The notes under the pieces are model-generated. The model was not told the origin of the DNA. It worked only from the letters and a program-made list of their open reading frames with translations, and searched no databases. From Acidisphaera sp. L21 (GTDB lineage Bacteria > Pseudomonadota > Alphaproteobacteria > Acetobacterales > Acetobacteraceae), in assembly GCF_009765685.1 (NCBI RefSeq), contig NZ_LMUY01000015.1, positions 250,738-295,649 on the forward strand: 44,912 nucleotides of DNA. Direction: 5' to 3'. Shown here piece after piece: positions 1 through 44,912 of this stretch; the stretch's first letter is position 1, and every line of letters starts with the position of its first letter. The translations under genes were made by a program, and so were the position numbers.

Positions 1-3000
1 GCCGTTCCGCCCAAATCGACCCGCTGCCGCTCATCGGCCCCTCATCGGCGGAGTAGAGCCGCCGCCCCCCCGCACCCGGCGCCACCACCCGATGCCATTC
101 CGCCCCGGCCGCGAACAGCGCCGGCGCGTCGGTGCGGCCAGCCTGCTGCAACCCCGCCAACAACGGCGCCGAACTGCTGACGTGCAACAGAATCGGCGTA
201 TCCGCCGTGAACGACAGCGCCGTCGCAGCTTGGCCGAGTGCCATACGCGCCGGCAATGTCACGGCCTGCGCGGTCGGCTCCGGCCACGGCGACTCGCCCG
301 GTGCCTCCAGCCACACAGCAACCGCACCCGGCCCGTGCTGCACGATCGCTCGGCCACCACCGGAGACCGGCATGGACATGCCCCGTGCCGCCATGTCGGC
401 AGTCGCAACCGTCAGGCTGGCATCGCCGGTCACCACCAGCGTGGCGCCAGGCGCAGCCTCGAACGGCACGTCGAACGACCCGGCGGCGCCGAAGAACCGC
501 TTCATCACCACGCCCGCCCGCAATGTCACCGCGTCCGCCGCCGGCTGGGCGGACACACGCGCCGGGGCGGCGGAGGCGCCGGTATTGACCAGCAAAAGCT
601 CGGTCCACGCGCCAGTCAAGGTGCGGCTGACGGCGCTATCCGCACCCCAAACCGCCACCGGCGTCGCATCGTGCCACCCAGCGAAGGCCGCAATGCCGGG
701 TGCCAGATCCAACTGGATCGTCTTGCTACCGCCCGGCAGGCTGATCGGCTGCGCCATGCCCGGCGGCACCGTCAACTGCCCGCTTGCCTCCAGCCCCTGC
801 GACGGCGCCAGCTTTGCTGCCAAGCGCGTCACACGCACCCGCCCGGCCTCATCGCCGCGCAACGACACGGGTGCGGCGCCCAAGGCCACCGCACTTCCGG
901 GCGCCACGCCGCCACCAAGCCCGAGATACGGCTGGCCCGACCCGCTCTCCGCCCGCCAAAGCTGCATTTTCCCCTCCTCGGCGGGCGGTGCCGACAAGGT
1001 CGCGGCCAGGCCCGGCGCGAGTTCGAGGGCCGTTTGGTCCCCGGCTGGGAAGGTCTGTGCCCGTGCCGATACGGTCATCGGCTGGGTTGCCAACAGCCAG
1101 GCATCCTGACCCGCCATGGCCATCGCCGTGCTCGCCGGCCCGACGGCATGGCCCGGCCACCCGCCTGCCAACAACCCCGGCGCCGCCCCCAATGCCACAA
1201 TCCCGGCGGCATCCAACCGCACCCGCGCCGCAGCCAAAGCGGCCGGCATACCGTCTACCGCGGCAAGCGTGACCTGGCCCGGCGCCTGCCCAGTCGCCGA
1301 CAACGCCCGCGCGGCAAGGCGGATCGGATCCGCCCCACCATCGACCGTCCATGTCTCCACTCGCCAGGCGGCCGGGTCGGCATCGGCGGGCGCGGCGACC
1401 AGAGGGCGACGGCCGCTATCGATCGCTACGGTGCGCCAGCCATCCCCATGCTGCCGCTCCAGCGCCAGCACGGCCGTGGCCGCAGCGCGCGCCTGGGCCA
1501 CGACCAGAGTGCCCGGCGCCGGCGTGGGCAGCGTCAGCACGTGCACGCCGTTGCCAGCCAGTTCGGCGGCTTGTGCCGGTGCCGCCGTGGGCGCCAAGCC
1601 GGGTGGCAGGTCCAACCGCAGCGTCACCTGGGGCGCATTGTCCGAGTTGTCCGTCGCATCGCCACTGCTAGTGTCGGCCGCAGGCCCGCGTCGCACGCCC
1701 TGGGTCGCCTTGGTCTGCTGCGCTTGATCGTCATCATCCGGCGCGTCGCCATCGCTACTATCGGACGAATCATCCGACGACGCCGAGCTGAGGTTGGGTG
1801 GCGCCGCGGATTGCAGATCCAGCGTGTACGCCCCAGGCGGCAGCAGCCGGGACGCGGCGATGTTCCAGTCATCCGGCCGGGCGCCGTATCGCGCCACCAC
1901 GCTGCCGTCCTTGCGGCGCAAGACCGCTTTCACCGGCGTGCTGCCCCAGCTCGTCAGGCTCACCACCCGCGCGGTTGCCAGGCTGAACGGCGTGGTCGCA
2001 GGCAGGCCGACGGATCGCGGCGTGCCCGGCTGCAGCGCCGGGCTGCTGAGCATCACCGTGTAGCCAAGCCGATCGTTGCGCCCGAGGCTGGTCGTCGCCA
2101 GCCGGTAATCTCCGGCCTCCAGCGCTCCTTTCCAGGACCCGACCACGCGCGCCACATGGTCGCCGCCGCGAAGCAGATCGCCCACCATGCCGTCTCCCAG
2201 CGCCAGCGTCGCCTCTGCCGGGCCGGCCAGGGTGAAGCGCCACACATCCGGCTCCCGTGGCTGATCCTTGCCATCCGGCTCCCGCCAGGTCGCGTGCTGC
2301 TCCGCCTCGAACGGCAGGGGGTGCGGGCCGTGCCCGGCGATGGCGACGGGCGTCGCGATGGCGATCAGCCGAGCCACCACCTGCCGGTCCACGCTGTCGG
2401 GCGTCACCACCAGGCGGTACGGCCCGGCTCGCAGCGTGGGCTCCAACCCATCCAGCGTGCCGGGGGGCACGATAGGCCAGCCCTCCGCATCCTCCAGCCG
2501 TCCCGTCCAGGCCGCGCCGAGTGAGAGCACGTCCAGATGGTAGCGATCATCCGCACCCCCGGCGATCTCGATCGGGAAGGTGACGCCGCTGCCCCCGCGC
2601 AAACTCGCCCGCACGCTGCCGCCGGGCAGCAGGGTGCCGCCCGTGGGCAGCGGGGCGCGGCTGGCCAGAACGCCGAGATGCCCCTCGGAGTCCGAGACCT
2701 TGACATCGACCCGATACCGGCCGGCTCGCAGCGCCGACTGGATCAGCATGTTCTGGCCGACGCCGTTGCCGTCCGCCTGCGCCAGATTGGGGATGAATGG
2801 CGTCGCCAGCCGACCCGATGTGTGCAGCCGGCCGAGAGTCTCGACCCGATACAGCCCGCCCTCCGGCACGGTCAGCGCGAAGCCACGTTCCTCGCCCCGG
2901 CGCAGATCCAGATACACCGGGCTACCAGCCTGGACCGAAGCGACTTGGCTCAAAGGCGGCGGCGTGGGGATGGCGGGCAATGCCGTTTCGGTCCGCCGCC

Positions 3001-5077
3001 AGGCCAGCGCCACCGTGCGGGTACGGTCGGACACGGGGATCAACACGGTCGTTTGCCCCGGCTGCGTGCTGTCCTGCACCCCGAACGGGATTGGTCCGCC
3101 GCCGAGTTCGGACACCACCAACTGGCCCCCCGGCGCCACCCGCACCGGCACCGACAGCGTGTTGCCCGCCATGACCGTTGCGAGCAGAGGCCCCTCCACC
3201 AGCGCCACCGGCAAAGCCCGCGCCGCCAGCCCAACCGTGGTGGCCGGCGCCGTGCCTGAATCCAGTTGCAGGAACTGCCCCGGCGTCAGGGTTTGCATCC
3301 CGAAGGGGATTACCGGATCGGCCGGTAACGGCTTGCCCAATGGCGGCGGCGTCGCGCCAGCTTGCCCAACCACCAGGTCGAGCGCGCCCAGCGCACCGGG
3401 CGCAGGCACCAGGGTCAGCGCGTAGAAATCAGGCGGCAGATTGTCCGACCGGCCGCGCCGGTGCTGCACCGCCACGCCGGTGCTGCTGAACCCGACATCG
3501 CCGCCCATCGGGAGCTGGAACAGCAGATCCGTCGGCCCACGCAGGTTGAACCGTCCGTGCCATGGGCTACCTGGCGCGAGCCGCGGCGCCGTGCTGGTGA
3601 CGATCCGCAGCGGTTGGCCCCGCTGCTCCGACCGTTGCAGCAACAGGGCGGGCGGAACCTCGTCGCCACCCATCCCCGTGGTGACGGCCGACACCCACCA
3701 ATTCCCCGGGCGGGCGAACGTCGTCGCCGTCGTCGTATCCAGTGCGCGCAACGTGTAGGCCTGTCCGGCGGCGGCGCGCACCTCCACCCAATTCGGGCCG
3801 TTACTTGCCCGCTCCAACCGGGCGGTTGGCTCGCGGCTGGTTTTATCGAGGCTCGCCACCGCATCACCAACCCGCAATTCCGCGACGGCAGCAGCCGGCA
3901 GGTCCAACCGCAGCATCCGGGCGGCTGCAGGCAGAGCGAAAACCTCACTCCCGAACGGGCCCATCGTGCCGCCGGCCCAACCCTCGGCCAACGAGTCCGA
4001 CAGCCCGGCACGCAGATGCAATGGTTGGTCGGCCGCACCATCCGTCCACGTGACCGCCGGGCCGCCATAGGCGATGGCGAGGTAGGTCCCCGGTTCCACC
4101 CGCCCGGTCAGCCGTAGATCGTCGATCGGGTGCCCCGGCGTCGGTTCCACCTGCTGGCGGGTTGGCAGTAGCGCTGTCAGGTCGCGCCCATCTCGCCACA
4201 GGCGCAGATCGGCGAGCGAACGGCCCGCGGCCTCGATCCGCACATCGCCGCCAGGAGGCACAAGCAACCAGAACGCACGCTGCTCCCCATCGCGCAGGGT
4301 CGTTGCGACCGGATGGCCGGGGCGCGGTAATGCGGCCGGCGGCGCCGCGTCGTGGAACGGCGTCACCGCCACGCTCACCATCCCGGCCGCAGCTGGCGCG
4401 GAGAACACGCGCAGTTTGTAGGTGCCGACATCCAGCAGCCGCATCAGCCGCCCATCCTGCGACCCGGCCACCCCGGCGATCTCCGTCGGGCCGGTCAGCA
4501 TATCCACCAATTGCAGCCCGGCGCCCGAGGCGCTGTGCACCGCCAGCGTAAACGCACCGGGCGACGTGACGTGCAGCAGCGTGTCCGCCTCGGCAGCGGC
4601 TGGCAGGCTGGCCGCGTCCAGCGTGGCGGCCGGGGCAGGGGGGGTGTCGCTAACCGGCGGCAATGCCGGGTCGGGGAGGGCGACCGTCGCCAACGGGGCC
4701 ACCGGCCGCACCGGTGCCGTCGCGACCGTAGGAGTTGGAGTGGCGGCAGGCGGAGCCAACGCCACTAGCCGGGCGGTCAACTGCCCGGACAGACAACGCT
4801 CCATCGCGGCCGCAGGCACATTGCAGGTAGTGTCGCGTTGCTTCAACCACTGCAGCAACTCCGTCCGCATCGTCGCCCGCTGATCCGGCTGCCGCGCCAA
4901 TGCGTCCCCGTAGGCGACCGCCACCTGGTGATCGAGCGATAACAACGCCGGGGAGCCGCAAATCCCCTTCTCTGTCGGGCTGCGCGCCTTGGTGCAATCG
5001 ATGCCTTGGGCATGCGCCGTGCCCGCAGACAGCAACCCGGCTGTGAACAGGCCAGCCAGCGCCACTCGGTATCGCAT
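1..5077 (-). CDS. Giant exported protein with LprI-like N-terminal domain (partial, runs off left edge)
   Basis: I read this frame triplet by triplet from the ATG at 5077 to base 2: 1,692 codons without a stop, and the C-terminus lies outside the window. The start has a good ribosome site (AGGGAGA, 6 nt upstream). Residues 1-23 are a classic signal peptide ending AHA. Residues 26-105 resemble the LprI-like/DUF1311 domain, with TEKGIC and LDHQVAVAY motifs and cysteines at 28, 40, 85 and 95 that could form two disulfides. A Pro/Ala-rich linker follows. The rest is beta-rich with a recurring G-x-Y motif near residues 216, 329, 740, 786, 886, 990 and 1081, reminiscent of pre-peptidase C-terminal-type beta-sandwiches. 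An Asp/Ser-rich linker lies near 1095-1120. It is probably periplasmic or secreted. Function unknown. It diverges from queC. Confidence 0.85.
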
Positions 5078-5167
5078 CGTCGTCTCCCTGTGCGCGACCA
5101 TGGCATGCCGGGCGATGACGGAGAAGACGTGTTGCGCCCGACCCCCGGCGAGGGTGTATTTGGCGGG

Positions 5168-5878
5168 ATGGAACGATCGGACGAAAACGCCCTGGTGCTG
5201 TTCAGCGGCGGCCAGGACAGCGCAACCTGCCTCGCCTGGGCCCTGGAGCGGTTTGCCAGGGTCGAAACCCTCGGCTTCGATTACGGCCAGCGCCACGTGG
5301 TGGAGCTACAGGTCCGCGGTACCGTGCGCGCCGGCCTGGCCGCCATCAACCCGGATTGGGGCGCGCGGCTGGGGGAGGACCACGTTCTCAATCTCTCCAC
5401 CCTCGGCGCCCTGTCGGAAACCGCGCTGACGCGGGAGCAGGCGATCACGCTGGAGGCTGGCGGCCTACCCTCCACCTTCGTGCCTGGCCGCAATCTACTG
5501 TTCTTCACTTATGCCGCAGCCCTGGGCTACCGCCGCGGCCTACGGCACATCGTGGGCGGCATGTGCGAGACGGATTACTCCGGCTACCCCGATTGCCGCG
5601 ACGACACCATCAAGGCGCTGCAGGTTGCCCTCACCCTCGGGATGGACCGCCGCATGGTCCTGCACACGCCGCTGATGTGGCGCGACAAGGCTGCGACCTG
5701 GCGCCTGGCCGAAGCGCTCGGCGGCGCGCCACTGGTGAACCTCATCCGCGACGAAACCCATAGCTGCTACCTGGGCGACCGCACCCATCGCCACAATTGG
5801 GGCCTCGGCTGCGGCACCTGCCCGGCGTGCGAGCTACGCGCCGCCGGGTGGCAACGCTATTGCGCGGCGCTAGCCTAG
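5168..5878 (+). CDS. queC: 7-cyano-7-deazaguanine synthase QueC
   Basis: QueC converts 7-carboxy-7-deazaguanine to preQ0 using ATP and ammonia, in cytoplasmic queuosine biosynthesis. The 236-residue product carries the N-type PP-loop FSGGQDSAT near its N-terminus. The C-terminal zinc cluster is visible as the Cys of HSCYLG followed by CGTCPAC, i.e. four cysteines as in the family. Length matches known QueC proteins (about 230). The ATG at 5168 places ten residues before the PP-loop strand. An in-frame GTG at 5129, preceded by GGAG five bases upstream, is an alternative that would add 13 residues. No other queuosine genes are in the window. The 3' end overlaps the convergent PCD gene by 9 bases. 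Confidence 0.95.
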
Positions 5879-6154
5879 GCCGTCGATCGCCTTCGCCATC
5901 GCCACATCGCGGGCCGTCAGCCCGCCGGCATCGTGGCTGCTGAGCCCGATCTCCACCTTGTTGTAGCTGTTGGACCAGTCGGGATGGTGGTCCTGCTTTT
6001 CCGCCAGCAGGGCCACCCGGGACATGAACGCCCACGCACTGCTGAAATCCGCGAATTCGAACGTCCGGCGGATCGCGCCATCCGCAACGCGCCAGTTCGG
6101 GAGTCGCTCGGCGAGCCCCACCACTTCCGCCTCGGTCAATCGGGTTGGCTTCAT
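5870..6154 (-). CDS. phhB: 4a-hydroxytetrahydrobiopterin dehydratase (pterin-4a-carbinolamine dehydratase)
   Basis: This 94-residue protein has the family signature EKQDHHP followed by [16 protein letters not shown] and ARD, covering the active-site histidines. The enzyme dehydrates 4a-hydroxy-tetrahydropterin, recycling the cofactor of aromatic amino acid hydroxylases, and acts in the cytoplasm. The length equals that of a single-domain PCD. The start has a near-perfect Shine-Dalgarno (AGGAGG) five bases before the ATG. No phenylalanine hydroxylase is nearby, so its partner must lie elsewhere, although a fumarylacetoacetase of the same aromatic pathway is encoded 33 kb away. The gene is divergent from the zincin gene at 6225. 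Confidence 0.93.
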
Positions 6155-6169
6155 GCCTGCCTCCTATCG

Positions 6170-6195
6170 GGTGCCCCATTAGAAAGGTGGGCACC
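6170..6195. promoter_or_regulatory. Inverted repeat in divergent promoter region
   Basis: The 70-bp gap between the divergent PCD and metallopeptidase genes holds a perfect 7-bp inverted repeat, GGTGCCC (6170-6176) and GGGCACC (6189-6195), separated by 12 bases. Its size and place suit an operator or a 5' UTR hairpin. No regulator is known for it, so this is only a candidate. Confidence 0.35.
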
Positions 6196-6224
6196 GGCGC
6201 GGCACTTGTCTAGAACCATCGGCC

Positions 6225-6611
6225 ATGTCCCAAACCCCTCCCACCCTCGAGGACCTGGTCGTCCTCGCCGAGCGCGCCCTGGCCGCCATCCCCGACCGCT
6301 TCACCCAGCACGCCCGCCGCATCGGCATCGTGGTGGAGGAGATCGCGGACGAACAGATCCTGGACGATCTGGGGCTCGAGAGCGGCTACGACCTGACCGG
6401 CCTCTATCGCGGCACCCCGATGAGCCTGGCCAGCAACGCCGCCCCGGCGCACGAGCCCGACATGATCATCCTGTATCGCGAGCCAATTCTGCTGGAGTGG
6501 ATCGAGTCCGGCGAGGATCTGTATCGCCTGGTGCGCAACGTGCTGGTGCACGAACTCGCCCACCATTTCGGCTTCAGCGACGACGACATCGCCGCGCTGG
6601 AACAGGACTAA
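6225..6611 (+). CDS. Minimal zincin-type metallopeptidase family protein (PF06262-like)
   Basis: The 128-residue protein ends in a zinc-metalloprotease helix, LVHELAHHFGFSDDDI, i.e. HExxH followed by H at the third-ligand position of the short loop and an acidic residue, as in the acidobacterial/actinobacterial minimal MMP-like family. Its N-terminal half is predicted helical, with an acidic patch (EEIADEQILDDLG). It has no signal peptide or membrane segment, so it is cytoplasmic. The ATG at 6225 begins right after the divergent promoter gap. Family members are widespread in alphaproteobacteria but their substrates are not established. The 3' end overlaps the convergent nth gene by 4 bases. 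Confidence 0.88.
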   Translation: MSQTPPTLEDLVVLAERALAAIPDRFTQHARRIGIVVEEIADEQILDDLGLESGYDLTGLYRGTPMSLASNAAPAHEPDMIILYREPILLEWIESGEDLYRLVRNVLVHELAHHFGFSDDDIAALEQD

Positions 6612-7333
6612 AGCCCCGCCTCCAGCTTGGGCTTACGCGGCGGTTTCGCCACCGGGGCAGGCGTCTTGTAAGGAAAGCCGCACGATTCGGCCGCGGCGCA
6701 GCGCCAGCATTCCGGCGTACGCGCCTTGCAGACGTAGCGGCCATGCAGGATCAGCCAGTGATGCGACGGGCGCAGCATGTCGGGCGGCAGGCGGCGCACC
6801 AGCCCGTCCTCCACCTCCCGCACGTTCTTGCCCGGCGCCAGCCCGGTGCGGTTGCCCAGGCGGAAGATGTGGGTGTCCACCGCCATCGCGCTCTCCCCGA
6901 ACGCGATGTTCAGCACCACGTTCGCGGTCTTGCGCCCCACGCCGGGCAGCGCCTCCAGCGCCGCGCGATCGTGCGGGACCTTCCCACCATGCTGGTCCAC
7001 CAGGATCTGCGATAGGGCGGCCACGTTGCGCGCCTTGCCCTGCCACAGCCCGATGCGGCGGATGAACGGGCCGATACCCGCCGCCCCCATGGCCGCCATG
7101 GCCGCCGGGGTGGGCGCGGCGTCGAACAGCGCCGGCGTGGCCTTGTTGACCGCGGCATCCGTGGTCTGCGCCGACAGCGCCACCGCGACCAGCAGGGTGA
7201 ACGGGTCGGTGTAGACCAACTCGCTTTTGGCGTCGGGGTTGGCCGCCTCCAGCGCGCTGAGGAAGGGGCGGATGTTGGCAAGCGGCATGCGCGGCGTCTT
7301 GCGCAGGCGTTTGGGTTTTGGCGGGGCGGGCAT
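6608..7333 (-). CDS. nth: Endonuclease III (DNA glycosylase/AP lyase)
   Basis: This base-excision-repair enzyme removes oxidised pyrimidines and nicks the abasic site. The 241-residue product shows the helix-hairpin-helix LPGVGRKTANVVL, containing the catalytic Lys (GRKTA), then the catalytic Asp in VDTHIFR. The C-terminal iron-sulfur cluster is C-x6-C-x2-C-x5-C (CKARTPECWRCAAAESC). I place the start at the ATG at 7333 (MPAPPKPKRLRK), which has AGG upstream; the frame stays open further upstream but that sequence does not resemble Nth. A basic Pro/Lys-rich tail of about 20 residues follows the cluster. The gene diverges from the DUF2244 gene at 7399. Confidence 0.96.
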   Translation of the reverse strand: MPAPPKPKRLRKTPRMPLANIRPFLSALEAANPDAKSELVYTDPFTLLVAVALSAQTTDAAVNKATPALFDAAPTPAAMAAMGAAGIGPFIRRIGLWQGKARNVAALSQILVDQHGGKVPHDRAALEALPGVGRKTANVVLNIAFGESAMAVDTHIFRLGNRTGLAPGKNVREVEDGLVRRLPPDMLRPSHHWLILHGRYVCKARTPECWRCAAAESCGFPYKTPAPVAKPPRKPKLEAGL

Positions 7334-7398
7334 GGTGGCCAACCTGCCGTGCCTGCCCGGGTGATGACAAGCCGGGGTCGCGCACCAATCTTCCATCC

Positions 7399-7893
7399 AT
7401 GGACGCCGAGCCCGCCTTCTTCGAGGCCGTGATCGTGCCGCACCGCAGCCTGTCTGCGAACGGGCTGCGCTTGCTGATCGGCGCCATCTGCACACTGAGC
7501 GTCTGCACGACAGCGGTGTTCTGGTGGCTGGGCGCCTGGCCGATCGCCGGGTTCAATGGCGTCGAGATCACCACCGCCCTGCTGCTGCTGCGCCATAACG
7601 CCCGCGCCGTCCGTTCCAACGAGGTGATCCTGCTATCGGATTCCGCCCTGCGCATCATCCGCACCGACCGCGATGGCCGCCGGACCGAACAGACCGTGCC
7701 CCCCGCCTGGCTGCGCATGCACTGGCAGGAGCGCCCCGGCCGCGTCTCCGGCCTGTATCTGATGGCGCACGGCACCCAGATCGAAATCGCCGCCAGCCTG
7801 GGAGAGCCGGAGAAGCTTGACCTGGCAAACGCGTTGGAGACGGCGTTGCACCGCTGGCGCAACCCGCGTTTCGACAATCCGCAACTTGCGTGA
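7399..7893 (+). CDS. DUF2244 domain-containing membrane protein
   Basis: A 164-residue protein with the typical DUF2244 layout: a short N-terminus containing VPHRSLS, a hydrophobic hairpin at about residues 22-65 (LLIGAICTLSV and the segment around FWWLGAWPIAGF), then a cytoplasmic beta-rich domain rich in Arg and Trp. DUF2244 proteins are small integral membrane proteins common in alphaproteobacteria with no assigned reaction. The ATG at 7399 is chosen because it precedes the conserved region directly; the frame extends upstream but overlaps the divergent nth promoter. The gene is followed by a hairpin-rich spacer. Confidence 0.85.
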   Translation: MDAEPAFFEAVIVPHRSLSANGLRLLIGAICTLSVCTTAVFWWLGAWPIAGFNGVEITTALLLLRHNARAVRSNEVILLSDSALRIIRTDRDGRRTEQTVPPAWLRMHWQERPGRVSGLYLMAHGTQIEIAASLGEPEKLDLANALETALHRWRNPRFDNPQLA

Positions 7894-7942
7894 AGGTTAC
7901 GGCCAGATAGCAACCGCAAGGCTCCGCCCTGCACCCGGAAAG

Positions 7943-7995
7943 GGATAGTCATCCCTCTCAACCCTTATTCCAAGGGGCCCAGGGGATGACTATCC
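7943..7995. repeat. Long inverted repeat with nested stem
   Basis: The convergent spacer 7894-8035 contains a perfect 13-bp inverted repeat: GGATAGTCATCCC at 7943-7955 pairs with its complement at 7983-7995. The 27-base loop contains a smaller stem, CCCTT (7962-7966) with AAGGG (7972-7976). It lies between the ends of two convergent genes, so a bidirectional terminator or a dispersed REP-like element are both possible. There is no T-tract, which argues against a simple intrinsic terminator. Confidence 0.6.
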
Positions 7996-8006
7996 TCTGG
8001 TGGGGT

Positions 8007-8023
8007 TCGGGGCAACGCCCCGA
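8007..8023. terminator. GC-rich hairpin, candidate terminator
   Basis: A 7-bp stem (TCGGGGC with GCCCCGA) closed by a 3-base AAC loop lies just downstream of the amidase stop codon on the minus strand. It is followed by only a weak T-run, so it is a possible terminator or transcript-end stabiliser for the RutA-like operon rather than a proven one. Confidence 0.4.
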
Positions 8024-8035
8024 TCTTGTGCGCCG

Positions 8036-9448
8036 CTAAAGCGTGGGCTCCCGCGCGTGCCAATCCGTATCGCGTTGAAATGCGTCCGCCACCATCATCA
8101 CTTTCGCCTCGGCAAACGGCCGCCCGGCGATCTGTAGCCCGATCGGGCAGCCATTCGGGTCGAACCCGCAGGGCACGCTGATCGTCGGCAGGCCCAGATA
8201 ATTGAACGGCCGCGTATTCGCCGACACCGCCATGAACGTCTTCTCCGTTCCGGCCGGGCCGTGGTCGATATCCGTTGCGGCCAGGGTCGGCAGCACCGTC
8301 TTGATGGCCGGGCTGGCCAGCACGTCCACCTTGGCGAACACCTCCTTGGCGAAGGCTTGCAGGATCGGTCCCCGGCGGCTTAGCGCCTCCACGTAATACG
8401 TGCCGGGGATGGCGTTGCCGCCGAACAGCCGGGCGCTCAGATGCACGGAGTAATCCTGCGGATGATCGCGCATCCATTGCGCATGGATCGTCGCACCCTC
8501 CACGCGGGAGACGATGCTGCCATAGGCCGACACCGCATCCATCAGCGGCAGCGTCATCGGCACGATCACCGCACCACGCGCTGCCAGCACCGCCAGCGCC
8601 GCGTCTATCGCGGCCACGATCGGGGCGTCCGCGCCCTCCAGGAAATACGTGCTGGGGACGCCGATCCGCAGCCCGCGGACGTCGCCGCTCAGGAGGGCCT
8701 CGTAATCCGGCACCGGTTCGGTGGCACTGGTCGGATCCAGCGGATCGTGCCCGGCAATCACGCCCATCACCCGGGCGCAATCGCGCACCGTTCGGGTCAG
8801 CGGCCCCACATTGTCGTGCGAGAACGATAGCGGCATCACCCCGGCCCGGCTGACGCGGGTTTGCGTCGGCTTCAGCCCCGTCACCCCGCACGCGGAGGCG
8901 GGCAAGCGGATCGAGCCACCCGTGTCTGACCCCAGCGCCGCGTAGGTAAACCGCGCCGCCACCGCCGCACCCGACCCGCTGGACGAGCCGCCGGTGATGT
9001 AGGGCAGGTTCCACGGGTTGTGGCAGTCGCCATAATGCGCGTTGTGCCCGGTCGGGTTCTGCGCGAACTCCGCCATGTTCAGGCCGCCATAGGCATAGGC
9101 GCCCTCGGCCGCCATCCGCTCCAGCACGGTCGCGGTGGTGGTGGGCACGAAATCCTTGCGGATCTTGGACCCGCAGGTGCAGGGGCGCCCGGCCTGGTAG
9201 TACATGTCCTTATGCACCAGCGGCAGGCCGTGCAGCTTGCCCAGCTTCGCGCCGTTCGCCACCGCCTTGTCCGCTGCCTCGGCAGAGCGATACGCGCCCT
9301 CGCGATCCACCCAGATCGTGGCGTTCACCCGGTCTTCGGCGGCGTCCAGCCGGGCGAAGCAGGCATCGAGCAGCGCCCTGGCCGTCACGTCCCGCTTGGC
9401 GACCGCGTCGGCGGCGTCCACCAGGCTCAGCGATGCGAGGTCGGTCAT
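8036..9448 (-). CDS. Amidase-signature family amidase (AtzE/GatA-like)
   Basis: The 470-residue protein is a full-length amidase-signature hydrolase. The Ser-cisSer-Lys triad is visible: Lys in LVHKDMYY, then the Gly/Ser-rich signature ITGGSSSGSGAAVAA and GSDTGGSIRLPAS. Such enzymes cleave carboxamides to acid and ammonia or amine. Its ATG overlaps the stop of the small AtzG-like gene (ATGA, 9445-9448), the same pairing as AtzE with AtzG in cyanurate degradation and GatA with GatC. It is the last gene of the operon that begins at 15898, so I infer that it hydrolyses an amide or ureide released by the RutA-like enzymes. The exact substrate cannot be read from sequence. Confidence 0.93.
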   Translation of the reverse strand: MTDLASLSLVDAADAVAKRDVTARALLDACFARLDAAEDRVNATIWVDREGAYRSAEAADKAVANGAKLGKLHGLPLVHKDMYYQAGRPCTCGSKIRKDFVPTTTATVLERMAAEGAYAYGGLNMAEFAQNPTGHNAHYGDCHNPWNLPYITGGSSSGSGAAVAARFTYAALGSDTGGSIRLPASACGVTGLKPTQTRVSRAGVMPLSFSHDNVGPLTRTVRDCARVMGVIAGHDPLDPTSATEPVPDYEALLSGDVRGLRIGVPSTYFLEGADAPIVAAIDAALAVLAARGAVIVPMTLPLMDAVSAYGSIVSRVEGATIHAQWMRDHPQDYSVHLSARLFGGNAIPGTYYVEALSRRGPILQAFAKEVFAKVDVLASPAIKTVLPTLAATDIDHGPAGTEKTFMAVSANTRPFNYLGLPTISVPCGFDPNGCPIGLQIAGRPFAEAKVMMVADAFQRDTDWHAREPTL

Positions 9449-9639
9449 GCCTTGGCGGCCTGCAGGGCAGCGGTGAAGCTGGCGGGCTCGTCTTCGAATT
9501 CCAGCGTGCCGCGCAAGGCCTCGAACGCGGCGATGGTGCCGGCCAGTTCAAGCGCCATCCGCTTGGCGGCGTCATTGGGCGCAGTGATCCCGCTCCAGGC
9601 GGCGATCTGCGCCTCGATCAAATCCAGTGTCATAGCCAC
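9445..9639 (-). CDS. Small AtzG-like (DUF4089-type) amidase partner
   Basis: A 64-residue acidic helical protein (contains APNDAAKRMALE and EFEDEPASFTAAL) directly before the amidase, with a 4-base overlap. Size, position and the EPASFTAAL-type tail resemble AtzG/DUF4089, a GatC-like stabilising subunit of amidase-signature enzymes. This is inferred from context and general resemblance. The start is GTG at 9639, preceded by AAGGAG, or ATG at 9633, which has its own GGAG. It has no signal peptide. I expect a cytoplasmic complex with the amidase. Confidence 0.75.
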   Translation of the reverse strand: MAMTLDLIEAQIAAWSGITAPNDAAKRMALELAGTIAAFEALRGTLEFEDEPASFTAALQAAKA

Positions 9640-9651
9640 TCCGATCTCCTT

Positions 9652-10632
<981 letters not shown>

Positions 10633-10644
10633 AGTCGATACTCC

Positions 10645-11475
10645 TTAGGTCGGCAGCATGCGACGGCGGCGCTGCATCCGGATGACGGCAAACATCGTCA
10701 GCCCGATCAGCACGAACGACACCGCCGTCGTCACCGTGCCGATGGCGAACAACGTCGGCGTGCTGTCGCTGGACACCAGCGCGTAAAGCTCCAGCGGCAG
10801 CGTGTTGTAGCTGCCGATGGTGAGTGTGGTGCGGGCATACTCGTCGTAGGATAGAGTGAACGCGCCAACCGCTACGCCGATGATACCCGGCAGCAAAAGC
10901 GGGATGGTGATGTAGCGCAACCGCTGCCAGGCCGAGGCGCCCAGATCCCGCGCCGCCTCCTCATAGGACCGGTTGAACCGCGCCACGACCGCGAACATGG
11001 TCAGCAGCCCGAACGGCAGCGTCCAGGTCAGCTGCGCACCGAGTGTTGACGTGTACAATCCCTGCGGCAGGCCCAGCATTTGGAAGCCAAGCCCGATACC
11101 GAAGCCGACCAGCAGGCTGGGCATCACCAGGCTGGCAATCGCGATGTAGAACAGCAGCCCGGCCCCTGGAAACCGCCGCCGGAATCCCAGCCCGGCGGCG
11201 ACCGAGATAACCACCGTCAGCAGGCTGACCACGATCGCCAGCACGATCGAGCGTTCGAACGAGGCCGGTATATTCGCCACCTGCCCGGGTTTGATGATGT
11301 TGGCGAACCATTGTGTCGAGACGCCCACCATCGGGAAGGTGACGCCGCCATTCGGCCCCTGGAACGACAACACGTAGATGACCAGCATCGGGCCGTACAG
11401 GAATAGCAGGAACAGTCCCATCAACCCGGCGAGCAGGTAGAACGTGTAGGGCCGAGGCTCCCTCTCGCGCGCCAT
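10645..11475 (-). CDS. PotC-like ABC permease
   Basis: A 276-residue inner-membrane permease with about six hydrophobic segments; the first spans LAGLMGLFLLFLYGPML. The EAA coupling loop is SYEEAARDLGASAWQRL followed by the hydrophobic segment around PLLLPGIIG. It belongs to the PotC side of the polyamine-type family. Its ATG shares bases with the stop of the upstream permease gene (ATGA at 11472-11475), so the two are probably translationally coupled. The frame is open further upstream, but that part overlaps the neighbouring permease gene and is not membrane-like. Confidence 0.92.
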   Translation of the reverse strand: MAREREPRPYTFYLLAGLMGLFLLFLYGPMLVIYVLSFQGPNGGVTFPMVGVSTQWFANIIKPGQVANIPASFERSIVLAIVVSLLTVVISVAAGLGFRRRFPGAGLLFYIAIASLVMPSLLVGFGIGLGFQMLGLPQGLYTSTLGAQLTWTLPFGLLTMFAVVARFNRSYEEAARDLGASAWQRLRYITIPLLLPGIIGVAVGAFTLSYDEYARTTLTIGSYNTLPLELYALVSSDSTPTLFAIGTVTTAVSFVLIGLTMFAVIRMQRRRRMLPT

Positions 11476-12395
11476 CAGCTCACCAATTCCTTCCGCACGT
11501 CCACGATGCGCATCATCCCCGCCACCAGGAACGCCACGAACAGCACCAGAACCACGGCGCTGGCGGAGGCCGGCGGATACTGCATCGCCTGGATCTCCGT
11601 CGACAGGGCCGACACGATGGAGGCGCTTTGCCCGCCACTCATCCGCTTGACCACGAAATAATCGCCCATCACCTGCGTGAATACGAGGATGGAGCCGAGC
11701 GTGATCCCGGTGCGTCCCAGCGGAATGATGATGTTGCGCATGATCTGCCATCGCGAAGCCCCGGCATCGCGCGCCGCCTCCAGCAACGACTTGTCGATCT
11801 TGGACAGTGAGTTCGCGATCGGCCCGATCATCAGCAGCGTGTAGAGATGCACGTAGGTGATGACGACCGCGAAATCGGAGAACAGCAGGAATTCCAGCGG
11901 CTGGTGCACGATGTGCAGGTCGATCAGCATTGTGTTGAATGCACCATTGCGCCCCAGAAAGGGGATCCAGGCAATGGTTCGGATGATAGCGGATGTCCAG
12001 AATGGCACGGCGCACAGCATGAACAGCACCATCCGCGTGGTGCTGCTGCGGATGTGGAACACCAGGAAATGCGCGATATTGAACCCGACGAACAACGTGA
12101 TCGCCCAGACGATCACCGCGAAGCGCAGCGAACTGACGTAGATGCGCCAGGTCGCCGGCGTCGTCAGCAATTCGCGGTAATTGTCCCATAGGAACGCCGG
12201 GTAGATCCCCACCCGGTCGTAATCGAAGAAGCTGATGACGAAGAACAGCACGGTGGGTGCCGCGAACAGCACCACCAGGATGATCGCCAGCGGGGACACC
12301 TCCAGCCAGGAGATTGCCCACGGACCGACCCGCACGCGTGGGCGGGCCGGCCGGTAGGCGGAATTGGTAATCTCGGCCGCGGTGTCCGACGCCAT
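11475..12395 (-). CDS. PotB-like ABC permease
   Basis: A 306-residue permease whose N-terminal cytoplasmic stretch (about 35 residues) is followed by about six membrane segments, beginning with SPLAIILVVLFAAPTVLFF. The EAA motif appears as LLEAARDAGASRWQIM. It pairs with the PotC-like permease to form the translocation channel. The ATG at 12395 overlaps the stop of the preceding RutA-like gene (ATGA), so the monooxygenase and transporter are made from one transcript. No unusual composition relative to its neighbours. Confidence 0.92.
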   Translation of the reverse strand: MASDTAAEITNSAYRPARPRVRVGPWAISWLEVSPLAIILVVLFAAPTVLFFVISFFDYDRVGIYPAFLWDNYRELLTTPATWRIYVSSLRFAVIVWAITLFVGFNIAHFLVFHIRSSTTRMVLFMLCAVPFWTSAIIRTIAWIPFLGRNGAFNTMLIDLHIVHQPLEFLLFSDFAVVITYVHLYTLLMIGPIANSLSKIDKSLLEAARDAGASRWQIMRNIIIPLGRTGITLGSILVFTQVMGDYFVVKRMSGGQSASIVSALSTEIQAMQYPPASASAVVLVLFVAFLVAGMMRIVDVRKELVS

Positions 12396-13477
12396 CAGGC
12401 CGCCTGGGTAAGGTTGGCGCGGCAGCGCATCAGCGGCTGGATGCGGGTGCCGAATTGCTCCATCCCGATGACGAAGTCGTCGAACGTCATCATCACGCCT
12501 TGCACGCCGGGCACGGTCGACATTTCGTCCAGCATGGCTGCAACGTTGGCGTAGGAACCGCACAGCACGCCCTGGTTGGTCGGCAGCTTCTCGTCGCCCA
12601 TGGTCCGGCGCTTGTTCGGCTGCGCCATCGGGTCGGTGCTGGGGTCGTCGCCGGACTGCGCATCCCGCCAGGCGAGCGCTTCCAGATCGGTGCCGGCCTT
12701 GTAATGCTCCCACTTGGCCATGGCGGCCTCGTCGGTCTCGTCGGCGATGATCATCACCAGGATCAGCGCGGTGCAGTTCCGCCCTGTCAGCTTGTTCGCC
12801 GCCACTAGCCGCGCCACGCTGGCCTCCATCGATCGCGGCTTGTTCACGCCGAAGCTGCCGCAGAAATTGTAGTCAGCATACTCCGCGGCGTATTTTGTGC
12901 CCGCGTCGCTCTGTGCGGCGCAGATGATCGGGATGTCGCGCGAGGGCAGGGGGCTGCACCGGCAATCATCCATCTGGAAGAAATCGCCCTTGAAGTCGGA
13001 ATGCCCGGTCGACCACAGCTCCTTCATCACCGTCACGTATTCGGCGCAGTATTCATAACGGCGCGTGTAATGCTCCTTCCCCGGCCAGATGCCCATCTGC
13101 GCATATTCCGCCCGCTGCCAGCCGGAGATGATGTTCACCCCGAACCGCCCCTTGGCGATGCTGTCGATGGTGACGGCCATGCGCGCCGCAATTGGCGGCG
13201 GCATGGTGAGCACGGCGCATGTGGCGAAAAGCTGGATGCGTTTGGTCACCGCCGCCAGCCCCGCCATCAGCGTGAACGATTCGAGATTATGGTCCCAGAA
13301 TTCGGACGGGCCGCCGAAGCCATGAAGCTTGATCATGGACAGGGCGAAGTCGAAGCCGAACCTCTCCGCCTTCTCCACGATCGTCCGATTCAGGTCGAAG
13401 CTCGGCATATATTGCGGCGACGTGGTGGAAATCAGCCAGCCATTGTTGCCGATGGGAATGAATACGCCGAGTTGCAT
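12395..13477 (-). CDS. rutA: RutA-like flavin-dependent monooxygenase, copy 1
   Basis: A 360-residue luciferase-like flavin monooxygenase. The whole length follows RutA, the FMNH2/O2 enzyme that opens the uracil ring: [69 protein letters not shown] and TFDDF near the C-terminus are all present. In a hand alignment of the first 100 residues, 89 are identical to copy 2 at 14813. It retains a NFC..GVN stretch near residue 190 where copy 2 differs. No RutB, RutC or flavin reductase (RutF) is adjacent, so the substrate may be a uracil analogue or other cyclic amide. It is translationally coupled to the permease gene downstream. Confidence 0.9.
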
Positions 13478-13494
13478 AGTATCGTGTGTCCCGA

Positions 13495-14787
13495 TTAGGC
13501 GCTGATGAATTCGTTCCAGCGCCGGGTGAGGTAGCGGTCTTCGTCCATGACGGAGTTCCAGACCGCGATGTTGCCCATCCGAGCCTCGAACGAGCCGCCA
13601 TCGCGGGCGCGCCCGGCCTTTTCCATCACTTTGCCGAACGGGTCCTTGATATCCTCGGCAGCCACCTTGCCGCCATACCAATAATCCCACTCGGCGGTGC
13701 TGAGGAACTTCTTCGCGTTCTCCGGCTGCGCGGAATAATAGCCTTCACGCGCCACGAACGCGCCGGCGAACCCGGCGGTGTACCAGTTCACGTATTCCAT
13801 CGCGCAATCCAGCTGCAACCCCGTCAAATGCTTCATCATGCCGAGCTGGTAGCCCCAGCCGCGATAGCCTTCCTTCAGCGGCTGGAAGATGCACGGGATG
13901 CCGCGGGTGCGCACGGCGGTCACGGCGGGGGACCACATGGACTGGATCACCACCTCGCCCGACGCCATCAGGTTCACCGATTGGTCGAACGAACCCCAGA
14001 ACGAGCGGAATTGGCCGGACTTCTTGATCTCCGTCATCAAGGTGATCGTTTTGTCGATCTCGTCCTTCGTCATGTTCCCCTTGTTGACGTATTTCAGGTG
14101 GCCGCCGGCTTCCACGGCCATGGCCACGTCGATCACACCGACGGTCGGGTTGTCCTGTAGCGCGGCCTTGCCCTTGAACTCCGGCGCAATCAGGTCCGCC
14201 CAGCTGGTGATCGGCCGCCCCGTCAAATCCGGCCGGATGCCCAGCGTGTCGGCGTTGGTGATGCTGGGCATGCTGGTGATGAAGTCGGTCGGCGACGTCG
14301 CGAATTTGGACCCGCTGGCATCCGTTGCGTACAGCACCGTGTACGGCGCGATGCCCTGCTTGGACGCATCGCGTCCATCCGGATACTTGCTGGCGGTGAA
14401 CAGCGAGTATGTCGCATCCCAATGCTTCAGCTTGGCCACCGGCATGGTCTGCAGGACGTTTCGGCCCACCAGGTATTTCAGATAGGGCAGGCTGACGTCG
14501 GCGATGTCGATCTGGTTGGCTTGTGTCAGGAACCGGTTCAGCAGATCGGCACTTTCCGCGGCCTGCATCGTCACCTTGAACCCGAGGTCCTTGGTCGCCT
14601 GGTCGCCGATCGCCTGGATCGCGGTCACCGGCTGCCCGGCGTGCTTCAGCTCGATATCCTTGATGTTCTGCGCCCAGATCGTGGGGAACCCGGTGATCGC
14701 CCCGCTGCCAACGGCAACGCCAGCCGTAGCGGAGGCGGCGGTCAACAGGCGGCGTCGGGTGAGGCCTGGCTTCGTCTTGTCGGTCAT
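13495..14787 (-). CDS. Tat-exported PotD-like ABC solute-binding protein
   Basis: The 430-residue protein starts with a Tat-type signal ([18 protein letters not shown]) cleaved near residue 40, then a periplasmic binding domain of the spermidine/putrescine/Fe family 1 type. It contains [11 protein letters not shown], a Trp/Tyr-rich ligand-side region ([31 protein letters not shown]) and DYWYGGK near the C-terminus. It delivers substrate to the permease pair at 10645-12395. It sits between the two RutA-like genes, with gaps of 17 and 25 bases, so it belongs to the same operon. GAGGAA lies seven bases before the ATG. The many aromatic residues suit a ring-shaped or cationic ligand, but this is inference. 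Confidence 0.92.
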
Positions 14788-14812
14788 GGCGGGTTCCTCG
14801 GGGTTTAAGGGA

Positions 14813-15898
14813 TCAGGCGGCTTGGGACAGGGCTTGCTGGCGGCTCTTCATCAACGGCTGGATGCGGGTGCCGAACTGTTCCATCCCGATGACGAAATCG
14901 TCGAAGGTGAGCATGGCGCCCTGCACGCCGGGCACTGCGGCCAAATCGTCCAGCAAGGCGGCGATCTTGGCGTAGGACCCGCACAACACGCTCTGCGCGG
15001 TGGGCAGCCGGGCCTTGGTCGTCTTGGCGAAGCGGTCGACGGTGGAATTGACATCGGCCTGCTTGTCATTGCTCGCCTGGCCGTCGCGATAGGCCATCGC
15101 CTCGTAATCGGTGCCGGTCTTGTAATGCTCCCACTTGGCGAGGGCGGCGTCATCCGTCTCGTCGGCGATGATCATCAGCAGCACCAGCGCGCCGCATTTG
15201 GTGCCCAACTCGGCATTCTTTGCCACCAGGCGCGCCACTGGCCCGGCGATGGTGCACGGGTCGTTGAAGGCGGTGGAGGCGACGAAGTTGAAATCGGCAT
15301 ATTCGGCTGCGAACTTCGTCCCACGGTCGCTCTGCCCGGCGCATACGATGGGGATTTGGCGGCTCGGCAGCGGGCTGCAGCGGCAATCATCCATCTGGAA
15401 GAACTCACCCTTGAAGTCGGAGTGACCGGTGGCCCACAGCTCCTTCATGATGGTCACGTATTCTTCGCAATACTCGTAGCGGCGCTGATAGTGCGCATCG
15501 CCGGGCCAGATTCCCATCTGGCTGTACTCCTTCTCCTGCCAGCCGGAGATGACGTTCACCCCGAACCGGCCGTTGGAGATGCTGTCGATCGTCACCGCCA
15601 TCCGCGCGACGATCGGCGCTGGCATGGTCAGCACGCCAATGGTCGCGAATAGCTGGATGCGGCTGGTCACTGCCGCCAACCCGGCCATCATGGTGAAGGA
15701 TTCGAGGTTATGGTCCCAGAACTCGGACGGGCCGCCAAACCCGCGCAGCTTGATCATGGACAGCGCGAAGTCGAAGCCGAACTTCTCGGCCTTTTCCACC
15801 ACAGTACGGTTTAACTCGAAGCTCGGCATGTATTGCGGTGAGGTGGTCGATATCAGCCAACCATTATTGCCGATAGGAAGAAAGACGCCGAGCTGCAT
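14813..15898 (-). CDS. rutA: RutA-like flavin-dependent monooxygenase, copy 2
   Basis: A 361-residue paralogue of copy 1 and the first gene of the operon. It has the same RutA landmarks ([93 protein letters not shown]). Divergence from copy 1 is concentrated after about residue 190 (NFVASTAFNDPC) and at about residues 260-290, regions that could shape the substrate pocket. The enzyme would use reduced flavin and O2 to cleave a ring amide bond. The Shine-Dalgarno before the ATG is weak. A 434-bp divergent region lies upstream. Two RutA-type genes in one transporter operon is unusual, and I infer different substrates or successive steps. Confidence 0.9.
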   Translation of the reverse strand: MQLGVFLPIGNNGWLISTTSPQYMPSFELNRTVVEKAEKFGFDFALSMIKLRGFGGPSEFWDHNLESFTMMAGLAAVTSRIQLFATIGVLTMPAPIVARMAVTIDSISNGRFGVNVISGWQEKEYSQMGIWPGDAHYQRRYEYCEEYVTIMKELWATGHSDFKGEFFQMDDCRCSPLPSRQIPIVCAGQSDRGTKFAAEYADFNFVASTAFNDPCTIAGPVARLVAKNAELGTKCGALVLLMIIADETDDAALAKWEHYKTGTDYEAMAYRDGQASNDKQADVNSTVDRFAKTTKARLPTAQSVLCGSYAKIAALLDDLAAVPGVQGAMLTFDDFVIGMEQFGTRIQPLMKSRQQALSQAA

Positions 15899-16332
15899 AG
15901 GATAAAGTGCTTTCGATCAGGAGGCGGCAGGAAGGAAGTGGCCGAACCCAGGCAGGGCCAGGTGGTGTGTCAGTCGGTCTCGACGCGACAGAGTGGGCAA
16001 CATTGGTGGCACTCCGGTTGTGGCGGCTCCGCCTATGCGGCATCCCCCCTCAGCGTCTCACCCGGCCTGGCCCGCGGCGGAGGCAGGCGTTGCCGCGCTC
16101 CTTGCCGTCGGATCCTTATGCGCGGCACTGGATCGCAACCGGGCCGTTCGAGTCAAGCAGCGAACGCAAGGAATTGGTGTAGTATTCCGCCCACGATCCA
16201 CAGACGCTGACGAGATAGGCAAACGGTGTTACAAACTGGCGGGAATGCAGGCAGTCGCTGCGCCGAAGCTGGTCCGGCGTGCGGCATGCGCCTTGCTTGT
16301 CCGAACAAAGTTGCGATGAGGATCTCTACCAA
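15899..16332. promoter_or_regulatory. 434-bp divergent intergenic region with two inverted repeats
   Basis: This is the longest gap between genes in the window. It separates the minus-strand RutA-like operon from the plus-strand dipeptide-type importer and presumably carries both promoters. I see no convincing protein-coding frame. Two imperfect operator-like palindromes lie next to each other: CGTTCG/CGAACG at 16145-16150 and 16161-16166, and GGAAT/ATTCC at 16170-16174 and 16184-16188. I could not assign confident -35/-10 boxes. Confidence 0.4.
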
Positions 16333-17913
16333 ATGGATTTGACCCGACGCCAGGCCGGTGCGCTCTCGCTCGCCGCCATGCTTGCCACGGCCGGCCGCGC
16401 CAGCGCCGCCCAGGCTGGCACTATCGTCCGGTCGGATGGGCAGCCCCAGAACCTGGACCCGCACCAGATTTTCGACGTGCCGATGATGGGCTACGCGCTC
16501 AACACCTATGACGGGCTGTATCGCTACGAGGGTAACCCGCCCGAAATGCAGCCCTGGCTGGCCGAAAGCCACACCTCGTCGCCCGATGGCCTCACCTGGA
16601 CCTTCACCCTGCGCAAGGGCGCCAAGTTCCACGATGGCAGCGACGTTACCGCGGCCGACATCGTCTACAGCTTCCAGCGCGTACTGGCGCTGGGCAAGGC
16701 GCCGGCAAGTGCGTTCCTGCCGATCCTGAAACCTGCCAACATCACCGCTCCGGATGCGACCACGGTGAAGTTCCAACTGGACAAGCCGTACGGTCCCTTC
16801 CTGGCTGCCATCCCCATCGTCGCCATCGTCAACCCCCGCGCCATCAAGCCGAACGAGAAGGCGAATGACTGGGGCGCCACCTGGCTCGCCTCCAACGAGG
16901 CCGGGTCGGGCGCGTACAAACTAGACCCAGCGAGCTACACCCCGATCGAGCGATTGGACCTGCAGCGTTTCCCCGACCATTTCTACGGCTGGAAGGACAA
17001 TCCGAAGCCGGTGGAAACCGTGCTGTATCGCCTGGCGCACGAAACCTCCACCGGCGTGCTGGGCCTGATGAACGGCTCCATCGACATGACGGACAGCTAC
17101 CTGCCGACCGACCAGGTGGAGCAGATCCAGTCCAGCAAATCCGCCCGGGTTGAAAAATCGACCTCGATGCGGGTGTTCGTCATCCGCATGAACAATGCCA
17201 AGCCGCCGTTCGACAACCTCAACGCACGCAAGGCCTTTGCCCACGCCTTCAACTACGGCGGCTTCATCACCGACATCCTGAAGGGCTACGCCGACCGCGA
17301 CGGCACGCCCATGCCGAACACGCTATGGGGCTTCCCGAAGGATGCCGCGCTGTACGAGTACGACCTCGACAAGGCGAAGGATTACATGAAGAAGGCGATG
17401 GCCGAGGGCGCACCGATGAAGCGTCCGGTCGAGATCCACATCCAGTCCCAACTGGAACAGACCAACCAGGCCGCGCAGCTGTTCCAAAGCGACCTACAAA
17501 GCATTGGGATCAACCTGAAGGTCGTCGGCGACACCTGGGCCAATATCACCAGCAACACGGCCAAGGCGGACACCACGCCCGACATGTGGATCCACTGGGT
17601 CAGCACCTATTTCGTCGACCCCGAGAACTGGGTCGGACAGATGTACGACAGCCAATTCTCTGGCACGTGGAAGGCGTCTTCCTGGTACAAGAACCCGGCG
17701 GTGGACGACATGCTGGGGCAGGCGCGCGGCCAGGTGGACCAGGGACAGCGCCAGGCGCTGTACGAGAAGGCGACCAAGCAGATCGTCGACGATTGCGTGG
17801 ATATCTGGGTCTACAACACGGTGGAATTGCGCGGCCTGTCGCGCCGTATTTCCAACTACCGCTTCTGCCCCGTTGGCAGTGGCGGCGAAATCCGATGGAT
17901 GCAGCTCACCTGA
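16333..17913 (+). CDS. Dipeptide-type ABC solute-binding protein (family 5), system 1
   Basis: The 526-residue protein is a DppA/OppA-class periplasmic binding protein. Its N-terminus (DLTRRQAGALSLAAMLATAG) is a Tat-like signal with cleavage near residue 28. The body shows the family features: NLDPHQIFD early, a LTWTFTLRKGAKFHDG motif, VTAADIVYSFQRV, and a C-terminal DIWVYNTVELRG stretch. I chose the ATG at 16333 because it starts the signal peptide and has GAGGAT upstream. It begins a five-gene importer operon (16333-21688). The family binds peptides but also many other amide-bearing compounds. Substrate unknown. Confidence 0.93.
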   Translation: MDLTRRQAGALSLAAMLATAGRASAAQAGTIVRSDGQPQNLDPHQIFDVPMMGYALNTYDGLYRYEGNPPEMQPWLAESHTSSPDGLTWTFTLRKGAKFHDGSDVTAADIVYSFQRVLALGKAPASAFLPILKPANITAPDATTVKFQLDKPYGPFLAAIPIVAIVNPRAIKPNEKANDWGATWLASNEAGSGAYKLDPASYTPIERLDLQRFPDHFYGWKDNPKPVETVLYRLAHETSTGVLGLMNGSIDMTDSYLPTDQVEQIQSSKSARVEKSTSMRVFVIRMNNAKPPFDNLNARKAFAHAFNYGGFITDILKGYADRDGTPMPNTLWGFPKDAALYEYDLDKAKDYMKKAMAEGAPMKRPVEIHIQSQLEQTNQAAQLFQSDLQSIGINLKVVGDTWANITSNTAKADTTPDMWIHWVSTYFVDPENWVGQMYDSQFSGTWKASSWYKNPAVDDMLGQARGQVDQGQRQALYEKATKQIVDDCVDIWVYNTVELRGLSRRISNYRFCPVGSGGEIRWMQLT

Positions 17914-17917
17914 CGCA

Positions 17918-18925
17918 ATGAGCTTCATCCTACGCCGGGCCTTGCTGGCGATCCCGTCGCTATTCGGGTTGCTGGTCGTGACGTTCCTGATGATCCACGT
18001 CTCGCCCGCCGACCCGGCCACCACGCTCGCCGGCGACAACGCCACGGCGGAGCAGATTGCGCGCATCCGCCACCAATATGGGCTTGACCAGCCTTTGGCT
18101 GTGCAGTTCGTGCGCTACGTCGCCGATGTGGCGCAGTTGGATTTCGGCGACAGCCAATATTCCAGCCGCCCCGTCGCGACCGATCTATTGGGCCGCCTGC
18201 CGGCCACGCTGGAATTGACGCTGGTGGCATTGATCCTGGCAACCGCGCTCGGCATCCCGATCGGCGTGGTCGCCGCCATGCACCACAACCGCTGGCCGGA
18301 CATCACGTTGCGCCTGTTATCCGTGGCAGGCGTCGCCGTGGCGACGTTCTGGCTGGCCATCATGCTGCAGATGTTCTTTTCCATGCGGCTCGGCTGGCTG
18401 CCGCTGCGCGGACGACTGACGGATGGGCTCGCCGCCCCCGCCGGTCCCACCGGGTTGCTGTTGGTAGATAGCCTGCTGCACGGCGACCTCACCGTGTTCA
18501 CCGACGCGTTCGCCCACATCGTGCTACCCGCCGCAACGCTGGCCCTGGGCGGCATCGCCACCATCGCCCGCTTCACCCGCGCCGGCGTGCTGGACACGAT
18601 GAGCCGCGACTTCGTGCAATACGCTCGCGCCACGGGGACGCCCCGGCAACGGCTGATCTGGATCTATGTGTTGCGCAACTCGGTTCTCGCCGCCGTGTCC
18701 CAGATCGGGCTGCTATTCGGCGGGCTCATCGCCGGGTCGGTGGTGGTGGAAAGCATCTTCGACTGGCCCGGCATCGGCAACTACACTGTCCAGGCGATCC
18801 TGACTGCCGACAGCAAGGTGCTGCTGGCCGTGACCCTGCTGATCGGCGTCATCTACGCGGTGGTGAACATCCTGACCGACCTGGCGCAGGCCGCCATCGA
18901 CCCCCGCCTGCGGGAGCGCCGATAA
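17918..18925 (+). CDS. DppB-like ABC permease, system 1
   Basis: A 335-residue permease with the DppB-type N-terminus (SFILRRALLAIPSLFGLL) and the periplasmic segment containing HVSPADPATTLAG. It has about six membrane helices and the usual C-terminal IDPRLRERR. The EAA-like loop lies around YARATGTPRQRLIWIYVLRN. It starts four bases after the binding-protein stop and its own stop overlaps the next ATG (TAATG at 18923-18927). It forms the channel together with the DppC-like partner. Confidence 0.94.
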   Translation: MSFILRRALLAIPSLFGLLVVTFLMIHVSPADPATTLAGDNATAEQIARIRHQYGLDQPLAVQFVRYVADVAQLDFGDSQYSSRPVATDLLGRLPATLELTLVALILATALGIPIGVVAAMHHNRWPDITLRLLSVAGVAVATFWLAIMLQMFFSMRLGWLPLRGRLTDGLAAPAGPTGLLLVDSLLHGDLTVFTDAFAHIVLPAATLALGGIATIARFTRAGVLDTMSRDFVQYARATGTPRQRLIWIYVLRNSVLAAVSQIGLLFGGLIAGSVVVESIFDWPGIGNYTVQAILTADSKVLLAVTLLIGVIYAVVNILTDLAQAAIDPRLRERR

Positions 18926-19767
18926 TGCCGCCCGCAATCCGCCGCCTGCTGCGCGACATCCCCACCAGCGTCGGTTTGCTGATCGTGCTGGTGGTCGTGG
19001 CGCTGGCGATTGCCGGGCCATGGCTGGCGCCGTATCCGGGGGACGCATCCGCCTCCCATTTGATCCGCAGGTTGAAGCCACCCTCGGCCGATTTTCCATT
19101 CGGCACCGATAATTTGGGCCGCGACATCTTCTCCCGCGTCATTCTCGGCGCACGCGGCGCACTGGAAGTCTCGCTGCTGGTGGTCGGCGCCTCGATGGCG
19201 ATCGGCGTGCCGCTGGGCCTGGTGGCGGGCTACGGCACCGGTTGGGTGTCGGAGGCGATCATGCGCGTCACCGACGTGTTCCTGGCTTTGCCGCAACTGG
19301 TGCTGGCTTTGGCGCTGGCGCAAATGCTCGGACCGTCGCTGGAAAGTGCGATGATCGCGCTGGTCGTCACGTACTGGCCGTTCTTCACTCGCATCGTGTT
19401 CTCCGAAACCGGGCAATTGCGCACCGCCTTGTTCGTGGACGCGCTGCAGGGCCTGGGCGCCAGCCGCACCCGCATCCTGCTGCTGCACATCCTGCCCAAC
19501 ACTGCGTCCCCCATCATCGTGCGCGCCACCATCGGCCTGGGCTTCACCATCCTGGTCGCCGCTACGCTCGGTTTCCTGGGCATGGGCGCCACCCCGCCGG
19601 ACCCGGATTGGGGCCTGGCCGTCGCGCAAAGCCGCACGTATCTGCCCGCCGCCTGGTGGTTCGCGACCTTCCCGGGCCTGGCGATCCTGTTCACCGTTTT
19701 GGGCTTCAACCTGCTGGGCGATGGGCTGCGCGACATCCTGGACCCGCGGCTGCGGCGCTCCCGATGA
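18925..19767 (+). CDS. DppC-like ABC permease, system 1
   Basis: A 280-residue DppC-type permease. The signature FGTDNLGRDIFSRVI follows the first membrane helix. The coupling loop is ALQGLGASRTRILLLHILPN, and the protein ends GLRDILDPRLRRSR as in many DppC proteins. It overlaps both neighbours by one and four bases, so the five-gene operon is probably co-translated. The N-terminus is short compared with some relatives, but the ATG is the only one that fits the overlap. Confidence 0.94.
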   Translation: MPPAIRRLLRDIPTSVGLLIVLVVVALAIAGPWLAPYPGDASASHLIRRLKPPSADFPFGTDNLGRDIFSRVILGARGALEVSLLVVGASMAIGVPLGLVAGYGTGWVSEAIMRVTDVFLALPQLVLALALAQMLGPSLESAMIALVVTYWPFFTRIVFSETGQLRTALFVDALQGLGASRTRILLLHILPNTASPIIVRATIGLGFTILVAATLGFLGMGATPPDPDWGLAVAQSRTYLPAAWWFATFPGLAILFTVLGFNLLGDGLRDILDPRLRRSR

Positions 19768-20726
19768 GCGCCCCCATCCTGGACGTCTCCGGCCTGCGCG
19801 TGTCGATCCATGGCGAGGCAGGGGTCGCCCGCATCCTGCACCACATCGCGCTGCGGCTGGAGCGTGGGCGCATCATGGGCCTGGTCGGCGAATCCGGCTG
19901 CGGCAAATCCACCTTCATCCGCACCATCTTGGGCGTGCTGGCCAAGGGCGGGCGGGTCGAATCCGGCCGCATCGCGTTCGACGGCATTGACCTGCTGGCG
20001 ATGAGCGATCGCGCCATGAACAGCCAAATCCGCGGCCGCCGCATCGGTTTCATCCCGCAGGACCCGCTATTGGCGCTGAACCCGCTGTTCCGCGTTGGCA
20101 CCCAATTGCTGGAGATCATGCGCAACCACGCCGCACCCGGCGACCACCGCGCCCGCCTGCTGGACCTGCTGCGCCGCGTGCAACTGCCCGACCCCGAGGG
20201 CGCGTTGCGGCGCTATCCCCACCAATTCTCCGGTGGTCAACGCCAACGGCTTCTCATCGCAGCCGCACTCACCTGCGCCCCGGCGCTGATCGTGGCGGAC
20301 GAGCCGACGACTGCGCTGGACGTGACGACGCAGCAGCAAATCTTGATCCTGCTGAAGGAATTGGTCGCGGAAACCGGCACTGCCCTGCTGTTCGTCACCC
20401 ATGACCTCGGCGTGGTCGCGCAAACCTGCGACGAAATGGCGGTCATCTATGCCGGCCAGATGGTGGAAACCGGCCCCACGCGGGACGTGCTTGCCAATCC
20501 GCGCCACCCCTACACGCGTGCCCTGCTTGCCTGCCATCCGGACCGTAGCACGGGTTTCGCTTCTATCCCCGGCACGGTGCCGCCGGCGCTGCACATGCCG
20601 CCGGGCTGCCGCTTCGCGCCACGCTGCCCCATCGCCCAATCCGCCTGCCCGGCGCGCAAGCCCCACCTGCTGACGGTTGGGCCGGACCACACGGCCGATT
20701 GCATCCTGTACGAGACCGCGGCATGA
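19764..20726 (+). CDS. DppD-like ABC ATP-binding protein, system 1
   Basis: The 320-residue ATPase has Walker A GESGCGKST, signature FSGGQRQRL, Walker B LIVADEPTTALD and switch His in FVTHDLGVVAQ. The C-terminal oligopeptide-transporter extension has the family cysteine pattern in CRFAPRCPIAQSACPARKP, which in relatives can bind an iron-sulfur cluster. It overlaps the preceding permease by four bases and the next ATPase by four. Together with the DppF-like protein it powers system 1 in the cytoplasm. Confidence 0.95.
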   Translation: MSAPILDVSGLRVSIHGEAGVARILHHIALRLERGRIMGLVGESGCGKSTFIRTILGVLAKGGRVESGRIAFDGIDLLAMSDRAMNSQIRGRRIGFIPQDPLLALNPLFRVGTQLLEIMRNHAAPGDHRARLLDLLRRVQLPDPEGALRRYPHQFSGGQRQRLLIAAALTCAPALIVADEPTTALDVTTQQQILILLKELVAETGTALLFVTHDLGVVAQTCDEMAVIYAGQMVETGPTRDVLANPRHPYTRALLACHPDRSTGFASIPGTVPPALHMPPGCRFAPRCPIAQSACPARKPHLLTVGPDHTADCILYETAA

Positions 20727-21688
20727 CCCCGCTGCTATCCGTGCAAGGCCTGCGCGTGTCGCTGGGCGGGCAGGGCGGCTGGCTGCGCAAGACCGTGCCC
20801 CCCGTGCGCGCCGTGGCCGGCGTCGACCTGGCCGTCATGCCGGGCGAAATCCTGGGCCTGGCCGGTGAGTCCGGTTGCGGCAAGACCACGCTCGCCCGCA
20901 CTATATTAGGCCTGCAACGGGAGGATTCGGGCACCATCACGCTGGACGGCGCCCCCGTCGGCAACCTGCCGCCAGCGCAGGCGCGCACCCGGCGTCGCCA
21001 GATCCAATACGTCCACCAGGACCCCGGCGCCGCGCTCGACCCCTGGTGGAGCATCGGCCGCACCCTGGAGGAAGGCCTGGTCATCGTCGGCGAACCGGCC
21101 GGCCGCGCCGCCCGCATCGACCAGGTTCTGGCCGCCGTCGGCCTCGACGTCGGCATCCGCCACCGCTACCCGCACGAACTCTCGGGCGGGCAACTCCGCC
21201 GGGTGGGCCTGGCCCGTATCCTGGCGCTGAATCCCCGCCTGGTGATCCTGGACGAGCCGACCTCCGGCCTGGACATGTCGGTGCAGGCAACGGTCCTGAC
21301 GCTGCTGCTGGATCTGCGCGAGCGGTTAGGCCTGTCCTATCTCTTTATCTCCCACGACCTTGGCGTCATGCACCGGCTGTGCGACCGCGTGGCCGTGATG
21401 TATGCCGGCCGCATCGTCGAAGTCGCTGCAGCCGCGGCGCTATTCGCCCGCCCGCTGCATCCCTACGCCCGCGCATTGCTCGCCGCCGCCCCCAGCCTCG
21501 ATCCAAACATTAAGATGCCCGCCCCGCTCCCAGGGGAGCCACCCGGCGCCGTCCGACCCGACCGCGGTTGCGTTTTCGCCGCCCGTTGCCCGCACGCCGA
21601 ACCGGCCTGCCGTGCCGAAGATCAAGTGCTGGTCGATGCCGAACCCGGCCGCCAAGTCGCCTGCCGTCGTTGGCGTGAGTTGGCCTAA
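20723..21688 (+). CDS. DppF-like ABC ATP-binding protein, system 1
   Basis: The 321-residue second ATPase of system 1 has Walker A GESGCGKTT, signature LSGGQLRRV, Walker B LVILDEPTSGLD, switch His in FISHDLGVMH and the C-terminal cysteine-bearing extension around CVFAARCPHAEPAC. It starts at the ATG overlapping the DppD-like stop (ATGA). Its 3' end overlaps the convergent hyuA stop by three bases (21685-21687 inside 21686-21688), so the importer and hydantoinase genes run tail to tail. The C-terminus of about 30 residues is a typical length. Confidence 0.94.
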   Translation: MTPLLSVQGLRVSLGGQGGWLRKTVPPVRAVAGVDLAVMPGEILGLAGESGCGKTTLARTILGLQREDSGTITLDGAPVGNLPPAQARTRRRQIQYVHQDPGAALDPWWSIGRTLEEGLVIVGEPAGRAARIDQVLAAVGLDVGIRHRYPHELSGGQLRRVGLARILALNPRLVILDEPTSGLDMSVQATVLTLLLDLRERLGLSYLFISHDLGVMHRLCDRVAVMYAGRIVEVAAAAALFARPLHPYARALLAAAPSLDPNIKMPAPLPGEPPGAVRPDRGCVFAARCPHAEPACRAEDQVLVDAEPGRQVACRRWRELA

Positions 21689-23703
21689 CCGAGGCTCCGC
21701 CGTAGGATCAGCGTGCCGCTGGCGTGCGCTTCGGCGGACCAGCCCGGCGGCACCAACGTCGTCGTGTCCAACTGCGTCACGATCGCCGGCCCGTCGAAAT
21801 TATCGCCGGCACCCAATGCATCCCGATCGTATAACGGCGTGTGCTCGGTCCCGCTCGCCCAGTGCACGACCGCACTGCCAGCCGCATACGCGCCATTGCC
21901 CGGCGATAGCGTTGGACGCACCGGCTCCGGCAGCAAGCCGCGTGCCTCCACCCGCACCGTCACCAGCCGCACGGCCGAAATCAACGTGAAGCCGTACAGC
22001 GCGTCATGCGCAGCCGCGAACGCCGCCTCGGTCGCGACCCGGTCGCCAGCCCAAGGCACCGCCAATTCGCCGCCCTGGCCTTCGTAACACATCAGCGCCA
22101 CCCGTTCGGTGCAGCGGTCCGCCTCGGCAATCGCCTCGCTGGCCAGCCAATTCTGCGCATCCGCCTCCAACTCCGCGAACACCGCCTCCACATCCATGCT
22201 GCTGACGGAACGGGTGAATTCCGCCCGCAAATCCGCCGCCAGCAGCCCGTCGGCGCACAGCACGCCGGGCGCGGGCGGGATCAGCACCGTGTTGATGTCC
22301 AGCATCTCCGCTAGCGCGCAGCCATGCAGCGGGCCCGCGCCGCCGAACGGCATCAGCGCGAAATTGCGCGGATCATGCCCACGCTCAACCGACACGACAC
22401 GGATGGCGCCGATCATCGTGCTGTCGGCGATGGCCAGGATGCCACGCGCGGCATCATGCAACGACAGATTCAACGGCGTGGCGACCGCACGCACGGCCGC
22501 AGCAGCCAGGGCCGGGTTCAACCGCATCCGCCCACCCAGCAGCGATGCGGGCAAATGCCCCAGCACCACATGCGCGTCCGTCACCGTCGCGGCCTGGCCG
22601 CCATTGCCATAACAGGCCGGCCCAGGTCGGCTGCCAGCGCTGATGGGACCCACCAGCAGCGCCCCATCCTCCACCCGCGCAATCGAGCCGCCGCCTGCGC
22701 CGATCGTCACCATGTCCACCATCGGCAAGGGCAGGGGCCACACGCCGACCCGGCCGCGCTGCGTCAGCGCCACCTGGCCGTCCTTCATCAGGCAGATATC
22801 CGCACTGGTGCCGCCGATATCCACGGTGATCAGGTCGCTGAACCTGGCGGCCGCACCAACCGCCCGCGCGCCGACCACGCCCGCCGCCGGGCCAGACAGC
22901 GCCGTCACCAATGGCGCCCGCCGCACCGTGGCCGCCCCCGCGACGCCGCCATTGGACTGCATCAGCAGCAGCGGCGCCGTAATCCCCGCCGCCTGCAGCC
23001 GCGTCTCCAACTGCCCGACATAGGCCGACACCGCCGGCATCACCCGCGCATTCAGCACGGTGGCCAGGGAGCGTTCGTACTCCCGCACCTCCGGCAACAC
23101 ATCCACCGACGCCGTCACCGCCACACCCGGCAACGCCGCCCGCAGCAGGTCCGCGACCCGGCGTTCATGCGCCGGATGCGCGAAGGAGTGCATGAGGCAC
23201 ACCGCCACCGCGGCCACGCCCAACTCCCGAATCCGCCCGGCCGCGACGGCGACGCTGTCCTCGTCCAACGGCGTCAGCACCGCGCCGCCGGGGCCGACGC
23301 GCTCCGTCACCTCCAGCACATTGCGCGGCGGCACGGGACGGGCGGGCTTGATCCAGGCGTAGAGGTTCGCGGCGCGCGGGATATCCTGCCGCCCGATCTC
23401 CAGCACATGGCGGAACCCGGCGGTGGTCACCAGCGCGGCGGAGGCGCCTTTGCCCTCCAGGATCAGGTTCGTCGCGACCGTCGTGCCATGCAATACGCGA
23501 CCGACCGCGTCGGCCTTCGCGCCCACGGATTTCAACGCCAGCGCCACGCCCGTCAGGAACGCCTCGGACGGGTCGCCCGGTGTGGACGGCGTCTTTGCCC
23601 GCATCACGCGGGACGTCGCTGCATCCTGCACCGTCACATCGGTAAAAGTGCCGCCGATATCGACGGCGATGATCAGCCCACGCTCACTCAAGGACATCGA
23701 CAT
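21685..23703 (-). CDS. hyuA: Hydantoinase/oxoprolinase subunit A family (HyuA)
   Basis: The 672-residue protein carries the actin-like ATPase motifs of HyuA: IIAVDIGGTFTDVTVQD at the start, LHGTTVATNLILEGKG, ALSGPAAGVVGAR and LITVDIGGTSADICL, then FALMPFGGAGPLHGCALAE. The A and B subunits jointly hydrolyse cyclic amides such as 5-oxoproline or (N-methyl)hydantoin using ATP. Its start overlaps the hyuB stop by 20 bases, so the subunits are coupled. The C-terminal beta domain is complete. Whether it acts on hydantoins or another lactam or ketone (acetone-carboxylase-like relatives exist) is not decided by sequence alone. Confidence 0.93.
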   Translation of the reverse strand: MSMSLSERGLIIAVDIGGTFTDVTVQDAATSRVMRAKTPSTPGDPSEAFLTGVALALKSVGAKADAVGRVLHGTTVATNLILEGKGASAALVTTAGFRHVLEIGRQDIPRAANLYAWIKPARPVPPRNVLEVTERVGPGGAVLTPLDEDSVAVAAGRIRELGVAAVAVCLMHSFAHPAHERRVADLLRAALPGVAVTASVDVLPEVREYERSLATVLNARVMPAVSAYVGQLETRLQAAGITAPLLLMQSNGGVAGAATVRRAPLVTALSGPAAGVVGARAVGAAARFSDLITVDIGGTSADICLMKDGQVALTQRGRVGVWPLPLPMVDMVTIGAGGGSIARVEDGALLVGPISAGSRPGPACYGNGGQAATVTDAHVVLGHLPASLLGGRMRLNPALAAAAVRAVATPLNLSLHDAARGILAIADSTMIGAIRVVSVERGHDPRNFALMPFGGAGPLHGCALAEMLDINTVLIPPAPGVLCADGLLAADLRAEFTRSVSSMDVEAVFAELEADAQNWLASEAIAEADRCTERVALMCYEGQGGELAVPWAGDRVATEAAFAAAHDALYGFTLISAVRLVTVRVEARGLLPEPVRPTLSPGNGAYAAGSAVVHWASGTEHTPLYDRDALGAGDNFDGPAIVTQLDTTTLVPPGWSAEAHASGTLILRRSLG

Positions 23704-25447
23704 ACTCGCGACGGTGGAACGCGCCCGCGACCGGGCGGTCGGCGCGACGGGAGGCAGTGGCGGCGTCGTTCACCCGCCCTGCCTCGATCGCCACGCCATA
23801 GTGGGAAAAAGCCGCCTCGGGCGAGACGAAGCCGTCCAGCACGTCACCCAGCACGATATCCGCCGGGCGGTCGTAGGGGTGGCCATGGCCGCCACCGCCG
23901 CCGGTTTCCAGCAGCAGCACGTCGCCCCGCACCAGCACGTTTCCGTCCGACAGCGGCGCCAACACCCGCTCGTTCGGCGTGCCCGGGTTCACCACGGCCC
24001 GGCCGGATCCGCCACCCTTGCCGCCGGCCACACCCCAGGGCGGGTTGTCCACCCCATCGATGCGCATCGCCAGCACGGCGCGGTCGGCCAGGATCTCGTA
24101 TTCCCGCACCAGCCCGCACCCGCCGCGATGCTTCCCCGGGCCGCCACTGTCGATGCTGATGCCGTACCGAATCAGCCGCACCGGGTAGCCGAGTTCCAGG
24201 AATTCCACCGGATAGTTTTCCTGTGCCACGAAATACACCGCATCGATGCCGTCCGCGTCCGGTCGCCCGCCATAGCCGACGCCCACCCCGTCCGACATCA
24301 GGAACGAGTGCCCATCCGCCGTCCCCCGCAGCAGCAGAATGACATAGGCCGAATGCGCCGCCGGGGCCGCGCCGCCCGCCACGTTCACCAGCCCGTTCAG
24401 CGCCGCCAGCACGCGCATCATCGTCAGCCCGCGCAGCCCCAGCGGGGCCGGGAAGCGCGGCTGCAGCAGCGAGCCCTCGCGCACCCGAACCTCGTCCAGC
24501 GCGTTGGCGCCCCCGGCGTTGCAGACCTGCGCCGGGTCACCGCCCAGGAAGAACAGGCCCAGCGCGGTGCCGGGCACGTGGCTGTTCATCAGGAAGTTCA
24601 CCGGCCCGATGGCCTGGTCGTCCGTCGCGGTGGTGTCGATCAGGAACCGGTCGTCCGGCGTCCGCGTCAGCGCGAACCGCATGCGGAAGGGGCCGTTGCC
24701 GTGGCCGTCCGAATCGATGATGTCGGTAAAGCGGTGCGTGCCCACCGGGAACGTTTCGGCCAGGCGGCGGCGGACCAGCGCCTCGGTCCGCGCCAGCAAT
24801 TGGCGCAGTGCGTCGGCCACCACGGGGGCGCCGAAGCGGACCAGGATTTCCTCCGTCCGTCGCACGCCCAACGCCACGCTCGCCATCAGCGCGCTGGTGT
24901 CGCCGCGGCTCTGTTCCGGAAAGCGGGAGTTGCGATGGAAGATCTCCAGCGCCGCCTCATTCACCACCCCGGCAGCGATCAGCCGCGTCGGCGGGATGAT
25001 GATCCCCTCCTGGAAGATATCCGTCGTATCGGGGCTGATGGAGCCAGGGCGCAACCCGCCGATATCGGCGAAATGCGCCCACCCCATCACAAAGGCGCAC
25101 AACGTCGCCCCGCTGAACACCGGCGCCAGGAACACCTGGTCGTTGCTGTGCGACACTGCCCCGTGCGAGCTGTAGCAATCGTTGAACCAATACAGATCAC
25201 CGGTCTGCATTCCCGCCGGCGGAAACGCCGCCAGCACCGGCGCTGCCACGTCGCCGAAGATCGGCACGTTCGAGCCGACCGCCAATTGCCCGGTGGCGTC
25301 GAACAGCGCGGTGTAGAAATCTTTCTTCTCGCGAATGAACGCGCTAATGGCGGTGCGTTCCAGCAGCGCCTCCATCTCCGCCTGCGCGGCCCGGATCGCG
25401 CCACGCAGGATTTCCAGCGTGACGGGGTCGCAGACCGCCTGGCTCAA
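23684..25447 (-). CDS. hyuB: Hydantoinase/oxoprolinase subunit B family (HyuB)
   Basis: A 587-residue HyuB-type subunit: DPVTLEILRGA at the start, ERTAISAFIREKKDF, FNDCYSSHGAVSHSND, NFLMNSHVPGTALG, and the glycine-rich C-terminus SIDSGGPGKHRGGCG and ETGGGGGHGHPYDRP. I place the start at TTG 25447, because it overlaps the upstream M20 stop (TTGA, 25444-25447), has GGGGGA about nine bases upstream and precedes the conserved DPVTLEIL block. No ATG or GTG lies in a suitable place. The frame extends upstream inside the M20 gene but is unlike HyuB there. It works with HyuA. Confidence 0.92.
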   Translation of the reverse strand: MSQAVCDPVTLEILRGAIRAAQAEMEALLERTAISAFIREKKDFYTALFDATGQLAVGSNVPIFGDVAAPVLAAFPPAGMQTGDLYWFNDCYSSHGAVSHSNDQVFLAPVFSGATLCAFVMGWAHFADIGGLRPGSISPDTTDIFQEGIIIPPTRLIAAGVVNEAALEIFHRNSRFPEQSRGDTSALMASVALGVRRTEEILVRFGAPVVADALRQLLARTEALVRRRLAETFPVGTHRFTDIIDSDGHGNGPFRMRFALTRTPDDRFLIDTTATDDQAIGPVNFLMNSHVPGTALGLFFLGGDPAQVCNAGGANALDEVRVREGSLLQPRFPAPLGLRGLTMMRVLAALNGLVNVAGGAAPAAHSAYVILLLRGTADGHSFLMSDGVGVGYGGRPDADGIDAVYFVAQENYPVEFLELGYPVRLIRYGISIDSGGPGKHRGGCGLVREYEILADRAVLAMRIDGVDNPPWGVAGGKGGGSGRAVVNPGTPNERVLAPLSDGNVLVRGDVLLLETGGGGGHGHPYDRPADIVLGDVLDGFVSPEAAFSHYGVAIEAGRVNDAATASRRADRPVAGAFHRREYVDVLE

Positions 25448-26622
25448 AGCCCGGTTTCCCCCAGCCGCGCGATCAATGCGGCCAGTGCCTGTGCCCGGGT
25501 CAGCAAAGTCGGCACCTCCATGTATTCGTCCACCGTGTGCGCCTTGCCGCCAACCGCCCCCAGGCCGCACAGCGTCGGCGTGCCCTGGGCTGCGGTGAAC
25601 CCGCTATCCGCGCAGCCCCCCGTGAACTCGCCGCCCACGGTGAAGCCCTGTTCGCCCGACACCTCGACATACAGATCCATCAGCTTCTGCGCGTCCGGCG
25701 TCATCTCCATCGGCAGAAACTCGCCCAGGATCTCCCACGTCGCCGTGGTGTCGGCGACGGTGCTGTGGTCCATGATCGCGCCGATCTTCTCCAGCGCAAA
25801 TGCCCGGTCGGCGGCATGGACGTAGCGCAAATCGATCTCGCCGGTGGCGCTCGGCGCCACCGTGTTCACCGTCTGCCCACCGGCAACCAGCCCGACATTC
25901 ACCGTGATACCGTGCTCCAGATCGGTCAGCGCGTGCAGCGCCACGATCTTGTGCGCCAATTCGCCGATCGCCGACCGACCCTCGATGAAATTGCCGCCCG
26001 AATGCGCCGCCCGCCCGGCCACCGCGAATCGCATGAACACGCTGCCCTTGCGGCCCGACACGATGTTGCCGCTGGCGCGCCCCGGCTCCCCATTCAGCAC
26101 CACGCGGCTTTCCCGCCCCACACGCTCGATGATCGGACGGGAGGAGGGGGAGGCGATTTCCTCATCGGAGGTAATCAGCGCTGCCAGCGGGCCGGGATGC
26201 CCGCCGACTGCCTTGAACGCCGCCATGACGAAGGCGTTGATCACCAGCCCGGCCTTCATGTCGGCAACGCCGGGTCCGTAGGCGCGATCGCCCTCGATCT
26301 TGAACGGTCGCCGCCCGGCCTCACCCGGCGGAAATACCGTGTCGCGATGGCCCATCAGCAGGATCGGCCGCGTGTCGTTGGCGCCCGCCTGCGGCACGCT
26401 GGCATGGATCGCCTCGCCGTAGATCTCGTGCCCCTCTATCTCGACGGGAATGTCGTGCGCGGCGAAGAACCGTTTCAGGATCTCCCCCGTCGCATCGACC
26501 CCCGCCTTGTCGCGGGAGGGCGAGTCGCTGTTCACCAGCGTCTCCAATAGGGTGAGCATCTCACCCTGGCGGGCCTGCAACCAGCCGAGCACGGCGGGCG
26601 GCGCTGTCATGTCCTGGTCCAT
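25444..26622 (-). CDS. M20 family metallohydrolase (carboxypeptidase G2/carbamoylase-like)
   Basis: The 392-residue zinc hydrolase has the M20 metal motifs: LLMGHRDTVFPPG (HxD), GPGVADMKAGL (bridging Asp), TSDEEIASPSS (catalytic Glu pair), LNGEPGR and a C-terminal His in GKAHTVDEYME. The dimerisation domain is present in the middle. Sequence is closest to the glutamate carboxypeptidase G2 type. Its place before hyuB-hyuA parallels HyuC, an M20 N-carbamoyl-amino-acid hydrolase, which would complete a hydantoin-to-amino-acid route; this is inference. ATG at 26622 (or 26610). It diverges from the monooxygenase at 26696. Confidence 0.9.
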   Translation of the reverse strand: MDQDMTAPPAVLGWLQARQGEMLTLLETLVNSDSPSRDKAGVDATGEILKRFFAAHDIPVEIEGHEIYGEAIHASVPQAGANDTRPILLMGHRDTVFPPGEAGRRPFKIEGDRAYGPGVADMKAGLVINAFVMAAFKAVGGHPGPLAALITSDEEIASPSSRPIIERVGRESRVVLNGEPGRASGNIVSGRKGSVFMRFAVAGRAAHSGGNFIEGRSAIGELAHKIVALHALTDLEHGITVNVGLVAGGQTVNTVAPSATGEIDLRYVHAADRAFALEKIGAIMDHSTVADTTATWEILGEFLPMEMTPDAQKLMDLYVEVSGEQGFTVGGEFTGGCADSGFTAAQGTPTLCGLGAVGGKAHTVDEYMEVPTLLTRAQALAALIARLGETGL

Positions 26623-26695
26623 GCCGCAGCCTATGCCCCGATTGACCCATGCTGCAACGCACCGCAGCATTGGGCGAACACGTTTAGGACGGCGA

Positions 26696-27994
26696 ATGGC
26701 AACCGAGCGGCAAATGCATATGGGCGTGTTCGTGCTGGGAACCGGCAATCACATCGCCGGCTGGCGCGTGCCCGGCGCGTTCGACACGTTCCAGAGCCTG
26801 TCCGTCGTGCAGGACATCGCCCGTATTTCCGAGCGTGGGAAGTTCGACCTGCTGTTTTTGGGCGACGGCTTGTCCGCCGACCCGGCGGCCCACCCGTCCT
26901 TCACCGTCCGGCTGGAGCCGATCACCATGCTGGCCGCCCTGGCCGCCACCACCAGCCACGTGGGATTGGGGGCGACGGCGTCCACCACCTACAACGAGCC
27001 GTTCACCGTCGCCCGCGCCTTCGCCTCGCTGGACCATTTGAGCAACGGCCGTGCCGCCTGGAACGCCGTCACCTCCTCCGGCCCCGAGGCAGCGGGCAAT
27101 TTCGGCCGCACCCACCCGGCGCACGACCAGCGCTACGTCATCGCGGAGGAGTTCGTCGATGTCGTGAACGGGCTGTGGGATTGCTGGGAAGACGACGCGA
27201 TCACCATCAACCGCGAGACCGGGCAGTATATCGACCCGGCAAAGGTGCATAAACTCAACCACCACGGCGCCTATTTCGATGTGCGCGGCCCGCTGAACAT
27301 CGGCCGCTGCCCCCAGGGCCGCCCCATCGTGCTGCAGGCCGGCGCCTCCGACCCCGGCCTGGCGCTCGCCGCCCGCACCGCGGACGTGGTGTTCGCCGTC
27401 GTGCAGGACCTCGGCGAGGCGAAGGCGGGCTACGCGGCGCTCAAATCCCGCATGGCGGAGTATGGCCGCCCGCAATCCGACATCTCCGTCCTGCCCGGCG
27501 TCATGCCCGTGCTCGGCAGCACCCAAGCAGAGGCGAAGCAGAAGCTGGACTTCCTGCAGAGCTTCGTGACGCCGACCAATGCGATCAAGATGCTGTCCAA
27601 CCGCATGGGCACCGACATGTCCCGCTTCTCGTTGGACGGTCCGGTGCCGGATTTGCCGCTGCCCGACACCTCCCATGGCTTCGCCCGCACCATGTTGGCG
27701 AAGGCGAAGCGGGAGAATATGTCGCTGCGGGATTTGTATAACCTCACCGGCGCCGCCCGCGGGCATTGGGTGCTGTGCGGCACCCCGGAATCGGTCGCCG
27801 ACACGCTGGAACAATGGTTCGTGGAGCGCGCGGCCGACGGGTTCAACATCCTGCCCGCCCACTTCCCCGGCGCGTTCGACGAGTTCGTGGACCAGGTGAT
27901 CCCCATCCTGCAGAAGCGCGGCCTGTATCGCACCGACTACTCCGGCAACACCCTGCGCGACCATCTGGGGCTGGACCGCCCGGCCCGGCGCTGA
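26696..27994 (+). CDS. NtaA/SnaA/DszA-type flavin-dependent monooxygenase
   Basis: A 432-residue luciferase-like monooxygenase of the nitrilotriacetate/dibenzothiophene-sulfone type. It has the family landmarks HMGVFVLGTGNHIAGWR, GKFDLLFLGDGLSAD, a long insertion with TYNEPFTVARAFASLDHLS, GRAAWNAVTSSG and NFGRTHPAHDQRY, and ends in HLGLDRPARR. Such enzymes use reduced flavin from a separate reductase and O2 to cleave C-N or C-S bonds. AGGAC lies seven bases before the ATG. It diverges from the M20 gene (73-bp gap) and precedes a second dipeptide-type importer, suggesting that the importer feeds it. No reductase is adjacent. Confidence 0.92.
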   Translation: MATERQMHMGVFVLGTGNHIAGWRVPGAFDTFQSLSVVQDIARISERGKFDLLFLGDGLSADPAAHPSFTVRLEPITMLAALAATTSHVGLGATASTTYNEPFTVARAFASLDHLSNGRAAWNAVTSSGPEAAGNFGRTHPAHDQRYVIAEEFVDVVNGLWDCWEDDAITINRETGQYIDPAKVHKLNHHGAYFDVRGPLNIGRCPQGRPIVLQAGASDPGLALAARTADVVFAVVQDLGEAKAGYAALKSRMAEYGRPQSDISVLPGVMPVLGSTQAEAKQKLDFLQSFVTPTNAIKMLSNRMGTDMSRFSLDGPVPDLPLPDTSHGFARTMLAKAKRENMSLRDLYNLTGAARGHWVLCGTPESVADTLEQWFVERAADGFNILPAHFPGAFDEFVDQVIPILQKRGLYRTDYSGNTLRDHLGLDRPARR

Positions 27995-28100
27995 GCCGAT
28001 TGCACCCGGCCAGCCAGCCCTTTAAGACTAGCCGAAATCAAAAGCCTGTGGGACGAAGCGCCACCCTTATCCTTTTCCAGCAGCCCCGGGTGGTGAAGTT
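27995..28100. other. 106-bp gap before importer system 2
   Basis: A short non-coding gap between the NtaA-type gene and the next binding-protein gene. It is locally AT-richer than its neighbours (around 28020-28050 and 28070), which may mark a promoter for the second importer operon. No clear inverted repeat was found. Confidence 0.35.
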
Positions 28101-29714
28101 ATGAAGATCAATCGTAGGTCGGTCCTGCAGGGCGCGGCCGGTGCCACGTGGTTGGCATCCTGGCCGCAACTCGCCTTCGGCCAGTCGCGGGCGGAAACGT
28201 TGCGGTATGTCACCGGCAACACGATCAACACGCTGGACACGACGATGCCGGGCGCCACCCGCGAATCGTTCGGGCTCAGCATGAACGTGTATGACCGGCT
28301 GTTCAGTTTCGGCCGCAAGAAGTTCGGCGAATATTGGACGTTCGACCCCACGGTGATCCGCGGCGAACTCGCCAAGGGCTACACGATGAGCCCGGATGGC
28401 CTGAAGGTCACTATCCATTTGCGCCCCGATGCCACCTGGCACGACGGTACCCCCGTAACTGCCGAGGACATCAAGTGGTCGCTGGACCGCATGGTGCTGG
28501 CCAAGTCGCTGGCCCCGCCGCAGATGTCCACCGGGTCGATCACCAGTGCGGACCAGTTCCGCATCGTCGACCCGCAGACGCTGGAAATGACGCTGCCGAA
28601 GCCGGACCGGCTGGGCCTGTCCAACCTCTGCGTCTGCTACGCCATCATGATCAACAGCAAGCTGGCCAAGCAGCACGCCACCGCGGACGACCCGTGGGCG
28701 CAGGAATGGTTGAAGACCAACACCGCCGCCAGCGGCGCCTACATCATCGAGAGCTACAAGGCCGGCGAGAGCGTTATCCTGCGCCGCAACGAGAAATGGG
28801 TTGGCAGCGCCGATGGCAAGCTGCCGGACTTCAAGCGCATCATCCTGCAGACCGTGCCGGAGCCGGCGACCCGCGCCAACCTGATCGAGCGTGGCGACGC
28901 CGATTTGTCGATCGACTTGGCCGCCAGCGACATGCCGACGATGGAGCAATCGTCCAAGGCCAAGGTCGCCTCGATCCCGCAGAATAACGGCTTCACCCAC
29001 ATCACCATGAACACGACGATGAAGCCGTTCGACAATGTGAAGGTGCGCCAAGCCGTCGCCGCCGCGCTGCCGTACGACGACATGTTCAAGGCCGCGATCT
29101 TCGGCCGCGGCGCCAAGCTGTATGACGGGTCCTGGAAGGGCACGCCCACCAGCAGCGGCTTCCCCCAGGCGATGCCGTTCAAGACCGACGTCGCCAAAGC
29201 CAAGGCGCTGCTGGCCGAGGCTGGGATGCCGAATGGCTTCAATACGACCTTCGCCATCAGCGCCGGACAGGCCGCCACGGCCGAACCGATGGCGGCGTTG
29301 GTGAAGGAAGCGCTGGGCAAGGTCGGCATCCAGGTGGACATCCAGAAGAAGCCGGATGCCGAGTTCAACACTATGGAGTCGGACAAGAAGCTGCCCTTCT
29401 ACACCGACGGCGCCACCGCCTGGCTGCCGGCGACCTACTACTATTTCTACCTGTATTTTACCCGCGACCAGCGCTGGAACTTCGCCTCGTGGAAGAACAC
29501 CGACATCGAGGATCTGTCGGCGGACGCCCGTTTCCAAACCGATGCGGCCAAATACGAGACCGAGTGCAAGAAGATGATCGAAATCTTCGCCGAGCAGGTG
29601 CCGCTGGTCCTGTTGTGGCAGCCCAATCAGGACGCCGTCATGGCCAAGTCGATCGACGGCTACACCTACCAATTCTACCGCCAGGCCGATTTCCGCGACC
29701 TGAAGCGGGTCTAG
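28101..29714 (+). CDS. Dipeptide-type ABC solute-binding protein (family 5), system 2
   Basis: A 537-residue DppA-class binding protein. The N-terminus (NRRSVLQGAAGATWLASW) is a Tat-type signal cleaved near residue 27. The fold markers are present: YVTGNTINTLDTTMPG, the LKVTIHLRPDATWHDGTPVT block, and a C-terminal VPLVLLWQPNQD stretch. It starts the second dipeptide-type operon (28101-34715). An unusual Tyr-rich stretch (TYYYFYLYFTRDQ, about residue 450) may line the ligand cleft and would suit an aromatic or heterocyclic ligand. Substrate unknown. Confidence 0.93.
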   Translation: MKINRRSVLQGAAGATWLASWPQLAFGQSRAETLRYVTGNTINTLDTTMPGATRESFGLSMNVYDRLFSFGRKKFGEYWTFDPTVIRGELAKGYTMSPDGLKVTIHLRPDATWHDGTPVTAEDIKWSLDRMVLAKSLAPPQMSTGSITSADQFRIVDPQTLEMTLPKPDRLGLSNLCVCYAIMINSKLAKQHATADDPWAQEWLKTNTAASGAYIIESYKAGESVILRRNEKWVGSADGKLPDFKRIILQTVPEPATRANLIERGDADLSIDLAASDMPTMEQSSKAKVASIPQNNGFTHITMNTTMKPFDNVKVRQAVAAALPYDDMFKAAIFGRGAKLYDGSWKGTPTSSGFPQAMPFKTDVAKAKALLAEAGMPNGFNTTFAISAGQAATAEPMAALVKEALGKVGIQVDIQKKPDAEFNTMESDKKLPFYTDGATAWLPATYYYFYLYFTRDQRWNFASWKNTDIEDLSADARFQTDAAKYETECKKMIEIFAEQVPLVLLWQPNQDAVMAKSIDGYTYQFYRQADFRDLKRV

Positions 29715-29738
29715 GCTGACCGCGTCGCGGAGCCCAGC

Positions 29739-30770
29739 ATGAGCGTCCTATCCGGCATCGCCCGCCGGGTGGGGCGTCGGTTGCTATCCTCCATCCCGGC
29801 GCTGTTGGGCGTGGTGGTGGTGACCTTCGTGCTGATGCGCGTGCTGCCGGGTGACCCGGCGGTGTTCTTCGCCTCCGGCCCTAGCGCCGGGAAGGAGGAG
29901 ATCGAGCAGATCCGCCACCAGATGGGCCTGGATCGGCCCATCCCGATCCAACTCGCCCGCTATTTGGCCGATGTCGCCACCGGCAATCTCGGCCACTCAC
30001 TCACCACCGGGCAACCAGTGACGCAGGATATGGAGCGGCGGCTACCAGCCTCGTTGGAGCTGACCTTCACCGCCCTGGTGATCGCGCTGTTGCTGTCGGT
30101 GCCATTGGGCGTGGCGGCGGCGTTGCGGCCGGGCTCGCCAGTGGACCACGCCGTGCGGATGCTGTGCACGTTGGGCGTCTGCGTGCCCACCTTCGTGTCG
30201 GGGCTGCTGCTGATCTACGTGTTCTACTATCTGCTCGGCTGGGCGCCCGACCCGACGGCGCGGCTGGATATTTTTGCGTCCACCCCGCCTGACATCACCG
30301 GCTTCTACCTGGTGGATTTCGCCATGACCGGGGACTGGTCCGGCTGGTGGGCGGCGTTCACCCAATTGCTGCTGCCGGCGATCAGCATGGCGCTGTTCGT
30401 GCTGGCGCCGCTGGCGCGGATGACACGGGCCTCGATGCTGGCGGTGCTCGGCAGCGATTTCATCCGCACGGCGCAGTCGGTCGGTCTATCGCGCCGCCGG
30501 GTCGTCATCACCTACGCCCTGCGCAACGCGCTGCTGCCAGTGCTGACGATCACTGGGATCGTCTTCTCCACCATGCTGGGCGCCAACGTGCTGGTGGAAA
30601 AAGTGTTCTCCTGGCCCGGCGTCGCGTCCTACGCGCTGGACGCGCTACTGGCGTCCGACTACGCGCCCGTGCAGGCCTTTGTGCTGCTGATGGCGACGAT
30701 CTTCGTGCTGGTGAACGTGCTGATCGACGTGCTGTACGGGATTGCCGACCCGCGGGTGTCGATCGAATGA
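29739..30770 (+). CDS. DppB-like ABC permease, system 2
   Basis: A 343-residue permease with the DppB-type start (RRVGRRLLSSIPALLGVVVV) and the RVLPGDPAVFFASG periplasmic motif. It has about six membrane helices, coupling loop around TAQSVGLSRRRVVITYALRN, and ends IADPRVSIE. Its stop overlaps the next ATG (ATGA at 30767-30770). The gap to the binding-protein gene is 24 bases, with GGAG eight bases before the ATG. It is longer by a few residues than the system 1 copy, mainly in a periplasmic loop around DITGFYLVDFAMTGD. Confidence 0.93.
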   Translation: MSVLSGIARRVGRRLLSSIPALLGVVVVTFVLMRVLPGDPAVFFASGPSAGKEEIEQIRHQMGLDRPIPIQLARYLADVATGNLGHSLTTGQPVTQDMERRLPASLELTFTALVIALLLSVPLGVAAALRPGSPVDHAVRMLCTLGVCVPTFVSGLLLIYVFYYLLGWAPDPTARLDIFASTPPDITGFYLVDFAMTGDWSGWWAAFTQLLLPAISMALFVLAPLARMTRASMLAVLGSDFIRTAQSVGLSRRRVVITYALRNALLPVLTITGIVFSTMLGANVLVEKVFSWPGVASYALDALLASDYAPVQAFVLLMATIFVLVNVLIDVLYGIADPRVSIE

Positions 30771-31633
30771 GCGCCGCCGCGATCCAGCGCACCAGCACCG
30801 CCAGGCACGTGCTGTTCATCCTGCGCGGCAACCCGGTCACCGCCATCGCCTCGCTCGGCACGGCGCTGCTGGTGTTGATCGCGATCTTTGCGCCGTTCCT
30901 GACGCCTTACGACCCGATCGCCTCCGACGTAGCCCACGCCTTAGCCCCGCCAGATGCAGCGCACTGGGCCGGGACTGACCAATTGGGCCGCGACATCTTC
31001 AGCCGCATCGTCGCCGCGGCGCGTCTGGACCTGTTCATCGCCGTCACCGCAGTCGGCCTCTCCTTCGTGGTCGGCGCCGTCGTGGGCGGCTTCTGTGGCT
31101 ATCGCGGCGGCCGGCTGGACCGGTGGGTCGGGCGCTTCGTGGACGTGCTGATGGCGTTTCCCCTCTTCGTCCTGGCCATGGCGCTGGTGGCCGCTTTGGG
31201 CAACCGGATGGAGAACATCATCATCGCCACCGCGGTGATCAATCTGCCATTCTACATCCGCTTCGCCCGCGCCGAGGTGAACGTGCGCCGCAACGCCGGC
31301 TGGGTGGAGGCCGCGCGCGCCTGCGGCGACAGCCACCTCTCCGTCGTGCTGCGCTTCCTGCTGCCGAACGTGCTGCCGGCGATGGCGGTGCAAATCTCGC
31401 TCAATCTCGGCTGGGCCATCCTGAACGCCGCCGGGCTCAGCTTCATCGGCCTGGGCGTCCAGGCGCCAACGCCGGAATGGGGCATCATGGTGGCCGAGGG
31501 CGCCCGCTTCATCACCACCGGCAAGTGGTGGCTGGTGGCGTTCCCCGGCCTGGCGCTGATGCTGACGGTGCTGTTCTTCAACCTGCTGGGCGACGGCCTG
31601 CGCGACATCCTGGACCCGAGGATGCGCACGTGA
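30767..31633 (+). CDS. DppC-like ABC permease, system 2
   Basis: A 288-residue DppC-type permease: first membrane helix after about 25 residues, then WAGTDQLGRDIFSRIVAAAR, coupling loop AARACGDSHLSVVLRFLLPN, and the C-terminal GLRDILDPRMRT. The ATG overlaps the preceding stop (ATGA) and the stop overlaps the GTG of the fused ATPase gene. It is homologous to the system 1 DppC-like gene at 18925 but clearly diverged, so the two importers are not a recent duplication. Confidence 0.94.
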   Translation: MSAAAIQRTSTARHVLFILRGNPVTAIASLGTALLVLIAIFAPFLTPYDPIASDVAHALAPPDAAHWAGTDQLGRDIFSRIVAAARLDLFIAVTAVGLSFVVGAVVGGFCGYRGGRLDRWVGRFVDVLMAFPLFVLAMALVAALGNRMENIIIATAVINLPFYIRFARAEVNVRRNAGWVEAARACGDSHLSVVLRFLLPNVLPAMAVQISLNLGWAILNAAGLSFIGLGVQAPTPEWGIMVAEGARFITTGKWWLVAFPGLALMLTVLFFNLLGDGLRDILDPRMRT

Positions 31634-33291
31634 CCGACCTTCTGCGGGTCGAGGACCTCCGCGTCAGCTTCTCCACCCGGCACGGCATGGTCGCCGCCCT
31701 GCATGGCATCGGTTTCGCCCTGAAGGCCGGGGAAACGCTCGGCATCGTCGGCGAAAGCGGCTCCGGCAAATCCGTCACCTCGCTCGCGGTCATGCGCCTG
31801 CTGGACCGCGCTGGCCGGATCGCGTCCGGCCGCATCGTCTTCCAGGGCCGCGACATCACCCGGGCGAAGCATGGCGACCTGCGCAGCCTGCGCGGCGCCG
31901 CGATGTCGATGATCTTCCAGAACCCGCGCTCGGCGCTCAACCCGATCCGCACGGTGGAGCAGCAGATCGTCGACGTGCTGCGCGCCCACAAGCCGATCAC
32001 GCTCTCCGCCGCCCGGGCGCAGGCGCTGGAGTTGCTGCGCGCCGTATTGATCCGCAATCCGGAGCAGCGCCTGCATGCCTACCCGGCCGAACTGTCCGGC
32101 GGCATGTGTCAGCGGGTCATGATCGCCATGGCAATGGCCTGCGAACCCGCGCTCCTCATCGCCGACGAGCCCACCACCGGGCTGGACGTGACGACCCAAA
32201 AGGCTGTGATGGACCTGCTCGCCGGCATTACCGCCCAGCGCGGTATGGCGATGATCCTGATCACCCACGACCTTGGCCTAGCCGCCCGCTACTGCGGCGA
32301 AATCGCGGTGATGGAGCGTGGCCTGATGGTGGAGCAGGGGCCAACCGCCACGCTGTTCCAGGCGCCAAAACACCCGTACACGCAACGGCTCATCGCCGCC
32401 TCCCCAACACGGCGTTCCACCCTGGCCGACCTGGCGCAGGGGGAACCGGTCGCCCCCGCCAGCGTCATCCAACGCCCGCCCGGCACCGGCCCGCTGCTGG
32501 ACCTTCGCCATGTGCTGAAAGTCTTCACCGGCGACGTGCGCGCGGTGGACGACGTGTCGTTCAGCCTGCCGCCTGGCGGCAGCTTGGGCCTGGTCGGCGA
32601 ATCCGGCTCGGGCAAGAGCACGCTGTCCCGCCTGATCTGCCGGCTGATCGATCTGGATGGCGGCGACATCATCTTCCAGGGCGAGTCGATCTCCGCCATC
32701 CCGGCCAACGACTTCCACCGCTCCCCGCGCAGGCGCGACGTGCAGATCGTGTTCCAGGATCCGCATGACAGCCTCAACCCGCGCTTCACGGCGTTCGACT
32801 GCATCGCCCATCCGCTGCGCCGGCTGGAAAAGATGCGCGACGGGGCGGCGTTGACCACGCGGGTGCACGAAGCCGCCTCCCGCGCCGGGCTGCCAATGGA
32901 TCTGCTGGAGCGGTATCCGCATCAACTCTCTGGCGGGCAGAAGGCGCGCGTCGGGATCGCCCGCGCCATTGCGCCCCGGCCGCGCCTGCTGGTGCTGGAC
33001 GAGCCGACCGCGGCGCTGGACGTGTCGATCCAGGCGGTGATCCTGCAATTGCTGGACCGCCTGCGGAAGGAAGACGATCTGGCCATGCTGTTCGTCAGCC
33101 ACGACCTGAATGTGGTGCGCATGCTGTGCGACGACCTGGTGGTGCTGCAACACGGCAAGGTGGTGGAGGCGGGGCCGAGCGCGGCCGTGTTCGAGAACCC
33201 CCAGTCCGGGTACACGCGCAGCCTGCTCGACGCGATCCCGCATTTCGATCCACACGCCACCGCACCGCTGCTGCAAGTCGCCGAAGGATGA
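31630..33291 (+). CDS. Fused double ABC ATPase (DppD-DppF in one chain), system 2
   Basis: The 553-residue protein has two complete ATPase domains in one chain, as in GsiA-type importers. Domain 1 has GESGSGKS, LSGGMCQRV, LLIADEPTTGLD and LITHDLGLAAR. Domain 2 has GESGSGKST, LSGGQKARV, LLVLDEPTAALD and FVSHDLNVVR. Both sets of Walker, signature and switch residues are intact. In domain 1 the signature Q is replaced (GGMCQ). A linker of about 60 residues lacks the cysteine-rich oligopeptide-transporter tail seen in system 1. The start is GTG at 31630, overlapping the permease stop (GTGA). The stop overlaps the ATG of the flavoprotein gene. Confidence 0.94.
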   Translation: MTDLLRVEDLRVSFSTRHGMVAALHGIGFALKAGETLGIVGESGSGKSVTSLAVMRLLDRAGRIASGRIVFQGRDITRAKHGDLRSLRGAAMSMIFQNPRSALNPIRTVEQQIVDVLRAHKPITLSAARAQALELLRAVLIRNPEQRLHAYPAELSGGMCQRVMIAMAMACEPALLIADEPTTGLDVTTQKAVMDLLAGITAQRGMAMILITHDLGLAARYCGEIAVMERGLMVEQGPTATLFQAPKHPYTQRLIAASPTRRSTLADLAQGEPVAPASVIQRPPGTGPLLDLRHVLKVFTGDVRAVDDVSFSLPPGGSLGLVGESGSGKSTLSRLICRLIDLDGGDIIFQGESISAIPANDFHRSPRRRDVQIVFQDPHDSLNPRFTAFDCIAHPLRRLEKMRDGAALTTRVHEAASRAGLPMDLLERYPHQLSGGQKARVGIARAIAPRPRLLVLDEPTAALDVSIQAVILQLLDRLRKEDDLAMLFVSHDLNVVRMLCDDLVVLQHGKVVEAGPSAAVFENPQSGYTRSLLDAIPHFDPHATAPLLQVAEG

Positions 33292-34715
33292 GCCAGCTGG
33301 ATACGCTGGCGGCCCGGGTGCGGGATGATCTGGCGCGGATCGCCCACCCGCGCATGCCCTGGCTGCAACCGCATATCGGCCCCGACGGCGAGCCGGCGCT
33401 GGATGTGCTGGTGGTTGGCGCCGGGCAATCCGGCCTGGGCATCGCCATCGGGCTGCTGCGTGCGCATGTGCCGAATATCCTGGTGGTCGACCGTGCCCGG
33501 CGCGACGAGGAGGGGCCGTGGCTCAGCTACGCCCGCATGCACACGCTGCGCTCGCCGAAGGACTACACCGGGCCGGATTTGGACCTGCCGAGCCTGGGCT
33601 ATCAATGCTGGCACGAGGCGCGATACGGCGCCGCGCATTGGGCGGCGCTGGATCTGATTACCCGGCAGGATTGGGCAGCCTATCTCGGCTGGGTGCGCGA
33701 CACCGTCGGCGTTCCCGTGCAGAGCGAAACCACTGTCACCGACATCGCGCCCGCCCCCGGCGGCCTGCTCGCCGTCACGCTGAACGGCATTGTGCGCCAC
33801 ACCCGCAAGCTCGTGCTGGCGACGGGGCAGGAGGGCGCGGGCCATTGGTGGATGCCGCCCTTCGTCGCCGCTTTGCCCACGCACTTGCGCGCCCACACCG
33901 CCGACCCCATCGATTTCGCCGCCCTGCGCGGCAAGCGCGTGGCGGTGCTGGGGGCCGGCGCCTCCGCCTTCGACAATGCGGCGATGGCGTTGGAGGCGGG
34001 TGCCGCCGACGTCTCGCTCTACTGCCGCCGGGCCGAGCCGCAGGTGATCCAGCCCTATCGCTGGCTGACCTTCACCGGCTTCCTGCGCCATTTGTCCGAC
34101 CTCGACGACGAGTGGCGCTGGCGCTTCATGAGCCGCATCCTCGGCCTGCGCGAGGGCTTTCCGCAGCCGACCTACGACCGTTGCGCCCGCCATCCGGCGT
34201 TCCACCTGCGCACCGGCGCGGCGTGGACAGCCGCAAGACCGTCCGGCGATGGTGTCGAGATCGACACTCCGATCGGCACGTTCACCGCGGATTTCCTGAT
34301 TTGCGGTACGGGCGTGGAAATGGACTTCGCGCTGCGCCCGGAACTCGCCCGCATCGCCGCCGACATCGCCCGCTGGTGCGACCGCTACGATCCGCCGGAA
34401 GAAGAACGGGACGACCGCCTCGGCCGCTTCCCCTATCTGGCGCAGGATTACAGTTTCGTACCGCGCTGCCCTGGCAACGCCGACTGGATCAGCGACATCC
34501 ATCTGTTCAACATCGCCTCCACCATGAGCTTCGGCCCCTCCGGCTCCTCCATCAATGCGATGACGACGGCCGTGCCCAAGCTGGTGTCGGGGCTCACGCG
34601 CGGGTTGTTCACCGGCGACCTGGACCGGCATTGGCGAACACTGTGCGAATACGACGTGCCGCAGGCGATCATTCGGCAGGCGGCAGGCAGCCCCGCGCTA
34701 GCAACTCCTCCTTGA
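33288..34715 (+). CDS. Two-Rossmann FAD/NAD(P)H-dependent oxidoreductase
   Basis: The 475-residue flavoprotein has an FAD-binding Rossmann motif (DVLVVGAGQSGLGIA, about residues 40-54) and an NAD(P)H-binding one (RVAVLGAGASAFDNAA, about residues 220-235). Its overall plan is that of flavin-containing/Baeyer-Villiger monooxygenases, but I do not see the FxGxxxH fingerprint expected before the second Rossmann fold. The C-terminus has STMSFGPSGSSINAM. It overlaps the fused ATPase gene by four bases, so it is co-translated with importer system 2 and may oxidise what that importer brings in. The 3' end overlaps the convergent ligase gene by 47 bases. Confidence 0.88.
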   Translation: MSQLDTLAARVRDDLARIAHPRMPWLQPHIGPDGEPALDVLVVGAGQSGLGIAIGLLRAHVPNILVVDRARRDEEGPWLSYARMHTLRSPKDYTGPDLDLPSLGYQCWHEARYGAAHWAALDLITRQDWAAYLGWVRDTVGVPVQSETTVTDIAPAPGGLLAVTLNGIVRHTRKLVLATGQEGAGHWWMPPFVAALPTHLRAHTADPIDFAALRGKRVAVLGAGASAFDNAAMALEAGAADVSLYCRRAEPQVIQPYRWLTFTGFLRHLSDLDDEWRWRFMSRILGLREGFPQPTYDRCARHPAFHLRTGAAWTAARPSGDGVEIDTPIGTFTADFLICGTGVEMDFALRPELARIAADIARWCDRYDPPEEERDDRLGRFPYLAQDYSFVPRCPGNADWISDIHLFNIASTMSFGPSGSSINAMTTAVPKLVSGLTRGLFTGDLDRHWRTLCEYDVPQAIIRQAAGSPALATPP

Positions 34716-36255
34716 TCGTTTTCTTGGTGATCTTGCCGTAGCCCGACTTAGGCAGTTCCTCCCAAAAGAAAATACGCTTGGGAATCTTGTAGCGCGCCAC
34801 CTTGTCGTCCAGCCAGGCCAGCAGCGCCGCTTCGTCCACCGTGGCATCGGGTCGCAACACCGCGGCGGCGATGCCGATTTCGCCCCATGTCGGGTCGGGC
34901 ATGCCGACGATGGCGATCTCGGCGACGGCCGGGTGAGTCAGCATCGCCTCTTCCGCCTCACGCGGATACACGTTCGACCCGCCGGAGATATACATGTCCG
35001 ATGCGCGACCGGTGATGAACAAGAACCCTGCTGAATCCATGTGGCCCAAATCGCCAGTGCGGAACCAGCCATTGCGGAACGCCTTCGCATTCGCCTCGGC
35101 ATTGTCGTGATAGCCGGCGAACACCGCCAGGCCGCAGACGCAGATCTCGCCAGTCTCGGCCGCGGGCAGTTCGCGCCCGTCATCACCCTGGATCTGGATC
35201 TGCATCGCCGTGCGTTCATACCCGGCGGTGCCAAGGCGTAGGCCTGGCCTATCCTCCGCATCGTGTAGATGCGGAGGCAAGACCGTGATGTTCCCCGTCA
35301 CTTCGCCCAGCCCAAAATACTGCACCAGCACCGGGCCCAGCTTCCGCAGCGCGTGCTTCTGGTCCGCCCGATACATCGGCGCCCCGGCGTAGATCACGTG
35401 GCGCAGGCTGGAATGGTCGTAGCGATCCACCGCCTCGTGTTCGGTCAGCAGCTTCAGAATGGTGGGGACGGTGAACATGTTGGTGATGTGCCAGCGTTCC
35501 ACCATTGCCCAGGCGTCCTCCGGGTTCAGCCGCTGCCCGCCGGGCATGACCGTTTTCACCCCGCGCGCCACCTGCGCCAATTGATGAATGCCGGCCCCGT
35601 GCGACAACGGCGCCACCACCAGCGAGGCATCGTCGGGCGTCGTGCCCGGCATCAGATCGCACAGATGATTGGTGGCGACGAAGCCCATCTGCCCATGCGT
35701 CAGCACCGCTGCCTTCGGCCGCCCCGTCGTGCCGGAGGTGAAGAAGAACCAGCAGGGATCGTCATGCTCCACATCCGCTGCCGGGTAGTCGGCGCCAAGA
35801 TGCTGGGCAACGAGATCGTCATACGCCTCCAGCGGCCCGGCGCCGCCGATGGAAACCACGAGCCGCAGATCGGGCGCTGCCTGCTGCGCGGCAACCGCAT
35901 GGTCCGGAAACAACGCGCCGCACAGCATCGCAACTGCGCCGCTGGACCGGGCGAGGTAGGCGACCTCCACCGGGGTCTGGCGGAAATTCGCCGGCACCCA
36001 CACCGCGCCGATGCGGAAGCAGACGAACATTGACTCCAGCAACTGATTGCAGTTGGTCGACTGCACCAGCACGCGGTCGCCCTTGCCGATGCCGCGTGCG
36101 GCGAGCGCCGCTGCCATTGCGTCGACCCGGCGATCGAAATCCTGCCAGGTCCATGTCGCCTCGCCCCACACGATTGCCACATCATTCGGCTGGCGCCGCG
36201 CAGCCTGGCGCAGGAAGTGCGACAGGTTCATCACCCGGCGGGTCGCGGGGATCAT
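34669..36255 (-). CDS. Acyl-CoA synthetase (AMP-forming)
   Basis: The 528-residue adenylating enzyme has the P-loop-like FFFTSGTTGRPKAAVLTH, the A5 motif QYFGLGEVTGN, the A7/A8 motifs GWFRTGDLGHMD and GRASDMYISGGSNVYPRE, and the catalytic Lys in SGYGKITKKT. It activates a carboxylic acid as acyl-AMP and transfers it to CoA. The acid is unknown; its place after a GST, a hydroxyisobutyrate dehydrogenase-type enzyme and a fumarylacetoacetase suggests a catabolic intermediate. Start is ATG 36255, with ATG 36231 (MNLSHFLRQ) an alternative; neither has a strong ribosome site. It is the last gene of the minus-strand run. Confidence 0.93.
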   Translation of the reverse strand: MIPATRRVMNLSHFLRQAARRQPNDVAIVWGEATWTWQDFDRRVDAMAAALAARGIGKGDRVLVQSTNCNQLLESMFVCFRIGAVWVPANFRQTPVEVAYLARSSGAVAMLCGALFPDHAVAAQQAAPDLRLVVSIGGAGPLEAYDDLVAQHLGADYPAADVEHDDPCWFFFTSGTTGRPKAAVLTHGQMGFVATNHLCDLMPGTTPDDASLVVAPLSHGAGIHQLAQVARGVKTVMPGGQRLNPEDAWAMVERWHITNMFTVPTILKLLTEHEAVDRYDHSSLRHVIYAGAPMYRADQKHALRKLGPVLVQYFGLGEVTGNITVLPPHLHDAEDRPGLRLGTAGYERTAMQIQIQGDDGRELPAAETGEICVCGLAVFAGYHDNAEANAKAFRNGWFRTGDLGHMDSAGFLFITGRASDMYISGGSNVYPREAEEAMLTHPAVAEIAIVGMPDPTWGEIGIAAAVLRPDATVDEAALLAWLDDKVARYKIPKRIFFWEELPKSGYGKITKKTIKEELLARGCLPPAE

Positions 36256-36259
36256 CCGG

Positions 36260-36871
36260 TTAGGCTCGGGCGCTGGGCCGTTCCGCCACGCGGGCGTACC
36301 AGGCGGCCAGATTGGTCCACGCCGGGTCCAATGGCTGGCCGACCTTGCTGCCGAACCGGGTGAAGCAGAACAGGGTGATATCGGCCAAGGTGAACCGCTC
36401 CCCAGCCACGAATGGCTGGCCGGCCATTTGTCCGTCCAACCAGCCCAGCCAATGCCGTGTGATGGATTTCAGGCCGTCCGCCGCCTCCGGGATCAGGATC
36501 ACCCGGTCGCGAAAGAATTCCAGCCCGTCGCTGTAGCGATACCCGGCGGTCAGCGGCTCCAGCACGTTCAAATCCACCCAGCGCACCCATTTCCTGGTCT
36601 GCGCGCGTTCCACCGCGGTGGTGCCGATCAGCGGCGGGGAGGGGTGGGTCTCGTCGATATACTCGGCAATTGCGGTAATCTGGGTCAGCACCGTGCCGTC
36701 ATCCAACTCCAGCGCGGGCAACTCGCCCATCGGGTTGATGGCGAGATAGTCGCCTTGGCGGTTCTCCCGGTCGCGCAAATTGATGCGCTGCTTCGGCACC
36801 TCGATGCCCTTCTCGGCGAGCACCATGCGAACGACATGCGGGTTCGGCCCAACCGAATCATACAGCTTCAT
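36260..36871 (-). CDS. Glutathione S-transferase family protein
   Basis: The 203-residue protein has the GST layout: a thioredoxin-like N-terminal domain starting KLYDSVGPNPHVVRMVLAEK, the NPMGELPALELDDGTVLTQ segment with the cis-Pro, and an all-helical C-terminal domain with the FTLADITLFCF capping motif. It conjugates glutathione to an electrophile or acts as an isomerase. I considered maleylacetoacetate isomerase because a fumarylacetoacetase lies upstream, but the zeta-class SSCSWR-type motif is absent. It is separated from the ligase ATG by four bases and probably shares its transcript. Confidence 0.9.
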   Translation of the reverse strand: MKLYDSVGPNPHVVRMVLAEKGIEVPKQRINLRDRENRQGDYLAINPMGELPALELDDGTVLTQITAIAEYIDETHPSPPLIGTTAVERAQTRKWVRWVDLNVLEPLTAGYRYSDGLEFFRDRVILIPEAADGLKSITRHWLGWLDGQMAGQPFVAGERFTLADITLFCFTRFGSKVGQPLDPAWTNLAAWYARVAERPSARA

Positions 36872-36930
36872 GGCGGCTCCTCTGGTCTTCTTGCCGCCAT
36901 GAAGCCAGGTCGGGGCCTGGCCCGCAACCG

Positions 36931-37815
36931 CTACTCGGCGGTGCCGTCCCGCACGGCCTTGATGATGGCGGAGAAATCGGCACCCGCCTCGTGCTCGGCG
37001 AACTTGCGGTAGATCGCGGCGGCATGGGCGCCCAGCGGCGTCTGCGCGCCGGATGCGGCCGCGGCGTCCTGCGACAAATTCAGGTCTTTCAGCATCAGCG
37101 CCGCGGCGAAACCGGGCACGTAATCCCGGTTGGCGGGCGACGCGGGCACCGGGCCTGGCACCGGGCAATAGCTGGTCAGCGCCCAGCATTGGCCAGACGC
37201 GGTGCTGGCGACGTCGAATAGCGCCTGATGCGTCAGCCCCAGTTTCTCACCGAGCACGAACGCCTCCGCCACGGCGATCATGGAGATGCCCAGGATCATG
37301 TTGTTGCAAACCTTTGCCGCCTGCCCGGCGCCAGCCTCGCCACAGCGGACGATCTTCTTGCCCATGGCGGTCAGGATCGGCTCCGCTTGGGCGAACGCCG
37401 CCTCCGCCCCGCCCGCCATGAAGGTGAGCGTGCCCGCCTGCGCGCCGCCAACGCCACCGGACACCGGTGCATCCACGCTGGCCATCCCAGCGGCGGCGGC
37501 GGCGGCGTGCGCTGATTGGGCAGCCCCGACATCGATGGTGGAGCAGTCGATGAACAGCGTGCCCGCCTTGGCCGCCGGCAGGATGTCGGCATAACAGGCG
37601 GCAACGTGCTTGCCGGCAGGCAGCATGGTGATGACGATGTCCATCCCGCTTACTGCCTCGGTCGCGGAGGCCGCCAGATCCAGACCAAGATCCGTCGCCG
37701 CGGCGCTGGCGGCCGGCGACAAGTCGAACCCGCGCACACTATGCCCGGCGCGCAGCAAATTCGCAGCCATCGGCGCGCCCATATTGCCCAGCCCGATAAA
37801 GCCGATTTTTGCCAT
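36931..37815 (-). CDS. 3-hydroxyisobutyrate dehydrogenase-family oxidoreductase
   Basis: The 294-residue beta-hydroxyacid dehydrogenase has the N-terminal NAD(P)-binding motif IGFIGLGNMGAPMAANL, the substrate-binding DAPVSGGVGGAQAGTL, and the catalytic Lys in AAKVCNNMILG. It oxidises a short 3-hydroxy acid to the semialdehyde. Length and motifs match valine-catabolic MmsB and its relatives (tartronate semialdehyde reductase), and the sequence does not tell which. The ATG at 37815 is chosen because the Rossmann motif begins four residues later; the open frame upstream runs into the intergenic gap. The gap to the GST gene is 59 bases. Confidence 0.93.
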   Translation of the reverse strand: MAKIGFIGLGNMGAPMAANLLRAGHSVRGFDLSPAASAAATDLGLDLAASATEAVSGMDIVITMLPAGKHVAACYADILPAAKAGTLFIDCSTIDVGAAQSAHAAAAAAGMASVDAPVSGGVGGAQAGTLTFMAGGAEAAFAQAEPILTAMGKKIVRCGEAGAGQAAKVCNNMILGISMIAVAEAFVLGEKLGLTHQALFDVASTASGQCWALTSYCPVPGPVPASPANRDYVPGFAAALMLKDLNLSQDAAAASGAQTPLGAHAAAIYRKFAEHEAGADFSAIIKAVRDGTAE

Positions 37816-37867
37816 GACCGTTTCCCTCACTTCGTTGGCCGAACCCTCGCGGGGGGACCGAAGGGCG

Positions 37868-38266
37868 TCAAGTATGTGCGACGGCGACGTCCGCGACGTC
37901 GACACCCTGCCGTGCCGCCAGACTTGCCAGTATTTTCCCCTGCGCCTCCTGCGCCAGCAGCAGCCGGCACAACGCTTCGTGATCGGTTTCGGCGCGGATC
38001 TGGTCGTGGCGGGATTGTTGGCGCTGCGCCACGGCGATCACGAAGATCAGGATCAGTTGGATGACGTTGGAGACGGTGAGTAGGAACACGAAGGGGAACG
38101 GGTCCAGCCGCGTCCAAATCCCGACCGTGATCCAGACCAACTGCACAATGATCGCCAGCATCAACGCGACCGGCGCGCCCGTCCATTCGGCGATGGCGCG
38201 GCACAGCCGCTCCGTCCGGCTCAATTCGGCGTCGTGGATTTCGTTGGCGTTCGGGGCGTGCTTCAT
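37868..38266 (-). CDS. DUF1003-like small membrane protein
   Basis: The 132-residue protein has two hydrophobic helices: one around APVALMLAIIVQLVWITVG and another containing VFLLTVSNVIQLILIFVIAV. Between them lies the DPFPF loop, and after them the tail AQRQQSRHDQIRAETDHEA. This matches the DUF1003 plan; a low-affinity iron permease is a weaker alternative. The function is unknown. Its ATG at 38266 overlaps the fumarylacetoacetase stop (ATGA at 38263-38266), which decides the start over an ATG seven codons upstream. The C-terminal 40 residues are predicted helical and cytoplasmic. Confidence 0.78.
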   Translation of the reverse strand: MKHAPNANEIHDAELSRTERLCRAIAEWTGAPVALMLAIIVQLVWITVGIWTRLDPFPFVFLLTVSNVIQLILIFVIAVAQRQQSRHDQIRAETDHEALCRLLLAQEAQGKILASLAARQGVDVADVAVAHT

Positions 38267-39498
38267 CCGACCACCCGGCCGACGCACGGACCGAACCCGG
38301 CCCTGCCGAACCGAGCGGTCAGCGCCACTTCGTCCCCGTCTTCCAGGAACCGCCGTTCCTCGCCGCTGCCCAACCGGATCGGTTGCCGCCCGCCCTCGGT
38401 CATTTCCAGCAAGCTGCCCCGCGCCTCGACCGCGGTGCCGGAGATCGTGCCCGAGCCGAACAGATCCCCCGGGCGCAGATCGCAGCCATTACTGGTGTGG
38501 TGCGCCACCATCTGCGCCACCGTCCAATACAGGTCCCGCGATGTGCCTTTCTGGGTCAGCCGGTGCGGGGCCGCCCCGGCTTCACGCGATTGGGCCGTCG
38601 ACAGGGTCGCGCCCAGCGCCAGGTCCAGCCCGCCGGCCGCCTGGTCGGATGCGGCGAGCAGGTATGGCATCGGGGCCGGGTCACCGGGGGCCCGAATCAT
38701 GGCGGCGCAGCGATAGGGGGCGAGCGCCTCCGGCGTGATGATCCAGGGGCTGATGGTGGTGATGAAGCTCTTGGCCAGGAACGGCCCAAGCGGCTGTGCT
38801 TCCCACCCCTGGATGTCGCGGGCCGACCAGTCGTTCAGCAGGCAGAACCCGGCGATGTGGTCGGCCGCATTCTCGATGCCGATCGGCGTCCCGTCGGTGT
38901 TGCCGGGGCCGATCCACACGCCCAGTTCCAACTCATAATCCAGGTTGCGGGAGGGGCCGAAGCTCGGCTCCGTCGCCTTGCCGGGTTTGCGCTGGCCGTT
39001 GGGGCGGCGCACTGGCGCACCACTGGCGCGGATCGAGGATGCCCGGCCGTGATAGGCAATCGGCATGTGCTTATAGTTCGCCGCCAGCGGATTGTCGGGC
39101 CGCATCAGCCGGCCGACGTTCGTGGCGTGGTGAATGCCCGCATAGAAATCCGTGTAGTCACCGATCGCGCAGGGCAGATGCACCGTGCAATCCGCCAGCG
39201 CGTGCAGCAGATCGGGGCGGGAGGGTGAAGATGCCTCCAGCAACGCCCACGCGGCCTGGCGCAGATCCTGCCGGGCGCTCCGGCCCTGTGCCAGAAACTC
39301 GTTCAGCGTCGCCATTGGCGGCAGCAGCCCGGCGGCCACCAGGTCCAGCACCGAGTTGCCGATGGCGATGCCCGGGCGGGGCGGGGCGCCACGCGGGCCG
39401 ACGATGCCGAGCGGAAGGTTCTGCAGCGTGAAATCGCTGTCGTCGGCACCGGGAACCCAGCTTCGCCGGGCGGTGTCGTGGGTCTCGTCCAGGGTCAT
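38263..39498 (-). CDS. fahA: Fumarylacetoacetase
   Basis: The 411-residue enzyme cleaves fumarylacetoacetate to fumarate and acetoacetate, the last step of tyrosine/homogentisate catabolism. The FAH core is unmistakable: IGDYTDFYAGIHHATNVG, PIAYHGRASSI, DYELELGVWIGPGN, LLNDWSARDIQGWE, PLGPFLAKSF, and GDLFGSGTISG. The metal-binding Asp/Glu residues of these motifs are present. Length matches the eukaryotic and bacterial two-domain FAH (about 420). Homogentisate dioxygenase and a zeta-class GST are not in the window, so the pathway is either split or the substrate is a related acylpyruvate. Confidence 0.93.
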   Translation of the reverse strand: MTLDETHDTARRSWVPGADDSDFTLQNLPLGIVGPRGAPPRPGIAIGNSVLDLVAAGLLPPMATLNEFLAQGRSARQDLRQAAWALLEASSPSRPDLLHALADCTVHLPCAIGDYTDFYAGIHHATNVGRLMRPDNPLAANYKHMPIAYHGRASSIRASGAPVRRPNGQRKPGKATEPSFGPSRNLDYELELGVWIGPGNTDGTPIGIENAADHIAGFCLLNDWSARDIQGWEAQPLGPFLAKSFITTISPWIITPEALAPYRCAAMIRAPGDPAPMPYLLAASDQAAGGLDLALGATLSTAQSREAGAAPHRLTQKGTSRDLYWTVAQMVAHHTSNGCDLRPGDLFGSGTISGTAVEARGSLLEMTEGGRQPIRLGSGEERRFLEDGDEVALTARFGRAGFGPCVGRVVG

Positions 39499-39553
39499 GC
39501 GTCGCTTCCAGCGTTTGGAACCAGTGTGCGGCGGCGCAGTGGGGGCGTCCAGA

Positions 39554-40420
39554 CTAGGCGCGGCCCAGCAGGGGCGCCACGGTGTCGACCAGGTTGCCGC
39601 TGGTGAAGAGGACGCTGGCGATCCCGGCGCTGTCGGCGGCGGCGATGTCGGTCGGTTGATCGCCCACCAGTACGCAGGTCGCCGGGTCCAGGCTCCATCG
39701 GGCGATCAGGTCCAGGATCATGCCTGGGGCGGGTTTGCGCCAGTCGCTCGCCCGGCGGTATTGCGGCACGCTCGCCTGTTCGTGAAACGGGCAGACCCGG
39801 ATGTCGTCGATATTGCCGCCGGTGGCGCGGATTTCATCCACCATCCAGCGGTGCAGTGTCACCAGCGCCGGCTCGTCATACATTCCGCGCGCAATGCCGG
39901 ATTGGTTGGTGACGACGAAGACGTGCCACCCGGCATCGGTCGCCATGCGGATCGCCTCCAGCGCGCCATCGACCCATTCGAACCGCTCCCGCGTGCCGAT
40001 ATAGCCGTGGTCGATGTTGATGGTGCCGTCCCGGTCCAGGAACAGCGCCGGGCGCGGCGATTGTGTTGGCAACGAAGCGACCGCGATCGAGAGTGGCGGC
40101 TGGCTGCCGGCTTGGACACGCAGGCTCAGCCCGGTGCCAGAAGCGACGCAGCTGCGGCCAGGAACGGCTGCCGCCAAGAAGCGAGCAAGGTTGAAGTTCA
40201 GCATCGTGCCCGGCTCGCATAGGAGAAACCGATCCTCCAACACATCCTGCGCCGCTGGCATTTTGGGCCGATACGTCGTTCGGACTGAAATCGGCAAAGC
40301 AGGCGGCGAAGTTTCGTCACCCAGCAGCACGAACTCCGTGACGCCGAACCGCGCCAACTCCCGCATCGCCGCCACCGCGCCCGATGCTGGCAACACGCAT
40401 TGCCGAACGCGAACGCTCAC
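39554..40420 (-). CDS. HAD-IIIA phosphatase with degenerate nucleotidyltransferase-like N-terminus
   Basis: The 288-residue protein has a C-terminal HAD-IIIA phosphatase like GmhB (heptose 1,7-bisphosphate phosphatase): LFLDRDGTINIDHGYI, FVVTNQSGIARGM, DWRKPAPGM and CVLVGDQPTDIAAA, all catalytic residues present. About 100 residues precede it that resemble a shrunken sugar-nucleotidyltransferase (QCVLPASGAVAAMRELARFG and DRFLLCEPGTMLNFNLARFL), lacking the GGxGTR loop and with GD replaced by EP. I place the start at GTG 40420, overlapping the permease stop (GTGA); ATG 40366 and ATG 40201 are alternatives. It is translationally coupled to the importer, which is odd for a cell-envelope sugar enzyme. 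Confidence 0.82.
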   Translation of the reverse strand: MSVRVRQCVLPASGAVAAMRELARFGVTEFVLLGDETSPPALPISVRTTYRPKMPAAQDVLEDRFLLCEPGTMLNFNLARFLAAAVPGRSCVASGTGLSLRVQAGSQPPLSIAVASLPTQSPRPALFLDRDGTINIDHGYIGTRERFEWVDGALEAIRMATDAGWHVFVVTNQSGIARGMYDEPALVTLHRWMVDEIRATGGNIDDIRVCPFHEQASVPQYRRASDWRKPAPGMILDLIARWSLDPATCVLVGDQPTDIAAADSAGIASVLFTSGNLVDTVAPLLGRA

Positions 40421-41295
40421 CCGCGATAGCGGCGAGGGATCAGGAGACTGCTGCCCGCCGTCAGCACCAGCGTCGTCGCCATCAGGATGATCGCCATGGC
40501 GGAGGCGAATGGCCAGTCGTTGTTGTTGGTGAACACCTGATAGATCAGCGGCGCCATCATCTGGAACCGCGGACCGCCCAGCAAATACGGCGTCGCGTAG
40601 GCATTCATCGCCAGGATGAAGCAGAGGATCCCCGCAATCGCGATGCCCGGCAGCGCCAACGGCCACACCACCCGCCAGAAGCTGCGACCCGGGGCCGCGC
40701 CCAGGCTCTGCGCTGCCTCTTCCACCCGCGGGTCGATCGTCTCGATCGTGCTCTGCACCGTCAGCACCACGTAGGGCAAATTGACCGACACGATGCCCAT
40801 CACCACTGCGAACGGGGTGAACATCAGCTCCAACCCATTCCCGGTCACCCAGCGCGCCAGATTGTCGATCACCCCGCCATGCGCGAACAGGATCATCCAT
40901 CCCACCATGCGCACCACGCTGCTGACGAACAGCGGCAGGACGATGCACAACATGCAGAACGTCTTCCACCGGCTGGTCATCCGCGCCAGCCGATACGCCA
41001 TCGGCAGCCCCAGCAGCAGGCAGATCACCGTGGTCGCAAACGCCACACCCAGCGTGGTGCGCAGCACCGCCACGTAGAACGGGTCCGACACGAACCGCAG
41101 GTAGTTGGCGCCGGTAAACGCCTCGATCATCAATTCCTGCGGGTCATATCGGTTGAGGCTGAACCGGATCACCAGCAGCAGCGGCGCCACCAGCATGATG
41201 CTGACGACCAGCAGCGCCGGCGACAGAAACGCCGTCGCCGCCCGAGCCTGGCGCTCGCCATAGGCGACGGGCAGCTTGGCAGCGACGGCTTCCAT
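40417..41295 (-). CDS. PotB-like ABC permease, polyamine-type system 2
   Basis: A 292-residue permease with about six membrane helices, the first being FLSPALLVVSIMLVAPLLLV. The coupling loop is VEEAAQSLGAAPGRSFWRVV followed by WPLALPGIA. The ATG at 41295 follows the binding-protein stop by four bases. It is distant in the operon from its partner permease at 43439: the order is permease, ATPase, binding protein, permease. Together they form the channel for the importer encoded at 40417-44254. Confidence 0.92.
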   Translation of the reverse strand: MEAVAAKLPVAYGERQARAATAFLSPALLVVSIMLVAPLLLVIRFSLNRYDPQELMIEAFTGANYLRFVSDPFYVAVLRTTLGVAFATTVICLLLGLPMAYRLARMTSRWKTFCMLCIVLPLFVSSVVRMVGWMILFAHGGVIDNLARWVTGNGLELMFTPFAVVMGIVSVNLPYVVLTVQSTIETIDPRVEEAAQSLGAAPGRSFWRVVWPLALPGIAIAGILCFILAMNAYATPYLLGGPRFQMMAPLIYQVFTNNNDWPFASAMAIILMATTLVLTAGSSLLIPRRYRG

Positions 41296-41299
41296 CCCG

Positions 41300-42337
41300 C
41301 TAGGCCTGCATGTTCTTCTTCCACCACTCCGACAGCGGTCCCTGCAGCGTGCCGGTGATGTCGTAGTTCGGCGGTGCCAGCTTCGGCGCCGGGTCGGGCA
41401 GGGCAAGCTGCTCGCCGACCTTGCCCGTCAGCTTGCAGTTATCGACTGTCGGCAAATAGCCCATGCGCTCGGCAAACCGCGTCTGCGCCGATGGCTCCAA
41501 CATGGCGTTCAGGTATTTCCACGCCGCCGGCTTGTTGGGCGCGTTTTTCGGCACGACCATGCCGGAAATGTACAGCACCGAACCCTCGGTCTGGAACTGC
41601 GCCTTCACCGGGATGCCGGCGTTCTGCCACATGATGACCCGCGCCAGCCACATGATGCCGACGTCGATCTCGCCCGACTTGATGCCTGCGCCGATGGAGT
41701 CGGTGGACGGATACAGCCGCAGCCCGTTGGCGTTCAGTTTCAACGCCAATGCCTTGGTCTCCGGCGCATCCACCTTGTTGACGTCGCCGGTGGCGGCCAG
41801 GGCGGCGGCCATCATGATGTAGAAGTAGTTGATGTCGCCCACGCCCACGCGACCCTTATATTTGGGGTCCAGCAAATCGGTGAACGTCTTAGGCGGCTCC
41901 TTCACCTTATCCGGGTTGTAGATGATGACCTGGGGGCTCCAGATATGTGGCGCGTAGAACGGCGACTTCAGGTTCGGCAGCACATGCGCCAGGTTCGGGA
42001 CGTTGGCCACGTCGATCGCCTCCACCAGCCCGGCGGCGCCCACCTCGTGCCCACGCACCGCCTGCAGGCTGATCACGTCATCTGCGCCGCGTGGCAGCCG
42101 GCGGGATGCATACATCTTCGCCACGCGCGGGTCTTCGTCGTTGATATCCTGCGTCACCGCGATCTGCTGCGGCTTCATCAACGGCTCTTCCACGTTCGCC
42201 TTCAGCAGATTGGCATAGTCGCCGCCCCAGGTGGCGATGACCATGGTTTCCTCGGCCGATGCGCCGCGGCCGAGCAGCGGCAATGCGGCGGCGCCGCCCA
42301 GCAAGGCACGGCGCGGCAGGCGGAACGCGTCAGACAT
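41300..42337 (-). CDS. PotD-like ABC solute-binding protein, polyamine-type system 2
   Basis: A 345-residue periplasmic binding protein with a Tat-like signal (RLPRRALLGGAAALPLLGRG) cleaved near residue 29. The family 1/8 features are present: VIATWGGDYANLLK near the mature N-terminus, a hinge around HIWSPQVIIYNPDKVK, STDSIGAGIKSGEIDVGIMW, and the C-terminal MGYLPTVDNCKL stretch. The ATG at 42337 overlaps the ATPase stop by eight bases. It is homologous in fold to the binding protein at 13495 but clearly diverged, indicating different substrates. Confidence 0.92.
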   Translation of the reverse strand: MSDAFRLPRRALLGGAAALPLLGRGASAEETMVIATWGGDYANLLKANVEEPLMKPQQIAVTQDINDEDPRVAKMYASRRLPRGADDVISLQAVRGHEVGAAGLVEAIDVANVPNLAHVLPNLKSPFYAPHIWSPQVIIYNPDKVKEPPKTFTDLLDPKYKGRVGVGDINYFYIMMAAALAATGDVNKVDAPETKALALKLNANGLRLYPSTDSIGAGIKSGEIDVGIMWLARVIMWQNAGIPVKAQFQTEGSVLYISGMVVPKNAPNKPAAWKYLNAMLEPSAQTRFAERMGYLPTVDNCKLTGKVGEQLALPDPAPKLAPPNYDITGTLQGPLSEWWKKNMQA

Positions 42338-43442
42338 GATGGGTGATCCTTGCTTCGGTGGGGTCGTCTTGCAGACAGGGCATGGGGGCATCGGCCGCGT
42401 CGAACAGACGCTCCGCCCCGGTGTCCCATTGGATCGTCACCGCCTCCCCGGCGGCGAGCAGGGGGGTCGGCCGGGCCGTGGTGTCGCGCACCAGCACCCG
42501 CACATCCTGGCCCAGGCGCACCAGATATTCGCGCACCGGGCCCAGATAGCTGGCCAGTTCCACGATGCCCGGCGCGGTGCCGGGTCCGTCGGTGCCGGCG
42601 GGGGCCAGCGACAAACGCTCCGGCCGCAGCGCCAGGGTGCAGGCGCCAGTGCCGGCGAACTGCCCGGCCAGCCGCAGCGTGGCGTCGCCGGCGACCACCA
42701 TGCCATTCGTCAGCGTGCCCGGCAGCATGTTGCTGCGACCGATGAAGCCGGCGACGAACGGCGTCGCAGGCCGCTCGTATAGATCTTCCTGCGTGCCGGT
42801 CTGCTGCACGCGGCCGTCCTTCATCACCACCAGGCGATCGGCCATCGCCATTGCCTCGTCCTGGTCATGCGTCACCATGATGGTGGTCAGGCCGCTCTCG
42901 CGTTGCAGAAGGCGAATGTCGCGGCCCACTTCGCCACGCAGGGCCGCGTCCAGGTTGGACAACGGCTCGTCCAGCAGCAGCACCCGCGGCTCGATCGCGA
43001 GCGCCCGGGCCAGCGCCACGCGCTGCTGCTGGCCGCCGGAAAGCTGCTTCGGCAGCCGTTCCGCCAGTGCCTCCAGCCGGGCTAGGCGCAGCATCTCCGC
43101 TACGCGAGCCTCCCGCGCCGCGCGTGCCACGCCCCGCATCTCCAGCCCGAATGCCACGTTGCGTGCGACCGACAGATGCGGGAACAACGCGTAGCTTTGG
43201 AACACCAGGCCCAAGTCGCGCTTGTACGGTGGCAGGTTCAAGATGCTGCTGCCATCCAGCCGGATGTCGCCGCTGCTGGCCGCCACGAACCCGGCGATCA
43301 TCCGCAGCGTCGTGGTCTTGCCGCAGCCGGACGGGCCCAGCAGCACCACCATTTCCCCCTGCGCGATATCCAGGCTGACGGAATCGACCACGACGGATGT
43401 GCCGTAGCTCTTGCCCAGCCGATCCAGTTGCAGCCGGCTCAT
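42330..43442 (-). CDS. PotA-like ABC ATP-binding protein, polyamine-type system 2
   Basis: The 370-residue ATPase has Walker A GPSGCGKTT, Q-loop VFQSYALFPHL, signature LSGGQQQRV, Walker B VLLLDEPLSNLD and switch His in MVTHDQDEAMA. It also has a TOBE-type C-terminal domain of about 130 residues, longer than in the system 1 PotA-like protein. The ATG overlaps the permease stop (ATGA at 43439-43442). It energises the importer encoded at 40417-44254. Confidence 0.95.
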   Translation of the reverse strand: MSRLQLDRLGKSYGTSVVVDSVSLDIAQGEMVVLLGPSGCGKTTTLRMIAGFVAASSGDIRLDGSSILNLPPYKRDLGLVFQSYALFPHLSVARNVAFGLEMRGVARAAREARVAEMLRLARLEALAERLPKQLSGGQQQRVALARALAIEPRVLLLDEPLSNLDAALRGEVGRDIRLLQRESGLTTIMVTHDQDEAMAMADRLVVMKDGRVQQTGTQEDLYERPATPFVAGFIGRSNMLPGTLTNGMVVAGDATLRLAGQFAGTGACTLALRPERLSLAPAGTDGPGTAPGIVELASYLGPVREYLVRLGQDVRVLVRDTTARPTPLLAAGEAVTIQWDTGAERLFDAADAPMPCLQDDPTEARITHHV

Positions 43443-44254
43443 GCGAGCGCCCGCGCCACCGGCACCTGCCGGTCAAGGATCAGCAATACCGCGCCCACCA
43501 GCACCACTTGCGCCACCGCCATCGCGGCGACCAGCGGGTCGATATGATACTGCAGGTAGGACAGCACGGCGATCGGCAGCGTGGTGACGCCGGGTGCGGT
43601 GAGAAACAGCGTCATCTCCAAATTCTCGAACGACCAAATGAAGGCGAACAGCGCCCCAGCCACGATCCCGCCGCGCATCGCCGGCAGCGTCACCCGCCAG
43701 ATGACCGTTAGCGGCCGTGCGCCGAGGCTGGCCGCCGCCTCCTCCGCCGCGCGATCGTGGTTTGCCAGCGAGGCGAGGCACAGCCGCACGACCCAGGGCA
43801 GGGTGATCACCACATGGGCGGCCACCATCAGCAGAACCGATCCGGACAGCGCCATCTCCGTCCGTTCCTCGATCATCACCGCCAGCACGTAGATGCCCAG
43901 CCCGATGGCGACGCCGGGAATGGTCAGCGGCGCCAGCAGCAGCGTGGCGACCCCGTCCCGCCCGCGAAACCGGTAGCGCGACAGGCCGATGCCCGCCGGC
44001 ACGCCCAGCACGAGGCTCACGATGACGGCCACACCCGCCGTCCACAGGCTCGTCTCCAGCGGTGCTGCAAATTCCGGCAAAATCCGCGCATACCAGCGCA
44101 GCGTGTAGCCATGGGGCGGGAACACGATCAGCGGCTCGTCGAACACGCTCAGATAGAGCGTCAGCACCAGCGGCACGAAAATCACCGCCGCCCCGGCCAC
44201 GACGAGCGCATGCACCGCCACCCGGCCCGACCGGTCACGCCAAGAGTCACGCAT
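43439..44254 (-). CDS. PotC-like ABC permease, polyamine-type system 2
   Basis: A 271-residue permease, first gene of the ten-gene minus-strand run. About six membrane helices are visible, beginning with LVVAGAAVIFVPLVLTLYLS. The coupling loop is AEEAAASLGARPLTVIWRVT. It is of the PotC type. The gene diverges from the M24 gene at 44412, and the 157-bp region between them carries palindromes that may regulate both. Confidence 0.92.
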   Translation of the reverse strand: MRDSWRDRSGRVAVHALVVAGAAVIFVPLVLTLYLSVFDEPLIVFPPHGYTLRWYARILPEFAAPLETSLWTAGVAVIVSLVLGVPAGIGLSRYRFRGRDGVATLLLAPLTIPGVAIGLGIYVLAVMIEERTEMALSGSVLLMVAAHVVITLPWVVRLCLASLANHDRAAEEAAASLGARPLTVIWRVTLPAMRGGIVAGALFAFIWSFENLEMTLFLTAPGVTTLPIAVLSYLQYHIDPLVAAMAVAQVVLVGAVLLILDRQVPVARALA

Positions 44255-44320
44255 GCGAGGGGCCGTCCAGTCTCATCCGGTGTGACATGACCATCGTGGG
44301 GAGCAATCAGCGTGCCATGA

Positions 44321-44349
44321 CCGGCGACGCCGGGCAATCTGCATTGCCC
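44321..44349. promoter_or_regulatory. Paired palindromes in divergent promoter region
   Basis: Two perfect palindromes overlap slightly between the importer and M24 genes. CCGGCG-A-CGCCGG is at 44321-44333. GGGCAAT-CTGC-ATTGCCC is at 44332-44349, with 7-bp arms and a 4-base centre. A weaker GGCGA/TCGCC repeat follows at 44359-44373. They are good operator or hairpin candidates in this 157-bp region. No regulator gene is nearby. Confidence 0.5.
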
Positions 44350-44411
44350 CTAGCGCATGGCGAGCTGGTCGCCTAGCGTCGCGCCCCGTCGCAACCCAGG
44401 GATTGGCGCAC

Positions 44412-44912
44412 ATGGTACTCGGTGTCGGTGGCTCGACCTTCGCGGCGGAGCTGGAGCGGATGAAGCCCATGACGGGCTGCGTCACGCCCATTCCTGTCGA
44501 GGAGTATCAGCAGCGCATTCAAAAGGCGCAGCGCCTGATGCGGGAGCAAGGCGTGACGGCGCTCTACCTCGATACCTCCACCAACCTGCGCTACTTCACC
44601 GGCGTTGCGCTGAACCTGACGGAGCGGCTGCATGGCGCCGTCATCCCGGTGGAGGGCGAGGTCGCCTATCTCAGCCCCAGTTTCGAGGAGCCGAAGACCC
44701 GGGAATACCTCAAATTCGGCACCGACATCCGCTGTTGGGAGGAGCACGAGGACCCGACGGCGCTCGTCATCGATGTGGTTCGCAGCAAAGGCTACGACAG
44801 CGGCACCCTGGCCGTCGACCCGGCGACTCCGTTCTTCACCGTCGATGGGCTGCGCAAATCCGGCAACAGCTTCAGCTTCGTCAGCGCTAGCTCAATCCCC
44901 GCTGCCTGTCGC
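44412..44912 (+). CDS. M24 family Xaa-Pro aminopeptidase-type protein, N-terminal part (runs off right edge)
   Basis: An open frame of 167 codons from ATG 44412 to the window end. It matches the creatinase/prolidase N-terminal domain: VTPIPVEEYQQRIQKAQRLM, ALYLDTSTNLRYFTGV, ERLHGAVIPVEGEVAYLSP. The catalytic metal-binding pita-bread domain would lie beyond the edge. Members cleave Xaa-Pro peptides or amidino compounds such as creatine. Its position divergent from a polyamine-type importer suggests that it may process the imported compound, but this is inference. An overlapping frame starting at 44357 is unlike known proteins. Confidence 0.85.
   Translation, partial: MVLGVGGSTFAAELERMKPMTGCVTPIPVEEYQQRIQKAQRLMREQGVTALYLDTSTNLRYFTGVALNLTERLHGAVIPVEGEVAYLSPSFEEPKTREYLKFGTDIRCWEEHEDPTALVIDVVRSKGYDSGTLAVDPATPFFTVDGLRKSGNSFSFVSASSIPAACR

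Follow-up and report, generated by a model that had tools for sequence, protein, structure and literature searches.

The window, a stretch of 44,912 nucleotides of Acidisphaera sp. L21 DNA, carries at its edge the 5′ part of a gene for a giant secreted protein. The features recognised in it are all on the minus strand, and the module assignments are drawn from predicted models and profiles.

2..5077, minus strand: giant secreted protein gene, 5′ 1,692 codons (translation and homologues)
5009..5077, minus strand: signal peptide, aa 1-23, no lipobox by eye (read from sequence)
4751..5008, minus strand: LprI-like four-cysteine head, aa 24-109 (Pfam, alignment, model)
4346..4633, minus strand: predicted beta-sandwich module, aa 149-244 (4lo7_E, HA70 D3: Z 8.6, rmsd 2.9, 91 aligned)
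4001..4354, minus strand: predicted beta-sandwich module, collagen-binding/PPC-like, aa 242-359 (3jqw: Z 10.0, rmsd 2.6, 101 aligned)
2042..2359, minus strand: predicted beta-sandwich module, collagen-binding/PPC-like, about aa 907-1012 (mapped from orthologue L005; 1nqd Z 10.2, 5sv5 (PPC) Z 10.1)
1814..1987, minus strand: PPC-like segment with the strongest profile match, about aa 1031-1088 (mapped from L005; profile-profile 98.8%, best reversed control 2%)
1628..1795, minus strand: acidic Ser/Asp-rich low-complexity linker, about aa 1095-1150 (sequence; low pLDDT in the orthologue model)
1298..1588, minus strand: predicted beta-sandwich module, about aa 1164-1260 (mapped from L005; 1pm4: Z 10.8, rmsd 2.4, 95 aligned)

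Translation of 2-5077 on the minus strand gives 1,692 stop-free codons, as the initial annotation had stated. The longest stop-free run in 60 whole-window shuffles has a mean of 359 codons and a maximum of 484. The ATG at 5077 is preceded by GGGAG; the frame is open further 5′, up to a GTG at 5296 which is an unlikely start. Compared with L005 over 1,671 codons, the differences by codon position are 0.33/0.26/0.55, with position 3 the commonest. An antisense frame at 92-2524, which the initial annotation had described as open but not the gene, is explained by codon usage. TTA, CTA and TCA, which read as antisense stops, are rare in the giant (8 of 1,692 codons, none past codon 852), so the antisense frame is open as a by-product and was rejected as a gene.

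The gene, described at first as open at the window edge and in need of an extended contig, continues past base 1. A short N run is followed by the conserved C-terminus of the giant; its stop overlaps the beginning of a gene for a bacterial alpha-2-macroglobulin (A2M) outside the window. Decay just beyond the edge, a prospect raised in the initial annotation, is not seen, though the C-terminus lies in another register. Since the register changes across the N run, a frameshift could be hidden inside it. It is very improbable that the giant is decaying in this genome, with the conserved sequence left as a remnant after its frame changed close to the edge. Such decay would fit the differing registers, a relative in G010 split across two frames and a broken copy in G122, but not 1,692 unbroken codons whose differences peak at position 3, nor a C-terminus and A2M that are open except at N runs. 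Judged from L005, the total length would be about 1,820 residues. It is confirmed that the gene is real and that its product is a very large exported bacterial protein.

Both Acetobacteraceae and other families have homologues of the giant. Because no more than two candidates in each genome were scored in the class search, the count of giants may be too low; it leaves out 10 weak class-wide single-module matches and nine head-only matches. A frame of apparently 25,483 codons in another genome was dropped, about one third of that stretch being N.

The gene 3′ of the giant in this genome encodes an A2M, a trap for proteases with relatives among human immune proteins. Its bMG10, A2M_BRD, A2M and MG2 domains score above the curated cut-offs, and bMG3 and bMG6 below them. 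An A2M of one clade adjoins the 3′ end of the giant in all 13 loci with readable DNA there, a set that leaves out L003, whose contig stops within the gene, G163, in which giant and A2M are on separate contigs, and G122, which has the broken copy and no A2M in the stretch examined. In L004, L012, L032 and L033 the stop of the giant is 8-13 bases short of the listed A2M start. As a test set, the three of these 13 loci whose A2M was found by the A2M profile alone all carry the giant upstream. The giant is absent from all 20 ordinary A2M loci taken as controls, in which the largest same-strand ORF up to 6 kb upstream has 1,055 codons. These controls came from 16 of the 26 other genomes with A2M matches, together with the second A2M of G245 and three more loci from the A2M-profile-only search. 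The giant and its A2M are co-inherited, with main groups common to both trees. Their genetic linkage is well supported, and the gene neighbourhood suggests a physical giant-A2M complex.

The A2M is followed by pbpC in 11 of the 13 giant loci. The product, PBP1C, is a peptidoglycan synthase. A PBP-family gene follows ordinary A2Ms too (13/15), and the pbpC link therefore tells nothing special of the giant. The pbpC of this genome is on another contig and was not seen next to the A2M.

The N-terminus of the giant bears out the signal peptide and four-cysteine LprI-like domain claimed from the sequence alone. By eye, the signal-peptide-like segment ends in AHA-QG. The head is helical in the predicted model, with blocks within residues 1-80 at pLDDT 78-90, and a three-row alignment shows no variation at its cysteines 28, 40, 85 and 95. 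PF07007 (LprI) scores 19.4 bits in the window protein, below the curated cut-off of 22; among five orthologues, scores of 24.4, 30.3 and 34.7 pass, and 21.8 and 17.5 fall below. Homologues with the same architecture were found, though the head is undetected in 5 of 13 giants with a judgeable N-terminus, and is thus not essential. Three other genomes have a related LprI head joined straight onto the N-terminus of the A2M, each scoring above the Pfam cut-off. Excerpts of PMC7933661 describe the LprI family (PF07007; Mycobacterium LprI, Salmonella ScwA) as helical, four-cysteine and exported, a description that fits the head; the difference is that here it heads a giant beta-module protein, with the window copy below the Pfam cut-off.

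The body of the giant is best read, on the predicted models, as an array of diverged PPC-like beta-sandwiches. This is also the outcome for the repeated modules, for which structure prediction had been proposed. “At least seven” G-x-Y motifs had been reported, and exactly seven were counted (aa 218, 330, 741, 786, 885, 989 and 1082); shuffled sequences average 1.99, and seven are reached in 5 of 2,000. The longer form [LVI]xxGxY occurs six times against 0.42 in shuffles, none of 2,000 reaching six. L-x-x-G-x-Y is typical of PPC, and is also present in the PPC-like tails of other proteins. A profile of six such tails matches the L005 segment 1021-1160 at 98.5-98.8%, and three of four submitted proteins with these tails pass PF04151. 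The PPC structure 5sv5 matches a giant module model over 91 aligned residues (Z 10.1, rmsd 3.2). By profile comparison and predicted fold, the giant modules thus appear homologous to recognised PPC domains. PF04151 itself was unmatched by Pfam in the window protein (E up to 1) and five orthologues (E up to 0.1). The PPC/collagen-binding domains of ColG and ColH share the beta-sandwich fold and the L-x-x-G-x-Y motifs, but the giant is without an attached peptidase and a Pfam PPC match.

Model confidence is weak, with a mean pLDDT of 58.7, and 47.5 for the C-half; the latter is too weak as a whole and only its local modules were used. Foldseek rows with at least 500 columns at rmsd above 20 were ignored. 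Fold matches to SIDT1 (Z up to 10.3) were set aside as shared beta-sandwich architecture rather than function. Against solved structures, the profile of the giant had a single match, at chance level (E 2.8). No enzyme family was matched in Pfam, in line with the reported lack of a recognised enzyme motif, and NCBIfam had no match for the giant or the A2M.

Head and modules allow two further readings. It is unlikely that the giant is an inhibitor array, in which head and PPC-like modules would bind lysozyme-like or other wall hydrolases while the A2M handled proteases, contact between the two being unneeded. The LprI family head and the PBP1C partner would suit an inhibitor, as would the resemblance of one module model to the lysozyme inhibitor PliG fold (4dzg, Z 9.2, rmsd 3.2, 97 aligned), yet this is one among many beta-sandwich matches with similar Z, and the head is undetected in 5/13 giants. 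The LprI name does not prove lysozyme inhibition by the head. According to excerpts of PMC7933661, a Salmonella LprI-domain protein gave no protection from lysozyme when tested, and the authors of the paper found that experiments lend no support to the LprI domain as such being a lysozyme inhibitor. The fold matches to collagen-binding domains could point to an adhesin or matrix-like surface protein, one that would attach to extracellular polysaccharide or protein through these modules, with the A2M shielding it from proteolysis. This is quite unlikely, as the PBP1C linkage suggests a periplasmic site; neither by eye nor in Pfam is there a surface anchor or autotransporter part. A crude scan for lipid anchors gave no clear difference between giant-linked and ordinary A2Ms.

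The thioester motif CXEQ is kept in 6 of 13 giant-linked A2Ms. The thioester Cys is lost in the other 7, including that of this genome, in at least two lineages; the loss of CXEQ in this clade appears secondary. The G000 row (this genome) was left out of the A2M alignment. A Cys-less giant-linked A2M, P0013 (G035 copy), gave a best E of 0.17 and no A2M row in a single-sequence search of solved structures, and was named by Pfam despite this.

The giant loci share features with both known bacterial types. Type I (E. coli yfhM/ECAM-pbpC, Salmonella Sa-A2M) has the A2M followed by pbpC in common with them, and the CXEQ with the six A2Ms that retain it. A role in periplasmic defence has been proposed for Type I A2M and PBP1C (excerpts of PMC5764988 and PMC4498604). 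The giant loci differ in the extra gene before the A2M and the Cys loss in 7/13; in this genome the A2M is also without CXEQ, and pbpC does not adjoin. Type II (MagD of the Pseudomonas aeruginosa mag operon) is an A2M without CXEQ, as in this genome and six others. MagD needs partner proteins from the same operon, and is stabilised by MagB, according to excerpts of PMC5764988, which also describe protease-holding by thioester-less bacterial A2Ms and the roles of the partners as open. In place of magABCDEF, the genes run giant-A2M-(small gene)-pbpC; the L002 neighbours were read from translations.

Since an A2M gene adjoins it wherever the DNA is readable, the giant probably belongs to a cell-envelope defence system, as an additional component not described before. 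Literature searches, with subscription journals mostly outside their coverage, found no paper linking LprI with macroglobulin, no related paper on macroglobulin in Acetobacteraceae (judged by title) and no title on such a giant A2M partner. The preferred reading, with a probability of roughly 0.6, is that the giant is a periplasmic scaffold partnering one A2M clade in an A2M-PBP1C envelope-defence module. We infer a biochemical role, a location, a complex and binding targets for head and modules along the following lines. The giant would be exported, probably to the periplasm, and the response would be triggered when proteases or wall-cutting enzymes pass the outer membrane. Cleavage in its bait region would make the A2M close on the protease. 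By analogy with MagB and MagD, the giant would act as a scaffold or adaptor that holds and positions the A2M; its LprI head may contact peptidoglycan or a peptidoglycan enzyme, and PBP1C would make new wall.

A rather doubtful extension is that the giant and its A2M clade form a composite cage, the giant supplying the second half of the trap, so that the covalent thioester would no longer be needed. This, if true, would account for the repeated loss of the thioester Cys. Bacterial macroglobulins would then have a third type, a heteromeric one, with the LprI head exchanged between trap and partner. The occurrence of the LprI domain on A2Ms and on their partner gives a context for this poorly understood domain. 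This A2M clade, with the same giant partner for related A2Ms that have the thioester and others that lack it, provides a natural comparison set.

The very large exported protein encoded at 5077-2 on the minus strand, termed the giant here, is the product of a real gene and represents a new component, associated with a system whose kind is already known. It is linked at gene level to a bacterial alpha-2-macroglobulin (A2M). The frame of 1,692 codons without a stop, as claimed in the initial annotation, was borne out by translation and by 60 shuffles of the window, in which the longest stop-free run was 484 codons. A Shine-Dalgarno-like GGGAG precedes the ATG at 5077, from which a putative signal peptide begins. 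At least seven G-x-Y motifs had been claimed and seven were counted, against a shuffled mean of 1.99 (seven reached in 5 of 2,000 shuffles). The [LVI]xxGxY form occurs six times, against a shuffled mean of 0.42 (six reached in 0 of 2,000). The same annotation warned that an open antisense frame could be mistaken for the gene. This frame is rejected as a gene, being a by-product of the rarity of TTA, CTA and TCA codons in the giant (8 of 1,692, none beyond codon 852). Divergent from the giant is a gene at 5168-5878 (+), presumably queC (7-cyano-7-deazaguanine synthase). The two starts are approximately 90 bases apart, so the promoter region may be common to both.

The window is part of a 364-kb contig of the Acidisphaera sp. 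L21 genome (G000). Just past its edge, inside the giant gene, lies a short N run, which could be masked sequence or a gap in the assembly. Extension of the contig, proposed earlier as the route to the C-terminus, did recover a conserved C-terminus of approximately 118 residues beyond this run (profile match of 170 bits), but its register differs from that before the run, and the two parts were read separately. The stop of the giant lies in a TGATG that overlaps the start of the next gene, which encodes an A2M itself broken by an N run. In this A2M, bMG10, A2M_BRD, A2M and MG2 are above the curated Pfam cut-offs in the C-terminal piece, with bMG6 in the same piece and bMG3 in the N-terminal piece slightly under.

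The search for homologues suggested by the initial annotation found relatives of the giant in genomes of the family and the class. A GTDB contig scan gave three, from two Rhodopila MAGs and Roseococcus pinisoli (L004). Judged by its relatives, G000 would belong to the Acetobacteraceae. The window protein is 57% identical to the orthologue L005 and 43% to L004 in full-length alignment; over aligned positions, identity to L005 ranges from 57% (G000) down to 27-28% (G163). A headless giant profile matched 6 of 120 Acetobacteraceae genomes, and a class-wide search matched 14 of 337, four strongly (G000, G245, G282 and G163, the last in pieces) and ten weakly. The family copy in G122 (L047:3352-4952, plus strand) is broken. 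No A2M was found within the stretch fetched around it, and the genome is without a strong PBP1C peptidoglycan synthase (best match 207 bits); joint loss of the whole module of giant, A2M and PBP1C is possible.

An A2M of one clade is the next gene past the 3′ end of the giant in all 13 loci having that DNA (L002, the G000 locus past the window; L004, L005, L012, L032, L033, L045, L046, L063, L064, L143, L144 and L136). Of these, L032 and L033 are two copies of one genome, G035, each a full giant-A2M-pbpC set without a detected head or thioester Cys. The clade profile scored 1,911-3,401 bits at these loci (2,144 + 862 at L002, split by N) and at most 225 bits with the ordinary A2Ms fetched. Three of the loci (G620, G603 and G495) were found by the A2M profile alone and their neighbourhood inspected afterwards; the giant was upstream in 3/3, as a shorter form of 1,337 codons in G603 and, in G495, as no more than 206 C-terminal residues where the contig begins. 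The giant is absent from 20/20 control loci with ordinary A2Ms (L114-L130, L145-L147), where the biggest same-strand ORF within 6 kb upstream has 1,055 codons and L146 matches the LprI head of the giant only. Control identity rests on Pfam for L122, and for L123 only on the genome search match and the thioester motif, CXEQ. G245 holds both kinds of A2M, with the giant beside only one.

A PBP1C gene (pbpC) follows the clade A2M in 11 of the 13 loci; the product scanned as an example, P0012, passes the cut-off for Transgly, Transpeptidase and BiPBP_C. The other two are G000, with pbpC on another contig, and G495, where the contig ends. Most ordinary A2Ms also have a PBP-family gene beside them (13/15, plus 2/3 in the A2M-profile set), so it is the giant, and not this shared gene, that tells the two kinds apart. 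In G010, a 230-residue membrane-protein-like gene (L131:5181-5873, minus strand) lies between A2M and pbpC with ends overlapping; we take its product to resemble YcxB-like proteins. Gaps of about half a kilobase occupy this place in L004 and L005.

Trees of the giant and the A2M were compared over 10 shared tips, with the G000 A2M represented by its C-terminal piece and G620, G603 and G495 left out. Both recover G083+(L005,G000), L004+G010 and G035a+G035b (support 1.0 each), with G245 and G282 standing apart. The giant tree joins G114 to G035 (0.93), and the A2M tree leaves it unplaced. CXEQ, read in the alignment (apart from it for G000), is retained in 6 of 13 giant-linked A2Ms (G083, G245, G282, G620, G603, G495) and missing from 7 (G000, L004, L005, G010, G035a, G035b, G114). 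As G083 groups with L005 and G000, the Cys was lost at least twice, if never regained. CXEQ is present in 20/20 control A2Ms. As these came from similarity searches with this clade and are biased towards Type I, the general frequency of thioester loss cannot be read from them.

In the excerpted text of PMC5764988, MagD, a thioester-less A2M, traps protease non-covalently and depends on operon partners, chiefly MagB; pbpC often accompanies a2m of Type I (excerpts of PMC5764988; PMC4498604). The giant would probably be the partner of this A2M clade, a counterpart of the operon partners of MagD. A stronger proposal, a composite trap of giant and A2M in which the thioester is dispensable, appears unlikely. 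Against such a trap, the thioester is retained in six giant-linked A2Ms, and hence presence of the giant does not by itself go with its loss.

The claim of an LprI-like head of four cysteines (PF07007) was supported. Residues 24-109 are helical in the model (pLDDT blocks of 78-90 over the first 80 residues; whole-model mean 58.7) and PF07007 passes the cut-off in 3/5 orthologues scanned, but the window protein misses it in the Pfam scan. The head is present in 8 of 13 giants with a judged N-terminus (G000, L004, L005, G010, G083, G114, G282, G163) and undetected in 5 (G035a, G035b, G245, G620, G603). A related head opens ordinary A2Ms of three genomes, with LprI above its Pfam cut-off and the A2M domains carried on one and the same protein:

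L146:4308-10424, minus strand, LprI-A2M fusion (Pfam)
L118:2109-7199, plus strand, LprI-A2M fusion (Pfam)
L122:6449-11848, minus strand, LprI-A2M fusion (Pfam)

A literature search, with subscription journals mostly outside its coverage, gave no paper joining LprI and macroglobulin. According to the excerpted text of PMC7933661, the Salmonella LprI-domain protein ScwA gives no protection from lysozyme and affects peptidoglycan hydrolase levels.

The body of the giant contains internal repeats: 12/800 pairs of non-overlapping windows reached at least 80% in profile-profile comparison, against 0/800 with reversed windows. Structure prediction of the repeated modules, as the annotation had advised, suggests collagen-binding/PPC beta-sandwiches. 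Single modules match the collagen-binding domain of ColH (Z 10.0, rmsd 2.6, 101 aligned), a ColG domain (Z 10.2), a Bacillus PPC domain (Z 10.1) and YPM (Z 10.8), in models of low overall confidence and with Z close to other beta-sandwiches. This predicted fold agrees with the profile results. The ten weak class matches cover one module each; in the six inspected, it sits at the C-terminal end of proteins whose open frames span ~390-550 residues, and 3/4 submitted to Pfam are above the PPC cut-off. A profile of six such PPC-like tails matched L005 windows within 991-1160 at 97.6-98.8%, and windows 721-830, 811-950 and 1711-1820 at 85-89% (best reversed control 2%). In these ~390-550-residue proteins (L066-L071, several genomes of the class), the PPC-like end has a conserved WYN...GxYxLxVxHCC-like motif.
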